Assembly: GCA_017466345.1 (NCBI GenBank)
Contig: JAFTUI010000007.1
Span: 114,112-178,111, forward strand
Direction: 5' to 3'
From: Tidjanibacter sp.
GTDB taxonomy: Bacteria; Bacteroidota; Bacteroidia; Bacteroidales; Rikenellaceae
DNA length: 64,000 bases
Below the pieces are notes generated by a model. It did no database searches and was not told the origin of the DNA. It was given only the letters and a program-made list of their open reading frames with translations. Position 1 is the stretch's first letter; every line of letters starts with the position of its first letter. Below are positions 1 through 64,000 of this stretch, one piece after another. The position numbers and the translations under genes were made by a program.

Positions 1-297
1 CTGTACCTCTTTGCCGGTGAGTTTTTTGAGCTCCTCTTTGAGCTTGTCAACCTCCTGACCACCTTTACCGATAATCAAACCGGGACGAGCGGTGCTGATG
101 GTTACGGTCACGAGTTTAAGAGTGCGCTCGATAATGATTTTCGAAATGCTAGCCTTTGCAAGACGGGCATTCAGATAGGTACGAATTTTCGAGTCCTCAA
201 CCAAGCGGGTTGAAAAATCTTTACCGCCGTACCAGTTGGAATCCCAACCACGGATGATACCAAGACGGTTTGCAATTGGATTAACTTTCTGTCCCAT
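1..297 (-). CDS. rpsC: 30S ribosomal protein S3 (uS3), C-terminus cut by window edge
   Basis: Binds 16S rRNA at the mRNA entry side of the 30S head. The first 99 residues are present, starting [13 protein letters not shown], the usual bacterial S3 start. A KH-type loop (IGKGG, residues 76-80) lies in the visible part. The frame is still open at base 1, so the rest of the gene is outside the window. The start lies 3 bases after the rplV stop, which fits co-translation in the S10 operon. Identity is secure; only completeness is missing. Confidence 0.97.
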
Positions 298-300
298 CTC

Positions 301-717
301 TTACTCAGCTGATTTAGTTTCTACTACCATTTTGTCTACAATAATCGTAACGTGGTTGGAACGCTTACGAATGCGGTGTGCACGACCCTGAGGTGCGGGC
401 TGGATGCGTTTGAGCATACGACCACCATCCACCTTGATCTCTTTTACACAGAGTTTGGTGTCCTCCAAACGCTCGGTGGGGTTCTTAGCCTCCCAGTTGG
501 CGATAGCCGAACGGAGAAGTTTCTCCAACTTCACCGAAGCCTCTTTCTTCGAGTAACGGAGAAGACCCAATGCTTTATTAACCTCTACGCCGCGAACGGT
601 GTCGGCAACGATACGCATCTTGCGGGGCGAGGTAGGGCAATCACGCAGCGAGGCAACAGCCACCTGCTTCTTTGCGGCCTTCATTTTCTCGGCCATTTGA
701 TATTTTCTTGCTCCCAT
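301..717 (-). CDS. rplV: 50S ribosomal protein L22 (uL22)
   Basis: L22 lines the polypeptide exit tunnel and contacts all 23S domains. The 138-residue protein carries the family core ([14 protein letters not shown] and a C-terminal [13 protein letters not shown] block around residues 112-124). The loop [18 protein letters not shown] forms the tunnel-facing hairpin. The start [11 protein letters not shown] matches the usual Bacteroidales N-terminus. It sits 8 bases after rpsS and 3 bases before rpsC in the S10 operon. Confidence 0.97.
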
Positions 718-725
718 ATCCTACT

Positions 726-995
726 TTATTTTTTTCTGTTACCGGCGTGACCGCGGAAGGTGCGTGTGGGTGCGAACTCTCCGAGTTTGTGGCCTACCAT
801 ATTTTCAGTTACATAAACGGGTATAAACTTGTTACCGTTGTGTACAGCAATTGTCTGACCTACGAAGTCGGGCGAAATCATACTTGCCCTCGACCAAGTC
901 TTAATTACGGTCTTCTGATTGCTCTCGTTCTGAGCGATTACTCGCTGTTCGAGCCTGGGCTCAATGAACGGTCCTTTTTTAAGTGAACGACTCAT
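726..995 (-). CDS. rpsS: 30S ribosomal protein S19 (uS19)
   Basis: S19 sits in the 30S head and pairs with S13 near the A site. The 89-residue product begins [15 protein letters not shown] and has the conserved [18 protein letters not shown] and [18 protein letters not shown] blocks. Its length is typical. It lies between rplB and rplV with short spacers of 15 and 8 bases, as in standard S10 operons. Confidence 0.98.
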
Positions 996-1010
996 TATGC
1001 TACTATTTTT

Positions 1011-1838
1011 TTATTTTGTTTTCTTGGAGATAATGAATTTGCTGGTGGTCTTCTTAGGATTGCGAGTCTTGTAACCCTTAGCCAACAGACCTTTACGCGA
1101 ACGGGGGTGACCACCACTCGAACGACCTTCACCACCACCCATAGGGTGATCAACGGGGTTCATAGTCACACCACGGTTGTGAGGCCTGCGACCGAGCCAA
1201 CGCTTCCTACCGGCTTTACCGTGCTGCTCGAGGCTGTGGTCGGGATTCGACACAGCACCAACAGTGGCGCGGCAAGTGCAGAGAACCATACGGGTCTCGC
1301 CCGAAGGAAGTTTAATAATAGCATATTTACCCTCGCGAGCCAAAAGCTGTGCGTAGGTACCAGCCGAACGAGCCAAAACTGCGCCCTGACCGGGGTAGAG
1401 TTCGATTGCGTGGATGATGGTACCCAGAGGAATGTTTGCCAAAAGCAGGGTGTTACCTACCTCGGGAGCAACGCCCTCAGTGCCGCTCATTACGGTCTGA
1501 CCTACTTTCAAGCCGTTGGGAGCCAAAATGTAGCTCTTCGAGCCGTCTGCGTAAACAATCAGAGCGATACGAGCCGAACGGTTGGGATCGTACTCAATGG
1601 TTGCAACAGTTGCAGCCATACCATCTTTCGCACGTTTGAAGTCAATAACACGGTACATCTGTTTGTGACCACCACCGATGTAACGAACGGTCATCTTACC
1701 GGCGTGGTTACGACCACCGCTGCTCTTCTTAGGCTCGAGCAACGATTTCTCAGGCACCGAGCAGGTAATATCCGTAAAGGTACCTGCGATTTTATGTCTT
1801 GTTCCCGGAGTTACGGGATTAAACTTTTTTACTGCCAT
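1011..1838 (-). CDS. rplB: 50S ribosomal protein L2 (uL2)
   Basis: L2 is a primary 23S rRNA binder needed for subunit association and close to the peptidyl transferase centre. The 275-residue protein has the expected basic N-terminus, an SH3-like core with [17 protein letters not shown], and the diagnostic C-terminal [19 protein letters not shown] segment holding the conserved histidine near residue 230. The rplW start lies just upstream and rpsS follows after 15 bases. Confidence 0.98.
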
Positions 1839-1845
1839 CTCTCAA

Positions 1846-2136
1846 TTAGATATTACTGTAGAAATCAATAGTATCGCCCTCTTTCAAGGTTACGATTGCT
1901 TTTTTCACTGCATTGGTGCGACCTACCAAGTAGCCAGATTTGGTGTAGCGTGCTTTGAGCTTACCTTTGGTGTTGATGGTGTTTACGCTCTCAACAACTA
2001 CGTTGTACATCTGCTCTACGGCTGCGCGAATCTCCAATTTGTTAGCCCTGCGGTCAACGATAAAACCATACTGACCGAGTTTCTCGCCCTGACCTGCCAT
2101 TTTCTCGGTCAAGATGGGTTTGATAATTACATTCAT
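1846..2136 (-). CDS. rplW: 50S ribosomal protein L23 (uL23)
   Basis: L23 surrounds the exit tunnel mouth and is the docking site for trigger factor and SRP. This 96-residue copy shows the family pattern IIKPILTEKMAG at the N-terminus and KKAIVTLKEGDTIDFY at the C-terminus. It lies between rplD and rplB, 7 bases before rplB. Confidence 0.96.
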   Translation of the reverse strand: MNVIIKPILTEKMAGQGEKLGQYGFIVDRRANKLEIRAAVEQMYNVVVESVNTINTKGKLKARYTKSGYLVGRTNAVKKAIVTLKEGDTIDFYSNI

Positions 2137-2158
2137 TGTCTGTTCGGTTTTTTAGTGA

Positions 2159-2782
2159 TTAGAAATTCTCGTTTACCTTAGCCAATGCGCTCTCGGTGAA
2201 CAACATCACACCTGCGTTCATCACGTCATAGGTGTTGAGGTTGGCAGCCTGCATTACCTTCACTTTGGGAAGGTTGCGAACGCTCAGGCAAATGTTGTGG
2301 TCGGTCTCTGCTACTACGAGCAATACCTTCTTACCAGCCAAGTTGAGAGCCTCTGCCATTGCTACGAACGATTTGGTTTTGGGAGTCTCCATAACGAAAT
2401 CCTCTACAACGGTGATAGCCTCTGCCTGGGCTTTCAGAGAGAGTGCGCTGCGGCGTGCAAGCGATTTGAGCTTCTTGTTCAGCTTGAAGCTGTAATCGCG
2501 GGGTACGGGACCAAAGATGCGACCGCCGCCGGGGAAGAGAGGCGAGAGGATGCTACCTGCACGAGCACCGCCTGTGCCTTTCTGACGTTTGAGTTTGCGG
2601 GTCGAGCCTGCTACCTCGTTACGCTGTTTTGCTTTGTGGGTACCCTGACGCTGGTCAGCCAAGTACTGCTTAACAGCCAAGTAGATAGCGTGAGTGTTGG
2701 GCTCAATACCAAAGACCTCCTGCGAAAGAACTGCTTTCTTCGAGGTCTGAGTTCCTGTGGTGGTGTAAATTGTAAGTTCCAT
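2159..2782 (-). CDS. rplD: 50S ribosomal protein L4 (uL4)
   Basis: L4 binds 23S rRNA and sends a loop into the exit tunnel. The GTGGARAGSILSPLFPGGGRIFGPVPRDYSFKLNKK stretch (about residues 68-103) holds the tunnel loop and is diagnostic. I chose the ATG at 2782 (MELTIYTTTG), because the alternative at 2803 would overlap the rplC end and add seven residues with no family likeness. With this start the spacer after rplC is 10 bases. In some bacteria L4 represses its own operon; nothing here shows that directly. Confidence 0.95.
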   Translation of the reverse strand: MELTIYTTTGTQTSKKAVLSQEVFGIEPNTHAIYLAVKQYLADQRQGTHKAKQRNEVAGSTRKLKRQKGTGGARAGSILSPLFPGGGRIFGPVPRDYSFKLNKKLKSLARRSALSLKAQAEAITVVEDFVMETPKTKSFVAMAEALNLAGKKVLLVVAETDHNICLSVRNLPKVKVMQAANLNTYDVMNAGVMLFTESALAKVNENF

Positions 2783-2792
2783 CTCCTCAATC

Positions 2793-3410
2793 CTACTTTT
2801 CAATGATTACATAAGTACCTTTTGCACCGGGAACCGAACCCTTAACCAAGAGAAGGTTGTTCTCGGCAATAACTTTGAGGACTTTAAGGTTCTGAACCTT
2901 AACCCTCTCACCGCCGGTCTGACCGGGCAAGCGTTTGCCCTTGAAGACGCGCGAAGGATACGAAGATGCACCAAGCGAACCAGGTTTACGCTGGCGGTTG
3001 TGCTGACCGTGGGTCTGACCACCTACACCGGCAAAGCCGTGGCGTTTTACAACACCCTGGTAGCCTTTACCTTTCGATACACCCACTACGTCTACCCAGT
3101 CACCCTCCTCGAAGGTGTCTGCAACGGTGAGTGTCTGACCCAGAGTTACCTCATCGAACTCCTTGAACTCCACCAATTTGGCTTTGGGCGATACACCCGA
3201 TTTGCCAAAGTGACCTAACAAGCTTTTGCTGGTGTGCTTTTCACTCTTCTCGCCATAGGCAATCTGAACTGCGGAGTAGCCATCCTTCTCCTCGTTCTTG
3301 ATTTGCGTAACTACACAGGGACCAGCCTCAATAACAGTGCATGGTATATTTTTACCCTCGGCACTGAAAACGGAAGTCATTCCGATTTTTTTTCCAATAA
3401 GTCCTGACAT
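2793..3410 (-). CDS. rplC: 50S ribosomal protein L3 (uL3)
   Basis: L3 is an early assembly protein near the peptidyl transferase centre. The 205-residue product begins [15 protein letters not shown] and contains the signature [19 protein letters not shown] and [20 protein letters not shown] blocks. It is the first gene after an unusual 183-base gap that separates it from rpsJ, unlike the tight spacing elsewhere in the operon. Confidence 0.97.
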
Positions 3411-3593
3411 TTTACCTGTCTTTAATTACTTGTTGTTTGTTAAATAAAAAGTTTGTGTGTATAAAGTTTCTTCTACTTTATCGCTTTTGTTGTCCTTCTT
3501 TCGGGAGCGCAATAAGGCGGGTTCCTCGCGCGTGCGTATTTATTTATAGGTATCGGACAAGGAACCCCCTATTTTGCATCACCCCGCAGTTTA
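3411..3593 (-). promoter_or_regulatory. 183-base spacer inside the S10 operon between rpsJ and rplC
   Basis: All other spacers in this ribosomal operon are about 3-48 bases, but this one is 183. Read on the minus strand it has an imperfect GGTTCC/GGAACC pairing pair (roughly 3518-3566) followed by an A-rich run before the rplC start. I found no clean TAnnTTTG promoter box in it. It may hold an internal promoter, a processing site or a ribosomal-protein-binding leader; the function is not shown. Confidence 0.4.
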
Positions 3594-3899
3594 TCAGACT
3601 TTGATGTTTACCTCAACACCCGAGGGCAACTCCAACTTCATCAGAGCGTCAATAGTCTTGGGGGTTGAACTGTAAATATCAAGAATCCTCTTGAAGGTGC
3701 AGAGCTGGAACTGCTCGCGAGCTTTCTTGTTAACGAAAGTCGAACGGTTCACAGTGAAAATCTTTTTCTGAGTAGGAAGTGGAATAGGACCGCTAACTAC
3801 TGCGCCTGTGCTTTTCACAGTTTTTACGATTTTCTCAGCCGATTTATCAACCAAGTTGTGATCGTAAGATTCGAGTTTGATTCTAATTTTCTGACTCAT
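3594..3899 (-). CDS. rpsJ: 30S ribosomal protein S10 (uS10)
   Basis: S10 is a 30S head protein that also partners NusB in antitermination. The 101-residue protein begins [18 protein letters not shown] and contains [18 protein letters not shown], both hallmarks of the family. It follows fusA by 14 bases, so the str and S10 operons are joined head to tail here. The C-terminal VEVNIKV ending is normal. Confidence 0.98.
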
Positions 3900-3913
3900 G
3901 GTTATTTATTCTT

Positions 3914-6028
3914 TTATTCCAATTCTTGTTTTTTGCCACCGCACTTCTCGATAACCTCTTTTGCTACATTCTGAGGTACTTCGTCATAGTGCGAGAACTC
4001 CATAGTCGAGGTTGCGCGACCCGAAGAGAGTGTACGCAATACGGTAACGTAGCCAAACATACCCGACAGGGGCACTTTTGCTTTGATAGCCGTTGCAACA
4101 CCTTTGCTCTCGGTACCCTCAATCTGACCGCGGCGTTTGTTCAAATCGCCGATGATGTCACCCATATACTCCTCGGGAGTTACAACCTCCACCTTCATAA
4201 TGGGCTCTTTGAGTACGGGCTGGCACTTGGGTGTAGCCTCGCGGAAACCGTTGCGAGCACAAATCTCAAACGAGAGTGCATCGGAGTCTACGGGGTGGAA
4301 CGAACCATCTTTCAAGGTTACCTTCATCGAGTCGATACCGAAGCCAGCCAAAGGACCGTTTGCCATTGCCGACTCAAAGCCTTTCTGGACTGCGGGGATG
4401 AACTCCTTAGGTACGTTACCGCCCTTAACCTCGTCAATGAACTGCAAGCCCTGAACGCCCTCGTCTGCGGGACCGATCTCGAAGATGATATCTGCAAACT
4501 TACCGCGACCACCAGACTGTTTCTTGAATACCTCGCGCATCTGGAAGGTGCCATTGAGAGCCTCCTTGTACGATACCTGGGGAGCACCTACGTTAATCTC
4601 GATACCAAACTCCCTACGGAGACGGTCGATAATAATATCGAGGTGCAACTCGCCCATACCGCTGATAATGGTCTGACCACTATCCTGGTCGGTCTTAACC
4701 GTAAAGGTGGGATCCTCCTCAGCCAACTTGCCGAGTGCGATGCCGAGTTTATCCAAATCCTTCTGAGTCTTAGGCTCCACAGCGATACCGATAACGGGCT
4801 CGGGGAAGGTCATCGACTCCAAGGTAATCTGTTTGTCCTCAACACACAAGGTGTCGCCGGTGCGAACATCCTTGAAACCTACAACTGCGCAAATATCGCC
4901 TGCGCCGATGGTATCCATAGGATTCTGCTTGTTGGCGTGCATCTGGTAGATACGGCTGATACGCTCCTTCTTGCCCGAGCGGGTATTGAAGACATAGGTA
5001 CCTGCATCGAGTTTACCCGAATAGATGCGGATGAATGCCAAGCGACCTACATAGGGGTCGGTAGCAATCTTGAACGCGAGAGCGCAGAAGGGATCCTCAT
5101 CGGTGGGGTAACGCTTAACGGTGCTCTCGTTGCGAGGATCGGTACCAACAATAGCCTCAATGTCGAGGGGCGAAGGCAAGAACATCATAATCGAGTCCAA
5201 CAGAAGCTGAACACCTTTGTTCTTGAACGACGAGCCACACAACATAGGGATAATCTGCATACTGATGGTAGCCTTGCGGATTGCAGCAATGAGTTCATCG
5301 GGAGTAATCGAATCGGGATCCTCGAAGAACTTCTCCATAAGAGCCATATCGACCGTAGCAACCTCCTCTACGAGGTGTGCCCTTGCCTCCTCAACCTCTG
5401 CTTTCATCTCCTCGGGTACCTCCTCGTAGGTATAGTTTACGAGTTGGTCTTTCTTTGCATCGTCATAGATGATAGCCCTATTATATATAAGGTCTATAAC
5501 ACCACGGAACGACTGCTCGCTACCGATGGGCAAAGTGATAGGCACTGCGTTGGCACCAAGGCGCTCCTTAACCTGTGCGCAGACATTCATAAAGTCTGCA
5601 CCGGTACGGTCCATCTTATTAACGTAACCGATACGGGGAACGTTGTACTTATCTGCCTGACGCCATACGGTCTCGCTCTGGGGCTCAACACCACCAACAG
5701 CGCAGAAAGTTGCCACAGCACCGTCCAACACGCGCAACGAACGCTCTACCTCAACAGTGAAGTCAACGTGTCCGGGAGTGTCGATAAGGTTAATCTGGTA
5801 CTGTTTGCCTTTGTAATTCCAGAAAGCGGTAGTTGCTGCCGAAGTAATGGTGATACCACGCTCCTGCTCCTGAACCATCCAGTCCATAGTAGCCGAACCA
5901 TCGTGAGTCTCACCAATCTTGTGAGTCTTACCGGTGTAGAACAAGATTCGCTCGGAAGTAGTAGTCTTACCGGCATCGATGTGCGCCATAATGCCGATAT
6001 TACGAGTATATGTTAAATCTCTTCCCAT
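3914..6028 (-). CDS. fusA: translation elongation factor G
   Basis: EF-G is the GTPase that drives translocation and, with RRF, ribosome recycling. The 704-residue protein has a P-loop AHIDAGKTT (15-23), DTPGH (83-87) and NKMD (137-140), plus the ERGITI effector segment, followed by the usual domains II-V. The length is standard for the housekeeping factor. It lies between rpsG (8-base gap) and rpsJ. A 696-residue open frame on the opposite strand is a codon-usage mirror and not a gene. Confidence 0.98.
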
Positions 6029-6036
6029 CGAATCTC

Positions 6037-6513
6037 TTAGAATCTGAAGTGTGCGAATGCTTTATTTGCCTCTGCCATACGGTGCATCTCCTCTTTACGT
6101 TTGAAGGCAGCACCCTCGTTGTTGTAGGCAGCCATAATCTCACCGCAGAGTTTCTCTGCCATAGACTTACCTGCGCGCTTACGAGAATAAAGGACCATAT
6201 TTTTCATCGAAATCGAAATTTTGCGCTCAGGACGAACCTCCATAGGTACCTGGAAGGTAGCACCACCGATACGGCGAGATTTTACCTCAACCTGGGGAGT
6301 GATGTTCTCCAATGCCTGCTTCCATACTTCAAGAGGAGCCTTGTCTGCATCCTTCATCTTCTCGCCCACCATATCCAACGCATCGTAGAAAATGGTGTAT
6401 GCAATACTCTTCTTACCGTCCAGCATCAAATTATTCACAAAGCGGGTAACCATAACGTCACCAAACTTGGGGTCTGGAAGTAGAATGTGCTTTTTAGGCT
6501 TTGCTTTTCTCAT
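6037..6513 (-). CDS. rpsG: 30S ribosomal protein S7 (uS7)
   Basis: S7 nucleates assembly of the 30S head and contacts E-site tRNA. The 158-residue product has the basic N-terminus [19 protein letters not shown], the [14 protein letters not shown] helix and the C-terminal NKAFAHFRF end. It lies between rpsL (48-base gap) and fusA (8-base gap) in the classic str order. Confidence 0.98.
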
Positions 6514-6561
6514 TTTGTCTTAAATCTTTAATGTGTTCTTAACTAACTTTGTTGTGAGAGA

Positions 6562-6945
6562 TTACTTTTTGGCTGCTTTGGGACGCTTAGCACCATACTT
6601 CGAGCGGCGCTGACGACGACCATCCACACCTGCGCTATCCAATGCACCACGCACCAAGTGGTAACGTACACCGGGGAGGTCTTTTACACGACCACCGCGC
6701 ACCAAAACGATTGAGTGTTCCTGCAAGTTGTGACCTTCACCAGGGATGTAGGCATTCACCTCTTTCTGGTTGGTGAGTTTCACACGAGCAACTTTACGCA
6801 TTGCCGAGTTAGGCTTCTTGGGGGTGGTGGTGTAAACACGCACGCACACGCCGCGCCTCTGAGGACAAGCGTCAAGGGCGGGAGATTTACTCTTCATCTC
6901 CAACTGTACCCTGCCTTTTCTTACTAACTGTTGAATAGTTGGCAT
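6562..6945 (-). CDS. rpsL: 30S ribosomal protein S12 (uS12)
   Basis: S12 sits at the decoding centre and controls accuracy. The 127-residue protein includes [17 protein letters not shown], with lysine 43, and [13 protein letters not shown], with lysine 88. Both residues are the streptomycin-sensitive wild-type form. It is the first gene of the operon, about 90 bases downstream of a good TAnnTTTG promoter on the minus strand. Confidence 0.98.
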
Positions 6946-7031
6946 TTTACTGTTTTTTAGTCCTTTGTTTTGTTAAACATTTAATTCTCGTTTCCCGTAG
7001 GGAACATCGCGTTTCCCATTTTTCGGGCGTG

Positions 7032-7062
7032 CAAAGATACGGCATTTTTTCTTTTCTACAAT
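7032..7062 (-). promoter_or_regulatory. Bacteroidota-type promoter for the rpsL operon
   Basis: On the minus strand TATCTTTG (7039-7032) matches the -7 consensus TAnnTTTG. An ATTG (7062-7059) 19 bases upstream fits the -33 TTG element. Transcription would start near 7025 and leave an AT-rich leader of about 80 bases before rpsL. The rest of 6946-7322 is AT-rich divergent spacer shared with leuS. Confidence 0.75.
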
Positions 7063-7245
7063 ATATATGAGAAAATTTTTGCCCCTTTTGAGCCGATTTT
7101 TCAGCATTTTAGCCCCTTTTTGGGCTTTTGGTCAATTCTTTTTTCTTATCGTTTTTTGAGGATTATTTGTTTTGCTTATTGCTTTTTGTGGGGCACCCCT
7201 GTATTTTGCTGATAATATGAGTATTACAAAAAAACTTTGTGAGGA

Positions 7246-7279
7246 TTTGCATTTTGCACCACAAATATGTTTATCTTTG
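7246..7279 (+). promoter_or_regulatory. Bacteroidota-type promoter for leuS
   Basis: TATCTTTG (7272-7279) matches the -7 consensus, with a TTTG at 7246-7249 as a candidate -33 element at a spacing of 22. The predicted start of transcription is near 7285, about 38 bases before the leuS ATG. Confidence 0.65.
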
Positions 7280-7322
7280 TGGCTCATAAGGTTGTGCAAA
7301 AAGCGAAAAAACTTCAAAATAT

Positions 7323-10079
7323 ATGGAATACAACTTCAAAGAACTCGAAGCCAAGTGGCAAGCCGAGTGGCAAAAACAGCAGACCTACAAGGTCGATGTA
7401 GACGACTCTAAACCCAAGTTTTACGTTTTGGATATGTTCCCCTACCCTTCGGGGGCGGGACTTCACGTTGGTCACCCTCTGGGCTACATCGCCTCGGACA
7501 TCTACTCGCGCTACAAACGCTCCTGCGGCTTCAATGTGCTCCACCCTATGGGCTACGATGCCTTTGGTCTGCCCGCCGAGCAGTACGCCATACAGACCGG
7601 TCAGCACCCCGCAGTGACCACCGAGCAGAACGTGGCACGCTACCGTAGCCAGCTCGACAAGATTGGTTTCTCGTACGATTGGTCGCGCGAGGTACGCACT
7701 TGTGAGCCAGAGTATTACAAGTGGACACAGTGGGCTTTCCTCGAAATGTTCTCGCACTACTACGACAACACCACCGACAAGGCTGAGCCTATCGAAAAAC
7801 TCGTCGAGCGATTTGCTATTCAAGGCACTGAGGGCTTGGATGCTGCTTGCACCGAACAGCTCTCGTTTACTGCCGAGGAGTGGAACTCGTGGGACGAGAA
7901 AAAGCACGAAGAGGTACTCCAAAACTACCGTCTGGCGTTCCGTGCCGACACAATGGTGAACTGGTGTGCCGAGTTGGGTACCGTGCTTGCCAATGACGAG
8001 GTTAAGGATGGTCTTTCGGTGCGCGGTGGCTTCCCCGTTGTGCAGCGTAGGATGAAACAGTGGCTCCTTAGGGTTACCGCCTATGCACCCCGCCTCTTGG
8101 AGGGTTTGGATAAGTTGGAGTGGAGCGAGTCGCTCAAAGAGATTCAGCGCAATTGGATTGGCAAGAGCACCGGTGCTCAGGTCTTCTTCGACATTGAGGG
8201 TAGCGACAAGAAACTCGAAATTTTCACCACCCGCCCCGACACAATTTTTGGCGTTACGTTTATGGTTATCGCCCCCGAACACGAGTGGGTAAAGGAGCTG
8301 ACAATCTCCGATGCCCAAAGCGAAGTGGAGGCATATTTGGAGGCAACAAAGAAACGCTCCGAGCGTGAGCGTATCGCCGAGACGAAACGTGTGAGCGGCG
8401 TCTTTACGGGCTCCTACGCCATCAACCCCTTCACGGGTAAGCGTATTCCTATCTATGTGAGTGACTATGTGTTGGCTGGTTATGGCACGGGTGCCATTAT
8501 GGCGGTTCCCGCCCACGACTCGCGCGACTGGGCTTTTGCAAAACACTTTGGCTTGGAGATTATCCCCGTTGTGGAAGGCGGCAATGTAGAGGAGGCTTCC
8601 TACGATGCCAAAGAGGGAAAACTTATCAATTCGGACTTTATCAACGGTTTGGATGTGAAGGTTGCCATTGAGCGTATGTGGGACGAGATTGAGGCTCGCG
8701 GATTGGGCAAACGTAAAGTGAATTACCGTCTGCGTGATGCTATTTTCAGCCGCCAGCGTTATTGGGGCGAGCCCTTCCCAATTTACTATAAAGACGATAT
8801 TGCACACCCCCTGTCGGCAGAGCAACTGCCCCTCGAATTGCCCGAGGTTGAGAAGTTCACCCCCACCGCCGAGGGCGAACCCCCATTGGCTCGCTCCGAG
8901 AAGTGGCACACCACCGAGGGCTACGCCTACGAGACCAGCACAATGCCCGGTTTTGCAGGCTCCTCTGCCTACTATCTGCGCTATATGGACCCCCACAATG
9001 CGGAGGCTCTTGTGAGCCGTAAGGCAAACGACTATTGGCGCAACGTGGACCTCTATGTGGGTGGTATTGAGCACGCTACGGGTCACCTTATCTACTCGCG
9101 CTTCTGGAACAAATTCCTCTTCGACTTGGGGGTTATCTGCGAGGACGAGCCTTTCAAGAAACTCGTCAATCAGGGTATGATTCAGGGGCGCTCGAACTTC
9201 GTATATCGTGTTGTGGGTACCAACAAATTCGTGTCGCTCGGCTTGCGCAAGGAGTACGAGACACAGGAGATTCACGTTGATGTAAACATCGTGAAAAACG
9301 ACATCCTCGACCTTGATGCCTTCCGTGCTTGGCGTCCCGAATTCCACGATGCTGAGTTCATCTTGGAGGACGGCAAATACGTCTGTGGATGGGCTATCGA
9401 GAAGATGAGTAAGAGTATGTTCAACGTGGTCAATCCCGACTACATTGTAGATAATTACGGTGCCGACACGTTGCGTATGTACGAGATGTTCCTCGGTCCT
9501 TTGGAGCAGAGCAAGCCCTGGGACACCAACGGCATAGACGGCGTTCACAAATTCCTGCGCCGCTTCTGGGGCAAATTTTTCGACAAGGAGGGTAACTTCG
9601 CCGTAAGCAACGAAGAGCCCACTCCTGCCGAACAGAAAACCCTCCACAAGACCATCAAGAAGGTTAGGGAGGATATCGAGAACTTCTCGTTCAACACCTC
9701 CATTTCGGCATTTATGATTTGCCTCAACGAACTCGGTCAGTGCAACAAGAGGGCTGTTTTGGAGCCCTTCGCAGTGTTGCTCTCGCCCTTTGCACCCCAC
9801 ATCACCGAGGAGTTGTGGCTCCTGCTGGGATGCGAGGGCTCTATTTGCGATGCCGCCTACCCCGAGTTCAACCCCGACTTCTTGGTCGAGAACTCGTTTG
9901 AGTACCCTGTGTCATTCAACGGCAAGATGAGGTTCAAGAAATCGCTACCTCTGGGTATCTCCAATGGCGAGATTGAGGCTCTTGTGATGGCAGACGAGCA
10001 GACCGCCCGCTACACCGAGGGCAAGACCCCCAAGAAGGTCATCATCGTTCCCGGTAAGATTATCAACATCGTACTGTAA
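7323..10079 (+). CDS. leuS: leucyl-tRNA synthetase
   Basis: Class I synthetase that charges tRNA-Leu in the cytoplasm. The 918-residue protein has the HIGH-type motif HVGH (48-51), the CP1 editing domain (about 230-420) and KMSKS (694-698), followed by an anticodon-binding helical domain and a C-terminal domain ending [13 protein letters not shown]. The length fits bacterial LeuRS. It is transcribed alone, divergent from the ribosomal operon. An 828-residue opposite-strand frame is a shadow. Confidence 0.97.
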
Positions 10080-10101
10080 CGACTTAACTACACGGTTATT
10101 G

Positions 10102-10138
10102 GGAAAGGGAATCATTTTAGATTTCCTTTTCTTTTTGT
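10102..10138 (+). terminator. imperfect terminator hairpin after leuS
   Basis: A GGGAAAGGGAATC arm and a GATTTCCTTTTC arm can pair imperfectly around a short loop, followed by a T-rich run. Its position 20 bases after the leuS stop suits a terminator. Confidence 0.45.
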
Positions 10139-10163
10139 TAAATTCGGTTTTTTGCTAATTTTG
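10134..10163 (+). promoter_or_regulatory. promoter for the restriction-modification pair
   Basis: TAATTTTG (10156-10163) matches TAnnTTTG, with a TTTG at 10134-10137 18 bases upstream. Transcription would start about 15 bases before the methyltransferase ATG at 10184. Confidence 0.6.
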
Positions 10164-10183
10164 TGACACAATCACACTGAAAT

Positions 10184-11650
10184 ATGAATGCTGCAAAGTT
10201 ATATGGACGAGTTTATACTCCACACTACTTGGTCAAACTAATGCTTGACTATGTGGGCTATGTGGGCTCCGAGAGCATACTTTGCAAGCACATCATCGAC
10301 AATAGTTGTGGCGATGGTGCTTTCTTGGTGGAGATTGTCCGCCGATACTGCAATGCACACATATCGGCAGGGGGTAGCATCGAAGACCTCAGGCAAAACC
10401 TAAGCACCTTTATTCACGGCATAGAGATAGATTCCCACGAGTGCGAAGTGTGCAAACAGAATCTCAACTCTGTCGCCGAAGTGTTCGGTCTAACTAATGT
10501 GTGTTGGGATGTCGTTTGCGAAGACACCCTTGCAACGTCTGCATACAACGGCAAGATGGACTATGTTGTGGGAAACCCACCCTATGTTAGGGTACACAAC
10601 CTCACGGACAGCACCTACCGACACGTCAAAAAATACACATTTGCACAAGGGGGTATGACCGACCTATTTGTAGTGTTCTTCGAAATAGGTTTCAGAATGA
10701 TGTCGCCTGCTGGCAAAATGTGCCTTATTACTCCAAACTCTTGGCTTAATAGTGTGGCGGGGAGTGTTCTTCGCTCATACCTTGCGGAAAGCAAGCAATT
10801 GAATGGAGTTATTGACCTTGAACACCACCAAGCATTTAAGGCAACCACCTATTCTCTCATTTCGCGCTTTTCTCAAACGCCTTGCGAACAGATAGAGTAC
10901 AATGTGTTTGACGAAAAAACCCTCGGAAAGTGTTATCGTTGCCACATAGCTCTTGATGAGATGAACATTGGTGGGCTTTTTTATCTGGCAGATTCTCAAA
11001 CACTGCAACGATTAAGAGAGATTAGGATGGTACCTCATCCGCAAAATGTCAGAGTCAAAAACGGCTTTGCAACCCTTGCGGATGGTGTCTTTATTGGCGA
11101 CTGGAATTTTAGTGGAATGACCATAGATGTTGTTAAGTCTTCGACAGGCAAGTGGAGCAAGTGCCTATTCCCTTACTCCAACTCCAAACCCATTCCTCTG
11201 TGTGAGATTGAGCAACAGTTCCCCGATGTCTACGAGTACTATATGAGCAAAAAGGAGGCTCTATGCAAGGACACCACCCCTCCCGAGCCAACGCCACAAC
11301 AAGACCTCTTTGGGGTGCAATGTCCGAAGGGAATGCAGAATACCACGTGGCACCTCTTTGGTCGCACTCAGGCGATAAACGATGTGGCAAAGGACAAAAT
11401 CGCCATCAACTCTGTCATCAAGGACAAGAGTAGTATCAAACTATCCTTCGTCCCTAGTGGCAAAGGGGTATATGGTGGCTTGTATATGCTCTCGGCTGTC
11501 AGTTTTGAGAAGATTCAGGAGTTGGTTTCCTCGGAGGAGTATATCTCATACATTGCTACGTTGAAGAATTACAAGAGCGGCGGATACTACACCTGCACAG
11601 CAAAAGATGTTGAACTTTATCTAAACTACAAACTACAAAGCAATGAATAA
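10184..11650 (+). CDS. type II N6-adenine DNA methyltransferase
   Basis: Likely methylates adenine in a specific DNA site to protect it from the partner nuclease. Motif I is the SAM-binding DNSCGDGAFL (39-48) and motif IV is NPPY (131-134), the N6-adenine signature of TaqI/Eco57I-like enzymes. The N-terminal YTPHYLVKLM is typical of this class. The C-terminal half (about 260-488) is probably the target-recognition region. The gene overlaps the next one by 8 bases, a common R-M layout. By eye it is more AT-rich than leuS and mntP on either side, which suggests acquisition. The recognition site cannot be read from sequence alone. Confidence 0.88.
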   Translation: MNAAKLYGRVYTPHYLVKLMLDYVGYVGSESILCKHIIDNSCGDGAFLVEIVRRYCNAHISAGGSIEDLRQNLSTFIHGIEIDSHECEVCKQNLNSVAEVFGLTNVCWDVVCEDTLATSAYNGKMDYVVGNPPYVRVHNLTDSTYRHVKKYTFAQGGMTDLFVVFFEIGFRMMSPAGKMCLITPNSWLNSVAGSVLRSYLAESKQLNGVIDLEHHQAFKATTYSLISRFSQTPCEQIEYNVFDEKTLGKCYRCHIALDEMNIGGLFYLADSQTLQRLREIRMVPHPQNVRVKNGFATLADGVFIGDWNFSGMTIDVVKSSTGKWSKCLFPYSNSKPIPLCEIEQQFPDVYEYYMSKKEALCKDTTPPEPTPQQDLFGVQCPKGMQNTTWHLFGRTQAINDVAKDKIAINSVIKDKSSIKLSFVPSGKGVYGGLYMLSAVSFEKIQELVSSEEYISYIATLKNYKSGGYYTCTAKDVELYLNYKLQSNE

Positions 11651-12365
11651 CAGCGAGTTTTTGTCCGTACTGAAAGACGCTTTTGCAAAATTCTTATCTA
11701 CCGGTTCTCGCAGCAATCAGAAATTGCTGATTCTACACCACAAGGTCGCAACAGACATCCTCTCGCTGTTGGGAAGTGACTATTGCGTCAAATCTCTTGG
11801 TGTGGGAGAGGGTAAAGAAGCTACGCTCACCGGTCGTTACTTTGACAAAAAAGTAGATATAACCTTTTTCAAAAAAGATGGCAACCAAGAGATTGCGGTT
11901 GCAGGACTTGGCGTTAAGATGGTAATGCAGAACTATGCCCAAAATTCCAATAATTATTTTGAAAATATGATGGGCGAAACCGCAAACCTGCGTAGCAATA
12001 ACATGCCATACTTTCAACTCTTTGCAATCCCCGACAAACTCCCCTACTACAACGACCAAAAGGTTATAACCAAATGGGAGGGTTTTGCAAAACACCACGC
12101 CGAGAAGTACTTAAAGATGTCGCAGGACAACACCGACAACTTTATGCATACTCCTACCAAAACACTTGTTTTCGCATACCACATTCCCGATGCAAACAAA
12201 CCTCTAACCACCAAAAAGGAATACATAGAATACTACTCCAAAAACATCGACAAATTGAGGCTATCTGAGAGCTCTATTGATTATGGTCGCTTTGGCAACG
12301 CTGTGATATTCAATAACTATGGGACTTTCATAGAGAAGGTTGCCCACTATATTCTGTCGATATAA
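11643..12365 (+). CDS. putative type II restriction endonuclease partner
   Basis: A 240-residue protein starting inside the methyltransferase stop region, so the two are probably co-translated. I infer a restriction nuclease from position and from a PD-(D/E)XK-like strand pattern: FDKKVDITF with Asp72, then EIAVAGLGVK with Glu83 and Lys92, then NYFENMMGETANL (104-116). The canonical (D/E)XK triad is not clean, because Gly90 takes the acidic place before Lys92. The acid may have migrated, or this may be another fold. Function is inferred; no family is firmly recognised. Base composition matches the methyltransferase. Confidence 0.6.
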   Translation: MNNSEFLSVLKDAFAKFLSTGSRSNQKLLILHHKVATDILSLLGSDYCVKSLGVGEGKEATLTGRYFDKKVDITFFKKDGNQEIAVAGLGVKMVMQNYAQNSNNYFENMMGETANLRSNNMPYFQLFAIPDKLPYYNDQKVITKWEGFAKHHAEKYLKMSQDNTDNFMHTPTKTLVFAYHIPDANKPLTTKKEYIEYYSKNIDKLRLSESSIDYGRFGNAVIFNNYGTFIEKVAHYILSI

Positions 12366-12393
12366 TCTACACCACCCAAACCCGAGAGAAACA

Positions 12394-12972
12394 ATGGATT
12401 TTTTGTCGCTATTTTTGATTGCTGTGGGGCTGTCGATGGACGCCTTCTCGGTGGCTATCTGCAAGGGGCTCGCACTGCCTCGTGCGGGAGCGGACAAGTG
12501 TTCCATTGTGGGCTTGTGGTTTGGTGTTTTTCAGGCACTTATGCCCATTGTGGGTTGTTTTGTGGGCATACATTTCAAGGACGCCATAGAGAGTTTCGAC
12601 CATTGGCTTGCCTTTGCGCTGCTGGCACTCATCGGTATCAATATGATTCGCGAGGCACTCGGCAAGGAGGAGGACAATGTGGAGAACAAAGGGTGCGAGG
12701 AAAACCCACTGGCGGCTCGCAAAATGCTGCCTATGGCTATTGCCACGAGCATTGACGCCTTGGCGGTGGGTGTGGGTTTTGCCTTTTTGGGTGTCGATAT
12801 ATGGCTCTCGGCACTGCTCATTGGCGTTACGACCTTCGTGCTGTCGGCTGTGGGTGTGAAAATGGGAGGCGTTTTCGGTGCTAAGTATAAGTCGAAAGCC
12901 GAACTCGCCGGCGGTATCATCCTCATACTGATTGGTCTTAAAATCCTCCTCGAACACACCATCTTTGCCTAA
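12394..12972 (+). CDS. mntP: putative manganese efflux pump MntP (DUF204 type)
   Basis: Small inner-membrane exporter thought to remove excess Mn(II). The 192-residue protein has six hydrophobic segments in two related halves. The first half has the conserved GLSMDAFSVAICKG (residues 11-24) and the second has ATSIDALAVGVGFAF, each with the membrane-embedded Asp typical of the family. I chose the ATG at 12394 over an upstream in-frame ATG at 12340, because the family begins at MDFLSLFLIAVGLSMDAF and 12340 lies inside the preceding gene. I saw no yybP-ykoY riboswitch upstream. Confidence 0.9.
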   Translation: MDFLSLFLIAVGLSMDAFSVAICKGLALPRAGADKCSIVGLWFGVFQALMPIVGCFVGIHFKDAIESFDHWLAFALLALIGINMIREALGKEEDNVENKGCEENPLAARKMLPMAIATSIDALAVGVGFAFLGVDIWLSALLIGVTTFVLSAVGVKMGGVFGAKYKSKAELAGGIILILIGLKILLEHTIFA

Positions 12973-12983
12973 TGGCAAGAGGA

Positions 12984-13008
12984 GTCTAACGTCTAACGTC
13001 AATAGTCG
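12984..13008 (-). repeat. family D module after mntP
   Basis: A copy of the tandem TCTAACG-type motif, GTCTAACGTCTAACGTC then AATAGTC, lying 12 bases after the mntP stop. The same module recurs near 21960-22020, 25350-25380, 37440-37465, 51440-51470, 57230-57265, 58815-58850 and 59440-59470. Confidence 0.8.
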
Positions 13009-13009
13009 C

Positions 13010-13033
13010 GGGCTCGGCAAAAGTGCCGAGCCC
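13010..13033. terminator. GC-rich terminator hairpin after mntP
   Basis: GGGCTCGGCA (13010-13019) pairs perfectly with TGCCGAGCCC (13024-13033) across a 4-base loop and is followed by a T-rich GATGATTTTT. It can terminate mntP transcription. Confidence 0.75.
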
Positions 13034-13059
13034 GATGATTTTTAAGGAGGATAAGGGCT

Positions 13060-13245
13060 TTAATGACCTTAACTACCCTCTCCTAAGTTATAGGGGTTCC
13101 TCCCCTACGAAAGGGGAGGTTAGGAGGGGTGGTCGAAATTGCGCTCGGCGTCCCCGCCGAGCAGGGAGGGTGCCCGAAGGGCGGGAGAGGTCTGTCGCCT
13201 ATAAGTCCTATATGCCCTATAAGCCTTATAAGCCATATACGCATA
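13060..13245. repeat. family C block plus 9-bp tandem array
   Basis: This holds GC-rich short hairpins (CTCCTAAGTTATAGG-like, GCGCTCGGCG and GCCCGAAGGGC arms) related to the blocks near 47508, 51270, 57115, 59500 and 63950. It then runs into a degenerate 9-bp array (CCTATATGC, CCTATAAGC, CTTATAAGC, CATATACGC) at about 13206-13242. No gene is supported. Open frames across it are low-complexity artefacts of the repeats. Confidence 0.7.
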
Positions 13246-13248
13246 AAA

Positions 13249-13278
13249 CTCGCGGGTATCTTTTTTGATACCCGCGAG
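13249..13278. terminator. bidirectional hairpin CTCGCGGGTATC
   Basis: CTCGCGGGTATC (13249-13260) pairs perfectly with GATACCCGCGAG (13267-13278) around a T6 loop. It is a strong stem in a gene-free stretch and probably serves as a terminator for the minus-strand lipoprotein gene ending at 13416. A partial family C fragment (GATGCCAACCGCC, 13312-13330) follows. Confidence 0.55.
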
Positions 13279-13415
13279 CAAATAAGCAACCGTTTGACTT
13301 AAAGAGTGGTAGATGCCAACCGCCCACCTCGCTGTGGTCGTGGCAAGACGAGCGCACATTACGCTCGTTAAGCCAATTGGTTCCAACTGATTCATCATTA
13401 AACTATAAGTGGACT

Positions 13416-13820
13416 CTATTGCCTTGTTAAACCCCAAACAACTGGATCTATTTCTTCATCAACATATTCCATTCCCACATATTCTGTGCACGACTTATCG
13501 GAAAAGAAGAAACGAACAACATACACCATTTCCATACCAATCCTATTGCGCATTTTAAACTTATGGACGATACTCCATTTAGATGGGATCTGTTTTGTTT
13601 TACGAAGACCCAACACATCCTCAAAACCGGTTCCTGCAAATATATCTTCAAATTCAACTTGCCCCCAAGCATAGGGTTTGTATGAATCACCTTGAATAGA
13701 CTCTTTTAATTGTGTCTTTACCGTTCTTTTTGCATTATAGTTCTGCAAGTCAACTTCATTGCAACCATTCATCAATAACAGTACAATACAGATAATTAGC
13801 AATTGTATGCCCCTTCTCAT
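13416..13820 (-). CDS. small hypothetical lipoprotein
   Basis: A 134-residue protein whose start at 13820 (MRRGIQLLIICIVLLLMNGC) gives a signal peptide with a lipobox ending at Cys20. The longer frame to 13898 adds residues with no signal-peptide logic. The mature part is soluble and mixed, with no family I recognise. It is AT-rich compared with mntP and dnaX, and it is flanked by repeat-laden spacers on both sides, so recent gain is plausible. Envelope location is inferred from the lipobox. Confidence 0.6.
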   Translation of the reverse strand: MRRGIQLLIICIVLLLMNGCNEVDLQNYNAKRTVKTQLKESIQGDSYKPYAWGQVEFEDIFAGTGFEDVLGLRKTKQIPSKWSIVHKFKMRNRIGMEMVYVVRFFFSDKSCTEYVGMEYVDEEIDPVVWGLTRQ

Positions 13821-14201
13821 TTTAGTAAGAATTATTAAGTTAAACTCGTTGTTTCTCAAATTCTTACTACCCGCACCTCGATAGTGATTAATAAACACAA
13901 AGAAAGCGTGGTGCTGAAAGACTTATTTTAGCAAGATGGGCTCTGGTAAAACCTTGAAGATAAATACGCAACAGCCCACGCCTATACCCATTGCAGGGTA
14001 CAGCGTGAGAAGATGTCTGCTCATTCTCTCTTCAAAATTTACCAGATTTATCTTGCGAGAATAAACTTACACTTTCCGCGTAAAATCAATGTGTTAGCAC
14101 AAATATAAGCATTTATTCCATAATTTTGAATTTTGAATTCTTAATTTTGAATTTTTATCGGTATCTTTGTGAGGTTATACCTCACAACAACAAGAGAAGA
14201 G
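13821..14201. other. gene-free spacer before dnaX with one hairpin
   Basis: No gene is supported here. A hairpin CACGC...GCGTG with an inner TACCC/GGGTA pair spans 13977-14006. Near 14121-14155 there is a TTTTGAATT-type low-complexity run, and TATCTTTG (14162-14169) is a good -7 box for dnaX. Confidence 0.5.
14162..14169 (+). promoter_or_regulatory. -7 box of the dnaX promoter
   Basis: TATCTTTG matches TAnnTTTG and lies 32 bases before the dnaX ATG. The -33 TTG partner is not at ideal spacing. Confidence 0.55.
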
Positions 14202-16025
14202 ATGGACAACAACTTTATTGTTTCGGCACGAAAATACCGCCCACAGACCTTCGAGTCAGTGGTGGGGCAGAGTCACGTCACCACAACGCTCAAAAATGCC
14301 ATAGCGCGAGGGCAGTTGGCGCACGCATACCTCTTTTGCGGACCCCGAGGAGTCGGCAAGACCACCTGTGCGCGTATCTTCGCCAAAACCATCAACTGTC
14401 TTAATCCCACCGCCGAGGGCGATGCTTGCGGCGAGTGCGAGTCGTGTCGCAGTTTCGATGAGGGCAGGAGTTTCTCGATTCACGAGCTCGATGCCGCATC
14501 GAACAACTCGGTAGACAACATCCGCGACCTGACGGATCAAGTGAGGGTTCCTCCCCAGATTGGCGAGTACAGCGTCTACATCATCGATGAGGTGCATATG
14601 CTCTCGCAGGCGGCTTTCAACGCCTTCCTCAAAACGCTCGAAGAGCCACCACACCACGCCATTTTCATTCTCGCAACAACCGAGAAGCACAAGATAATAC
14701 CCACCATCCTCTCGCGCTGCCAGATTTACGACTTCCAGCGCATACGCATCGAGGACGCTGTGGAGTACCTCAAACTCATCGCCACACGCGAGGGTGTCGC
14801 TTTCGATGACGAGTCGTTGCACCTTATCGCCCGCAAGGCTGACGGTGGTATGAGGGATGCTCTGTCGATGTTCGACAAGGCGGTGTCGTTCTGCGGCGGC
14901 AAATTGGAGTATAAAGAGGTGGCAGCAACCCTCAACGTGCTCGACTACGACACCTACTTCGGCATTACCGATGCGCTGGTGGCTGGCGACTACAAGAGTG
15001 CGCTGCTGACCTTCGATGAGGTGCTCAAAAAGGGCTTCTCGGGGCAGAGTTTTGCCTCCGGATTGGCTACGCACCTTAGGGATTTGCTGATGTGCAAGGA
15101 GCCTCAGACTATGAGCCTCTTGGAGATTAGCGGCTCGCTGCTCGACCGCTACAAACAGCAGAGCGCACGTTGCGACATAGGTTTCCTCTTTGGTGCTGCG
15201 GCACTCCTCGGCGAGGTCGATGGAGGCTTCCGCACCGCCACCAACCAACGACTGCACGTTGAGTTGGCACTGATGAAACTTGCAGGGCTCGGTCAAAAAA
15301 AAACTCTTGATGTAAGCGACTACCCCTCGCTGCCACCACTCGTCAAGGGCGAGGCAAGCACACCACAGCCCACACAGGCTCAGCAAGTTGCCCCTGCGCT
15401 ACAATCCGCACCACAACCCACCGTTGCGCCCAAGGTGGAGGTTGCTCCCGCACAGCCTGCGGTACCACAGCCTGCACCACAACACACACCACAGCCCGCT
15501 GTTGCGCCCACACCTGCACCCCAAGTGGCACCCCAAGTGGCACCCAATGTAGCGCAAGCTCCCGCTCCTGCCGCAGCAAAGCCCAAGAAGGGGTTGTTTG
15601 GTGGCTCCATAAGTGCCATTATGAGCGGTCAGAAGAGTTCGGAAGAGGAGGAGAAAGTTACCTACTACGACCCCTACGCACAGCAGAAGATAACCAAGGG
15701 TTGGGAGGCTTTTATGGAGCGTATGATGGTGGAGCACCCCCGTATGGGACACGCACTGAAAAAGACCATCGTGAATGGTCACACCCTGGCGCTGACGGTC
15801 ACCACGGAGATTATTCGTGACGAGCTGATGCGCAACCAGAACGAGATAACGGCACTCTTGCAGGAGGCTTGCGGCTTGGAGGGTAGCATTGTGCTCGACA
15901 TTACGGTCAGCACCGCCAAAGAGGATAACACACCACACAGACCGATGGACAAGGTGCGCTTCCTCGTGGAGCAAAACCCCGAACTGAACACGCTGATTCA
16001 GGACCTCGGCTTGGATGTGGAATAG
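14202..16025 (+). CDS. dnaX: DNA polymerase III subunits gamma/tau
   Basis: Clamp-loader ATPase that loads the sliding clamp and tethers the replicase. The 607-residue protein has Walker A GPRGVGKT (47-54), a zinc module with Cys66, Cys76, Cys79 and Cys82, and a Walker B-type DEVH (129-132). After about residue 390 a Pro/Ala/Gln-rich linker leads to a tau-type C-terminal domain. I chose the ATG at 14202 (MDNNFIVSARKYRPQTF) over a GTG at 14169, which would overlap the promoter box. Only the full tau form is evident; I saw no clear slippery frameshift signal. Confidence 0.96.
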   Translation: MDNNFIVSARKYRPQTFESVVGQSHVTTTLKNAIARGQLAHAYLFCGPRGVGKTTCARIFAKTINCLNPTAEGDACGECESCRSFDEGRSFSIHELDAASNNSVDNIRDLTDQVRVPPQIGEYSVYIIDEVHMLSQAAFNAFLKTLEEPPHHAIFILATTEKHKIIPTILSRCQIYDFQRIRIEDAVEYLKLIATREGVAFDDESLHLIARKADGGMRDALSMFDKAVSFCGGKLEYKEVAATLNVLDYDTYFGITDALVAGDYKSALLTFDEVLKKGFSGQSFASGLATHLRDLLMCKEPQTMSLLEISGSLLDRYKQQSARCDIGFLFGAAALLGEVDGGFRTATNQRLHVELALMKLAGLGQKKTLDVSDYPSLPPLVKGEASTPQPTQAQQVAPALQSAPQPTVAPKVEVAPAQPAVPQPAPQHTPQPAVAPTPAPQVAPQVAPNVAQAPAPAAAKPKKGLFGGSISAIMSGQKSSEEEEKVTYYDPYAQQKITKGWEAFMERMMVEHPRMGHALKKTIVNGHTLALTVTTEIIRDELMRNQNEITALLQEACGLEGSIVLDITVSTAKEDNTPHRPMDKVRFLVEQNPELNTLIQDLGLDVE

Positions 16026-16032
16026 GTTCGAA

Positions 16033-16440
16033 TTGAGAATTGACAAAACTTTGTTTTGTCTAAAATGCTCCCGCTCGGCATAGTCTGCGAGCAGCCTCTG
16101 CCCTCGCTTACTCGCATTTGCGAAAATTGAAAATTGAGAATTGAGAATTATTGTCTTTCTTGTTTTTCTTGCAAGAGTAGCAGGGGTAACAGGGATAACA
16201 GGGGTAATAGGGGTAATAGGGGAGTTTGAGAGGAGATTTTTTCGGTGGTGTGTGATGCTCCGAAGGAGCAGAAATGAGGAAAACACCATCTCTCAAACTT
16301 GTTTGAAAGAGATTGGTGGTTTACTCATTTCAGACCTGCCGAAGGCAGTCACACCACCGCAAGGGCTGCACTAAAAGTTTTTGGGCGACTTTTTATAAAA
16401 AGTCGCGAAGAAAAAGTCGCGAAAGAAAAAGAACAACAAA
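16033..16440 (+). repeat. family A element copy 1, leader of tyrS
   Basis: It fills the dnaX-tyrS spacer. In order it holds a GACAAAAC/GTTTTGTC hairpin (16041-16059), a shared 100-base tail, 9-bp tandem units of the GGGGTAACA type (about 16186-16222), a four-way junction (16243-16359), TAAAAGTTTTTGG, and a U5/A5 hairpin (16385-16406). Junction stems: P1 CGGTGGTGTG/CACACCACCG (16243-16252 with 16350-16359), P2 GCTCC-GAA-GGAGC (16257-16269), P3 from GAAATGAG (16271) to CTCATTTC (16331), P4 CTGCC-GAA-GGCAG (16336-16348). It is nearly identical to copy 2 upstream of folE. Confidence 0.85.
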
Positions 16441-16462
16441 CAATAATAATAAAGGAAGAAAG

Positions 16463-17758
16463 ATGGCAAATTTTGTAGAAGAACTCAGGTGGAGGGGTAT
16501 GATTCAGGATATGATGCCCGGTACTGAGGAGCAACTCAAAAAGGAGATGACAACCGCCTACCTCGGCATTGACCCTACGGCAGACTCGCTGCACATTGGT
16601 CACTTGGTAGGTGTTATGATACTGAAACACTTGCAGAGGTGTGGTCACAAACCCATCGCCCTGGTGGGTGGTGCTACGGGTATGATTGGCGACCCTTCGG
16701 GCAAGTCGCAGGAGCGCAACCTCTTGGACGAGGCTACTTTGCGCCACAATCAGGAGGCCATTAAGGCTCAACTTGCACGCCTTATCGACTTCGATAGCGA
16801 TGCCCCCAATGCAGCAATCCTTGTGAACAACTACGACTGGATGAAGGAGTTCTCGTTCTTGGAGTTCATTCGCGATGTGGGCAAACACATTACCGTTAAC
16901 TATATGATGGCTAAGGACTCGGTGAAGAAGAGGTTCAATGGCGAGGGCGATGGTATGTCCTTCACGGAGTTTACCTACCAGTTAGTGCAGGGCTACGACT
17001 TCTACCACCTCTACGAGGCTCACGGCTGCAAGTTACAACTTGGCGGTAGCGACCAGTGGGGTAACATCACCACCGGTACGGAACTTATCCGCCGCAAGAA
17101 GGGTGCTACGGATGCTTATGCGCTAACCTGCCCCCTGATTAAGAAGGCTGACGGCACGAAGTTTGGCAAGACCGAGAGTGGTAATATCTGGCTCGATGCT
17201 CGCTACACTTCGCCCTATAAGTTCTATCAATTCTGGCTCAATGTGAGTGACGAGGATGCCAAGAGTTATATCAAAATCTTCACATTCCTTGACAAGGAGA
17301 CCATCGACAACCTCATTGCCGAGCACGAGGCAGCACCCCACGAGCGCAAACTCCAAAAACGCCTGGCAGAGGAGATTACAGTTATGATTCACTCGCGCGA
17401 GGAGTACGAGAAGGCTGTGGCAGCAAGTGGTATTCTCTTTGGCTCGAATGCCGGCGAGGCTCTGAAATCCATCGATGAGGCGACCTTCTTACAGGTCTTT
17501 GAGGGTGTTCCACAGTTCAAAATTGCCGCTTCTGAGTTGGCTGAGGGCGTAGATTTCCTCTCGCTGTGTGTTGAGAAAGCCCCCACATTCCCCTCGAAGG
17601 GCGAACTGAGGAAACTCATTCAGGGCGGCGGCGTGTCGCTCAACAAGGAGAAGGTTACGGACCCCTATATGGTTGTGAACAACGACAACCTCATTGCAGG
17701 CAAGTATCTCTTGGTGCAGAAGGGTAAGAAGAACTACTACCTCCTCATTGCGGAGTAG
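16463..17758 (+). CDS. tyrS: tyrosyl-tRNA synthetase
   Basis: Class I synthetase that charges tRNA-Tyr. The 431-residue protein has HIGH (44-47), the tyrosine pocket with [11 protein letters not shown], and the KMSKS-equivalent KFGKT (233-237), with a C-terminal S4-type RNA-binding domain. I chose the ATG at 16463; an in-frame extension to 16313 would be translated from the repeat element and has no family likeness. The leader is a family A repeat that ends in a purine-rich GGAAGAAAG just before the start. The gene converges with folE on a shared terminator. Confidence 0.96.
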
Positions 17759-17781
17759 CAGCCACACTATACCTATATATA

Positions 17782-17820
17782 CAACAACGCCCTGCACTTG
17801 GAGTGTGCAGGGCGTTGTTG
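17782..17820. terminator. bidirectional terminator between tyrS and folE
   Basis: CAACAACGCCCTGCAC (17782-17797) pairs perfectly over 16 bases with GTGCAGGGCGTTGTTG (17805-17820) around a 7-base loop. It sits between two converging genes, so it probably serves both. Confidence 0.85.
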
Positions 17821-17866
17821 TATTATGGCTCGGGGCTAATGTAACGTATGTTTCGCAAAAAACACG

Positions 17867-18463
17867 TTAGTGCAGTTTTGCCCCTATGAGTTCGAGGAAC
17901 TCTTGGCGTGTTTCGTGGTGGTTGAGGAAAGCTCCGCTGAAAGCCGAGGTTGTTGTTATGGAGTTCTGCTTCTGCACACCCCTCATCTGCATACACATAT
18001 GCGCAGCCTCAATAACCACAGCCACACCCAGAGGGTTGAGCGTCTCCTGTATGCAGTCGCGAATCTCCATAGTGAGCCTCTCCTGCACCTGCAAACGGCG
18101 AGCAAAACTCTCCACACAGCGGGGAATCTTCGACAAGCCAACAATCTGACCATTGGGGATATAGGCAATGTGAGCCTTCCCATAGAAGGGTAACATATGG
18201 TGCTCACACATCGAATATAGTTCTATGTCCTTCACAAGTACCATCTGGCGATAATCCTCCTTGAAAATCGCCGAGCGCAAAATTTCAGCAGGCTCCTCAG
18301 CATAGCCCTTAGTCAAAAATTGCATACACTTGGCAACCCTCTCGGGGGTCTTAACAAGCCCCTCGCGCTCGGGGTCCTCACCCAACAGGCGCAATATCGC
18401 CTCGTAGTGCTCCATAAGTTCCGCCGTAACCTCTGGCGAATAAATCTCTTCTCGTTTGTACAT
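17867..18463 (-). CDS. folE: GTP cyclohydrolase I
   Basis: Converts GTP to 7,8-dihydroneopterin triphosphate, the entry to folate and to queuosine-type pteridine routes. The 198-residue protein has zinc ligands Cys86 and His89 in CEHH (86-89) and Cys157, and the substrate-binding segments [24 protein letters not shown] and [16 protein letters not shown]. The length is typical of FolE type IA. Other pterin-route genes in the window are folK (25526-26011) and queD (47941-48384), but they are not in an operon with it. A family A element lies in its leader. Confidence 0.96.
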
Positions 18464-18479
18464 TTTATGTTAGTGTTTT

Positions 18480-18898
18480 TAGTCTTCCTTTTTTTCGCAC
18501 CTTTTTCTTCGCACCTTTTTATAAAAAGTCGCCTTTTTCGCACCTTTTTGTAAAAAGGTGCTACCAAAAACTTTTAGTGTAGCCTTTGCGGTGGTGTGAC
18601 TGCCTTGCGGCAGGTCTGAAATGAGTAAACCACCAATCTCTTTCAAACAAGTTTGAGAGATGGTGTTTTCCTCATTTCTGCTCCTTCGGAGCATCACACA
18701 CCACCGAAAAATCTCCTTTCAAACTCCCCTATTACCCCTGTTATCCCTGTTACCCCTGCTACTCTTGCAAGAAAAACAAGAAAGACAAGAATTTTCAATT
18801 TTCAATTTTCGCAAATGCGAGTAAGCGAGGGCAGAGGCTGCTCGCAGACTATGCCGAGCGGGAGCATTTTAGACAAAACAAAGTTTTGTCAATTTCCA
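18480..18898 (-). repeat. family A element copy 2, leader of folE
   Basis: It spans the whole spacer from the stop codon of the DUF4296-type gene (18889) almost to the folE start. On the minus strand the order is the same as copy 1, which lies inverted 2 kb away: GACAAAAC hairpin, shared tail, 9-bp units (three against four in copy 1), four-way junction (18706-18589), TAAAAGTTTTTGG, then two successive U5/A5 hairpins with different arms (GCACC and GCGAC). The P4 loop differs from copy 1 (GCAA against GAA) but the stem is kept. Confidence 0.85.
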
Positions 18899-20082
18899 AT
18901 TCCCAGAACAACATCTATGGAATCGGCAACAGCGCGTTTGTCCATAGCCAGACTATCCAACAACTCTGCTCTCAGTGTTAGCGAGTCGCCAAGGAGCACC
19001 AACGAGTCCGCCTCAGCCACATTCCTCAGGTGGGCTACTTGTCGCAGGGAGTCGTTGCGGTACCATTTCTTGGCGGCGGCTGTGCGCAGTTTATCGCTCT
19101 TTTGGAGGAGTTTATCAACCTCTTCACGCAATTTCACACCCTCGCCCACGAGCGAGTCGGCGCACCCCCTAAGACTCTCTGCGTGAGCCATATCAACCGA
19201 GTCTATACGCAACCACACCGTATCGTGGGGCAGCATAGGAGGCACAGCGTCCAAATAGCCACGCACCCTTATGGAGTCGTTGAAGAGCAGCATTGGTCGG
19301 AAGTGCAACGTGGAGTCCATCTTAGCCAGCGCGACCTCCGAAGGTGGTAGGTATACTATGCGAACCGAGTCGAAGACAATATGTGGCTCGTCTTCGCGGC
19401 GCGTATAGTCGGCAAGCGTCAGGCGATACTCCACAGCCCCCGTTTTGGGTTTGATGGTTGTGGTATAGCGCAGCGAGTCATCGTGAGTGAGGTTATTGCG
19501 GTTGTAATATATGCGTGCACCCTCCTTGTCGTATACTTCGTGGGTGGATTGCAGGCGGGTGTTCTTATCGAGGGTGTCGATATAGTAGTGGTAGCTCACA
19601 ATATACTCGCCCCTATCGTGGATGGGCAACGATAGTTGCAGTTTGGTGGTGTCTTTCAGCCTATTAACAGCGATATGCTCCATCCAGAGCACCTCTTGGC
19701 TGCACTGTGCCTTAGCCAACGAATCCACATATCGCAGGTTGCGCAACTTCTGCTCGTAGCCCTCGGCAAGGCTTTCGAGCGAAGCGATAGATGCTTCTAT
19801 AACATCGCCGAGGCGTGCGCTCTTGCGTTTTTGGAAGTTGGCGAGGGTGTTGAAAAAGTCATTCTGGGTGTAGCCATAGCGCTCCAAGATGGGAGTGTAT
19901 ATGTCCAAGCTGTCGGTCTTCATCCTCTCGGCATTGGCGTAGGCATTCACAAGGAACATCTCGCGAGCGATACGCTCCAAGTCGCTGTCGGGAATGATAG
20001 TCTTGCGCGAACAACCCGCTCCACCGAGGCAAAGTGCCGCCAAAATCACCACAAGGAGTACTCTATTTATTGCGTGTTTCAT
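18889..20082 (-). CDS. DUF4296-type lipoprotein with long C-terminal domain
   Basis: A 397-residue envelope protein. The signal peptide ends in a lipobox (LCLGGAGC, Cys24). Residues about 30-130 follow the DUF4296 pattern (IPDSDLERIAREMFLVNAYAN, then YGYTQNDFFNTL). The rest is an unassigned soluble region with a long helical, probably coiled-coil stretch near 325-385. It overlaps the stop of the FtsX-type permease gene by 20 bases, so the two are likely co-translated and may act together at the envelope. The stop codon lies at the edge of the family A repeat. Confidence 0.75.
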   Translation of the reverse strand: MKHAINRVLLVVILAALCLGGAGCSRKTIIPDSDLERIAREMFLVNAYANAERMKTDSLDIYTPILERYGYTQNDFFNTLANFQKRKSARLGDVIEASIASLESLAEGYEQKLRNLRYVDSLAKAQCSQEVLWMEHIAVNRLKDTTKLQLSLPIHDRGEYIVSYHYYIDTLDKNTRLQSTHEVYDKEGARIYYNRNNLTHDDSLRYTTTIKPKTGAVEYRLTLADYTRREDEPHIVFDSVRIVYLPPSEVALAKMDSTLHFRPMLLFNDSIRVRGYLDAVPPMLPHDTVWLRIDSVDMAHAESLRGCADSLVGEGVKLREEVDKLLQKSDKLRTAAAKKWYRNDSLRQVAHLRNVAEADSLVLLGDSLTLRAELLDSLAMDKRAVADSIDVVLGIGN

Positions 20083-21313
20083 CTGGTTTCGAGTCCCTCG
20101 GTATCATCCGAGAGGTTGTAAAGTTTGTTATTATCCAAGTGACAGCCATCACCGCCACCACAATTCCCACAATATCCATAAGTGCGATGCTCACGGGGTA
20201 GTTCTCCACCACAAAGGTATTGCCCGGCATCTTAATAACTCCAAAGAGAATCTGCACTGCGCACACCACCACGCCCAGCACAACACCCCCCACGACACCC
20301 CTACCACCTATCATCAAGCCCGCAAGGGTAAAAATCCTCGCCACAAAGCCTCTGCGTGCGCCCACCGAGTAGAGGGTTGCTATATCGTTACGTTTCTCCG
20401 TTATGAGCATCACAAGCGAGCCCACAATAGTCGCAGCGGCGATAATTGTCACGAGAAGCAGTATGAAAAAAATGCTCCACTTCTCCAAGCGCGTAGCCTT
20501 ATAGACCGCCTCATCGAGTTCGTAGCGCGTCTTAACCTCAAACTCCTCGCCCACAACAGCCTGCATATCGCGCCTTACGCGCTCCAACTTCGCACCCTCA
20601 GAGGCAGCCACCGCCAAGCCCGAAGCCCTACCCTCTTGTCCGAGCAGTCGTTGTGCCCAATCGAGCGAGGTAAAGATGTGTTTCGAGAGTGTTGTTGCGC
20701 CCCCTTCGAGTGTTCCCGCGTGGCGAATCCTATCGCTTTTGATTGCCGACATAGGTAGCAGTGGCGAGATGTTCTCCTTGCGGAGCGTATGGATCGTAAG
20801 CGCATCGTGTAGTGTGGGATTTTTTGCCGCATAGCCATCTGCGAAGAGGTAGTCCACATCGCACCCCACAACCGCGCGGCGGTAGTCGCCAAGTGTGAGT
20901 CTCCACTCGCCATACCACATCACATCGCGCACATCCACAACCTCGGCATACCCCTCGTCTACCCCCCTGAGGGTTGCAAACGACTGTCTGCCCCTATACT
21001 CCGCCATAACGCTCTCCTCGATGTAGGCAGAGCTCTTCTCCACCCCCTCGACAGCCTCCACAGCCTCTCTTAGGGCATCCTCCAATGGGAAGGTCTTACC
21101 CCTGGCAGGCAGCACCACAAGGTCCGCCTCGGTGGTCGTATAGAGCCTTTGGAGCAGCCCATCGAAGCCATTATAGACCGACATCAATATCACCATCGCC
21201 GCCACAGCAACACCTATGGCAATGGAGCTCACCCTCGCCGTAGTGTTGATAACCGACAGCGACTTTGCCGAGTGCAGAAAGCGGCGAGCAATATGCAAAG
21301 CGAGGTGTTTCAT
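20063..21313 (-). CDS. FtsX/LolE-type ABC transporter permease
   Basis: A 416-residue inner-membrane protein with the FtsX-family layout: one membrane helix near residues 25-50 (IAIGVAVAAMVILMSVYNGF), a large periplasmic MacB-like domain (about 50-260), and three more helices near 270-410. The sequence resembles the LolC/LolE lipoprotein-release group, which takes lipoproteins from the inner membrane to LolA. No ATPase gene is adjacent. The window holds a second such permease at 32822-34066, so the two may form a LolC/LolE-like pair encoded apart. This is inference. Confidence 0.82.
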   Translation of the reverse strand: MKHLALHIARRFLHSAKSLSVINTTARVSSIAIGVAVAAMVILMSVYNGFDGLLQRLYTTTEADLVVLPARGKTFPLEDALREAVEAVEGVEKSSAYIEESVMAEYRGRQSFATLRGVDEGYAEVVDVRDVMWYGEWRLTLGDYRRAVVGCDVDYLFADGYAAKNPTLHDALTIHTLRKENISPLLPMSAIKSDRIRHAGTLEGGATTLSKHIFTSLDWAQRLLGQEGRASGLAVAASEGAKLERVRRDMQAVVGEEFEVKTRYELDEAVYKATRLEKWSIFFILLLVTIIAAATIVGSLVMLITEKRNDIATLYSVGARRGFVARIFTLAGLMIGGRGVVGGVVLGVVVCAVQILFGVIKMPGNTFVVENYPVSIALMDIVGIVVAVMAVTWIITNFTTSRMIPRDSKPDETRNK

Positions 21314-21358
21314 TGCGTGACCGACAGCGACAATTTACGAGGTCTGCCCTACAAGGTG

Positions 21359-21712
21359 TTATTTCTTCAAGAGGTTGTCAATGTTCTCGATATACTCCAA
21401 CGAGTCATCGAGGAAGAAGGTAATCTCGGGCACCACACGCAGCTGGTTGCGCATCCTCGCACCCAAAAGTTTGCGTATCCTCCAACTCTCAGCCTCAATC
21501 CTCGCCATAATCTCCTCGTGCTTGGCAAAGGGGAAGATGCTCAGGTAGATGCGAGCATACTCCAAGTCGGGACTAACCCTCACAGCCGTCACCGACACAA
21601 TAACACCCTTCACAATATCGGCACAATCACGCAAAAAAAGCTCGCTGATGTCCTTCTGTATCTGACGCGCCACCTTCTGCTGACGTGTCGACTCCCCAAA
21701 TGTATTCTCCAT
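21359..21712 (-). CDS. rbfA: 30S ribosome-binding factor A
   Basis: RbfA is a KH-fold factor that matures the 5' end of 16S rRNA and the 30S platform. The 117-residue protein has RQQKVARQIQKDISELFLRD at the N-terminus and the family core VSVTAVRVSPDLEYARIYLS. I chose the ATG at 21712; the frame stays open through the upstream repeat to 21871, but those residues are translated repeat. The leader is a family A element. It precedes the FtsX-type permease gene by 45 bases on the same strand. Confidence 0.93.
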   Translation of the reverse strand: MENTFGESTRQQKVARQIQKDISELFLRDCADIVKGVIVSVTAVRVSPDLEYARIYLSIFPFAKHEEIMARIEAESWRIRKLLGARMRNQLRVVPEITFFLDDSLEYIENIDNLLKK

Positions 21713-21721
21713 ATCTGTTTT

Positions 21722-21945
21722 TTGTTTTGTTTCTTCTTTCTCCGCTTTTTGTAAAAAGCGGAACCAAAAACTTTTAGTGTAGCCTTTGCGGTGAGGTGTG
21801 GCTATCTTTCGCAGATAGTCTGGCAGTCGAACTGCCAGCCCACCATCAAACGAGTTTGAGTGGGCTGACACTTCGCCCGCCTCTCTCCTTCGGAGAGCCT
21901 CGCACCTCCCCGAAAAAAGACGTCTCTCAAACCCCTACTCATATA
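21722..21945 (-). repeat. family A element copy 3, leader of rbfA
   Basis: Junction core 21912-21789 on the minus strand. Stem P1 is a GGGGAGGTG/CACCTCACC pairing, P2 is CTCTCC-GAA-GGAGAG, and P3 contains CAGCCCAC/GTGGGCTG capped by CAAAC/GTTTG. P4 is CTATCT/AGATAG. These arms differ from copies 1 and 2 but the layout is the same. The U5/A5 hairpin before the start uses CCGCTTTTT arms. Confidence 0.82.
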
Positions 21946-21947
21946 TG

Positions 21948-22022
21948 TCCCATATGCCTTATAAGCCCTATAAGCCTTAGGACTATTGACGTTAGACGTT
22001 AGACCTTAGACGTTAGACCAAA
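21948..22022 (-). repeat. family D module after the outer-membrane protein gene
   Basis: On the minus strand it starts 4 bases after the stop at 22026: three GGTCTAACGTCTAAGG-like units, then CAATAGTCCTAAGGC, then degenerate 9-bp TTATAGGGC-type units. It runs directly into family A copy 3. Confidence 0.75.
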
Positions 22023-22025
22023 ATC

Positions 22026-22865
22026 TCAATTTCGAATTACCATCTCCGAAGGCACCGCATCTGTTTGCACCACCCTCTTTGCTCTGCGTTTGGCGGGGCT
22101 AAACGACCAGCTCCCTGAGTGTTCCCAGCGGTAAGCCACGCCAAGGCTGAGGTTGATATTATCGAGGGGTGAGCGCAAAAACTGTGTGCCGAGGTAGATG
22201 GTCTTGCGCTTTACGATGTCGGAGTAGCCAAAATAGTATCTTCCCTCCAACATAACCTCCACATTGCCAAAGCACCAGCCGCCACCAAGTCCCACCACTA
22301 AGCCATAGCCCCAGCGGTTGTCCCTGACACTCTGCCACTCGTAGTCAAACTCTTCGCGGGTGCCCGTTGAGTAGTCGTTATCCTGACGTCCATCGGGTCC
22401 GTGGTCGATATAGAACTCTTTGGAGCCCCAATCGAGATTGTAGGAGAGTGTAGCGCCCACATTGAGGAAAATCCTCAATCGGTTGTTGAGCAGCAGTGCG
22501 TGTGGTTGCCACATCACGGGGACCATAATGGTATTCATCTCTCTACCATAGGTATAGCGTTTAGTATTCCTATCGAGTGCCGCATACTTGAAGCCACGTT
22601 GTAGCAGTTCCAACTCCACGCACACACCTCCCGTGTAGTCATCGGCAAGGTAGGAGTTCGACTTACCGCCGCCATAGTACACCCAATAGATACCTCCATT
22701 GAGTTTGCCCCACTCAGGGGGACTTGTCCAGTGTGGGTAGAGCCTCACATCGCCCTCGCCCCAGCCACCCTTCACGCCCAAGTATTGAAACTGTGCCGAA
22801 GAGGTGGTTGTCGCAAAGAGCAACAAGAGCATTGTGCTCAGCAATATCTTACCAATCCTTTTCAT
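22026..22865 (-). CDS. predicted outer-membrane beta-barrel protein
   Basis: A 279-residue protein. The start at 22865 (MKRIGKILLSTMLLLLFATTTSSAQ) gives a clear signal peptide cut after SSAQ. The mature part alternates aromatic and glycine residues (YLGVKGGWGEGDVRLYP, LSLGVAYRWEH), as in small 8-10 stranded barrels of the PorT/OmpW style. No specific family is recognised. It follows the Ig-like protein gene by 19 bases, so the two probably form a surface pair. A longer frame to 22937 would overlap the upstream gene and lose the signal peptide. Confidence 0.7.
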   Translation of the reverse strand: MKRIGKILLSTMLLLLFATTTSSAQFQYLGVKGGWGEGDVRLYPHWTSPPEWGKLNGGIYWVYYGGGKSNSYLADDYTGGVCVELELLQRGFKYAALDRNTKRYTYGREMNTIMVPVMWQPHALLLNNRLRIFLNVGATLSYNLDWGSKEFYIDHGPDGRQDNDYSTGTREEFDYEWQSVRDNRWGYGLVVGLGGGWCFGNVEVMLEGRYYFGYSDIVKRKTIYLGTQFLRSPLDNINLSLGVAYRWEHSGSWSFSPAKRRAKRVVQTDAVPSEMVIRN

Positions 22866-22884
22866 CGTTGTCTTCAAAATTCCG

Positions 22885-25047
22885 TTAATATCGGTTGCGG
22901 GAGCCGCCCATACCGCCCATACCGTTGCTGCCACCAATGGAGTTCACTGCGCCCTTCATAGAGCCCATACCCGAAGAGAAGCCGCCCAAGCCGCCACCCT
23001 GCTGTTGTTGCTCTTGTTTGAGTTTCTCTTGGCGTTTCTTCTCCCTATCTTCGAGTATCTTTTTGAGCCTTACAGCCTCCGTCTTGCGGAGTTGTTCGTT
23101 GATTGTCTCGAAGGTTATAGGTTTGAAGATGGTGTTCATATCGGCAGTGATCTCCACCTCCCAATTGGCTTTTACCTCCATAACTTCCTCGCCCATCTCA
23201 TCCACATAGGGCTCGGTGCGCTCTGGCTGGCGGCGCTCGATGAGGTTACCCGTATCCCACATACCATTCCCATTGGGGTCTTCGAGCACACTAATCTTTA
23301 CCTTGCCGGGTTTGACGTAGTTGAAGAGGTGTTTGCCCGTTGTGGCGTTCTTAATCTCGGCAATAGTCTTACCCCTCTCATCATTGAGGTAGAGAACATA
23401 TTGCGACTGTGGGCTCTTGCCCACAACATTCACTATGACGGTGCCAAACTGCTCTGGGTCAAAGGTTGTATGGTCACTTCTGAGGGTATCGTTCGACTGC
23501 CCTGCCACATTGCGGAAAGCACCCGCAGGCACTGTGAGTTTATATTTACTCTTGGGTTCCCACGCCGCCCTCAGGTGCCAAATCTTCATATCCACACTAT
23601 CTTGGAAGAGTTCGTATGGCACCGTTGGGAGCTCGCTCACATCCTCGGCAATGCTCTCCACGCCCTTCTTCTGAGCCTCTTTCTTCTTCTCCTCGGCAAG
23701 TTTCTTCTCCTCCTCAGGCGAGAGCGCAGCACCCGCAAGGCGCAGGTCTATGGCTGTGGTATCAACAGCCACCAGAGGCATCTCGAACTTGAACGAGATG
23801 GTCTTCTCGGGGTTGAGCTCTCCCTTTGCCATATCGACCTTAAATGGGTTCTTGGGCACAGGGGGCACATACTCCACGCTATCTTTGAGTGCCTTCTCTT
23901 TTTTCTTCTCCTCCTCTTCGCGGGCCTTCTTCTCCTCCTTACTCTCGAAGTATTTCCAGAAGAGCGAGAGTTTTGCCGTATCGGGCACAAGGTTGTTTAT
24001 GGTGTCGTGTTTGAGGTAGATAACCCTACCTTTGAGAGTGTCGCCCAGACGCTCCGAAGGCACATTGAGCCAATAGTTGATGGTGTCCTTACCGCGCGTA
24101 ACATACTCCGTAACTATCTCCTCAGGGGCTATGCTATCTATCGAAAACTCCAACACCTCGGGGTTGGGGGCACCAAAGAAGAGTGTTACCTTATGTTGCA
24201 TCTCGCGCTTCGACTCTGCAAGGTTTTGACGCTTAAACCTCCCATCGGTAAACATCTTGAAGTAGAGTTGTGGCTCGGCAGTCAGGTAGTGGCGCGTAGT
24301 GTCGTACCAAGCCCTGAAATCGGGCTCCCTCAGAGGGTTGTGCACCGAGTCGAGGAAACCTACCATATCGGTCTCGGGGTCGTAGGTAAAATTGTTGTTC
24401 TTGTCGGCAATGGCGTAGATCTTATAGTCTATCGGTTTGAGGTTCTGAGCGATAAAAATACCGTTCGTGGCCGCCTTAGCCACCGCCGCAGGTTTATATT
24501 TGAGCAATATGGAGTCGTAGTCGGGGATGGAGTCCACCTCGGCAGGGTAGAAGAAGATGAGCGAAGAGCTCACACTATCGCCCTTGCTCGCACTTACCGT
24601 ATAGCCACTCATAACCATTGAGTCTATCTCGCTACCCGTGGAGAAAACATAGCGGAAGTCGCTCAGCCTATTACCCTCGTTGTTATCCACAATGGAGTTA
24701 CCAAAGTTGAGCGCATAGGTCTGGTTCTCTTCGAGCGTATCGAGGATTGTGATGCGGATGCCCTTGCCACTTGTGGTAATCGTGGGTGTTTTCTTCATCA
24801 TTGGCGATGTGAAGAACTCTTTTTGTTGGTCCTTAATCTGCACATACTCATCAAAACCAATGTAGATCTCCTTACCCGTGAAGTTGGTGGTAAAGAAACC
24901 CGGATTGGCACTCACAATAATTGGAGGCAGCGAATCCTTGGGTCCGCCCTGAGGCGATGTAATGTTCGCACAACGCCACAAAAGGCTGCTGCCAAACAAC
25001 CCCACCATCGCAACCTGCAACAATCTCTTAACCAACAATTTTTTCAT
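22885..25047 (-). CDS. Ig-like (Big_5/SbsA-type) surface lipoprotein
   Basis: A 720-residue protein starting MKKLLVKRLLQVAMVGLFGSSLLWRC. The Cys26 after this hydrophobic stretch suggests a lipoprotein anchor. The next block, CANITSPQGGPKDSLPPIIVSANP, is the standard opening of the Bacteroidota Ig-like domain family. Charged Glu/Lys-rich linkers near 370-390 and 440-460 separate domains. The C-terminus is a Gln/Gly/Met-rich low-complexity tail (about 680-720). The job is unknown; a structural or surface role is likely. The leader carries a composite family A element. Confidence 0.78.
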   Translation of the reverse strand: MKKLLVKRLLQVAMVGLFGSSLLWRCANITSPQGGPKDSLPPIIVSANPGFFTTNFTGKEIYIGFDEYVQIKDQQKEFFTSPMMKKTPTITTSGKGIRITILDTLEENQTYALNFGNSIVDNNEGNRLSDFRYVFSTGSEIDSMVMSGYTVSASKGDSVSSSLIFFYPAEVDSIPDYDSILLKYKPAAVAKAATNGIFIAQNLKPIDYKIYAIADKNNNFTYDPETDMVGFLDSVHNPLREPDFRAWYDTTRHYLTAEPQLYFKMFTDGRFKRQNLAESKREMQHKVTLFFGAPNPEVLEFSIDSIAPEEIVTEYVTRGKDTINYWLNVPSERLGDTLKGRVIYLKHDTINNLVPDTAKLSLFWKYFESKEEKKAREEEEKKKEKALKDSVEYVPPVPKNPFKVDMAKGELNPEKTISFKFEMPLVAVDTTAIDLRLAGAALSPEEEKKLAEEKKKEAQKKGVESIAEDVSELPTVPYELFQDSVDMKIWHLRAAWEPKSKYKLTVPAGAFRNVAGQSNDTLRSDHTTFDPEQFGTVIVNVVGKSPQSQYVLYLNDERGKTIAEIKNATTGKHLFNYVKPGKVKISVLEDPNGNGMWDTGNLIERRQPERTEPYVDEMGEEVMEVKANWEVEITADMNTIFKPITFETINEQLRKTEAVRLKKILEDREKKRQEKLKQEQQQQGGGLGGFSSGMGSMKGAVNSIGGSNGMGGMGGSRNRY

Positions 25048-25069
25048 TCTGTTTCTCTTCTTTTGCGAC

Positions 25070-25235
25070 TTTTTATAAAAAGTCGCCTTTTTTCGCACCT
25101 TTTTGTAAAAAGGTGCTACCAAAAACTTTTAGTGCACCAACCAATCGTGGTACTACCTACCGCTTTGCTTAGGAGTGGCTTCGGAGAGCCTCACACCTCC
25201 CCGAAAAAAAGACTCCTCTCAAACCTTCCTATTAT
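25070..25235 (-). repeat. family A element copy 4 (composite, junction incomplete)
   Basis: On the minus strand it begins with GGTTTGAGAGGAG and the P1/P2 left half (GGGGAGGTGTGAGGCTCTCC). It then switches to a different core (CCACTCCTAAGCAAAGCGG, TAGTACCACGATTGG) shared with 47835-47880 and 57060-57095, and ends with two U5/A5 hairpins (GCACC arms, then GCGAC arms). The switch looks like recombination between two module types. Confidence 0.7.
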
Positions 25236-25239
25236 TCCC

Positions 25240-25382
25240 CCTCTAAGTTAGAAGGAATAGTGGCTGTGGGTTTATCCCATATCTCTCAGTCCTCCCATAA
25301 CTCCCATACACCCTATAAGCCTTATAAGCCCTATATGCCCTATATGCCTTAGGACTATTGACGTTAGACGTTAGACCTAATC
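25240..25382 (-). repeat. family D and C modules between folK and the Ig-like gene
   Basis: On the minus strand GGTCTAACGTCTAACGTC (25380-25350 region) and CCTAAGGC come first. Then 9-bp units run through about 25300-25345, then a short family C fragment (CTAAGTTAG) near 25245. The order stop, B, D, C, A, start is complete in this spacer. Confidence 0.75.
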
Positions 25383-25520
25383 CCAGCGAGTGGGTTTTGT
25401 GGAGGGATTTTTGTGCCAAACAAGCGAGCAACTCCGCAGTTTGCTCAGCGCAAATGAGGAAGTTGCGATGCGCAGTTTGGTGCAAAAAGCACCCACAAGG
25501 CACGCTCGCCCACGAGATGT
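25383..25520 (-). repeat. family B 3' element copy 1, after folK
   Basis: It starts within a few bases of the folK stop. The core hairpin (25466-25428, minus strand) is GCAACT, bulged T, CC, TC, ATTTGC, loop GCTGA, GCAAAC, TGC, GG, AGTTGC. It is nearly identical to copy 5 after the dCMP deaminase gene (58855-59000). Confidence 0.85.
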
Positions 25521-25525
25521 GCTCG

Positions 25526-26011
25526 CTACTCCATCTCCTCGAAGAGCGTGTGTATAGTCTTGCGCAGCACGGGATGTATCTTCTCGGGCGCAATCTCATT
25601 CAGGGGGCGCAACACAAAGTCCCTATCCTGAATCAGGGGGTGGGGAATTTGGAGCCTCGGGGTGTCGATAATCTCGTCCTCGTAGAAGAGGATGTCGATG
25701 TCGATTTTGCGGGGGGCGAACCTCTCGCCCGTCTGCGCCTTGATGCGTGCCTCCTCTTCGCGGTCACGTCCGAGTTGTTTCTCGATATCCAAGACTTTGT
25801 CGAGCAACTCTTCGGGCGAGAAGTCGGTGTCGAGGATTATCGCCTGGTTGTAGAAGTTCTCCGAGGAGGTAAAGCCCCAAGCCTTACTCTCGTAGGAGTG
25901 CGAGCAGCGCAGGATGATGCCCAACTGCTTGTTAATCTCCTGCTGTGCGCGGCGGAGGGTATCCTTAACGTCACCCACATTGCCGCCCGTTATAATAATC
26001 GCTTTTGCCAT
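25526..26011 (-). CDS. folK: HPPK, 6-hydroxymethyl-7,8-dihydropterin pyrophosphokinase
   Basis: Transfers pyrophosphate from ATP to the pterin alcohol in folate synthesis. The 161-residue protein shows GNVGDVKDTLRRA near the N-terminus, the SKAWGFTSSENFYNQAI segment, and the diagnostic APRKIDIDILFYEDE with the two metal-binding aspartates, followed by IPHPLIQDRDFVLRPL. The length is normal. It lies 39 bases downstream of holB on the same strand, and a family B element follows its stop. Confidence 0.95.
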   Translation of the reverse strand: MAKAIIITGGNVGDVKDTLRRAQQEINKQLGIILRCSHSYESKAWGFTSSENFYNQAIILDTDFSPEELLDKVLDIEKQLGRDREEEARIKAQTGERFAPRKIDIDILFYEDEIIDTPRLQIPHPLIQDRDFVLRPLNEIAPEKIHPVLRKTIHTLFEEME

Positions 26012-26050
26012 ATCTTTTGTTGTTTTGTTTTAGGTTAATTTCTCGGTTTT

Positions 26051-27181
26051 CTATCCCCTGAGGGCTATTAGTTTGCTCACAGCCAGCGCAAAGTGCGTAA
26101 AGACCATTCGTGGGTTGCCATTCTGCCCGATGTCGCGCAGCGCACGCTCCATCTCTGCCACCAACTGCTCCACATTGTGGTTAGCCACATAGGGAGCAAA
26201 TTTCAGGCAAAAATCCCTCTCGGCACCCCACAGGTGGCTCACACTCTCCACACCTGCTGTAAGCATATAACTCTCGCGAATCATCCCCAGGGCGTACTCC
26301 AAGAAGTGCTTTTGGCTCTCCCTGCCTGCTGTGGCGAGTTGTTCTGCCCACTCGAAGAGTTCGAGGTGGCGATTGCTGTACGAAAGGCGCATAAGCCTCG
26401 TGAAGAGTTCGAAGTTGTCGGAGGCTGTCACACCCTCGCCCTGCAAGGCACGTTTGAGCGTTATGAGCGAGCCGTCTGCCACCCTCGCAGCCGCAGCCGC
26501 AGCCTCGGGCGAGGCTCCCAACTTGCGCACCGCATACTCTGCCAACTCTTCGGGCTCTATGCGACCAACGCTTATGCTCTGGGTGCGGGAGGTGATGGTC
26601 GTAAGGAGCGACTCGGGGTGCTCACTCACGAGCAGGAAGAGTGTTCCGTCCCAGGGCTCTTCGAGGATTTTTAGGAGCGAGTTTGCTGCCTCGCGCTTCA
26701 TACGCTCAGGGAGCCAGATGATGACGCTCTTACGCTCGCCCTCGAACGCCTTGAAGGAGAGTTTGCGAATAATCTCGTCTGCCTCCTTTTGGGGGATTAT
26801 GCCCTGCGCGTTTTGGGCATTTATGGCATCATACCAATCGTACTCGTCAAAAATGGCATCATTCTCAGCCACAATCTCTCTCCACTCTGCGATGAACGAG
26901 TCGCTTGTTGGTGTCTTGGAGGGGTTTACGATGGGAAAAACGAAGTGCACATCGGGGTGTGCAAGAGCCTCAATCTGCACACACGAGGGGCATTTGCCAC
27001 AAGGCTCGCCACCTTCGCGGTGGGAGCAATGGAGATACTGAACATAGGCGAGGGCTACCTGCAAAGTACCCCAACCACACTCGCCCTCAATGAGTTGTGC
27101 GTGGCTTACCCTGCCTGCATCAATGTTCTGACGCAAGCGTTCAACAAGGTCCCTATGTCCTACAATCTCGCCAAATTTCAT
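26051..27181 (-). CDS. holB: DNA polymerase III delta' subunit
   Basis: Clamp-loader stator subunit. The 376-residue protein aligns in pattern with HolB: VGHRDLVERLRQNIDAGRVSHAQLIEG, a degenerate P-loop (GECGWGTL, 33-40), a zinc module (Cys52, Cys61, Cys64, Cys67), and SLLKILEEPWDGTLFLLVSEHPESLLTTITSRTQ. The lack of a working Walker A site is normal for delta'. A possible -7 box, TATTTTTG, lies at 27221-27214. The partner dnaX is 10 kb away. Confidence 0.92.
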   Translation of the reverse strand: MKFGEIVGHRDLVERLRQNIDAGRVSHAQLIEGECGWGTLQVALAYVQYLHCSHREGGEPCGKCPSCVQIEALAHPDVHFVFPIVNPSKTPTSDSFIAEWREIVAENDAIFDEYDWYDAINAQNAQGIIPQKEADEIIRKLSFKAFEGERKSVIIWLPERMKREAANSLLKILEEPWDGTLFLLVSEHPESLLTTITSRTQSISVGRIEPEELAEYAVRKLGASPEAAAAAARVADGSLITLKRALQGEGVTASDNFELFTRLMRLSYSNRHLELFEWAEQLATAGRESQKHFLEYALGMIRESYMLTAGVESVSHLWGAERDFCLKFAPYVANHNVEQLVAEMERALRDIGQNGNPRMVFTHFALAVSKLIALRG

Positions 27182-27278
27182 TTTTGCCCTTCTCTACGGT
27201 GCTTTGTAAACTACAAAAATAGTCTTTTCAATTGAAAATTGAAAATTTTACGAATTGTGGTTTTGAATGCGCAAGAAT

Positions 27279-27309
27279 AAAAAAAATGCGAGCGCATTCT
27301 GCGCTCGCA
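27279..27309 (-). terminator. terminator downstream of dut and its family B copies
   Basis: On the minus strand TGCGAGCGCA (27309-27300) pairs perfectly with TGCGCTCGCA (27296-27287) around GAA, followed by T8. It ends the transcript that reads through dut and two family B copies. Confidence 0.85.
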
Positions 27310-27334
27310 CCTTAACTCTTAGCGAGTAACACAT

Positions 27335-27529
27335 CCGCTATATTTGTGAGCAGCAAGTAGCAGATTGGTGTGGTGCAAAATTTACCCACAAGATGCGCGA
27401 GTAGCGAGTAGCAGATTGTGGAGGAAATTTTGTGCCAAACAAGAAGGCGAGTCCGCAGTTTACTCTGGTGTAAATGAGGAACTCGCCTATCGCAGTGCGG
27501 TGCAAAATTTACCCGCAAGATGCACTCGC
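27335..27529 (-). repeat. family B 3' element copy 2, after dut
   Basis: It begins at the dut stop. The core hairpin (27487-27446, minus strand) is GGCGAGT, bulged T, CC, TC, ATTTAC, loop ACCAGA, GTAAAC, TGC, GG, ACTCGCC. A second, partial unit (AATCTGCTACTCGC, GGTAAATTTTGCACC) follows before the terminator. Both stems differ in sequence from copy 1 but pair fully. Confidence 0.82.
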
Positions 27530-27961
27530 CTATTTGCCGGTGCTGCCAAAACCTCCCGCACCTCGCGAAGTGTCGGAGAGTTCCACAGCCTCTTCCCACT
27601 CCACCTGAGCGTGCTGAGCCACAACAAGTTGAGCAATGCGCTCGCCATCGTTAATCGTAAAGTCTGCATTGGAAAGATTGGCGAGGATGACCTTCACTTC
27701 GCCACGGTAGTCGGCATCGACCGTACCGGGGGCATTGAGCACCGTAAGACCATACTTGGCAGCCAAGCCGCTACGGGGACGCACCTGCATCTCGTAGCCC
27801 GCAGGCAGTTCCACAAAGAGTCCCGTAGGCACAAGAGCCCTCTCCAAGGGGCGCAGAACGATGGGTTCCGAGAGGTTGGCGCGAACATCCATACCTGCCG
27901 AGAGGGGTGTTTCGTAGCGAGGCAGGGGATGGTGCGAATTGTTTATCACTTTCACTTTCAT
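27530..27961 (-). CDS. dut: dUTP diphosphatase (trimeric dUTPase)
   Basis: Hydrolyses dUTP to dUMP, keeping uracil out of DNA. The 143-residue protein has all five trimeric dUTPase motifs: AGMD (22-25), RSGLA (63-67), VDADYRGE (81-88) with the catalytic Asp, GERIAQ (106-111), and the C-terminal [10 protein letters not shown] (133-142). It follows the flippase gene by 24 bases on the same strand. The dCMP deaminase at 59001-59429 belongs to the same dUMP supply route. Confidence 0.97.
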
Positions 27962-27985
27962 AGCAAATTATGGTTTTTTTGAGGT

Positions 27986-29452
27986 TTATTTTCGGCGTAA
28001 AACGGAGCGCACAAGCCCGCCTACATTTATCCTCTCGCGCCTTACAGCAACGAGCAAAAAGGCAACGAGCAATACACTATTTGTGAGGTATTTAGCAACG
28101 GGTTGCAACTCGTTGGTAAGGAGCGACAATCCCCACAGTAGGGCAGCAAAGAGCACATAGAAGAGCATCCGCCTGAGGTTGTAGGGTGTGGGGCTATGGC
28201 GTTGGCAAAGGCGGTAGCTCACAATCACCATTGAGCACTCACAGATAAGCCTTGCAACAGCGGCACCAAGATAGCCCAGCGAGGGGACAAGCAGCACATT
28301 GAAAACGACCGTAAAGACCAAGCCCGTACCCGTAATCCAGATGGCATATTTTGTGGCTCCCGACTGCTTATACCAGAACGAGAGGTTGAGCACCACGCCA
28401 CTCAGAGCGTTGCTGATGAGGATTATCGGCAGCAGGTGCATACCCTCCCTGAAATCGGGACCAACAATGAGCGCAAAAAGGTCGCTAAACAGCGTGATAA
28501 ACAAGAAGATGGCAAGGCTCACTATCACAAAGAACTTCATCACCTCGGCAGAGGAGTTCTTGAACTCGTCCTTCTTGAATTCCGCCAAAAAGAAGGGCTC
28601 GGCGGCAAGTCGATACATCTGCGTGAAGAGCAGCATAACGACTCCTATTTTGACCACCGCACCATAAATTCCGAGTGCCGCAAGGCTCTCCTCGGCGGGC
28701 ATCAGGAATTTAATCATCTGGCGGTCTATAAACTCATTTGCAGTGCCCGCAATACCGCTCACAAGCAGTGGCAGGGAGTAGAGGAAGATGGTTTTGAGCC
28801 TCTTGCGCTCAATCTTCGGCGCCACGCCCCTGCACGAGAGGACAAGCAGCACAAAGGTAACTCCACTTGCCACCAGATTGGCAACAAAGGCATAGCCGGG
28901 GTCGGTGGCTGTCGGGAAGATATTAAAACACTCTGGTTGAGCGGTATAGAACCAAAGGCACAAGCCAATGTTGATGATGACCGATAGCAACCGTATGACC
29001 ACATAGCGCATCGCCCTACCCTCTTGGCGGAGGCGTGCAAAGGGTATGGCTCCCGCAACATCGAAGAAAATAATCGCACCCGTAATCCAGACGTATGGGG
29101 TGTTTTCGTAGCCCAAAGCCCTCGAAATGCCGTCCTCGAAGAGTAGTGTGGCGCACAAAAAGAGTGTGGCTGCCGCAAGCACCGCACCCCAAGTGGTGGC
29201 ATAGACACTCTTGCGTTCCACCTCGCCCTCGGCTTTGGAGGCAAAGCGGAAGTAGCCACTCTCCATACCCATCGTGAGTACCACCAAGGCAAAGGGAATA
29301 AGGGCGTAGATGTCAGTAATGACTCCATATTCTGCGGGAGTCATTATACGGGTGTAGTATGGCACCAAAAGGTAGTTGAGCAGTCGTGCCACCACGCTAC
29401 TGATACCATAGATTGCCACTTGCCCTGCAAGTTTCGATAGGTTTGCTGCCAT
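27986..29452 (-). CDS. polysaccharide flippase (Wzx/MVF-type)
   Basis: A 488-residue integral membrane protein with about 12-14 hydrophobic helices. It begins AGQVAIYGISSVVARLLNYLLVPYYTRIMTPAEYGVITDIYALIPF, the usual start of polysaccharide-export flippases of the MOP superfamily. Likely job: moving a lipid-linked sugar across the inner membrane. No glycosyltransferase genes are nearby, so the substrate is unknown. It lies between rlmN (15 bases) and dut. Confidence 0.88.
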   Translation of the reverse strand: MAANLSKLAGQVAIYGISSVVARLLNYLLVPYYTRIMTPAEYGVITDIYALIPFALVVLTMGMESGYFRFASKAEGEVERKSVYATTWGAVLAAATLFLCATLLFEDGISRALGYENTPYVWITGAIIFFDVAGAIPFARLRQEGRAMRYVVIRLLSVIINIGLCLWFYTAQPECFNIFPTATDPGYAFVANLVASGVTFVLLVLSCRGVAPKIERKRLKTIFLYSLPLLVSGIAGTANEFIDRQMIKFLMPAEESLAALGIYGAVVKIGVVMLLFTQMYRLAAEPFFLAEFKKDEFKNSSAEVMKFFVIVSLAIFLFITLFSDLFALIVGPDFREGMHLLPIILISNALSGVVLNLSFWYKQSGATKYAIWITGTGLVFTVVFNVLLVPSLGYLGAAVARLICECSMVIVSYRLCQRHSPTPYNLRRMLFYVLFAALLWGLSLLTNELQPVAKYLTNSVLLVAFLLVAVRRERINVGGLVRSVLRRK

Positions 29453-29467
29453 TGGATTCGTGTATGA

Positions 29468-30484
29468 TTATTTGCGCCCTGCCTCGCCCGAGAGCAAGCC
29501 ACAAGCGGCTTTTATATCCTCACCACGCGAAGCGCGGATGGTTGTCATAATGCCCTTGCGAGTGAGTGTGTCGCGGAAGCGTATCATCTTCTCGCCATCG
29601 GGACTGACGTAGGGCGAGTCGGGGATGGCGTGGAAGCGTATGAGGTTGATGCGGCATTTGAGCCCATCCAGAAGGCGGCAAAGTTCCTTAATGTGTTCTG
29701 CCGAGTCGTTCATATCTTTCAGGACAATATACTCAAAACTCACCCTCCGCTGGTGCGAAAAGTCATATTGTTTGAGCAGTGCGACAACCTCCCTTATGGG
29801 GAAAGCCTTCTCTACGGGCATAATCTCTCGGCGCTGCTCAGAGAAGGGGTTGTGGAGCGATACGGCAAGGTGCACCTGCGACTCTTCGAGGAAGCGTTTG
29901 AGGTTGGGAATAACACCAACTGTCGAAAGCGTAACCCTCGTGGGACTCCACGCAAAACCCCACGCCGAGGTCATAACCTCCAACGCCCTCAGCACGTTGT
30001 CGGGGTTGTCCAAAGGCTCGCCCATACCCATCAGCACCACATTCGTAATCCTCTCTCGCTCAGGCAGTGAGCATATCTGATTAAGAATCTCTGCCACCGA
30101 GAGGTCGCCGTGATAGCCACCTCTGCCCGTGAAGCAGAACTTACATCCCATCTTGCAACCTGCCTGCGAGGAGATGCAGAGCGTAGCCCTATCGCCATCG
30201 GGGATGAAGGCACTCTCGATGCGCTGTCCGCCAGCGACCACAAAGATGTATTTCTTGGTGCCGTCACTGCTCTCGGCAACACTCACCGGAGCACTCGTTC
30301 CGAGCGAATAACGCTCGGCAAGGGCTTTGCGCCCCGCCAGAGAGATGTTTGTCATCTCGTCAAACGAGGTTGCACCTTTCTTGTACATCCACTCGGCAAG
30401 TTGAGTGGCGGCAAACTTGGGCAGTCCCACGCACTGTGCAACCTCTCTCAACTCCTCTATATTTTTACCTAAAAGTGCCTCCAT
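29468..30484 (-). CDS. rlmN: 23S rRNA A2503/tRNA A37 C2-methyltransferase RlmN
   Basis: Radical-SAM enzyme that methylates C2 of A2503 in 23S rRNA and A37 in some tRNAs. The 338-residue protein has the 4Fe-4S triad Cys110, Cys114 and Cys117 (CKMGCKFC) and a C-terminal Cys328 (AACGLL) for the methyl transfer pair. GMGEPLDN and LKDMNDS are family blocks. The -7 box ends 4 bases before the ATG, so the mRNA may be leaderless. Confidence 0.96.
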   Translation of the reverse strand: MEALLGKNIEELREVAQCVGLPKFAATQLAEWMYKKGATSFDEMTNISLAGRKALAERYSLGTSAPVSVAESSDGTKKYIFVVAGGQRIESAFIPDGDRATLCISSQAGCKMGCKFCFTGRGGYHGDLSVAEILNQICSLPERERITNVVLMGMGEPLDNPDNVLRALEVMTSAWGFAWSPTRVTLSTVGVIPNLKRFLEESQVHLAVSLHNPFSEQRREIMPVEKAFPIREVVALLKQYDFSHQRRVSFEYIVLKDMNDSAEHIKELCRLLDGLKCRINLIRFHAIPDSPYVSPDGEKMIRFRDTLTRKGIMTTIRASRGEDIKAACGLLSGEAGRK

Positions 30485-30488
30485 ATTG

Positions 30489-30496
30489 CAAAGATA
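30489..30496 (-). promoter_or_regulatory. -7 box almost touching the rlmN start
   Basis: On the minus strand TATCTTTG (30496-30489) is a perfect TAnnTTTG box. Only 4 bases lie between it and the rlmN ATG (30484). The usual start of transcription would fall on or next to the start codon. Confidence 0.65.
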
Positions 30497-30606
30497 GGGT
30501 CATCTTGTGAAAAAAAGAAAGTTTTGGAGAATTGTTTTCGTCTGCAACGAGAAAAATAAGGTACGTTTGCGCCAAAATGTACCTTATTTTTCATCCCTAA
30601 AAATCG

Positions 30607-31197
30607 TTATATATTGCTATGCTTAAATCGTTTAGCGAACTTTTCGACCAACCAAACAACAAACCCACCAACCAATGCTCCCAAAATCAGCCCAAAGAGC
30701 ACTTGCGAGAGGAAGTGAGCGCCTAAATAGATGCGCGAATAGCCTACCAAAAGCACCCACAGCGGCATCAGCCACCAATAGAGTTTTGAGTGGTGCAGAG
30801 CCCCCGCTCCAACAATCACAAAGATAGACATTGTGGTTGCTGCGTGGGCGGAAATTGTGCCATAGCGACCTCCAACATAGAAGTATTCCTTGATGGGATT
30901 CCAAACAAGGTGCAGTTGCTCCTTCACACCCTCCACCCTATTGGGACGCAGCATTTGGTAGGTCTCCTTGAAGTAGTTGCATATTTGGTCACTGAGGGCA
31001 ACACCCAGCACCACCGCCAACAATATGACGAGCATATAGCGCCATCCCCACTTGCGGTATGTGAGCCACAAGAGGAGTGTGTAGAGTGGTGCCCAAGTGA
31101 GCCTCTCGGAGGCAAGCCACATCAGCCTATCCACCACCACTCCGCCATCGAAGTTGAGCCAGAGAGTGGCACTATGGTCTATTGTTGTGAAATTCAT
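30607..31197 (-). CDS. PAP2-family membrane phosphatase
   Basis: A 196-residue protein with five or six membrane helices. The PAP2 phosphatase motifs are KETYQMLRP (motif 1), SAHAATTMS (motif 2, with the active His) and SRIYLGAHFLSQVLFG (motif 3). In motif 3 the usual Asp four residues after His is Gln. Family members dephosphorylate undecaprenyl pyrophosphate, phosphatidic acid or lipid A; the substrate cannot be told here. It stands 51 bases downstream of the metallopeptidase gene. Confidence 0.85.
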   Translation of the reverse strand: MNFTTIDHSATLWLNFDGGVVVDRLMWLASERLTWAPLYTLLLWLTYRKWGWRYMLVILLAVVLGVALSDQICNYFKETYQMLRPNRVEGVKEQLHLVWNPIKEYFYVGGRYGTISAHAATTMSIFVIVGAGALHHSKLYWWLMPLWVLLVGYSRIYLGAHFLSQVLFGLILGALVGGFVVWLVEKFAKRFKHSNI

Positions 31198-31248
31198 CTA
31201 TCTGTGTTTGGGTTAGAGTGTTTTGTGTTGTGATATTGCGTGGGCAAC

Positions 31249-31926
31249 TTAGTCGTTATCCCTTGCAAAGCCCAAGTAGTAGAGCAGGGTAGCAATGGCA
31301 CTCAGCGCAGCCACAAGGTAGGTGCGAGCAGCCCAGCGGAGCGACACCGTAGCACCCCTCATCTGCTCAGGGGCGAGCACGCCACTATTTTCGAGCCACG
31401 CGAGGGCACGATTTGAGGCGTTATACTCCACGGGGAGGGTAACAATCGAGAAGAGTGCCGAGGCGGCAATCATAGCTATACCCACCCAGAAAATTGCAGG
31501 GAAGGAGTTGAGCAGCACAATGCCCAAGATGATAACCCAAGTCGAGAGTGACGAGGAGAACTGGATGATGGGCACCAGAGCCGAGCGGAGCCTCAGAGGT
31601 GCGTAGCCCATAGCGTGTTGTACTGCGTGACCGCACTCGTGTGCAGCCACAGCAGCGGCAGCAATTGAGGCACTCGCATAGACGCTCTCGCTGAGGTTTA
31701 CGGTGCGGGTTGAGGGGTTGTAGTGGTCGGTAAGATGTCCGCGTGTGGCGACAACCTTCACATCATAGATGCCGTGGTCGCGCAGCATCTTCTCAGCCAC
31801 ATCCTTGCCCGTAAATCCACCGGGGAAGGCAACGCGCGAATACTTCCTAAACACCGATTGGAGCCTTGCCTGCACAACCATACCGACAACGGCTATCACA
31901 ATTATCAAAAAATACGATACGTTCAT
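31249..31926 (-). CDS. membrane zinc metallopeptidase (YugP type)
   Basis: A 225-residue membrane protein. The zinc motif HECGH lies at 96-100, after an N-terminal helix, and three hydrophobic helices follow. The PSTRTVNLSESVYASASIAAAAVAAHECGHAVQH context is diagnostic for this neutral zinc metallopeptidase family. Its role is probably membrane-protein quality control, and the target is unknown. It lies between the SDR gene (48 bases) and the PAP2 gene. Confidence 0.9.
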   Translation of the reverse strand: MNVSYFLIIVIAVVGMVVQARLQSVFRKYSRVAFPGGFTGKDVAEKMLRDHGIYDVKVVATRGHLTDHYNPSTRTVNLSESVYASASIAAAAVAAHECGHAVQHAMGYAPLRLRSALVPIIQFSSSLSTWVIILGIVLLNSFPAIFWVGIAMIAASALFSIVTLPVEYNASNRALAWLENSGVLAPEQMRGATVSLRWAARTYLVAALSAIATLLYYLGFARDND

Positions 31927-31974
31927 TTTTTATCTATTTATTGGTCCTCCCTAAGAACGCAATCGGAGGGGTTT

Positions 31975-32739
31975 CTATTGTTCGAGGAATTTGTAGTAAG
32001 AGTCTGCCTGAGCGGTAGGCGTGAGGACTATCTCGCTGATGTTGACGTGCGAAGGTTGCATAACAGCCCACACGATAGCCTCGGCAACATCCTCGCCCGT
32101 AAGGGGTTTTAGCCCTTTGTAGACGCCATCGGCACGCTCCCTATCACCGTGGAAGCGCACGACCGAGAACTCGGTTTCGACCATTCCGGGGCGTATCTCC
32201 GTAACGCGAATGCGGTGTCGGAGCAGGTCGATGCGCATACCGTGCGAAAGAGCGTGTACGGCGTGTTTGGTGGCGCAATAGACATTGCCATTCTCGTAGA
32301 CCTGAGTGCCAGCCGTGGAGCCGAGATTGACAATGTGACCACCCTCGCCCCTTGCAATCATACGGTTCGACACTGCACGAGTGATGTACAACAAACCCTT
32401 GACATTGGTGTCTATCATAGCGTTCCAGTCGGAGGATGCGCCCTCGTTCAGGTGCTCCAAGCCCGATGCCAAGCCCGCATTGTTGACCAAGATGTCGATA
32501 TTGGCGAACTTTTCGGGCAGTGCTGCGAGTGCCGCCTCGCACATAGCCTCGTCCCTCACATCAAACGATGCCACGCACACCTCGGCACCAAACTGCTCTT
32601 TGAGTTCGGCTTTGAGCGCTGCCAGACGTTCGCTACGGCGACCTGTGATGATAATTTTATACCCCTCTTCGGCAAAAGCCCTTGCTGTTGCTTCGCCAAT
32701 GCCAGAGGTTGCTCCTGTGATTAAAACTACTTTACTCAT
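31975..32739 (-). CDS. short-chain dehydrogenase (YdfG-like)
   Basis: NAD(P)-dependent SDR of 254 residues. It has TGATSGIG (8-15) for the cofactor, NNAG (86-89), Ser141 and the YCATK pair with Tyr154 and Lys158. The sequence resembles YdfG, which oxidises L-allo-threonine and related 3-hydroxy acids; this is a family-level guess. I chose the ATG at 32739 (MSKVVLITG); the frame runs open to 32964, but that part overlaps the divergent permease gene. Confidence 0.9.
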   Translation of the reverse strand: MSKVVLITGATSGIGEATARAFAEEGYKIIITGRRSERLAALKAELKEQFGAEVCVASFDVRDEAMCEAALAALPEKFANIDILVNNAGLASGLEHLNEGASSDWNAMIDTNVKGLLYITRAVSNRMIARGEGGHIVNLGSTAGTQVYENGNVYCATKHAVHALSHGMRIDLLRHRIRVTEIRPGMVETEFSVVRFHGDRERADGVYKGLKPLTGEDVAEAIVWAVMQPSHVNISEIVLTPTAQADSYYKFLEQ

Positions 32740-32793
32740 TCCTGTTTTTGTTAATTTGTCTATTTTCTGATGGTAAATATACCGTTTTTTTCG

Positions 32794-32801
32794 TACTTTT
32801 G
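32794..32801 (+). promoter_or_regulatory. -7 box for the FtsX permease/LEA/SPOR gene set
   Basis: TACTTTTG matches TAnnTTTG and lies 20 bases before the ATG at 32822. No good -33 element is visible. Confidence 0.55.
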
Positions 32802-32821
32802 AGCCGACACAAGCAAAAAAG

Positions 32822-34066
32822 ATGGCACGAGAGAGAGTAGAACTATTTTTGGCGAGCCGAATAGCCCCCAAAAAGGGCGAGCGAAGTGGTGCGATGACGG
32901 GCATTGCTCGGCTTTGTGTTGCCATTTGTTTTGCGGTGATGTTGGTTGCTCTATCTGTCATCACGGGCTTCGAGGTGGCTATGCACGAGAAGCTTACGGG
33001 TATGGATGCGCATATAACGGTTGAGCCGAGCAGCAGCCACTACACGCTCGACAACACCCCCCTCACGCTCAATCCCGAATTTGAGCAGCGCGTGGCAACC
33101 TTCGACCACTTCCGCTCCATTGCACCTTTTGCATCCCGCGCAGGTATCATAAAGAGCAACACCGCGATGCAGGGAGCCTACCTGAGAGGTGTGGAGGAGC
33201 ACTACGATTCGCTCTTCTTCCGCTCGGTGCTCATCGAGGGCTCACTACCTCGCATCGGCACCCCAGAGCGCAAGAAGGATATTCTCCTATCCCAAACCCT
33301 TGCCAAACTCTTGGAAGTGGAGGTGGGCGACAAGGTGGAGTTTGTCTTTAACTCGCCCGATAGCCCCATAAGGCGCGATGCCTACAAAGTGTCGGGCATC
33401 TACTCTACGGGGATGTCATCTATGGAGCAGAACCTCACAATTACAGATATTCGCAACGTGCAACGCCTCGGCGGTTGGGGGGAGCACCAGGTGTCGGGCT
33501 ATATGATTATGGCAGATAGCTTCGATGGTGTCGAGGAGCTTTGTGGCAATGTGCGTGCCGAGGGGTATATGATGGGGGGCGAGGAGATGTGGCGCACGCT
33601 CAGCATTGCCGACAACTACCCCCAAATCTTCGATTGGCTCGCCACACACGACATCAACGGGGCGGTTATTATCATAATTATGTTGGCTGTGGCTCTGCTG
33701 AATATGGTTTCGGCACTGCTGATTATCATCTTCGAGCGCATCCGCACCATCGGCACCCTCAAAGCACTCGGTATGCGCAATGGCAGTGTGCAGCGAGTAT
33801 TTTTGATTTGCGGAGTGAGAATAGTCCTAAGGGGTATGTTGTGGGGCAACCTTATTGGTGGCGCGCTACTTATCATTCAGCACCTTACGGGCTTTGTTGC
33901 GCTCGATGCAGAGGCATACCTACTCTCGGCGGTGCCCGTAGGTTTCGAGTGGGGATGGTGGCTTGGGCTCAACATACTGCTGCCCGTTGTGCTGCTCCTG
34001 CTGATGATGATACCCGTAGCGATAACTTCGCGCATACGCCCCGACCAAACACTTAAATATCAATAG
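32822..34066 (+). CDS. FtsX/LolE-type ABC transporter permease
   Basis: A 414-residue permease and paralogue of the protein at 20063-21313. It shows an N-terminal helix (ICFAVMLVALSVITGFEVAMHEKL), a periplasmic domain (about 55-270), then helices including MLAVALLNMVSALLIIIFERIRTIGTLKALGMRNGSVQRVF, the FtsX signature loop. Likely a subunit of a LolCDE- or MacB-like transporter. No ATPase gene is beside it. Two small envelope-protein genes follow closely on the same strand. Confidence 0.85.
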   Translation: MARERVELFLASRIAPKKGERSGAMTGIARLCVAICFAVMLVALSVITGFEVAMHEKLTGMDAHITVEPSSSHYTLDNTPLTLNPEFEQRVATFDHFRSIAPFASRAGIIKSNTAMQGAYLRGVEEHYDSLFFRSVLIEGSLPRIGTPERKKDILLSQTLAKLLEVEVGDKVEFVFNSPDSPIRRDAYKVSGIYSTGMSSMEQNLTITDIRNVQRLGGWGEHQVSGYMIMADSFDGVEELCGNVRAEGYMMGGEEMWRTLSIADNYPQIFDWLATHDINGAVIIIIMLAVALLNMVSALLIIIFERIRTIGTLKALGMRNGSVQRVFLICGVRIVLRGMLWGNLIGGALLIIQHLTGFVALDAEAYLLSAVPVGFEWGWWLGLNILLPVVLLLLMMIPVAITSRIRPDQTLKYQ

Positions 34067-34075
34067 TTTACCGCA

Positions 34076-34570
34076 ATGAGGAGAGTCCTAAGATACACAA
34101 CAATGGTTTTGGCAGTGGCGATAACTTCGCTGCTGGCGGGGTGCAACTTCATTTCGCTCAACAGTTTTGTGCTCAAAGAGGCAAAAATTCTCTCCTTCGA
34201 CCTCTCAAAGGGGGCTGTGGTGGAGATGACCATCGAAAACAAGTCGCTCTTCAAAGTTACAGTTCTGGGGGGCGAGCTTGCTGCCGACCTCAAAGGCGAC
34301 CCCATAGGCGAGGTTTTTATGAAACATCCCGTTGTACTACCCCGCAAATCTACCACAACCGTTAGGCTCGATGTGGGCTTGCGCTTTGCCTCGCCACTTG
34401 CCGCCCTCAAAGCACTCGGAGTCCTCACATCTTCGCCCGAAAGCCTAATGATTTCGGGCTACGGAGAGGGTAAAATTTGGTTCTTCAAGAAGCGTTACGA
34501 GAGGCGAGATGTGCCCATTTCCAAATTTATCAGTATCTTTGGCGAGCCTAAGGAGTATTTGAACAACTAA
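34076..34570 (+). CDS. LEA-like lipoprotein
   Basis: A 164-residue protein with a lipobox (TSLLAGC, Cys22) after an N-terminal helix. The mature domain (LSFDLSKGAVVEMTIENKSLFKVTVLGGELAADLKGDPIGEV) has the pattern of a water-stress/LEA type 2 beta-sandwich. No enzymatic motif. It starts 9 bases after the permease stop and lies in an apparent three-gene operon, so it may be an envelope partner of that permease. Family assignment is tentative. Confidence 0.6.
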   Translation: MRRVLRYTTMVLAVAITSLLAGCNFISLNSFVLKEAKILSFDLSKGAVVEMTIENKSLFKVTVLGGELAADLKGDPIGEVFMKHPVVLPRKSTTTVRLDVGLRFASPLAALKALGVLTSSPESLMISGYGEGKIWFFKKRYERRDVPISKFISIFGEPKEYLNN

Positions 34571-34589
34571 ACAAAACCGACAAAAAAGA

Positions 34590-35168
34590 ATGAAGAGGTA
34601 TCTATTATATGTGGTCTTGTCGTTGGTGGCAAGTATAATCTCGCTCAATGCTATGGGGCAACAGCTCGGAGGTTTTGAGCAGAGGCTCTCGGAGCCCGAC
34701 TCGCTGAGTGGCGCACGCTCGAATGTAACCATCCATTTCAGTGCCGAAGAGGCAATGGAGAAGTACAACACCCAGACCTCGCCCAAAGAGAGTTATCAGG
34801 GCTATCGCATCCGCATCTTTGCGAGCAACAACCAGACCGCACGCACCGATGCCGAAGCAGCCATCGAACTCTTCAAGCAGAACTACGCAGTTCCCGTCTA
34901 TTTTGCCTACGAGAACCCATACTTTCTTGTAACTTGTGGCAACTGCCTTACTCACGAAGAGGCTATCATACTCCTCTCGAAGGTTAGGATACACTTCCCT
35001 AAGGCATTCATTGTGATGTGCGAAATTCCCGCCCAGGAGCTACTCTACTTCCACCAACCCCAAGCAGAAGAGGTTGCCAAAGAAGAACCCACAGAGGTGC
35101 AGAGCACTGAGGAGAAGACAGCACCCACACAAGAAACAGAGGTTCAGCAGAGCGAGCCCCTACAATAA
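34590..35168 (+). CDS. SPOR-like periplasmic protein
   Basis: A 192-residue protein with a signal peptide (to about MGQQ, residue 25). The middle part, YRIRIFASNNQTARTDAEAAIELFKQNYAVPVYFAYENPYFLVTCGNCLTHEEA, has the layout of a SPOR domain, which binds denuded peptidoglycan. After about residue 155 a Glu/Thr/Gln-rich acidic tail follows. It is the third gene of the set after the permease and the LEA-like lipoprotein. Confidence 0.65.
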   Translation: MKRYLLYVVLSLVASIISLNAMGQQLGGFEQRLSEPDSLSGARSNVTIHFSAEEAMEKYNTQTSPKESYQGYRIRIFASNNQTARTDAEAAIELFKQNYAVPVYFAYENPYFLVTCGNCLTHEEAIILLSKVRIHFPKAFIVMCEIPAQELLYFHQPQAEEVAKEEPTEVQSTEEKTAPTQETEVQQSEPLQ

Positions 35169-35237
35169 CCCACCCCGCTTCATTGGCAGAAAATCTTTCG
35201 TATTGGTATTGAGATGTAGCACCATAGAGAAGATGCT

Positions 35238-36185
35238 CTATGGTTGTGCGTGTGTATTGCGCCACTCCGTAGGGGTCTGCCCCGTATAGCGGCGGAAGTA
35301 ACGACAGAAAAACGATGGGGTTGCGAAATAGAGCCTTTCGGCTATCTCGCTCGATGTCAGCTCCGTACAAGCAAGCATCCTCTGGGCAACAACAATAAGC
35401 GCACCGGCAATCATCGACAAAGGTGTCTCCCCTGTAACCTTCTTCACAATAGCAGCAAAACGCTTTGGTGTGAGATTAAATTGGGAGGCATAGTACTCCA
35501 CATCGCGATGCTCAAAAGTGCTTGTCGCAAGCATAGATCTGAACTCCTCAACAATACGCTCATTCGGGGTCTGTTCTTGTGCCTCGAAGTTGTGGCGCAG
35601 AAGCATATCCGACAACTCATCGTGCAACACTCGCAAAATACCCAAGTCCAACTCCTCGCGGCGTGAGTTGTGGGGATTGTGGAGGGAGTTTTTGGCATAG
35701 TCGAATAGCGAGAGCAGCGTTTTCAACTCGCTTTCGCTAAGCGTTAGCACAGGTGTGGCAACAATCTGTGGATAGTTTGACGCAATACTATTATGGGTTG
35801 CCTGAGGGTTGATGTGGCCCACCAACGTAGAAGCCTCGAAGTCGTGGGAAGATGAGCTAAATCGGCAAAAGGTGTTTGAAAAGACCAACAACAACTGCCC
35901 CTCTTCGAGCGTGTGGTTGCGTCCCCCAACCATAGCAGTACAACTACCTTTGCGGCAGAGCCACACCAACACCGCATCTTCTATCAAGACCGAACGATCG
36001 AAGGTATTACCCCATAGGGTATCTTCTGCACACAAGTCGAGAAGACAAATCCTCGGCCCTTGTGGCAGGCCAAGACTTTTAGTTATAAAGTCAAAAGTAA
36101 CGCGCCTACCGGTCTTATCTTGTGTTATGTTCTCCTTTTGCGTTGGGTGTTCCATCGTACAACTCTTTTTTAGGGGGGGCATCAT
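35238..36185 (-). CDS. AraC-family transcriptional regulator
   Basis: A 315-residue protein with an N-terminal sensor half and a C-terminal AraC/XylS pair of helix-turn-helix units (about 215-310; SEIAERLYFATPSFFCRYFRRYTGQTPTEWR is the second). An ATG at 36155 (MEHPTQKEN) is a good alternative start that avoids the odd MMPPLKKSC lead. The gene begins 12 bases after atpG on the same strand, so it may be read from the ATP synthase transcript. Its targets are not evident, and no sugar-use genes are nearby. Confidence 0.85.
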   Translation of the reverse strand: MMPPLKKSCTMEHPTQKENITQDKTGRRVTFDFITKSLGLPQGPRICLLDLCAEDTLWGNTFDRSVLIEDAVLVWLCRKGSCTAMVGGRNHTLEEGQLLLVFSNTFCRFSSSSHDFEASTLVGHINPQATHNSIASNYPQIVATPVLTLSESELKTLLSLFDYAKNSLHNPHNSRREELDLGILRVLHDELSDMLLRHNFEAQEQTPNERIVEEFRSMLATSTFEHRDVEYYASQFNLTPKRFAAIVKKVTGETPLSMIAGALIVVAQRMLACTELTSSEIAERLYFATPSFFCRYFRRYTGQTPTEWRNTHAQP

Positions 36186-36197
36186 TACCCTTTCCCT

Positions 36198-37061
36198 CTA
36201 TCTACTCTGACCGCCTACAATATCGAGCAATTCGGTGGTAATAGCCTGTTGGCGTTGCTTATTATACTCTATGGAGAGCTCGCCAATAAGGTCATCGGCA
36301 TTGTCGGTTGCCGCCTGCATAGCCACCATTCGTGCGGCGTGCTCCGAGGCAATAGCCGACAGCGCAGCCGTATAGAGTCTCAGCGACACCTCGCGGGGTA
36401 GCAAGGTGGCAATCAGCTCCTCGCGCGAGGGTTCGAGGATATAATCCACATCTTGGAAGTTCTCCGCGCTCCCCTCTGGTAGTTCTATGGGGAGTAGCCT
36501 TTCGCGCACAAGTTCTTGTTTGCCCGCCGAATGGAATTTATAATACACCAACTCCACCCTATCGGTACGCCTATCCAAGAAGTCCGCCATCAGCCCCTCT
36601 GCCATCTGCCTAAAATCGGGATAGTTGGGGTGTTCGGAGAGTGCCCCATCGCCCTCCTCAAACGTCACACCCAACTTGGTAAGTTCGGTGGCGAGTCGTT
36701 TGCCCATAGCCACAACCCTAACCCCTTCGGGAGGTAGTTGAGAGTAGGTGTTGCGAGCAGCCGCAACCTCGCGCCCCACATTGGCATTATAGGCACCACA
36801 AAGCGTGGAGTTGGAGGCAAAACCCACAATCGTCACACCCCTAACCTCTCGCTCGGTGGCAAGCGCAACAACCTCCTCGTGTGTCCCCGCCGAGAGATGA
36901 GCCACAATGCGTTGCAACTCCTCCGAATAGGGCACAAGAGCCGATGCCTCCCTCTGAGTACGGTGCAGCTTAGCCGCCGCAACCATCTTCATAGCCGAGG
37001 TAATCTTGCGCGTAGAACGCACCGACTGAATTCTCTCCTTTATCTCTTTAAGCGATGCCAC
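36198..37061 (-). CDS. atpG: ATP synthase F1 gamma subunit
   Basis: Central rotor shaft of F1. The 287-residue protein begins MASLKEIKERIQSVRSTRKITSAMKMVAAAKL and ends with the helix DNADDLIGELSIEYNKQRQQAITTELLDIVGG, the coiled-coil pair that turns inside alpha3beta3. It is the last atp gene. It is separated from atpA by 396 bases of structured repeat, while the other atp genes are spaced by tens of bases. Confidence 0.96.
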   Translation of the reverse strand: MASLKEIKERIQSVRSTRKITSAMKMVAAAKLHRTQREASALVPYSEELQRIVAHLSAGTHEEVVALATEREVRGVTIVGFASNSTLCGAYNANVGREVAAARNTYSQLPPEGVRVVAMGKRLATELTKLGVTFEEGDGALSEHPNYPDFRQMAEGLMADFLDRRTDRVELVYYKFHSAGKQELVRERLLPIELPEGSAENFQDVDYILEPSREELIATLLPREVSLRLYTAALSAIASEHAARMVAMQAATDNADDLIGELSIEYNKQRQQAITTELLDIVGGQSR

Positions 37062-37109
37062 TTTACTTGTGTGTTTTCTTTCTTTTTTCTCCGCTTTTCT
37101 CTCTGCTTT

Positions 37110-37433
37110 TTGTAAAAAGCGTTCTTTTTCGCACCTTTTTTCGCACCTTTTTGTAAAAAGGTGCTACCAAAAACTTTTCGTGTAGCCCTTGCGGTGAGGT
37201 GTGGCTATCTTTCGCAGATAGTCTGGCAGCCTAAATAGCAGCCCTCTTTCAAACAAGTTTGAGAGGGCTCCTATTTCGTCTGCCACTCTCCTTCGGAGAG
37301 CCCACACCTCCCCGAAAAAATCTCCTCTCAAACTCCCCTATTACCCCTGTTATCCCTGTTACCCCTGCTACTCTTGCAAGAAGAACAAGAAAGACAAGAA
37401 TTTTCAATTCTCAATTTTCAATTCTCAATTCTC
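37110..37433 (-). repeat. family A element copy 5, inside the atp operon
   Basis: It lies between atpA and atpG. Junction core 37314-37192 (minus strand): P1 CGGGGAGGTGTGG with CCACACCTCACCG (one mismatch), P2 CTCTCC-GAA-GGAGAG, P3 TGGCAG...CTGCCA, AAATAG...CTATTT, AGCCCTCT...AGAGGGCT and CAAAC/GTTTG, P4 CTATCT/AGATAG. Upstream are 9-bp units and AATTGAGA-type low-complexity repeats (37400-37433). Two U5/A5 hairpins and purine-rich repeats lead into the atpG start. Confidence 0.85.
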
Positions 37434-37457
37434 CTATAAGCCTTAGGACTATTGACG
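37434..37457 (-). repeat. short family D module right after atpA
   Basis: On the minus strand GGTCTAACGTCAATAGTCC, then TAAGGCTTATAGG, begins immediately after the atpA stop codon. Confidence 0.75.
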
Positions 37458-39038
37458 TTAGACCAAACTTTCTACCACCTCGCGGGCAACTTTTTCTATT
37501 GTAGCGGTAACCTCTTCGGTCAGTTTGCCCTCTGCCAAGGGGATGAGCACATCCTCTTGGTGTGCGCCTCTGAGTCGTTCCAAAAGTTGCCTCTCGAACT
37601 CCCCCGCCTGCTGGGCTGCAATCTCTTTGAGCAGTCCATTAACGCCGCAGTAGAGCACCGCAATCTGCTCCTCAACGGGCGTTGGGCTATACTGTGGTTG
37701 TATGAGCAGTTGGGTATTCTTGTGTCCCTTGTCGATGACGTACGCTGTAACGGGATCCAAGTCGCCGCCGAACTTCGTGAACGCCTCCAACTCTCGGTAT
37801 TGTGCCTGGTCGATTTTGAGCGTACCTGCCACCTTCTTCATCGCCTTAATCTGTGCGTTACCGCCCACACGCGACACCGAGATGCCGACATTGATAGCGG
37901 GTCGTATACCCTGATTAAAGAGGTCGCTGGCGAGGAAAATCTGACCATCGGTAATGGATATTACATTCGTAGGGATATATGCCGACACATCGCCCGCCTG
38001 AGTCTCAATAATGGGGAGTGCAGTGAGCGAGCCGCCGCCCTCTACCCTACCTCGGAGCGACTCGGGCAGGTCGTTCATCTTCTCGGCAACCTCCTTGCGC
38101 GAGATAATCTTTGCCGCACGTTCCAAAAGGCGCGAGTGGAGATAGAAGATGTCGCCGGGGTACGCCTCCCTACCCGAGGGACGGCGCAAGATGAGTGACA
38201 CCTCGCGATATGCTACCGCCTGCTTCGAGAGGTCGTCATAGACCACCAATGCGTGGCGCCCCGTATCGCGGAAGAACTCGCCAATGGCTGCACCCGCAAA
38301 GGGTGCAAAATACTGCATTGCTGCTGTGTCGGAGGCTGTTGCCGCAACCACAATGGTGTAGTCCATTGCGCCCTTTTCGCGCAGGGTGTTCACAATGGTT
38401 GCAACCGTAGAGCCCTTCTGCCCCACAGCAACATAGATACAATAGACAGGCTCTCCTTTGAGATAGTTGGCGCGTTGGTTGATGATGGTATCAATAGCGA
38501 TGGCGGTCTTACCCGTCTGCCTATCGCCAATGATGAGCTCGCGCTGTCCCCTGCCGATGGGTATCATCGCATCCACCGCTTTCAGACCCGTCTGCAAAGG
38601 CTCACTCACGGGCTGACGGAAGACCACGCCGGGGGCTTTGCGCTCCAAGGGCATCTCAAACTTCTCGCCACCAATATCGCCCCTGCCATCTACGGGCTCT
38701 CCAAGCGGGTTGATAACCCTGCCGACCATCTCTTCGCTGACCTGCACCGAGGCTATGCGGTGGGTGCGCCTTACATTGTGCCCCTCCTTGACGTGTTCGG
38801 TAGAGCCGAGCAACACTGCGCCCACATTATCCTCTTCGAGGTTCATCACAACGCCACTGACGCCACCCTCAAACTCCAAGAGTTCGCCAGCCTCGGCACC
38901 CTCCAAGCCCCAGATGCGGGCCACGCCATCACTCACTTGTAGCACCGAGCCCACCTCCTCAAAGTGGAGTGAGGTATCTACGCCTGCGAGTTGGTCGTGA
39001 AGTACGCGCGACACCTCCGATGGTTTAATCTCTGCCAT
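37458..39038 (-). CDS. atpA: ATP synthase F1 alpha subunit
   Basis: Non-catalytic nucleotide-binding subunit of the F1 head. The 526-residue protein has Walker A GDRQTGKT (171-178), the alpha-type [15 protein letters not shown] block and [30 protein letters not shown]. The length is slightly above the common 503-515 but usual in Bacteroidota. It follows atpH by 15 bases and is followed by the repeat-filled gap before atpG. Confidence 0.97.
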
Positions 39039-39053
39039 ATATCGTAACTATTT

Positions 39054-39599
39054 CTATACTAATGTTTTGTTCTTACTGACAAATTGGTGGCGGATGCGTT
39101 CTATGGCACTCCTTGCGGAGCCATCCAACACCTCGCCATCAACCCTGAGGACAAAGCCTCCGAGGAGCCCCTCTTCAACCTCAACCTGCATCTCAATCTC
39201 TCCGCCGCGCTGGCGGTGCACCATCTCCGCAATCCTCTGCTGAGCGTGTTCGTCAAGCGGCACAGCCGAGCGCACCCCCACAAAAGTTATCCCCTTGTAG
39301 CGGCGGTAGAGCCTAACATAAGCCATTGCCATATCGGCAAGTAGCGACTCGCGGTTGTGGCAGAAGACCAAATCGACAAATCGCCCAAAGAGAGCGGGAG
39401 CGCCCTCGCCTGCCATTGCCACCACCGCCTCAGCGCGTGTCTGCTCCGAGAGTGTGGGGTTGGCAACCACCCCTTGCGATGAGCGAAGCGCATATCTGAG
39501 CTTGCTGAAAATAGGGTACAAAGCATCCGCCTCGCCCACCTCTATGGCGTAGGCGAGGAGCGCTTTGGCGTATCTTCCTGCAAGTAGACCTCTATTCAT
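39054..39599 (-). CDS. atpH: ATP synthase delta subunit (OSCP)
   Basis: Peripheral-stalk subunit that ties the b dimer to the F1 crown. The 181-residue protein starts MNRGLLAGRYAKALLAYAIEVGEADALYPIF and ends with the conserved VEVEEGLLGGFVLRVDGEVLDGSARSAIERIRHQF. It is positioned between atpF (40 bases) and atpA (15 bases), as expected. Confidence 0.93.
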   Translation of the reverse strand: MNRGLLAGRYAKALLAYAIEVGEADALYPIFSKLRYALRSSQGVVANPTLSEQTRAEAVVAMAGEGAPALFGRFVDLVFCHNRESLLADMAMAYVRLYRRYKGITFVGVRSAVPLDEHAQQRIAEMVHRQRGGEIEMQVEVEEGLLGGFVLRVDGEVLDGSARSAIERIRHQFVSKNKTLV

Positions 39600-39639
39600 C
39601 GTTCTTGGGTGTGTGTGATTTGTGGCGCGTTGCGTGGCT

Positions 39640-40152
39640 CTATGACTTATGTTGTACGCCTTTCTGCTCTGCCTCCTCTATCAGTCGGTCGATATACTCT
39701 CCCGAAGCAGAGCCCTCTTCGAGTCTTTGGCGCAGCACCTTCTCGGCAACATCCACCGAGAGGAGTGCCACCGTAGTGCGCAACTCGCCCAGAGCCTTCT
39801 GTTTTTCGATTTCGATTTGGGTTCGTGCCGCCTCCATACGCGCCGCAACATCTGCCTCAGCCCTCTGGCGAGCGGCTTCGACAATGTGCTGCGAGTCTGC
39901 CACAGCACTCGACAACATCTCCTTCGAGCGGCGTGTGGCATCCTCCATCATCTTCTGAGCCTCCTCCTCAACTCCTTCGAGCCTTTGGCGTGCCTCATCG
40001 GCAGCACTCAGCGACTCCTCGATGTGTGTGCGGCGTTTCTCGACCATCCCCGTAATCACAGGAAAGCCGAACTTCGCCAACGCACCAAACACAATGAGGA
40101 ACGAAAGGAGCATCCAAAAAAGGAGTCCCAAATCGGGTGTAAGTAGCGACAT
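39640..40152 (-). CDS. atpF: ATP synthase Fo b subunit
   Basis: Peripheral stalk of 170 residues: one membrane helix near the N-terminus (LGLLFWMLLSFLIVFGALAKFGFPVITGMVEKR), then a long charged helix that dimerises (about 35-150). Typical b length and composition. Lies between atpE and atpH. Confidence 0.95.
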   Translation of the reverse strand: MSLLTPDLGLLFWMLLSFLIVFGALAKFGFPVITGMVEKRRTHIEESLSAADEARQRLEGVEEEAQKMMEDATRRSKEMLSSAVADSQHIVEAARQRAEADVAARMEAARTQIEIEKQKALGELRTTVALLSVDVAEKVLRQRLEEGSASGEYIDRLIEEAEQKGVQHKS

Positions 40153-40174
40153 AGGTTTGCTGTTTCTTTAATGT

Positions 40175-40417
40175 TTAGATTGCAAGCAAGCAGACCACAA
40201 TAGCAAACAGAGTTGCACCCTCGATAAGACCGCCTGCGATAATCATAGACGACTGCAACGAGCCTGCTGCCTCGGGCTGGCGAGCCATAGCCTCCAAGGC
40301 GTTAGAACCAATTTTACCAATGCCCCAAGCAGCGGCAAATACTGCCAAAGCGGCTGCCAGAGGTGCTACTGCTGCGCCGAGGTTTACGGCTTGCAAAAGT
40401 GTTACAAATGCCATCAT
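40175..40417 (-). CDS. atpE: ATP synthase Fo c subunit
   Basis: Rotor ring subunit of 80 residues: two membrane helices joined by the polar ARQPEA loop (45-50). The ion-binding carboxylate is Glu66 (LIEGATLF). The residues next to it (Gly67, Ala68, Phe71) do not match the Ser/Thr/Tyr sodium ligands of known Na+ c-rings, so proton use is more likely; this is inference. An ATG one codon later (40414) is an equally good start. Confidence 0.96.
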   Translation of the reverse strand: MMAFVTLLQAVNLGAAVAPLAAALAVFAAAWGIGKIGSNALEAMARQPEAAGSLQSSMIIAGGLIEGATLFAIVVCLLAI

Positions 40418-40447
40418 AATTTTTTGAGTGTTAAAAGGTTAATAATT

Positions 40448-41593
40448 CTATTCTGATTGTTTTGTTTTCTCTTTCCTTGCCTCGTGGTGGTCCTTGCGCG
40501 AGAGCCCCACAAAGACCGAAGAGAGCATCGTAAAGACGTATGCCTGAATATATGCCACAAGAATCTCCAACACCAGCATAAAGACGGTCAGCAAGACCGA
40601 GAAGATGGTCATAACGATATTCATCGTTGTGCCCATCGTTGCCGACACAAAGACAAGGCTCGTGAGGGCAAGGATGACCATATGTCCCGCCAGGGTGTTG
40701 GCAAAAAGACGTATGGTCAGTGCGAAGGGTTTGGATATTATGCCGAATAACTCTATGACGGGCATCAGGGGGATGGGGCACTTCATCCAAATGGGCACAT
40801 CGGGCCAAAGTATCTCCTTCCAATACTCCTTGTTGCCAAAGACATTGACCGCAAACATTGTCGCCAAAGCCAAAATGAGCGTTATGGCAATGTTGCCCGT
40901 AGTGTTGGCTCCGCCCGGGAAGGTCGGCACCAAACCCATAAGGTTATTGATGAAGATGAAGAAAAAGGCTGTCAGCAGGTAGGGCGCGTAGCGTTTGTAG
41001 TCCTTACCTACCGAGGGGCGTATAACATCGTCCACAAGGCTCACAATGAGCATCTCCACAGCCCCCACAAACCCTTTGGGGACAGCATAAATGCTATAAT
41101 CGCGCCTTTTGTACCACCTTGCACAGCCAAGGATTACAACTAACAGTATGAGTGAGTTGATGATAACTCCCGCAGCGTTTTTCGTTATCGAGAGGTCTAT
41201 GGGGCGGTAGACTTCGCCATCTGCGCCCGTAGCCACAATTTTACCCTCCCACTCGGCACCTTCGGGGGCAATGGAAAATCCCTTATAAGAGTGTCCGTGG
41301 GCAAGGCGCGAGGACAAAAAAACCTCCCAGCCCTCTGTGCGCGAGCGCACAATGCAGGGCAGTGGTATCTCTATGTGGTGTCCCTTATAGGTTGCAATGT
41401 GCCACGAGTAGGCATCGCTGATGTGGTCGAAAATGAGTCCCACAACATCGAACCCTTCTTCTGCCTCTTGCACCTTTTGGGCATCGTTGCTTGCAGGGCG
41501 TGGTTCCTCCGACTGAGCATACACACCACCCCACAGCGCCCCCACAAGGAGCATTGTAAGCAATAGTGTGATATTTCTCAATCGTGGTTTCAT
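40448..41593 (-). CDS. atpB: ATP synthase Fo a subunit with signal peptide and extra domain
   Basis: Proton channel subunit. The C-terminal 240 residues are a normal a subunit, with the essential Arg295 in ALTIRLFANTLAGHM. The first 140 residues are extra: a signal peptide (to about QSEE, residue 27) and a soluble periplasmic stretch. This form is common in Bacteroidota. The gene sits 30 bases before atpE, in the standard order. Confidence 0.95.
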   Translation of the reverse strand: MKPRLRNITLLLTMLLVGALWGGVYAQSEEPRPASNDAQKVQEAEEGFDVVGLIFDHISDAYSWHIATYKGHHIEIPLPCIVRSRTEGWEVFLSSRLAHGHSYKGFSIAPEGAEWEGKIVATGADGEVYRPIDLSITKNAAGVIINSLILLVVILGCARWYKRRDYSIYAVPKGFVGAVEMLIVSLVDDVIRPSVGKDYKRYAPYLLTAFFFIFINNLMGLVPTFPGGANTTGNIAITLILALATMFAVNVFGNKEYWKEILWPDVPIWMKCPIPLMPVIELFGIISKPFALTIRLFANTLAGHMVILALTSLVFVSATMGTTMNIVMTIFSVLLTVFMLVLEILVAYIQAYVFTMLSSVFVGLSRKDHHEARKEKTKQSE

Positions 41594-41608
41594 ATAGCCT
41601 GTTCGTTG

Positions 41609-42013
41609 TTATTGTTTGTCGGACATCTCTTTGCCGTACGCCTTGGCTACCCACCCTTCGAAGAGCGAAGTGAGCAGATAGTAGCCGAGCGTATAGAGCA
41701 GGAATTCTGTCTTGGCGGGAAGCCTTAGAGCCACCCACACAAACATCATCACTGCCACTCCGAGGAATTTTATGCCTCGCATCGCCAGCGAGGTTGTGAG
41801 CACCTTTTGGGGTTTCATCCTCTCGTATCTGCCCACAAGCCACACAAAAACACTCTCGTAGAGGTAGAAAAATGCGGGTGCAATCCACATTGGCAGAGTG
41901 TAACTATCTGCCCCCAGCGTCTTCAACAGTGGCAGAGCCACACCATAGAGCACTGTTGCACTAATGAGCACATTGGCTACTGTTTTGTATCTCATATCTC
42001 TCTTTTTATTCAT
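41609..42013 (-). CDS. AtpI-like small membrane protein in the atp operon
   Basis: A 134-residue protein with four hydrophobic segments (about 8-30, 38-58, 70-95, 98-120). Start at 42013 (MNKKRDMRYKTVANVLISATVLYGV); a longer frame overlaps atpC. Its place between atpC and atpB and its size suggest the AtpI/UncI role of helping c-ring assembly, but sequence likeness is weak. Confidence 0.6.
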   Translation of the reverse strand: MNKKRDMRYKTVANVLISATVLYGVALPLLKTLGADSYTLPMWIAPAFFYLYESVFVWLVGRYERMKPQKVLTTSLAMRGIKFLGVAVMMFVWVALRLPAKTEFLLYTLGYYLLTSLFEGWVAKAYGKEMSDKQ

Positions 42014-42017
42014 TGTT

Positions 42018-42254
42018 TTACTCGGTGCAAACCACAATCGTGTCGTTTTTGACCTCCACAAAGCCGCCCTCAACAGCCACCTCCTGTCGGGTGCCGTCCG
42101 CGAGAGTGAACACCACGTTGCCCTTGGTGAGCGAAGAGATTAGTGGTGCGTGGCGTTGCAGCACCACAAATGGCGCCTTAGTACCAGGGAGCAGCACCCT
42201 CTGTACCTCGCCCTCAAAAACCGCTCCTCGGGGGGAAATGATTTTCAGTGTCAT
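42018..42254 (-). CDS. atpC: ATP synthase F1 epsilon subunit (short form)
   Basis: A 78-residue protein made of only the N-terminal beta-sandwich of epsilon (MTLKIISPRGAVFEGEVQRVLLPGTKAPFVVLQRHAPLISSLTKG). The C-terminal helical hairpin that inhibits ATP hydrolysis in E. coli is absent, as is usual in Bacteroidota. It follows atpD by 35 bases. Confidence 0.94.
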   Translation of the reverse strand: MTLKIISPRGAVFEGEVQRVLLPGTKAPFVVLQRHAPLISSLTKGNVVFTLADGTRQEVAVEGGFVEVKNDTIVVCTE

Positions 42255-42289
42255 CTTTCGGTGTGGATTACTAAGTGGTACAACCTCTT

Positions 42290-43825
<1,536 letters not shown>

Positions 43826-43871
43826 TCAATTATAATTAGCCCGCAAACCCTATGGTCTGCGGTTGTTTTTA

Positions 43872-43902
43872 CAAATATATGTTTTTTTTGGGAAAGTACA
43901 AG
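43872..43902 (-). promoter_or_regulatory. promoter of the ATP synthase operon
   Basis: On the minus strand TATATTTG (43879-43872) is a perfect -7 box, with CTTG (43902-43899) 19 bases upstream as the -33 element. A weak hairpin (CCGCA/TGCGG, 43842-43863) lies in the leader. Confidence 0.75.
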
Positions 43903-43929
43903 TGCTCGGGGTGCTTTTTCTCCCTCACG

Positions 43930-44904
43930 CTACTTGATGAAAACCTCCAAGAGTTTGCCTTTGCCTTTAAGTGTAAGGTCGGTTGCCTCGGCGGGAACAA
44001 GCACCGTTTCGAGAGTTGCAAGGGGCATTTCGCTACCCATAGCACGCACCAAAACCTCGCCCTCTACACACATAAAGGCAACAAAACTATCCAGCGGCGC
44101 ATAGTCCGCCTCAATAATCCCATTTACCTCCACGAGGTTTACCGAAAACTGTTCGCACGAGAGTAGTTCCACAGCCTCGTTGGGCACCGAGGGCTTTGTG
44201 ATACTCAACCCCTCTTGTGGCTCCAACCTTACGACCTCTGCCGCAAGTGCAGTGTGCAGCTCGCGAGGATGACCTTTGCGGTCCAAGCGATTCCAATCGT
44301 GGATGCGGTATGTAATATCGGAACTCTCTTGTATCTCTGCCAGAAAAACCCCGCCATCTATGGCGTGCACCGTTCCTGCGGGGACAAAATATGCTTCGCC
44401 CTTGCGGACGGGTATGCGATTGAGGTGCTCGGCAATGGTGCCCTCCTCGACAGCCTTATCGTACTCCTCCTCCGAAAGGGGGTGTTTCAGGTCGAGGTAG
44501 ATAGCACCTCCCTCCTCGGCATCTATGATATACCACATCTCGCTCTTGCCGCGAGAGGAGTGCATCTGGTGGGCAAACTCATCCGAAGGGTGCACCTGCA
44601 CCGAGAGTCTATCGCGAGTGTCAATGAATTTGAGCAGCACGGGAAATTCCAACCCATACGTCTCGTAGTTCTTGTCGCCCACCAGCTCGCCCATATAGAC
44701 CTCCAACAACTCCGAGAGGCTATTGTCTGCAAGGGCACCCTCGGCAACTACCGACTCTGCGCCCTCGATGCCCGAAAGCTCCCAGCTCTCGCCAATAGAC
44801 TTAGGGTTGGCTCCTCGTGGCAATGGTTTGCCCGCCTTAGCCAAGCGGTCGCCGCCCCACAGGACCTCTTTCAGTACGGGATGAAATTTTAGTGGATATA
44901 GCAT
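43930..44904 (-). CDS. manA: mannose-6-phosphate isomerase, class I
   Basis: Interconverts mannose 6-phosphate and fructose 6-phosphate. The 324-residue cupin protein has the zinc-site pattern QVHP (103-106), the Glu of GKSEMWY (about 118-124), and GTVHAIDGG (about 180). Start at 44904 (MLYPLKFHPVLKEVLWGG); the frame extends to 44937 without family support. Stands alone upstream of atpD and diverges from the ABC exporter genes. Confidence 0.93.
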   Translation of the reverse strand: MLYPLKFHPVLKEVLWGGDRLAKAGKPLPRGANPKSIGESWELSGIEGAESVVAEGALADNSLSELLEVYMGELVGDKNYETYGLEFPVLLKFIDTRDRLSVQVHPSDEFAHQMHSSRGKSEMWYIIDAEEGGAIYLDLKHPLSEEEYDKAVEEGTIAEHLNRIPVRKGEAYFVPAGTVHAIDGGVFLAEIQESSDITYRIHDWNRLDRKGHPRELHTALAAEVVRLEPQEGLSITKPSVPNEAVELLSCEQFSVNLVEVNGIIEADYAPLDSFVAFMCVEGEVLVRAMGSEMPLATLETVLVPAEATDLTLKGKGKLLEVFIK

Positions 44905-44986
44905 ATTACTTGTTCTATTTCTCTTTTTCGTTTCCAAAAGTAGTCAATTTTTACAATAGAGAACGCTCCGCCTCGCAAATTATTTC

Positions 44987-44994
44987 TATATTTG
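44987..44994 (+). promoter_or_regulatory. -7 box for the Nat-type exporter genes
   Basis: TATATTTG matches TAnnTTTG and lies 43 bases before the ATG at 45038. No clear -33 element. Confidence 0.55.
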
Positions 44995-45037
44995 TGCATA
45001 TTAAAACACTTTTAAGGTAGATTCTATAAATTTGGCA

Positions 45038-45982
45038 ATGGAAGAACTTATCAGAGTTGAAAATGTGACCAAACGCTTTGCAGGTCACACAGCACTCGAC
45101 AATGTGTCGCTCACAATACCCCGCGGAGTAGTCTATGGTCTGCTCGGTCCCAACGGTGCGGGCAAAACCACACTCATACGCATCATCAACCGCATCACCG
45201 CCCCCGATAGTGGCAAGGTGTGGTTTAACGGTCATCCCCTCTCGCCAGCAGACGTGCCCCACATTGGCTATCTGCCAGAGGAGCGCGGTCTCTACAAAAC
45301 TATGAAGGTGGGCGAGCAGGCTCTCTACTTCGCACAACTCAAAGGACTGTCGAAGGCAGAAGCAACACGCCGCCTGAAAGCGTGGTTTGTGAAGTTTGGT
45401 ATTGAGAGCTGGTGGAACAAAAAGGTCAGCGAACTCTCGAAGGGTATGGCTCAGAAGGTGCAGTTTATCGTCACCGTACTCCACGAGCCCGAACTTCTCA
45501 TCTTCGATGAGCCTTTCAGCGGCTTCGACCCCATCAATGCCAATCTGCTCAAAGAGGAAATTTTGGCTCTTCGCGACAAGGGCGCAACAGTTATCTTCTC
45601 CACCCACAATATGTCCTCGGTGGAGGAGGTATGCGACCACATAACCCTCATCAACAAGTCGCACAATATCCTCAGTGGCTCCCTTAACGAAATTCGCCGT
45701 AGTCACGGAGGCAACATCTTCGAGATAGACCACCGAGGCTCACAGGAGGCTCTTGTAGCGGCTCTCGCAGCGGCCCCTTGTACCCTGCTCGACACCTCCA
45801 TCTCGGACGATGAAGCGGTGCAGAGTGCTGGCTCCTCGCTACTGAAAATCCACATCCCCAACGATGAGGATGTGCGCGATGTGGTGGCTATCATCAACAA
45901 TCATACCTCACTGCGCTCCTTCCGCGAGGTTATCCCCTCAATGAACGACATTTTTATACGCGCAGTCGCGGGTAAGCTTTAA
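45038..45982 (+). CDS. ABC transporter ATP-binding protein (NatA-like)
   Basis: ATPase of 314 residues with Walker A GPNGAGKT (37-44), signature LSKGMAQ (about 130), Walker B LLIFDEPFSGFD and H-loop STHN. The C-terminal 90 residues are the extra domain typical of the NatA/YhaQ group. I chose the ATG at 45038 rather than the TTG two codons upstream. The permease gene follows after 30 bases, so the two form an exporter. Confidence 0.93.
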   Translation: MEELIRVENVTKRFAGHTALDNVSLTIPRGVVYGLLGPNGAGKTTLIRIINRITAPDSGKVWFNGHPLSPADVPHIGYLPEERGLYKTMKVGEQALYFAQLKGLSKAEATRRLKAWFVKFGIESWWNKKVSELSKGMAQKVQFIVTVLHEPELLIFDEPFSGFDPINANLLKEEILALRDKGATVIFSTHNMSSVEEVCDHITLINKSHNILSGSLNEIRRSHGGNIFEIDHRGSQEALVAALAAAPCTLLDTSISDDEAVQSAGSSLLKIHIPNDEDVRDVVAIINNHTSLRSFREVIPSMNDIFIRAVAGKL

Positions 45983-46012
45983 GTTTCCAACCATTAGACC
46001 AAACGTAAGATT

Positions 46013-47338
46013 ATGGGAAAAATTGCAATCATAGCAGGGCGCGAGTTCAACGAGCGCGTGCGCAAAAAGAGTTTCATCATCACCACCATACTGATGCCCA
46101 TAGCCTTTGTGGCTATTATGTTCGTGCCGGTGCTGATGATGAACATACAGAGTGACGAGAAACACGAAATTGTAGTTGTGGACCAGAGTGGCACCATAGC
46201 CCCCAAGATGCAGGACAGCGCGACCATCGACTACACCTCCTCCGACCGCACTCTGGAAGAGTTGACCGCCGAGCAGCAGGACATCTTCGGTATCCTCATA
46301 ATAGGTAGCGATGTGGCAACCAACCCCTCGAATGTGCAGTTGCTGACCTACGAGTCCTCGACAATCAACATCGAGAGCGAGATTACCGACCAAATACGCA
46401 CCATCTTGGAGGCAGAGAAACTCAAAGCATACAACATCGAGGATATAGACTCCATTTTGGAGGCTATCAAGACTCCCGTATCGCTCAAAGTAAAACAGCT
46501 GGGCGAGAGTGGCGAGACCAAGGAGAGTTCCTCCATCCTCAACATCGCCTTGGCATACATCTTCGGCTTCCTTATCTATATGTTCGTATTCCTCTACGGC
46601 AATATGGTGATGCAGGGCGTCATCGAGGAGAAGAGCAACAAGGTTATGGAGGTTATGGTGTCGAGCGTCAAACCCTTCCAACTGATGATGGGCAAGATTC
46701 TCGGTATCGCCTCGGTGGCTGTCACTCAGTTTGTCATCTGGGTGGTCTTCATCTTGGTTGTCGGCGGAGTGGCAATGAGCCTCTTTGGTGTTAGCGATAT
46801 GATGGCAGCAGCCACCGCCTCGGCAGCTATGGACCCCGCAGCAATGATGGGTGCCGCCGAGATGCCCGCTATGGATGGCGAGTTGCTTGCCGTCCTCGGC
46901 ACCATCACCGACCCCACCTACCTCCTACGCATCTTGGGCGGCTTCCTTGTCTACTTCATTGGCGGCTACCTGCTCTATGCGGCTATGTTTGCGGCTGTGG
47001 GTAGTGCTGTGGACAACGAGAAGGACACAAACAACCTCCAACTGCCCATTACCATCCCCCTCATCCTCGCAATTTTTGTGATGATGAGCGCAATGCAAGA
47101 CCCCCACGGACCTTTGGCATTCTGGTTTAGCCTCATACCCTTCACTTCGCCCGTTGTGATGATGGTGCGCCTGCCCTATGGTGTCCCAGGTTGGGAACTC
47201 GCACTCTCCATTGGTCTGCTCGTTGCAACCTTTGTGGCGATGGTCTACCTTGCGGGCAAAATATACCGCGTGGGTGTCTTTATGTATGGTAAGAAACCTA
47301 CCCTCGGCGAACTCGCCAAGTGGATACGATACAAATAG
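46013..47338 (+). CDS. ABC-2 type permease (NatB-like)
   Basis: A 441-residue membrane protein. It begins MGKIAIIAGREFNERVRKKSFIITTILMPIAFVAIMFVPVLMMN, the NatB/YhaP opening: a first helix, a large extracytoplasmic domain (about 45-170), then six helices (from LNIALAYIFGFLIYMFVFLYG). It partners the ATPase encoded just upstream. The NatAB group exports Na+ or toxic compounds; the substrate here is unknown. A strong terminator follows. Confidence 0.9.
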   Translation: MGKIAIIAGREFNERVRKKSFIITTILMPIAFVAIMFVPVLMMNIQSDEKHEIVVVDQSGTIAPKMQDSATIDYTSSDRTLEELTAEQQDIFGILIIGSDVATNPSNVQLLTYESSTINIESEITDQIRTILEAEKLKAYNIEDIDSILEAIKTPVSLKVKQLGESGETKESSSILNIALAYIFGFLIYMFVFLYGNMVMQGVIEEKSNKVMEVMVSSVKPFQLMMGKILGIASVAVTQFVIWVVFILVVGGVAMSLFGVSDMMAAATASAAMDPAAMMGAAEMPAMDGELLAVLGTITDPTYLLRILGGFLVYFIGGYLLYAAMFAAVGSAVDNEKDTNNLQLPITIPLILAIFVMMSAMQDPHGPLAFWFSLIPFTSPVVMMVRLPYGVPGWELALSIGLLVATFVAMVYLAGKIYRVGVFMYGKKPTLGELAKWIRYK

Positions 47339-47341
47339 CGA

Positions 47342-47384
47342 AGAGAGAACGGAAGGCTCAATGAGCCTTCCGTTCTCTCTTTTG
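47342..47384. terminator. strong bidirectional terminator after the NatB-like gene
   Basis: AGAGAGAACGGAAGGCTC (47342-47359) pairs perfectly over 18 bases with the arm 47363-47380 around AAT, followed by TTTTG. It lies 4 bases after the stop codon. Confidence 0.9.
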
Positions 47385-47413
47385 TCTAACGTCCATAGTT
47401 CGAAGGCTGATAG

Positions 47414-47476
47414 GAGAATTGAGAATTGAGACTTGAGAATTGAGAAATGAGAATTGAGAATGGATAATTGAGACTT
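47414..47476. repeat. heptamer tandem array, 9 units of GAGAATT
   Basis: Nine 7-base units run head to tail (GAGAATT, GAGAATT, GAGACTT, GAGAATT, GAGAAAT, GAGAATT, GAGAATG, GATAATT, GAGACTT). It lies in a gene-free region. Shorter runs of the same motif occur near 16130, 37405, 60480 and 60550. Confidence 0.85.
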
Positions 47477-47482
47477 GTGGTG

Positions 47483-47600
47483 CAGGCTACGCCTGCGAGT
47501 AATTTATCCCTCCCCTAAGTTAGGGGAGGGTCCGCGAAGCGGGGGAGAGGTATGTCCGTCTTGCCACGACTGCCGCAGGCAGGCGGTTGGCATCTACCTA
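47483..47600 (+). repeat. family C block
   Basis: A GC-rich hairpin block with CCCTCCCC/GGGGAGGG around TAAGTTA (47508-47530), CCGCGAAGCGG, and the arm pair in TTGCCACGACTGCC/GGCAGGCGGTTGGCA. The same block, in reverse, lies at 63900-63995 next to family A copy 8. Confidence 0.75.
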
Positions 47601-47935
47601 TCTTGTTTTTCTTGCAGGGATAACAAGGGTGGCAGGTGTAACAAGGATTATAGGGGAGTTTGAGAGCAGTTTTTTCGGTGGTGTGGATACTCCGAAGGAG
47701 CAGAAATGAGGAAAGCACCATCTCTCAAACTTGTTTGAAAGAGATAGGTGGTTTGCTCATTTCAGACCTGCCGCAAGGCAGTCACGCCACCGCAAGGGCG
47801 TCAGAGTGACGCTTTTGTGCAGGTGGCTCCGAAGCCACTCCTAAGCAAAACGGTGGGTAGTACCACGATTGGTTGGTGCACGAAAAGTTTTTGGTTCCGC
47901 TTTTTACAAAAAGCGGAGAAGAAAGTCGCGAAATA
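47601..47935 (+). repeat. family A element copy 9 with no gene behind it
   Basis: It has 9-bp units, junction core 47676-47792 (P1 CGGTGGTGTG with CACGCCACCG, one G-U pair; P2 with GAA loop; P3 with CAAAC/GTTTG; P4 CTGCC/GGCAG), a second core (CCACTCCTAAGCAAAACGG, TAGTACCACGATTGG) and the CCGCTTTTT/AAAAAGCGG hairpin. Unlike the other copies it points at the 3' end of queD, so it precedes no start codon. It may mark a lost gene or show that the element also inserts elsewhere. Confidence 0.75.
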
Positions 47936-47940
47936 AACCC

Positions 47941-48384
47941 TTACAAGACCAATTCGGCGCAGTTGTGGGCGGTTTCGTGGAGGCGCAGGGAGTGGAGGCG
48001 TATGCCTTGTGGGATGTGGGGTGCGATGAGCGAGGCGAAGTGAGTGAGAATGTTCTCGCTTGTTGGCTGCCAATCAAAAGCATAAACACCTTCGAAGTGG
48101 CGAGAGAGCACCTCTACAACCTCTTGTGTTTGGGGGGTGTGGTGCAGGAGAAGCGAGTGGTCGTAGGGCTCCACTATTACTCGCTCGACAATCTCTTTTA
48201 TGACACCGAAGTCGATGCCCATCCCCTCCTCGGAGCCTGCATTTTGGAGGGCTGATGCCTCACACTCTACGGTCACTTCGAGGCGATAGGAGTGCCCGTG
48301 CAAACGGCGGCACTTACCCTCATAGCCCACAAGTGCGTGAGCCATCTCCAAGCGGAACTTTTTTGTGAGTAGGAATTTGCTCAT
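47941..48384 (-). CDS. queD: 6-carboxy-5,6,7,8-tetrahydropterin synthase
   Basis: Makes the queuosine/7-deazaguanine precursor from dihydroneopterin triphosphate, the FolE product. The 147-residue protein has zinc ligands His16, His29 and His31 and the catalytic Cys25 (GKCRRLHGHSY), plus the C-terminal ENILTHFASLIAPH and LHETAHNCAEL blocks. The start MSKFLLTKKFRLEMAH is well placed. It stands alone between kbl and repeat-filled spacer. Confidence 0.93.
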   Translation of the reverse strand: MSKFLLTKKFRLEMAHALVGYEGKCRRLHGHSYRLEVTVECEASALQNAGSEEGMGIDFGVIKEIVERVIVEPYDHSLLLHHTPQTQEVVEVLSRHFEGVYAFDWQPTSENILTHFASLIAPHIPQGIRLHSLRLHETAHNCAELVL

Positions 48385-48402
48385 AGCGGTAGATGTTAAA
48401 CA

Positions 48403-48437
48403 CTAACTCCCCACAAGTTTGCACCGAGGGGAGTTAG
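48403..48437. terminator. hairpin between queD and kbl
   Basis: CTAACTCCCC (48403-48412) pairs with GGGGAGTTAG (48428-48437) around a 15-base loop. It lies 23 bases downstream of kbl and probably ends that transcript. Confidence 0.6.
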
Positions 48438-48460
48438 CATTTTATAATCAACAGTTTAGA

Positions 48461-49648
48461 CTATTTGATAACGCCGAGTTCTTTGCCAATCTTTGTGAAG
48501 GCGGCGATACATTTGTCGAGGTGCTCGCGGGTGTGACCTGCCGACACCTGAACGCGGATGCGAGCCTGACCTTTGGGAACTACGGGGTAGTAGAAACCGG
48601 TAACATAGATACCCTCTTCGAGAAGTTTGGCAGCCATAACCTGCGACAGAGGTGCATCATAGAGCATCACTGCACAGATTGCACTCTGGGTGGGTTTGAT
48701 GTCGAAGCCAGCCTCCAACATCTTGGTGCGGAAGTACTCCACATTCTCCACCAAGCGGTCGTGAATCTCGTTGCTCTCTTCGAGCATTTTGAAGACCTCG
48801 ATGCTTGCGCCCACCACTGCGGGGGGTACGGAGTTGGAGAAGAGGTAGGGACGTGAACGCTGACGGAGCATCTCGATAATCTCTTTGCGACCCGTTGTGA
48901 AACCACCCACAGCACCACCAAATGCCTTGCCGAGAGTACCGGTGAGGATGTCTACCTGACCGCGGCAGTTGTAGAGTTCGGTCACACCACGACCTGTTGC
49001 ACCCACAACGCCTGCCGAGTGGCACTCATCAACCATCACAAGGGCATCGTACTTCTCTGCCAGAGCCAAAATCTCGTCCATCTTTGCCACGTTGCCGTCC
49101 ATCGAGAAGACACCATCGGTTACGATGATGCGGAAACGCTGAGCCTGAGCGAGTTTGAGGCAGTTTTCGAGTTCCTCCATATCGGCATTTGCGTAGCGAT
49201 AGCGCACAGCCTTGCAGAGCCTTACACCATCAATAATCGAGGCGTGGTTGAGCGAGTCGCTGATGATGGCGTCCTGCTCGGTAAAGAGTGGCTCGAACAC
49301 ACCGCCGTTTGCATCAAAGCAAGCAGCATAGAGGATGGTATCCTCGGTGCCGAAGTAGTCAGCGATAGCCTTTTCGAGCTGTTTGTGAATATCCTGACAG
49401 CCGCAGATGAACCTTACGGACGACATACCGAAGCCACGATTGTCGAGAGCCTTTTTGGCAGCCTCGATAAGGCGTGGATTGTCCGACAAACCGAGGTAGT
49501 TGTTGGCGCAGAAGTTGAGCACCTCTTTACCACCCACCTCGATGGCTGCCCTCTGGGGCGACTCAATGATGCGTTCTACCTTGTAAAGACCAGCCTCGCG
49601 GATATCGGAGAGTTCTTTCTGCAAATGTTCTTTGATTTTACCGTACAT
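48461..49648 (-). CDS. kbl: glycine C-acetyltransferase (2-amino-3-ketobutyrate CoA ligase)
   Basis: PLP enzyme of threonine breakdown that joins or splits acetyl-CoA and glycine. The 395-residue protein has the PLP lysine Lys241 in TLGKAFGG, the HASIIDG (135-141) and DECHSAG (207-213) blocks, and family length. It could also be scored as a serine palmitoyltransferase/AONS relative, but start, length and motif spacing fit Kbl best. A -7 box (TATCTTTG, 49697-49690) precedes it. No tdh gene is adjacent. Confidence 0.93.
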   Translation of the reverse strand: MYGKIKEHLQKELSDIREAGLYKVERIIESPQRAAIEVGGKEVLNFCANNYLGLSDNPRLIEAAKKALDNRGFGMSSVRFICGCQDIHKQLEKAIADYFGTEDTILYAACFDANGGVFEPLFTEQDAIISDSLNHASIIDGVRLCKAVRYRYANADMEELENCLKLAQAQRFRIIVTDGVFSMDGNVAKMDEILALAEKYDALVMVDECHSAGVVGATGRGVTELYNCRGQVDILTGTLGKAFGGAVGGFTTGRKEIIEMLRQRSRPYLFSNSVPPAVVGASIEVFKMLEESNEIHDRLVENVEYFRTKMLEAGFDIKPTQSAICAVMLYDAPLSQVMAAKLLEEGIYVTGFYYPVVPKGQARIRVQVSAGHTREHLDKCIAAFTKIGKELGVIK

Positions 49649-49689
49649 AGTTTATAGTTATTTTAGGTTTGAATAAATACACTTTGTTA

Positions 49690-49697
49690 CAAAGATA
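49690..49697 (-). promoter_or_regulatory. -7 box for kbl
   Basis: TATCTTTG on the minus strand, 42 bases before the ATG. No ideal -33 element. Confidence 0.55.
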
Positions 49698-49802
49698 CTA
49701 CTTTATTTCTTTGGTTGTTACATCCGTAGGGCAAAACTGACCTTTGTTGGAATGTTTTTTGTCCAAAAACTCACAAGTGACAACACAATAGACAAATTTT
49801 AC

Positions 49803-49810
49803 TATCTTTG
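49803..49810 (+). promoter_or_regulatory. -7 box for pgk
   Basis: TATCTTTG, a perfect -7 match, 52 bases before the pgk ATG. No ideal -33 element. Confidence 0.55.
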
Positions 49811-49861
49811 TGGTTCCAAATGTGGAAGAATTTTTAGTACATCAAAAATAGGTTAGTAATT

Positions 49862-51127
49862 ATGCAGACAATTGACACTTACAATTTTGAGGGCAAACGC
49901 GCCATCATTCGCGTGGATTTCAATGTGCCCCTCGACAAAGAGTTCAACGTAACGGACGACACCCGCATCCGTGCAGCAATCCCCACCATCAAGAAGGTTT
50001 TGGCAGGTGGCGGTAGTGTTATCCTGATGTCACACCTCGGACGTCCTAAGAAAAACAATGACGAGAAATACTCCCTTTCGCACATCATCTCTGCCGTTGA
50101 GGCTCGCCTCGGCACCAAGGTGCTCTTCGCAGGCGACTGTATGGGCGAAAAGGCTGCCGAGATGGCTGCCAACCTCAAAGCAGGCGAGGTTATGATGCTC
50201 GAAAACCTCCGCTTCTATGCAGAGGAGGAGGGCAAACCCCGCGGTTTGGCAGAGGATGCCACCGAGGAGGAGAAAAAAGAGGCTAAGAAAGCCGTTAAGG
50301 AGAGCCAAAAAGAGTTCGTCAAGAGGCTTGCATCCTATGCAGACTGCTATATCAATGACGCATTCGGTACTGCACACCGCGCACACGCCTCCACAGCACT
50401 CATCGCCGAGTACTTCCCTCAGGACAAGATGTTCGGCTACGTTATGGAGGGCGAGTTAAAAGCCATCGAGAGCGTTATGGAGAACCCCCAGCGCCCCTTT
50501 GTGGCTATCGTTGGTGGCTCGAAGGTTTCGACCAAGATCTCCATCATTGAGACACTTATGGAGAAGTGTGACAAAATTATCATCGGTGGCGGTATGACCT
50601 ACACCTTCTCGGCTGCTCTGGGTGGCAAGGTTGGTAAGTCCATCTGCGAGCCCGATATGTTCGACACCGCTCTCGGCATCCTCAAAAAAGCCGAGGAGCG
50701 TGGTATCAAATTCGTGATGTCGCCCGATGCTCTCGTTTGTGACGACTTCTCGAACGATGCCAACACCCAAGAGGCTCCCGCAAGTGCTATTGACGATGCT
50801 TGGGAGGGCGTGGATATTGGCTCCGAGGGCAAAAAGCTCTTCCGCGAGGAGATTTTGGACTGCAAAACCATCCTTTGGAACGGTCCCGTAGGTGTATTCG
50901 AGATTGAGAAGTTCTCCACCGGCTCGAAGGCTGTTGCTGAGGCTATTGCCGAGGCTACCCAGACCAAGGGCGCATATTCGCTCATCGGTGGTGGCGACAG
51001 CGTGGCTTGCATCAACAAGTTCGGCTTGGCAGACAAGGTAAGTTATGTTTCGACCGGTGGTGGTGCACTTCTCGAATTTATCGAGGGTAAAGTGTTGCCC
51101 GGCGTAGCCGCCATCAAAAACGCATAG
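49862..51127 (+). CDS. pgk: phosphoglycerate kinase
   Basis: Transfers phosphate between 1,3-bisphosphoglycerate and ADP in glycolysis. The 421-residue protein has the opening [16 protein letters not shown], the substrate loop SHLGRP, the C-terminal nucleotide domain with GGGMTYTF, and GGGDSVA. An inserted charged stretch near residues 125-150 ([17 protein letters not shown]) is usual in Bacteroidota. Single gene; a family B hairpin right after it probably acts as terminator. Confidence 0.97.
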
Positions 51128-51156
51128 CAAGAGCATCTGCGGCGTTATACTTCGAT

Positions 51157-51201
51157 AAGCGGAGTTCCTCATTTACGAAGAGTAAACAGCGGACTCCGCT
51201 T
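51157..51201 (+). repeat. family B 3' element copy 3, after pgk (minimal form)
   Basis: The cleanest copy: AAGCGGAGT, bulged T, CC, TC, ATTTAC, loop GAAGA, GTAAAC, AGC, GG, ACTCCGCTT, then a T run. It starts 29 bases after the stop, on the pgk sense strand, and looks like a terminator hairpin with built-in bulge and internal loop. Confidence 0.85.
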
Positions 51202-51264
51202 TTTCGTATGCCTTGCACCCATCTCTTGTTCTGCGTTTTTAGCAGTCGGCACTCAGCGGTCATC

Positions 51265-51316
51265 TGACAGACCTCTCCCCCGCTTCGTGGACCCTCCCCT
51301 AACTTAGGGGAGGGTG
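51265..51316. repeat. family C block downstream of pgk
   Basis: ACCTCTCCCCCGCTTCGTGG and CCCTCCCC/GGGGAGGG around TAACTTA, as in the other C copies. Confidence 0.7.
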
Positions 51317-51406
51317 CAAGGGTTGCAGGGGTTGCAAGGGTTACAGGAATAACAAGGTGTTAAGGACATTAAGGACGTTAAGGTCATTAAAGTCCTTAAA
51401 TTCCTA
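51317..51406. repeat. 10-unit degenerate 9-bp tandem array
   Basis: Units: CAAGGGTTG, CAGGGGTTG, CAAGGGTTA, CAGGAATAA, CAAGGTGTT, AAGGACATT, AAGGACGTT, AAGGTCATT, AAAGTCCTT, AAATTCCTA. This is the longest of the 9-bp arrays; those in family A copies have 3 or 4 units. It drifts into the TATAAGCC-type 9-bp units and family D (51407-51470). Confidence 0.8.
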
Positions 51407-51470
51407 TATGCCCTATAAGCCATATAAGCCCTATAAGCCTTAGGACTATGGACGTTAGACGTTAGACCAA
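51407..51470 (-). repeat. family D module between pgk and exbD
   Basis: On the minus strand GGTCTAACGTCTAACGTC, CATAGTCCTAAGGC and 9-bp units follow directly after family B copy 4. Confidence 0.75.
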
Positions 51471-51654
51471 AATCCCCAGCGAGTGGGTTTTGTGAGGCGA
51501 GTAGTAGGCGCACAAGGCACACTCGCCGCGAGTGCATATCGTGCCGCAGATGCAAGGCTTGTGACGGGCGAGGAAGCGGAGTTTGCTCTGCGCAAATGAG
51601 CATTCCGAGACCGAGCGTAACGCAGCAGATGCGGTGCGATATGCACTCGCAACA
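51471..51654 (-). repeat. family B 3' element copy 4, after the exbD pair
   Basis: Core hairpin 51606-51572 on the minus strand: GGAA, bulged T, GC, TC, ATTTGC, loop GCAGA, GCAAAC, TCC, GC, TTCC. It lies downstream of the exbD terminator (51655-51696). Longer flanking arms (CGCATATCG-type) are more divergent. Confidence 0.75.
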
Positions 51655-51696
51655 AAAATAGAGGTGGGAGGTCTGTTGACCTCCCACCTCTATTTT
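51655..51696 (-). terminator. terminator of the exbB-exbD operon
   Basis: A 19-base perfect stem (51655-51673 with 51678-51696, GACCTCCCACCTC core) around a 4-base loop, followed on the minus strand by a T-rich run. It lies 15 bases after the last exbD stop. Confidence 0.9.
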
Positions 51697-51711
51697 CACA
51701 TATTGCAAACC

Positions 51712-52191
51712 CTATTTCAGATTGCCCACAGACTTCGATGCTGCGTAGCTAATCTTGTAGGACTCTGCTTTACGCAACTCCTGTTTGATGTCGGTAATAA
51801 CACCCATACGGGTATCCTTATCCGCCTTCAAGCAAACGGTCATCTTGTTGCGATCCGACTCATTGAGAGCGTCACGCTCCGAAGCGATGAACTGACCAAT
51901 CTGCTCGGGGTTGCTGAAAGAGTTGTTAAGCTGAATCTTTGCAGCCTCGCCAAACTTAGCACGCAACTCTGCGGTTGCGGGGGGACCTACATAGATGTAA
52001 CTTACCAACGATTTGTTCTCCAATTTCTGAATCTCCGTAGCCTGAGGTGCTTTGAACTTAACAACCAACTCAGTCTCCTTCATAGAAGTAGATACCATAA
52101 AGAAGAAGAGAATCATAAACACGATGTCGGGGAGCGATGAGGTCGAAATCTGACCAATCTCCTTTTTCTCTTTTTTCCTAATTACTGGCAT
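51712..52191 (-). CDS. ExbD/TolR-type energy-transducing protein (second copy)
   Basis: A 159-residue protein with one N-terminal membrane helix (SSLPDIVFMILFFFMVSTSM, about 18-37) holding the conserved Asp22 of the proton path, then a periplasmic domain. Partner of ExbB in using the proton gradient to drive TonB-dependent uptake or a Tol-like system. It follows the first exbD by 1 base. No TonB gene is in the window. Confidence 0.9.
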   Translation of the reverse strand: MPVIRKKEKKEIGQISTSSLPDIVFMILFFFMVSTSMKETELVVKFKAPQATEIQKLENKSLVSYIYVGPPATAELRAKFGEAAKIQLNNSFSNPEQIGQFIASERDALNESDRNKMTVCLKADKDTRMGVITDIKQELRKAESYKISYAASKSVGNLK

Positions 52192-52192
52192 A

Positions 52193-52756
52193 CTACTTAA
52201 TGTTTTGAGGCTCTGCCTCCGAAATCTTCATAGGAACAGCCTTAGCGATAGCGTCTTGCTGCTCTTTTTCGAGGTCGTTGAACAGTTTGCCAAAGTGGGC
52301 TTTGCTCAACTCGTCACGGATTTCGTTGAAGGCACGAGTAAGTTCGTTCTGTACTTTGATATACATCTCATAGCTCGTACCACGGTCGTTTTGGAGCGAG
52401 ATGACGCCCTGACTAACCGCGTGCTTGCCGATGAGATCTATATTCTCTTCTTTTTTCTCAGGGAGATTCTTGTCGTTGTTGCGGTTAAGCACCCACTCCT
52501 TCGCCCTATCTTTGAGTTGGTTTACCTGTACCAACTCGCCTTGCACTGCAATCTGGTCATACTTATTAACGTGAACCAGCATAAGGTTACGCTCTTTGAT
52601 GTCGGGAGCCTCGCTCTGCTCCTCGCTCCAAGGAGGAAGCACACGGTTCAGACCCGAGTCGATGTCCATTGTAGTTGCAACAAGGAAGAAGATAAGCAGG
52701 AGGAACGCTACGTCCGCCATCGAACTCGCATTAATCTCCGGTGTCTTTTTTGCCAT
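52193..52756 (-). CDS. ExbD/TolR-type energy-transducing protein (first copy)
   Basis: A 187-residue paralogue with the same layout: ASSMADVAFLLLIFFLVATTMD (9-30) with the helix Asp15, then a larger periplasmic domain with a Lys/Glu-rich insertion. Two unlike ExbD proteins beside one ExbB suggest a mixed or dual-use complex. It begins 31 bases after the 4TM protein gene. Confidence 0.9.
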   Translation of the reverse strand: MAKKTPEINASSMADVAFLLLIFFLVATTMDIDSGLNRVLPPWSEEQSEAPDIKERNLMLVHVNKYDQIAVQGELVQVNQLKDRAKEWVLNRNNDKNLPEKKEENIDLIGKHAVSQGVISLQNDRGTSYEMYIKVQNELTRAFNEIRDELSKAHFGKLFNDLEKEQQDAIAKAVPMKISEAEPQNIK

Positions 52757-52787
52757 ATTACAAACTATATTTTAATATGGAAACTTC

Positions 52788-53216
52788 TTATTTAATAGCA
52801 TTGCGGATCTCACCAACAAGGATAGCAAGGATGCTAATGCCACCTACCAAGTAGGTAAGGTAGAGCATAGTGTCGGTGAACCTCAAATCAAATACGTTCT
52901 CGAAGAAGCCACCTGCCGAGTTGGGCACGGGAGTTGCGCTCGAAAGAGCGTAGCAACCGCCAATGACAGCAGCAGCAACCACAAGACCTACCAAAGCCTT
53001 AACAGCAGCCTTGGGGGTGGTAAACAAATTCTTAATAGGCGAAATCAGAGCGGCGATGATGCCGATGATTACGATGCCGTACATCCACCACATAATCATA
53101 TCGGGGTTTGCGTGCAAATCTCCCATATGCTGCACCTGGGGCAGGAAGAAGAGCGAAGCAAAGCACACGATAGTGATTGCGAAGAGTGCATATTCTACAT
53201 ATTTAATCCACTTCAT
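52788..53216 (-). CDS. conserved membrane protein between ExbB and ExbD
   Basis: A 142-residue protein with four hydrophobic helices (about 8-27, 40-60, 72-95, 115-138). No catalytic motif. It sits in the middle of the exb set, 27 bases after exbB and 31 before exbD. A small membrane gene in this place is known in Bacteroidota clusters, but its function is not assigned. Confidence 0.75.
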   Translation of the reverse strand: MKWIKYVEYALFAITIVCFASLFFLPQVQHMGDLHANPDMIMWWMYGIVIIGIIAALISPIKNLFTTPKAAVKALVGLVVAAAVIGGCYALSSATPVPNSAGGFFENVFDLRFTDTMLYLTYLVGGISILAILVGEIRNAIK

Positions 53217-53243
53217 ATCGTTTGTGTGTTAGAAGGTGATTAA

Positions 53244-54050
53244 TTATTTCTTGCTGTAAGCGGTCAAGATGTCAACCAAGGTGATCGAAGAATCCTCCAA
53301 CTCAACTACCGAAGAGTCGATCTTGTTGAGGATGTAGTTGTAGAACAATTGGAGAATAACTGCTGCGATAAGACCAGCGAGGGTAGTAAGCAGAGCCACT
53401 TTAATACCACCTGCAACCAAGGTTGCCGAAACCTCACCTGCTGCCTGAATCTGGTCGAACGCCTCGATCATACCAACAACGGTACCCATAAAGCCCAACG
53501 AAGGACTAAGTGCGATGAAGAGGCTAATCCAGCTCAAACCGCTCTCCATAAGACCGTTCTGTACCGAACCGTAGGAAGCAACAGCTTTCTCAACTACGTC
53601 CAAACCCTCGTTGTAACGAAGTGCGCCCTGATAGTAGATGCTTGCAACGGGACCCTTGGTGTTGCGTGCCAACTCTTTGGCAGCCTCAATACCACCCTCG
53701 TTAAGAGCAGCCTCAAACTCTGCGATGAATTTCTTGGTGTTGATTTTCGAGAACGAGAGGTAGAGAATACGCTCGATAGCCACTGCCAAACCGATGATCA
53801 AGCAGAGCAACACGGGAGTCATCCAAAATACACCACCCTCGATAAATTTCTGTTTGATAGCCTGGTGGAAAGGTACGCCAGCAACCTCGGTCTCCTCGTC
53901 AATAGCGGGAGCAGCCTCCTCGGTAGCAACCTCCTCCTCTGCTGCAACAACCTCCTCAGTAGCGGCAGCCTCGGGCTCCTGTGCGTAAACATTAGCAGTC
54001 GCAAGGCTCATAACGCCTACAACCGACAAAATCATAAAAAGTTTTTTCAT
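53244..54050 (-). CDS. exbB: MotA/TolQ/ExbB proton channel protein
   Basis: ExbB forms the pentameric proton channel around ExbD. The 268-residue protein has a signal-peptide-like start (to about VYAQ, residue 24), an acidic Ala/Glu-rich stretch (25-50) and the core: helix GVFWMTPVLLCLIIGLAVAIERILYL and GLSWISLFIALSPSLGFMGTVVGMIEAFDQI with the channel residues, then LVAGGIKVALLTTLAGLIAAVILQLFYN. The acidic N-terminal extension is longer than in E. coli ExbB. Confidence 0.93.
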   Translation of the reverse strand: MKKLFMILSVVGVMSLATANVYAQEPEAAATEEVVAAEEEVATEEAAPAIDEETEVAGVPFHQAIKQKFIEGGVFWMTPVLLCLIIGLAVAIERILYLSFSKINTKKFIAEFEAALNEGGIEAAKELARNTKGPVASIYYQGALRYNEGLDVVEKAVASYGSVQNGLMESGLSWISLFIALSPSLGFMGTVVGMIEAFDQIQAAGEVSATLVAGGIKVALLTTLAGLIAAVILQLFYNYILNKIDSSVVELEDSSITLVDILTAYSKK

Positions 54051-54375
54051 AACTTTGAATTTGTTTGGAATTAATTAAACGTGTTTTGTTTGTGTAATTT
54101 TCTTCTGCTTGTGGTTGCTCAAACTTCTCTGCGGAGAGCCCCTTACACTCCACCCCGAAATTAAGCAACGCTACAAAGATATGTATTTTTTTGAAAAAAA
54201 TACCCCCAGACGCAAAAGAAATACATTTATGGTGCAATAATTTTCGACATTTGGCACATCGCCTTGTGGGAACCTCTTTTGCGGTGGGCAGCAACACTGC
54301 CAAAATGTCAGTCGGCAGAGGGTGGTATGGTCTTTGATGTTGTGGGGGTGGAAACAGCAACAAAACAATAACCCA
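54051..54375. other. gene-free spacer upstream of exbB with a family A relic
   Basis: TATCTTTG on the minus strand (54181-54174) is a -7 box for exbB. Just downstream of it, 54163-54128 on the minus strand reads like a worn piece of family A (CCCCG, GGAGTGTAAG, CTCTCCGCAGAG). No gene is supported. Confidence 0.45.
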
Positions 54376-54918
54376 ATGAGTAGCAAAATCAAATTTAGCA
54401 TAGACCGCAAGAGTGCGGGCGAGGGCGAGTATGTTACGCTCTCGTGGGACTGCGGTATGCCCGACAATGTGACACTCACAATCGAAAATGGCTATCGCAC
54501 CACACGTCTGCAACTGCCCGACAGCGGCAGTCGCACAGTCCTCATAGAGAAATCGAAGGGTAAGACCACCTTTCGACTTGCCGCCACTTGGGGCACTCGA
54601 AAGGAGGTTAGCGAACTCTCCGTAAAGGTCAAAAACCTCAAAACCATACGCGCCAAGGCGTATCGCCCCAAGCGTGGCAAAACCTTCTCGTTTAGGGGGT
54701 TATGGGGGCGCATTGTGGCGTGGTGGCGTAGTTTTACGGGCAGGCTCTCTTACGCCTGGCGTGTGATGCCTCCTCGCCAAAAGCGCATCTACAAAATTGT
54801 GCTCATTGTGCTTGCCATAATGTGGGCGGGCAGTGCGTGGCGCACTGCGGGCTATCGTGCTGGCTACGAGCAAGCCCTGCGCGACCAACAGCAGATAGAG
54901 TCCACACACTCCTTGTAG
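54376..54918 (+). CDS. hypothetical protein with C-terminal membrane helix
   Basis: A 180-residue protein starting at 54376 (MSSKIKFSIDRKSAGEGEYV). Residues 1-90 look like a small beta-sandwich (LSWDCGMPDNVTLTIENGYRTTRLQLPDSGS). A basic linker (95-140) leads to one membrane helix (IYKIVLIVLAIMWAGSAW, about 142-160) and a short tail. No family recognised. It is followed by a strong terminator. Confidence 0.6.
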   Translation: MSSKIKFSIDRKSAGEGEYVTLSWDCGMPDNVTLTIENGYRTTRLQLPDSGSRTVLIEKSKGKTTFRLAATWGTRKEVSELSVKVKNLKTIRAKAYRPKRGKTFSFRGLWGRIVAWWRSFTGRLSYAWRVMPPRQKRIYKIVLIVLAIMWAGSAWRTAGYRAGYEQALRDQQQIESTHSL

Positions 54919-54934
54919 CGATTTATAACAATAC

Positions 54935-54973
54935 GACAACGCCGCCGATTGACCATCAATCGGCGGCGTTGTC
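54935..54973. terminator. bidirectional terminator between 54918 and 54992
   Basis: GACAACGCCGCCGATTGA (54935-54952) pairs perfectly over 18 bases with the arm 54956-54973 around CCA. It lies between two converging genes. Confidence 0.9.
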
Positions 54974-54991
54974 ATATATGCTACCAAAGCA

Positions 54992-56362
54992 CTATTTCAC
55001 CACTTCGCGCAACTCCTTATAGAGTTTCAGGCGGCGGATGGCGAGTTTTTTGGTCGCCTTCTTATCGCCAAAGACAAAGCGTGCGTAGCCGAGCCATTTC
55101 TGCGCCCAGCGCATATAGTTCGAGGCGAAAATTATCATCAGCGGGAAGCCCACCAAGTAGCCCGCAGCCGAGAGCCAAGCACCCTTGCAGAGCATTACAA
55201 TGGTGGGCACCAAGCCAAACAGGGGATAGGTTACTAACAGCGTGACAGCCAAGTTGATAGAGCCCCTAAACTGCCTATCCTTAATGAAGAAGTGGTTAAT
55301 CAGCAGCGGAAACAGAAAGACTGCCCAAGTGGCACCAATCGAGGTGCCGAAGAGTGGCAACAAAAGTAGCATTGCAAGTGTGAAAAGTGCAAACTCCCCA
55401 ACGCTCGTTTTGCGCTCGAAGAGCCACTCCCTAACGCCCATTTTGCGTATCTTGCGGGCGACATCCCTGCTCTCGTCAAAGAGTTGTTGCATCTTCTCTG
55501 GCTGTTGTTCTTTTGCCTCAGCAAGCGCCCTCACAAGGTGCTTGTCAGCCTCCAACTTGGCGGGCAGGTAGTGGGGGTTGAGCGAGAGTCTTTCGGCATA
55601 CTCCCTACCAAAGGAGCCCTCCCTCAGGAAGTCGATAGCCTCGTAGTTGTCGAGGTCCTCAACATTGAGCATCATACCCTCAATCTGCTCTCTCACAATA
55701 TCGTTGACCTTGCTCATAACGCCTCTTGGGTCCTCCTTATACTCCTCGTAATAGGGCGAGAGGGCTATGGGTTCGCCAAAGAGAATCATCATATCCTCTC
55801 TCGGCAGGCGGTAATGCGAGTAGTGGTTGGCGGTGGGCATAACATAGACCTCGCGGTCGAAATTCGCCTCCTCGGCAGCACCGAACGCCATTTTAAGATA
55901 CGCCTGCGAGAAGGCTCCGAGCCAGCGTTTATTTTGGTGTTGTCCCTCGGGGTAGAGCACCACCGTTTCGCCGTGCGAGAGCGACTTGGCGACCTCCTCC
56001 AAGGTGCCCTTATTCTTCGCCACACCCCTAATACCATCTACCCTTGCGCGGTAGGTGGGCAGTGCGCCAAGCGAGCGGATAATCTTGCCCAAGATGGGGT
56101 TTTGGAAGACACTCGCACGAGCCAAAAAGCGAGGTTTCCTATCCGAGAGGATAAAGACCAGCGCCAGAGGGTCTATAAGGCAGTTTTGGTGGTTCGACAC
56201 AAGTACCACAGGTGTACCATCCTCGGGCATACGCTCCCTATTCACTGCCCAAAAGTGGCGGAAGTAGATAGGGTGGTTTACAAACGATAGGTAGCGGCGC
56301 AGTATCCTTGCCGCCCAGCCCCTATTGCGAGGTTTTAGTGTAGTTATATTCTCCCTTTCCAT
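54992..56362 (-). CDS. PlsC-type acyltransferase with C-terminal membrane domain
   Basis: A 456-residue protein. Residues about 45-230 are a PlsC-like glycerolipid acyltransferase domain: NHQNCLID (H then five residues then D, where E. coli PlsC has four), a YPEGQHQ block (EGTR equivalent) and VYVMPTANHYSHYRLP. Residues about 320-430 form several membrane helices. Likely acylates glycerol phosphate or a related lipid; the acceptor is not shown. Confidence 0.82.
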   Translation of the reverse strand: MERENITTLKPRNRGWAARILRRYLSFVNHPIYFRHFWAVNRERMPEDGTPVVLVSNHQNCLIDPLALVFILSDRKPRFLARASVFQNPILGKIIRSLGALPTYRARVDGIRGVAKNKGTLEEVAKSLSHGETVVLYPEGQHQNKRWLGAFSQAYLKMAFGAAEEANFDREVYVMPTANHYSHYRLPREDMMILFGEPIALSPYYEEYKEDPRGVMSKVNDIVREQIEGMMLNVEDLDNYEAIDFLREGSFGREYAERLSLNPHYLPAKLEADKHLVRALAEAKEQQPEKMQQLFDESRDVARKIRKMGVREWLFERKTSVGEFALFTLAMLLLLPLFGTSIGATWAVFLFPLLINHFFIKDRQFRGSINLAVTLLVTYPLFGLVPTIVMLCKGAWLSAAGYLVGFPLMIIFASNYMRWAQKWLGYARFVFGDKKATKKLAIRRLKLYKELREVVK

Positions 56363-56388
56363 ATTATAACTATCTTATTTTGAGAGTT

Positions 56389-56994
56389 TTACCCCCCTGT
56401 TGCGATTTTTTCAACAATATCGGCACAGCCCTCAATGCCCAACTTCGAGGAGTTGAGGCACAGGTCGTAGCTCTCGGCAGCTCCCCAGGTCTTGAAGGTG
56501 TAGTAGTTATAGTAGGCGGCTCGTTTGCGCTCGGTAGCCGCAATCCACGCGCGGCACTCCTTCTCGCACTTGTCGCACTCCTTCATAAGTCGTCCGATCC
56601 TATCCTCCATCGAGGCGGTGACAAAGACGCTCAACACATCCTCCCTCTCTCTGAGGACGTAGTCGGCACACCTGCCCACAAAGATACACGAGCCCCTGTC
56701 AGCCAAGTTCTCGATAGTCTGGCTCTGGATGGCAAAGAGCGTGTCGTTGTTGATATACCCCGGGGTACTCATAGCACCAAAAGACCAAATGCCCGTACCG
56801 AGAGGTGTGAGGTTGCCCCCGTGCTCGTCAGCCTTCTCGAACAATTCGGCTGCTATGCCACTCTGTTTGGCTGCCTCGTTGATAATCTCGTAGTTATAGA
56901 CGGGCACACCCAACCTACGCCCCAACTCCTCGGCAAGAGCCTTACCACCCGCACCCAACTGGCGACCTATGGTTATCACAAACTTCTTCTTCAT
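56389..56994 (-). CDS. cytidylate kinase-like P-loop protein
   Basis: A 201-residue nucleotide kinase relative with P-loop GRQLGAGGKALAEELG (about 10-25) and the family blocks VYNYEIINEAAKQSG and GSCIFVGRCADYVLRE. It belongs to the cytidylate-kinase-like group common in Bacteroidota, which is not the housekeeping Cmk. Start at 56994; the frame runs open through the repeat to 57195. Its substrate is not known. Confidence 0.82.
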   Translation of the reverse strand: MKKKFVITIGRQLGAGGKALAEELGRRLGVPVYNYEIINEAAKQSGIAAELFEKADEHGGNLTPLGTGIWSFGAMSTPGYINNDTLFAIQSQTIENLADRGSCIFVGRCADYVLREREDVLSVFVTASMEDRIGRLMKECDKCEKECRAWIAATERKRAAYYNYYTFKTWGAAESYDLCLNSSKLGIEGCADIVEKIATGG

Positions 56995-57004
56995 ATTGTT
57001 TTGT

Positions 57005-57105
57005 TTTTCTTTTTTCGCACCTTTTTGTAAAAAGGTGCTGCCAAAAACTTTTCGTGTACCAACCAATAGAGGTACTACCCACCGTTTTGCTTCGGAGTGG
57101 CAAGG
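57005..57105 (-). repeat. family A element copy 6 (short form)
   Basis: The four-way junction is missing. On the minus strand it holds the alternative core (CCACTCCGAAGCAAAACGG, TAGTACCTCTATTGG), then AAAAGTTTTTGG, then a U5/A5 hairpin with CACC/GGTG arms just before the start codon at 56994. Confidence 0.75.
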
Positions 57106-57268
57106 CGGACAGACCTCTCCCGCCCTGCGGGCACCCTCCCCTAACTTAGGGGAGGGAGATGGTTGTGGGTTTATCCCATATCTCTCAGTCCTCACATTTC
57201 TCCCATAAGCCCTATATGCCCTATAAGCCTTAGGACTATTGACGTTAGACCTTAGACGTTAGACAAAA
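57106..57268 (-). repeat. family D then C modules between MATE gene and the kinase-like gene
   Basis: On the minus strand the MATE stop is followed by GTCTAACGTCTAAGGTC, CAATAGTCCTAAGGC and 9-bp units (57268-57195). Then comes the C block with CCCTCCCC/GGGGAGGG around TAAGTTA and CCCGCAGGGC (57150-57108). Confidence 0.75.
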
Positions 57269-57273
57269 AGTTC

Positions 57274-58695
57274 TCAACTCTCCTCCACGCCCTTGAAGCC
57301 TATGGTCGAGGGCGACTTCTTGAATTTGCGGACAAGTCCTACAATGAGCACCGCAGCAACAATCGTAGCGATAGCATCCGAGATGGGCAGAGCCATCCAC
57401 ACGCCCTCGATGCCAAACCACAGAGGCACCACAACAAGGCAGGGGATAAGGAACAGCACCTGGCGCGAAAGCGACAAGAAGATAGCCTTATTTGCCATAC
57501 CGATACTCTGGAAGAAGTTCGATGCAACCATCTGGAAGCCCACTATGGGGAATGCTGCAACGGCAATGGTAAAGCCTCTGGCGGCAATCTCTATCATCGT
57601 CTGTTCGTTAGCAAAGAGTCTTACGGCAACTTCGGGGATGAAGGTGCCAACCACAAAGCCCAAGCAGACCATAATGGTTGCCCACATAACCGTCTTCCAG
57701 AAGACCTTCATAACACGGTCGTACTTACCCGCACCATAGTTATAGCCCGCAATGGGTTGCATACCCTGGTTGAAGCCCATAACAACCATCACAAAGAGGA
57801 ATATAATCCTATTGACAATGCCGTATGCGCCAATAGCCAAGTCACCAACACCCTCGCCCATCTGGTCGCCGTAGCGTCTTAGCTGGTTGTTGATAAGCAG
57901 CACCACAAAGCACGAAGCCATATTCATCAAGAAGGGCGACAAGCCAATTTTGAGCGACTCGCGAGCAATTTTATTGTCGTAGGTAAAGACCTTGCCATCC
58001 TCAAAGTGGAGCACATCTTCCCTCTTGAAGAGCAGGCGCAGTTGCCACACAAGCGACACCGTCTGAGCCAACACCGTAGCGATAGCCGCACCCTTAATGC
58101 CCATATCGAAGACAAAGATGAACAGAGGGTCCAAAATGGTATTGAGCACCACCGTCAATATCGTGAGCCACATAGCCACCTTGGGTCTGCCCGCAGCCCT
58201 CATAACGGCATTCAAACCCAAATAGAGGTGGGTGACAACATTGCCAATGAGGATATAAATCATATACTCCCTGGCGTAGCCGATAGTATTGTCGCTCGCG
58301 CCAAAGAAGTACAAAATGGGGTCCAAGAATGCCAAGCCGAAAATCATCAGCAGCACACCCAGGACCACATTCATCGTCATAACATTTCCCAGCACCCTAC
58401 GCGCCATACCGTAGTTCTTCTGCCCCAGCAGCATCGACACCAACGCCGAAGCACCAACACCCACCAACGAACCAAAAGCCGCCGAGATGTTCATCAGCGG
58501 GAATGTTACCGCCAAGCCCGAAATAGCCAGCGAACCCACACCCTGACCGATAAATATGCTGTCGACCATATTGTAAAGCGAAGAAGCCGTCATAGCAATA
58601 ATCGCCGGCACAGCATATTTCCTCAGTAACCTACCAATACTCTCCTCCCCCAACTCCATAGGGGCAGCCTTCTCTATATTCTTCTCTTCTTTCAT
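57274..58695 (-). CDS. MATE-family multidrug/metabolite exporter
   Basis: A 473-residue inner-membrane antiporter with about 12 helices in two bundles. The opening IGRLLRKYAVPAIIAMTASSLYNMVDSIFIGQGVGSLAISGLAVTFPLMN is diagnostic, and GFNQGMQPIAGYNYGAG recurs in the second half. Drives export of cationic compounds with Na+ or H+; the substrate is unknown. The leader is a short family A hairpin unit. Confidence 0.93.
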   Translation of the reverse strand: MKEEKNIEKAAPMELGEESIGRLLRKYAVPAIIAMTASSLYNMVDSIFIGQGVGSLAISGLAVTFPLMNISAAFGSLVGVGASALVSMLLGQKNYGMARRVLGNVMTMNVVLGVLLMIFGLAFLDPILYFFGASDNTIGYAREYMIYILIGNVVTHLYLGLNAVMRAAGRPKVAMWLTILTVVLNTILDPLFIFVFDMGIKGAAIATVLAQTVSLVWQLRLLFKREDVLHFEDGKVFTYDNKIARESLKIGLSPFLMNMASCFVVLLINNQLRRYGDQMGEGVGDLAIGAYGIVNRIIFLFVMVVMGFNQGMQPIAGYNYGAGKYDRVMKVFWKTVMWATIMVCLGFVVGTFIPEVAVRLFANEQTMIEIAARGFTIAVAAFPIVGFQMVASNFFQSIGMANKAIFLSLSRQVLFLIPCLVVVPLWFGIEGVWMALPISDAIATIVAAVLIVGLVRKFKKSPSTIGFKGVEES

Positions 58696-58699
58696 TCTT

Positions 58700-58768
58700 T
58701 TCTTTTTTCTCCGCTTTCTTCTCCGCTTTTTGTAAAAAGCGGAACCAAAAACTTTTATGCGATACTAC
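58700..58768 (-). repeat. family A element copy 7 (hairpin end only)
   Basis: Only the gene-proximal end is present. On the minus strand: GCGATAC-GTA-GTATCGC hairpin, TAAAAGTTTTTGG, CCGCTTTTT/AAAAAGCGG hairpin, then two copies of AAGCGGAGAA before the MATE start codon. Confidence 0.75.
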
Positions 58769-58774
58769 GTATCG

Positions 58775-58852
58775 CTTTACCTTTGCTATGCCTTATATGC
58801 CCTATATGCCCTATACGCCTTAGGACTATTGACGTTAGACGTTAGACCAAAA
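58775..58852 (-). repeat. family D module between dCMP deaminase and MATE genes
   Basis: GGTCTAACGTCTAACGTC, CAATAGTCCTAAGGC and TATAGGGCA-type 9-bp units on the minus strand, directly after family B copy 5. Confidence 0.8.
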
Positions 58853-59000
58853 TTCCCCGCGAGTGGGTTTTGTGGAGGGATTTTTGCGCCAAACAAGCGA
58901 GCAACTCCGCAGTTTGCTCAGCGCAAATGAGGAAGTTGCGATGCGCAGTTTGGTGCAAAAAGCACCCACAAGGCACGCTCGCCAGCGAGATGCGCTCGCC
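58853..59000 (-). repeat. family B 3' element copy 5, after the dCMP deaminase gene
   Basis: It starts right at the stop codon. Core 58939-58901 (minus strand) has the same sequence as copy 1: GCAACT, bulged T, CC, TC, ATTTGC, GCTGA, GCAAAC, TGC, GG, AGTTGC. Flanks are also nearly identical over about 130 bases. Confidence 0.85.
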
Positions 59001-59429
59001 TCACCCCTCAACTCTCACCACCTCAATCCCCGAGCGTTTCAATAGGTCTATGCCATCGGTATTGTGGTAGAGGTCGGCATAGACAACCCTTTTGATGCCC
59101 GACTGGATGATGAGTTTCGAGCACTCCATACAGGGCGAGGCGGTAACATAGAGGGTGCTGCCATTGCCCGAATTGTGGCTCTTGGCGAGTTTCGTTATGG
59201 CATTCGCCTCGGCGTGCAGAACGTAGGGTTTTGTTACGCCACTATCGTCCTCGCAGATGTTCTCAAAGCCCGAGGGGGTGCCATTGTAGCCGTCCGAAAT
59301 AATCATCTTATCCTTCACGATGAGCGCACCCACCTGACGGCGCACACAGTATGAGTTCTCCGCCCACACACGCGCCATACGCATATAGCGTCCATCGAGT
59401 TGCAATTGTTTGTCTTCTTTATATCCCAT
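59001..59429 (-). CDS. dCMP deaminase (ComEB-like cytidine/deoxycytidylate deaminase)
   Basis: Zinc enzyme that deaminates dCMP to dUMP for thymidylate supply. The 142-residue protein has HAE (72-74), with the zinc His and proton-shuttle Glu, and PCMEC with Cys100 and Cys103. The SDGYNGTPSGF block (45-55) is characteristic of dCMP deaminases as opposed to tRNA or riboflavin deaminases. It is bracketed by repeat-rich spacers on both sides. Confidence 0.93.
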   Translation of the reverse strand: MGYKEDKQLQLDGRYMRMARVWAENSYCVRRQVGALIVKDKMIISDGYNGTPSGFENICEDDSGVTKPYVLHAEANAITKLAKSHNSGNGSTLYVTASPCMECSKLIIQSGIKRVVYADLYHNTDGIDLLKRSGIEVVRVEG

Positions 59430-59436
59430 ATTTTTT

Positions 59437-59570
59437 GTCTAACGTCCAACGTCTAACGTCAATAGTCCTAAGGCTGTATGAGAGCTATGGGAGGTGTGGG
59501 TAACACACGCCCCCGCCCTTCGGGCACCCCCTCTAACTTAGAGGGGGAGTAATCCACAACTTTCAATCCT
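59437..59570 (-). repeat. family C then D modules between tsaB and the dCMP deaminase gene
   Basis: On the minus strand: the C block with CCCCCTC/GAGGGGG around TAACTTA and GCCC/GGGC (59560-59500), then CTATAGC-type units, CCTTAGGAC, and GACGTTAGAC units (59490-59437). Here C precedes D, the reverse of some other spacers. Confidence 0.7.
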
Positions 59571-59574
59571 CAAC

Positions 59575-59761
59575 CCAGCGAGCGGGTTTTGTGGAGGGCT
59601 TTTTGTGCCACCCCTCCCAACCTGCGGGTGATTTATGTGTGGCGAGTTCAAGGCTTGCGAAGCGCGAGAAAGCGGAGTTTGCTCGGCGCAAATGAGCATT
59701 TCGAGCGCAAGCGTAACGCAGAAATCGCCCACAAAAATCAGCCGCCCACAAGGTGTGCTCG
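59575..59761 (-). repeat. family B 3' element copy 6, after tsaB
   Basis: It begins at the tsaB stop. Core 59702-59668 (minus strand): GAAA, bulged T, GC, TC, ATTTGC, loop GCCGA, GCAAAC, TCC, GC, TTTC. It is closest to copy 4. Confidence 0.8.
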
Positions 59762-60469
59762 CTAAAATAGTTTTTTCTTTGAGGCAGTAACAATAAAATC
59801 CTTCAAGTAGAAAGGCTCGAAGTAGGCAACATCCTCCCTTTCGCCTGCCTGCAACTTCCTCTCTGCTTCGGCGCACAAGCCGCGTGCCGAAGGAATAACA
59901 TTCACATACTCAGCCCACTCCAAGATACCCGAGCACTTCTCGGCACCCGTACCGAAGATGACAAGTTTCTTATCATCGAGCAGCACCTCGCTGAAACTCC
60001 TATCGTGCACCACCTCTGCCACAACCTCCGAGCGGGGTGTGAGGTCGGTATTGAAGAGTTCGGCATAGACCTCCATCCTGCGGGCGTCTATCATCGGGCA
60101 TAGAACAACCCTCTCCCACTCCTCTATATCGACAATACCCGCCTCGACCTCCTCAACCAAGCAGGCTGCAAGCGAGCGCAGTGAGTCCACAGCCAGCAGC
60201 GGAATACCCAGCGCATAGCACATTCCCTTTGCGAACGACACGCCGATGCGCAAACCCGTATAGGAGCCGGGACCCTTACCCACAGCCACTGCATCAAGTT
60301 CTTCGGGCTCTATATTGTTCTCCCTAAGGAGTTCTTGGGTAAAAACACCCACTTTGCGGGCGTGGTCCTTGCCTTGGTCGCTCTCGCGGAGGGCAATCAT
60401 CTCGCCATCTCTCGCCAATGCCACAGAGCAGATGTCCGTTCCCGTCTCTATACAAAGAATCAATCCCAT
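59762..60469 (-). CDS. tsaB: tRNA t6A37 synthesis protein TsaB
   Basis: ASKHA-fold partner of TsaD in threonylcarbamoyl-adenosine synthesis. The 235-residue protein has ILCIETGTDICSVAL at the N-terminus, GKGPGSYTGLRIGVSFAKGMCYALGIPLLAVDSL (about 68-101) and the usual length. It follows smpB by a 107-base AT-rich spacer. Confidence 0.95.
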   Translation of the reverse strand: MGLILCIETGTDICSVALARDGEMIALRESDQGKDHARKVGVFTQELLRENNIEPEELDAVAVGKGPGSYTGLRIGVSFAKGMCYALGIPLLAVDSLRSLAACLVEEVEAGIVDIEEWERVVLCPMIDARRMEVYAELFNTDLTPRSEVVAEVVHDRSFSEVLLDDKKLVIFGTGAEKCSGILEWAEYVNVIPSARGLCAEAERKLQAGEREDVAYFEPFYLKDFIVTASKKKLF

Positions 60470-60576
60470 TGTGTTCGAATTGAGAATTGAGAATTGAGAA
60501 TTATTTTTTGGAAAATATATAACCTTTGCGCTGAAAGCGCTCCTTAATTTTCCATTTTCAATTTTCCATTTTCAAT
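60470..60576 (-). other. AT-rich spacer between smpB and tsaB
   Basis: It contains AATTGAAAATGG and AATTGAGA-type short tandem units at both ends and a small hairpin GCGCT-TTC-AGCGC (60540-60528 region). No promoter match seen. Confidence 0.5.
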
Positions 60577-61044
60577 TTATCGTTTATACTGTTTCTTTAT
60601 CGCATCAAGTTCGCGTTTGGTGTCACGAGCCTTGATGGTTTCGCGTTTGTCGTATTCGTGTTTACCGCGGGCAAGACCTATGGCGAGTTTGGCGAAGCCT
60701 CTATCGTTGATAAAAACCCTCAAACCTACAATGGTCACACCCTTATCCTGAGAGGCTCGCTCCAACTTATCCAGCTCGCGCGAGGTAAGAAGGAGTTTCC
60801 TGTCGCGGCGAGGTGCGTGGTTGTTAAGGTTGCCCCAATCATACTCGGCGATATTCATACCCCTGACAAACAACTCGTGGTTCGAGAAGTAGCAGTAGCA
60901 ATCCACAAGTGACGCCTTGCCAAGGCGGAGCGACTTTATCTCGGTGCCGGCAAGTTGTATTCCTGCCACGAATTCTTCGAGAATCTCGTAGTTGAAATAG
61001 GCCTTTTTGTTGCGGATGTTTATGTTTTTATAGTTCGTACTCAT
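60577..61044 (-). CDS. smpB: SsrA-binding protein SmpB
   Basis: Brings tmRNA to stalled ribosomes. The 155-residue protein has [35 protein letters not shown], the [25 protein letters not shown] tail, and normal length. Its start overlaps the dnaG stop by 4 bases (ATGA), so translation is coupled. The tmRNA gene itself is not in the window. Confidence 0.97.
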
Positions 61045-63026
61045 AGTATGTTGCGTGCTGTTTGGTGGGCAATCTTCTTGCGCTCGGCATTCAGTGCGTC
61101 TATGGCTTCGAGGATGCGGGCAATCTCTGCCTCGTCCTCATCGCCCAATCCTGCAAGTTGCTCGCCCAACGAAGAGATTATAGCCTCTATCGCCTTCGAC
61201 TTATAGAGAACTATCGCCTTGGGGATAATCTTACCCAATCGCTCCTCCTCGCTCTCGGTGCAGATGTCGTGCTCCTTCCAGATGGCGGATTGTTTGTGGT
61301 TGTCGCCCTCGGTAAGAATATCCACCGCAGCCGAACTCGCCTCTGGGTTGTCTATCTCTATGAAATAGTGTTCGGGAACCTTCACACCCACCCCCAACTC
61401 GGCACTGTGGTGTTTGTAGCACTCCATAAGGGCTCGGTAGCGGGCGTCTTGGAAGAAGACTCCGTCCTCTTCGAGTTCGCCGAAGATGGACTCGGCAACA
61501 TTGAAAGATGCCGTAGCCTTACCCTCGCGGTAGTCGAGCGTCAGATGACCATACTTTATGAGATAGCCCACAATCTCCCTCTCCAACTCGGTCATACTAC
61601 TACCCGCCTTCTGCTTGCCGAGCGTCACAGCCTGCTCGAAAGCCTTTGCCTCGTGTTGCTGCTGTGCCTGCTCACGGCGCACAAACTCACGCGCCTCATC
61701 GCCGTAGCGTGTGCCGACACTCTTGCGCACCACCTCGCTCACCACCAAAGCCTCGTCAATATCCATAATCTTGGAGCACTCCTTGATGAATACTGAGCGT
61801 TGTATCTTATTGGGAATAAGCGCAATGGAGTTTACAATATCGGCTATGAGTTCGCCCTTGCGGATGGGGTCACGAGCCACCTCCGCAGCATAAAGCGAAG
61901 ATTTGAAGGTTATAAAATCTTTCTGGTTGTTGGTAATATACTCGCGAATTTGGTCGGCAGAGTGGGTGCGAGCATAGGAATCGGGGTCCTCGCCCTCGGG
62001 TAGCACCACAACCCTCACATTGAGTCCCTCTTTGAGCACCAAATTGACACCTTTGATTGCCGCCTTCACGCCCGCACTATCGCCATCGAAGAGGAGTGTG
62101 ATGTTGTTCGTAAAGCGCGAGATAATCCTCACCTGCTCAATGGTCAGCGCGGTGCCGAGGGGCGCAACAACATTTTCGATGCCCTTTTGGTGCATCTGCA
62201 CAACGTCTATATTACCCTCCACAAGGATGCAGTGGTTCTCTTTGGTTATGGCACTCTTGGCAAAATAGATGCCGTAGAGGTTGTTGCTCTTGGAGTAGAC
62301 CATACTCTCGGGCGAGTTGAGGTACTTTGCCTTGTTGTCGCCCGCCAGAGCCCTGCCGCTAAACGCCGTAACCCTGCCCGAAATGGTGTGTATGGGAAAC
62401 ATTGCCCTGCCACAGAAGCGGTCGTAGTACCCGCCCGTTTCACGCTTTATGGTAAGCCCCGTATCAACGAGGAACTGTTCTTTGTAGCCTGCGCGGAGTG
62501 CCGCCTGAGTCATTGTATCTTTATCTCGCGAGGTGCGACTCTCGGGGCAGTAGCCCAAGCCGAAGCGTTTGATTGTCGCATCCGTCAGTCCGCGCGAGGC
62601 GAAATAACTGCGGGCAACACTCAACCCCTCATCGGTGCCATACATCTGCTCCACAAAGTAGTCCTGAGCCCACGCATTGACGATCATCATACTCTCCCTG
62701 TCATCGTTGCGCTGCTTCTCCTCTGGGGTCTCCTCTCGTTCCTCAACGGTTATGCCATACTTCTTAGCAACCCATTTGAGAGCCTCGACATAGGTGAGTT
62801 TCTCGTGCTCCATAACGAAGGTCACAGCATTGCCACCCTTGCCACAGCCGAAGCACTTGTAGAGACCTTTGGCTGGCGACACGACAAAAGAGGGTGTCTT
62901 TTCGTTGTGGAAAGGACAGCACGCCATAAAGTTCACTCCTTTCTTTTTGAGTGAAACGAAGTCACTGATGACCTCCACCACATTTGCTGCGGCATATATT
63001 CTATCGACTGTTGCCCTGTCAATCAT
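61041..63026 (-). CDS. dnaG: DNA primase
   Basis: Makes RNA primers for replication. The 661-residue protein has the CHC2 zinc site (Cys37, His40, Cys58, Cys61), the catalytic core with the TOPRIM block [27 protein letters not shown], and a C-terminal helicase-binding domain. It is the first gene before smpB and tsaB on the strand. Confidence 0.97.
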
Positions 63027-63110
63027 CGCTTTACACGCTCTTATTCTCTTTGCCTGCGCCCATAGTGCGCCAAATTAGCAGGTAAAGTTACAAAATACTT
63101 TGTATTTTGC

Positions 63111-63137
63111 AAAAAACTCCTCCCAACAAGGGAGGAG
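63111..63137 (-). terminator. terminator of gtrA
   Basis: On the minus strand CTCCTCCC (63137-63130) pairs with GGGAGGAG (63124-63117) around TTGTT, followed by T6. It lies 20 bases after the gtrA stop. Confidence 0.85.
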
Positions 63138-63156
63138 CAAACTGTTTGTACTTCTA

Positions 63157-63639
63157 CTATTTGGCACCACGAAATGTCCAGTATTTTTGCAAGAGATAGC
63201 TATATACAATGGTTATAAGTGAAGTAATAACCTGCGCCAGAGGTGCATACAACCCCACCCACTCGACAAAAATTTTCAGGCAGACATAGTTGATGGCGAG
63301 CGAGCCCAAGGTGGTCACAAGGTAGCGCACCGAGCTAACCCTATCGCCCAGCGGAGAGCCTTTGAAGGAGATGCGGCTCTGCAACCAATAGCCCGTAAAG
63401 AGTGTTACGGGAAACGTCACCGCAAGGGCGGCAATATGGCGCGAAATGTATACAAAGCCGAGGTTGAGGTAGTCAAAACCCAAAACCACATCGTAAAGCA
63501 AGGCGTAGAGCAGCCAATTTATCACAAGGTTGCCACCACCACACACCGCATAACGAAACGTCTGCAAAGGCATAACACCCCTCAGCGGCTTAACATAAAA
63601 CAAATCAATAAGTTTGGTTATCTTCTCTGCTAATTTCAT
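63157..63639 (-). CDS. GtrA-family membrane protein
   Basis: A 160-residue protein with four membrane helices: FRYAVCGGGNLVINWLLYALLYDVV, then AALAVTFPVTLFTGYWLQSRISF, ending YSYLLQKYWTFRGAK. GtrA proteins help move undecaprenyl-linked sugars across the membrane for surface glycan decoration. No glycosyltransferase gene follows. Start at 63639 (MKLAEKITKLIDLFY); the frame runs on into the repeat leader. Confidence 0.85.
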   Translation of the reverse strand: MKLAEKITKLIDLFYVKPLRGVMPLQTFRYAVCGGGNLVINWLLYALLYDVVLGFDYLNLGFVYISRHIAALAVTFPVTLFTGYWLQSRISFKGSPLGDRVSSVRYLVTTLGSLAINYVCLKIFVEWVGLYAPLAQVITSLITIVYSYLLQKYWTFRGAK

Positions 63640-63649
63640 ACTTCTTTTC

Positions 63650-63900
63650 TCTCCGCTTTTTGTAAAAAGCGGAACCAAAAACTTTTAGTGTAGCCTTTGC
63701 GGTGAGGTGTGACTGCCTTTGCAGGCAGATTTGCAGTCGAACTGCCAGCCCACTTTCAAACGAGTTTGAGTGAGCTGACACTTCGCCTGCCTCTCTCCTT
63801 CGGAGAGCCTCACACCTCCCCGAAAAAAGACTCCTCTCAAACTCCCCTGTAATCCTTGTTACACCTGCTACCCTTGTTATCCCTGCAAGAAAAACAAGAT
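63650..63900 (-). repeat. family A element copy 8, leader of gtrA
   Basis: Junction core 63822-63700 (minus strand): P1 GGGGAGGTGTG with CACACCTCACC, P2 CTCTCC-GAA-GGAGAG, P3 with GCAG/CTGC outer and CAAAC/GTTTG inner pairs, P4 CTGCCT-GCAA-AGGCAG. The hairpin before the start uses CCGCTTTTT arms. Four 9-bp units lie at about 63845-63890. Confidence 0.85.
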
Positions 63901-64000
63901 AGGTAGATGCCAACCGCCTGCCTACGGCAGTCGTGGCAAGACGGACAGACCTCTCCCCCGCTTCGCGGACCCGCCCCTACCTTAGGGGAGGGATAAAATA
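63901..64000 (-). repeat. family C block at the right edge of the window
   Basis: GATGCCAACCGCC, CTGCCTACGGCAG, CCGCTTCGCGG and CCCCTACCTTAGGGG. It matches 47483-47600 in reverse. It continues past the window edge. Confidence 0.7.

Follow-up and report, generated by a model that had tools for sequence, protein, structure and literature searches.

A family of dispersed four-way-junction repeats in Rikenellaceae, conserved in fold and located 3' of genes: a candidate non-autonomous mobile element

In integron attC sites one defined strand folds as a single strand, core boxes at the base of the stem define the site and are recombined by an integron integrase, and sites can stand in tandem arrays. 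RU-1 is the repeat otherwise called ERIC, and Porphyromonas gingivalis belongs to the same order as the Rikenellaceae host studied here. REPs are dispersed palindromic repeats found behind coding regions, in gaps whose flanking genes run in one direction or converge; units measure 20-40 bp and carry GTAG or CGTC tags, the GTAG REPs often lie near a RAYT gene, and REPs are thought to be mobile (PMC3733652). BrickBuilt, a MITE of P. gingivalis with 19 intergenic copies in one strain, is a composite whose defining parts are a 23-nt minisatellite and the associated leader and tail subunits (PMC4596501). Enterobacterial RU-1 and RU-2 are described as 127- and 168-bp intergenic MITE-like repeats (PMC2759123). 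A survey of candidate structured RNAs from the human microbiome lists 250 palindromic motifs among 3161, with Bacteroidetes examples of 80-132 bp (PMC8040213).

The family described here is a new, well-defined one of this known general kind; what sets it apart is that its structure is unusually constrained and that it also lives at tRNA ends. It occupies the same habitat as REPs and BIMEs and could plausibly fold as RNA, as they can. As with BrickBuilt, copies are intergenic and a minisatellite is present, in our case of GTAACAGGG type and 5' of several copies; the abstract and outline of the BrickBuilt account mention no four-way covarying core. RU-1 and RU-2, as described, resemble our family as intergenic MITE-like repeats and belong to another clade. 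With attC sites the family shares a folded single strand of defined polarity, a similar size and the possibility of tandem arrays, but here the tip is conserved rather than boxes at the stem base, and there are no gene cassettes. Our literature searches found no published description of the element.

The window, by which we mean the whole 64,000-nucleotide stretch that was analysed, comes from a Tidjanibacter sp. contig (JAFTUI010000007.1) and contains six full copies. These had been located by eye in a first-pass annotation, and a model built exclusively from copies in other genomes (R2) finds exactly the same six places; at E<=1 its only additional matches in the window are the reverse strands of these copies. 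All six fold into the layout that had been proposed, namely a closing stem (P1), a GAA-loop hairpin (P2), a long arm with a CAAAC/GTTTG tip (P3) and a further hairpin (P4). The features are as follows.

16243..16359, plus strand: four-way element, subfamily 1 (fold; model R2, E 1.6e-19), with arms P1 16243-16252/16350-16359, P2 16256-16270, P3 16271-16331 and P4 16336-16348
16298..16301, plus strand: P3 tip loop CUUG (3' bulge AA at 16307-16308), where conservation across the family is highest
16223..16242, plus strand: conserved 5' piece AGTTTGAGAG..TTTTTT ahead of P1 (copy comparison)
16370..16384, plus strand: 3' module ACTAAAAGTTTTTGG of the 16243 copy
16385..16406, plus strand: module hairpin, CTTTTTATAAAAAG type, of the 16243 copy (from sequence)
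16026..16430 (right edge approximate), plus strand: composite insertion in the dnaX-tyrS gap, missing in relatives
18589..18706, minus strand: four-way element, subfamily 1, ahead of the GTP cyclohydrolase I gene (fold, R2)
21789..21912, minus strand: four-way element, subfamily 2, ahead of rbfA (fold, R2)
37192..37314, minus strand: four-way element, subfamily 2, in the gap separating the ATP synthase alpha gene from the gamma gene (fold, R2)
47676..47792, plus strand: four-way element, subfamily 1, in a convergent gap with an ABC2 membrane protein gene on one side and a PTPS gene on the other (fold, R2)
63700..63822, minus strand: four-way element, subfamily 2, ahead of a GtrA-type gene (fold, R2)
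18564..18578, minus strand: 3' module of the 18589 copy
21764..21778, minus strand: 3' module of the 21789 copy
37167..37181, minus strand: 3' module of the 37192 copy, one mismatch
47880..47894, plus strand: 3' module of the 47676 composite, one mismatch, beyond an intervening 'B' segment
63675..63689, minus strand: 3' module of the 63700 copy
25119..25133, minus strand: core-less module, B type
57041..57055, minus strand: core-less module, B type, one mismatch
58745..58759, minus strand: core-less module, two mismatches

The ACTAAAAGTTTTTGG-type module thus occurs nine times in the window against 0.15 expected, and its three core-less occurrences correspond to short copies, keeping only the gene-proximal end, that had already been noticed. 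The conserved unit exceeds the four-way core, which measures about 110-135 nt, and composites reach about 400 nt. Before P1 lies the AGTTTGAGAG..TTTTTT piece, upstream of which the sequence differs from copy to copy; after the core come CAARGGCTRC, the ACTAAAAGTTTTTGG module and a CTTTTT..AAAAAG hairpin, sometimes with an extra 'B' segment. Module and hairpin lie no more than 200 nt 3' of the core in 23/23 copies of the host genome and in 18/42 copies elsewhere, and the module stands without a core in other genomes as well as in the window. The 9-bp GTAACAGGG-type minisatellite is found at 16177-16222, 18726-18762 and 37335-37371, the first array equalling the second plus one unit. Separately, two segments of about 400 bp (16030-16428 and 18489-18902) are inverted repeats of each other, their pieces 82-100% complementary, and flank the tyrS-folE interval, which homologous recombination between the two would flip.

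The host genome is a 1.82-Mb MAG, estimated to be 95.6% complete. Searching the loci around BLAST matches with nhmmer gave 24 full copies, one of them on a redundant contig, so that 23 are distinct; these form alignment A1. The redundant copy (L025, G000:C28:10101-10302), identical in sequence to the window copy at 37192, was left out. On its 20-kb contig the atpA-element-atpG region known from contig C25 stands a second time, with an identical AtpG match, a duplication that is probably assembly redundancy in the MAG. Also left out was a further diverged copy (L022:3092-3215) scoring 75 bits with R1, the model built from the host's own copies. The division into two subfamilies extends from the window to A1, where 9 copies resemble those at 16k, 18k and 47k and 14 resemble those at 21k, 37k and 63k. 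Subfamily 1 copies are 94-99% identical to the 16243 copy, and one of the 14 subfamily-2-like copies (L027) combines a subfamily 2 5' end with a subfamily 1 3' end.

The arms covary, as had been suspected from the window copies. In A1, 91.9% of the cells pair and both partners vary in 19 of 49 pairs, against 42-50% of cells and 3-8 pairs in controls with slid partners. Relatives in other genomes have the same layout with stems that are almost entirely different. In a wider alignment of 33 distinct copies from other genomes (A6), which was guided by the R1 structure and leans towards it, 94.4% of the cells pair and both partners vary in 46/49 pairs; covariation scores 0.808 here, while shuffled partners give 0.208 and slid partners 0.108-0.137. 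A6 was used in place of a MAFFT alignment (A4), from which RNAalifold recovered just 15 pairs because the arms were misaligned; the E cut-off removed antisense matches and the copies L178 and L193 from A6. An independent check on the fold is provided by R2, which recovers all six window copies with E values of 1e-17 to 1e-21. P1 forms inverted ends, the feature sought as terminal inverted repeats in a MITE of a DDE transposon, but its sequence varies freely across genera.

The P3 tip behaves differently from the stems. In 34 distinct rows from other genomes, which were picked by a tip pattern, TCAA[AG]CT[TC]G[TC]TTGA (as RNA, UCAAR-CUYG-YUUGA) with a 3' bulge of one or two bases is near-constant, its innermost pair swapping A-U for G-C. 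The tip is more variable in 28 low-copy loci, four of which fall outside the pattern.

The folding strand is the plus strand, that is, the one with the module at its 3' end. G.T outnumbers A.C in stem cells by 29 to 3 over 41 hand-chosen pairs in the 23 host copies and by 60 to 17 in the 34 others. RNAfold energies are lower on this strand for 21/23 host copies and 25/28 low-copy loci, and the energy-based preference is weak in other multi-copy genomes (21/34). P2 loops on the plus strand are of GNA or GNNA type in 23/23 host copies and 35/42 copies elsewhere, and P4 loops in just 16/23 and 23/42; on the minus strand of the same 42 copies only 6/105 loops are of this type, and in the low-copy set the counts are 31/75 on the plus and 1/70 on the minus strand. 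GNA triloops are unusually stable in DNA. The loop preference hints that single-stranded DNA is the folded form, without proving it.

The distribution of the family is patchy. Within the genus, some part of the element and module is matched in 11/24 genomes, the host included. R1 matches 18/151 family genomes (again with the host) in 4/22 genera, with 19 and 7 matches in two other genomes; in an order-wide sample it matched 0/246 other genomes under strict filters, with the best 14 candidates scored per genome. R2 matches 73/269 Rikenellaceae genomes in 7/22 genera, a figure that includes the host and the genomes from which R2 was built. R2 copy counts per genome are lower bounds, since the best 13 candidates were scored in each, and its agreement with 38/38 low-copy genomes concerns genomes picked because the R2 survey had already found them. 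Phage and plasmid collections gave zero matches to the element, the exact module pattern was not found in viral contigs, and the exact family A 3' end plus module occurs in no other record of a genome-contig collection with the host left out.

The impression that no named element fits agrees with Rfam release 15, where the window has zero matches at gathering score and 41 related loci give only tRNA and tmRNA; a permissive scan of 15950-18950 returned 7 matches, all far below the gathering scores of their families. Two observations concern the module by itself. With its hairpin it is present exactly in two contigs of Candidatus Acutalibacter, a member of the Firmicutes and distant from Rikenellaceae (L068 4557-4590, L087 6541-6574). 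In genome RGIG981 it forms a tandem array of 91-bp period, with three copies in the locus (L072 3993-4207).

The relation to genes was assessed with a custom ORF scorer. Host copies were classed on strong calls only, which places L027 in a convergent gap; exceptions were rechecked with ARAGORN, ORF lists and Pfam. Of the 23 distinct host copies, 13 lie in tandem gaps, all in sense orientation, 9 in convergent gaps, and one has no upstream call. One of the tandem copies had appeared divergent and has a tRNA-Arg upstream on the same strand; the other 12 are tandem sense. Among 40 copies in 12 other genomes, where some calls score weakly (for example upstream of L188), 28 are convergent, 6 tandem sense, 4 tandem antisense and 2 incomplete. 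Divergent gaps hold 0 of the 63 copies examined. Eight of the nine host convergent partners were scanned and six have a Pfam match, as do nine downstream partners of host tandem copies outside the window. In the low-copy loci, orientation was assessed for tRNAs only. Because copies are found in convergent and tandem gaps and never in divergent ones, we take the habitat to be the 3' side of genes. A replication-strand bias was set aside, as both orientations occur in the window (two plus, four minus).

These positions bear on the initial view of the copies as leaders of unrelated genes. The downstream genes are indeed unrelated, and 13 host copies in tandem gaps do precede a gene; this position is not defining, since 9/23 host copies lead nothing, and it is peculiar to the tandem gaps of the host genome. 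A cis-regulatory leader, riboswitch-like or an attenuator, would fit the fact that all 13 tandem copies precede a co-oriented gene, whose called start is in most cases no more than about 160 nt away, and as all 13 point at the next gene start a local effect on those genes is conceivable. As an account of the family it is nevertheless scarcely credible: convergent gaps hold 9/23 host and 28/40 other copies, no common function links the downstream genes, and neither the element nor its surroundings show enrichment of a Bacteroidota promoter motif. In relatives, moreover, the gaps before tyrS and atpG exist without the element. As a general rule, leaders or riboswitches are rejected on the grounds of gene orientation and empty sites.

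At tyrS and atpG the leader interpretation in fact gives way to insertion. The eight relatives in which the dnaX-tyrS gap was read have neither core nor module there, and a ninth (G016) has module and hairpin only. Between atpA and atpG, 15 relatives have a gap of 27-103 nt; in the host it measures 399 nt. Since the corresponding gaps are empty or short, both copies are insertions of this lineage, the second of them placed in sense orientation within what is normally an operon.

The main rival to a mobile element is a transcribed structured RNA. It could act in mRNAs and tRNA transcripts, as a trailer or in their processing or stability, or be an sRNA released by tRNA 3' processing, with duplication spreading the copies and RNA function maintaining the fold. 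It accords well with the co-oriented gene or tRNA found upstream of 22/22 host copies and 35/39 other copies where this is known, with the sense orientation of the atp copy and of all 13 host tandem copies, and with the excess of G.T over A.C. It accords less well with the patchy distribution and lineage-specific insertions, and with the near balance of sense and antisense (6 versus 4) among tandem copies of other genomes. In addition, 5/22 host copies scanned (one of them a duplicate) have an intrinsic-terminator-like hairpin between the upstream stop and the element. We consider a transcribed RNA possible, if on the unlikely side. In one other genome (G019, L193) a copy at 2513-2634 faces the 3' end of a tmRNA gene at 2959-3362, about 325 nt away.

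tRNA genes provide a second habitat at 3' ends. In 9/28 low-copy loci the element begins 0-19 nt past a tRNA on the same strand (Ser, Thr or Gln), and a tenth case follows a tRNA-Thr (L194 in G067). Integration by a tyrosine recombinase at a tRNA 3' end would leave a direct repeat of that end flanking the insert. At L255 the element is flanked by 18 nt that repeat the tRNA-Thr 3' end exactly, and flanking repeats of 11-12 nt occur at L276, L265 and L271; 9/13 tRNA-adjacent copies have no repeat of at least 11 nt, and a control with swapped flanks gave 3/74. Outside the tRNA-adjacent set, 0/76 copies have flanking direct repeats of at least 11 nt, the size at which a target site duplication, as expected for a MITE of a DDE transposon, was looked for. 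Tandem, partly decayed units are apparent by eye at L249 and L273. The tRNA-Ser(GGA) loci of three genera have a common upstream gene and two of them also common downstream genes, including L272, where the element lies 70 nt from the tRNA; such neighbours shared between genera indicate that part of the copies are old and have been inherited vertically, a pattern that a functional RNA would account for as well. After four tRNA-linked copies (L258, L262, L270 and L274) stands a second, similar segment, read by eye as GCAAGGGCCCCxGCGGCxAGCxGAxGGGGAT..CCAATCCC, with an end that resembles the 3' half of a tRNA T-arm.

In six tRNA-Ser-type copies P2 and a following T-run resemble, by eye, an intrinsic terminator inside the element, so that a tRNA promoter would rarely transcribe the full fold; this counts against a transcribed RNA. 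It also raises the question of whether the copies are repeated transcription terminators or gene-boundary insulators, which would be expected between gene ends, where the elements sit. That explanation appears very unlikely, as host cores show by eye no U-tract directly after a stem on either strand, one copy lies in sense between atpA and atpG, and covariation of P1, P3 and P4 would not be needed.

The four-way elements can also be read as predicted folded single-stranded DNA substrates of a putative recombinase: gene-less integron-like cassettes that would enter the 3' ends of tRNA and other genes and be recognised by tip loop and bulge, independently of sequence. If true, this would explain stem bases that are free to change while shape and tip are kept, the strand preference and the GNA/GNNA loops, together with the exact tRNA 3'-end repeat at one copy and the apparent tandem units. 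We regard it as unlikely.

As to the enzyme, the search covered two families, Y1_Tnp and RVT_1. If a RAYT (Y1/HUH) transposase moved the copies, as it does REPs, this would fit the shared habitat and the folded single strand with a bulged tip. Y1_Tnp (PF01797) is, however, found in neither the host genome nor any of 14 carriers, mostly incomplete MAGs, so that 15 genomes have no Y1 transposase match, whereas 5/14 control genomes are positive. The unit also differs, being a core of about 110-135 nt that is closed by a stem and carries three hairpins, in place of a 20-40 bp hairpin, and we judge this relationship highly improbable. Mobilisation by reverse transcriptase was rejected: within the genus RVT_1 occurs in just 4/24 genomes, and both the module and the tip motif are absent from about 1.5 kb on each side of those four loci. 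The only RVT_1 match of the host (L129), likewise with neither motif nearby, looks retron-like from its translation.

We therefore return to the mobile-element reading. Copies are dispersed and have inserted in a lineage-specific manner in two places; their structure persists across genera with an asymmetry between strands and a conserved tip, and they lie 3' of genes. On balance we lean towards a small, gene-less, non-autonomous mobile element that is recognised through its single-stranded fold. The plus strand would fold into the four-way junction, a trans-acting enzyme would recognise that single-stranded fold, including the conserved P3 tip and its small 3' bulge, and the element would insert just 3' of genes, tRNA 3' ends included, having presumably been amplified separately in several Rikenellaceae lineages. 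Copies go on inserting, and their fold persists although almost all stem bases vary; the simplest explanation is that the fold serves as the recognition signal of a mobilising activity. The selected strand may act as single-stranded DNA or as an RNA intermediate.

Dispersed structured repeats are common. A four-arm shape that covaries across genera in copies still inserting offers a clean natural experiment on how an enzyme recognises its substrate. Two questions become testable: which enzyme reads the UCAAR-CUYG-YUUGA tip with its bulge, and whether the 3' ends of bacterial tRNA genes are entered by small gene-less elements. For annotators, the family is a caution against calling such repeats riboswitches of tyrS, atpG or folE.
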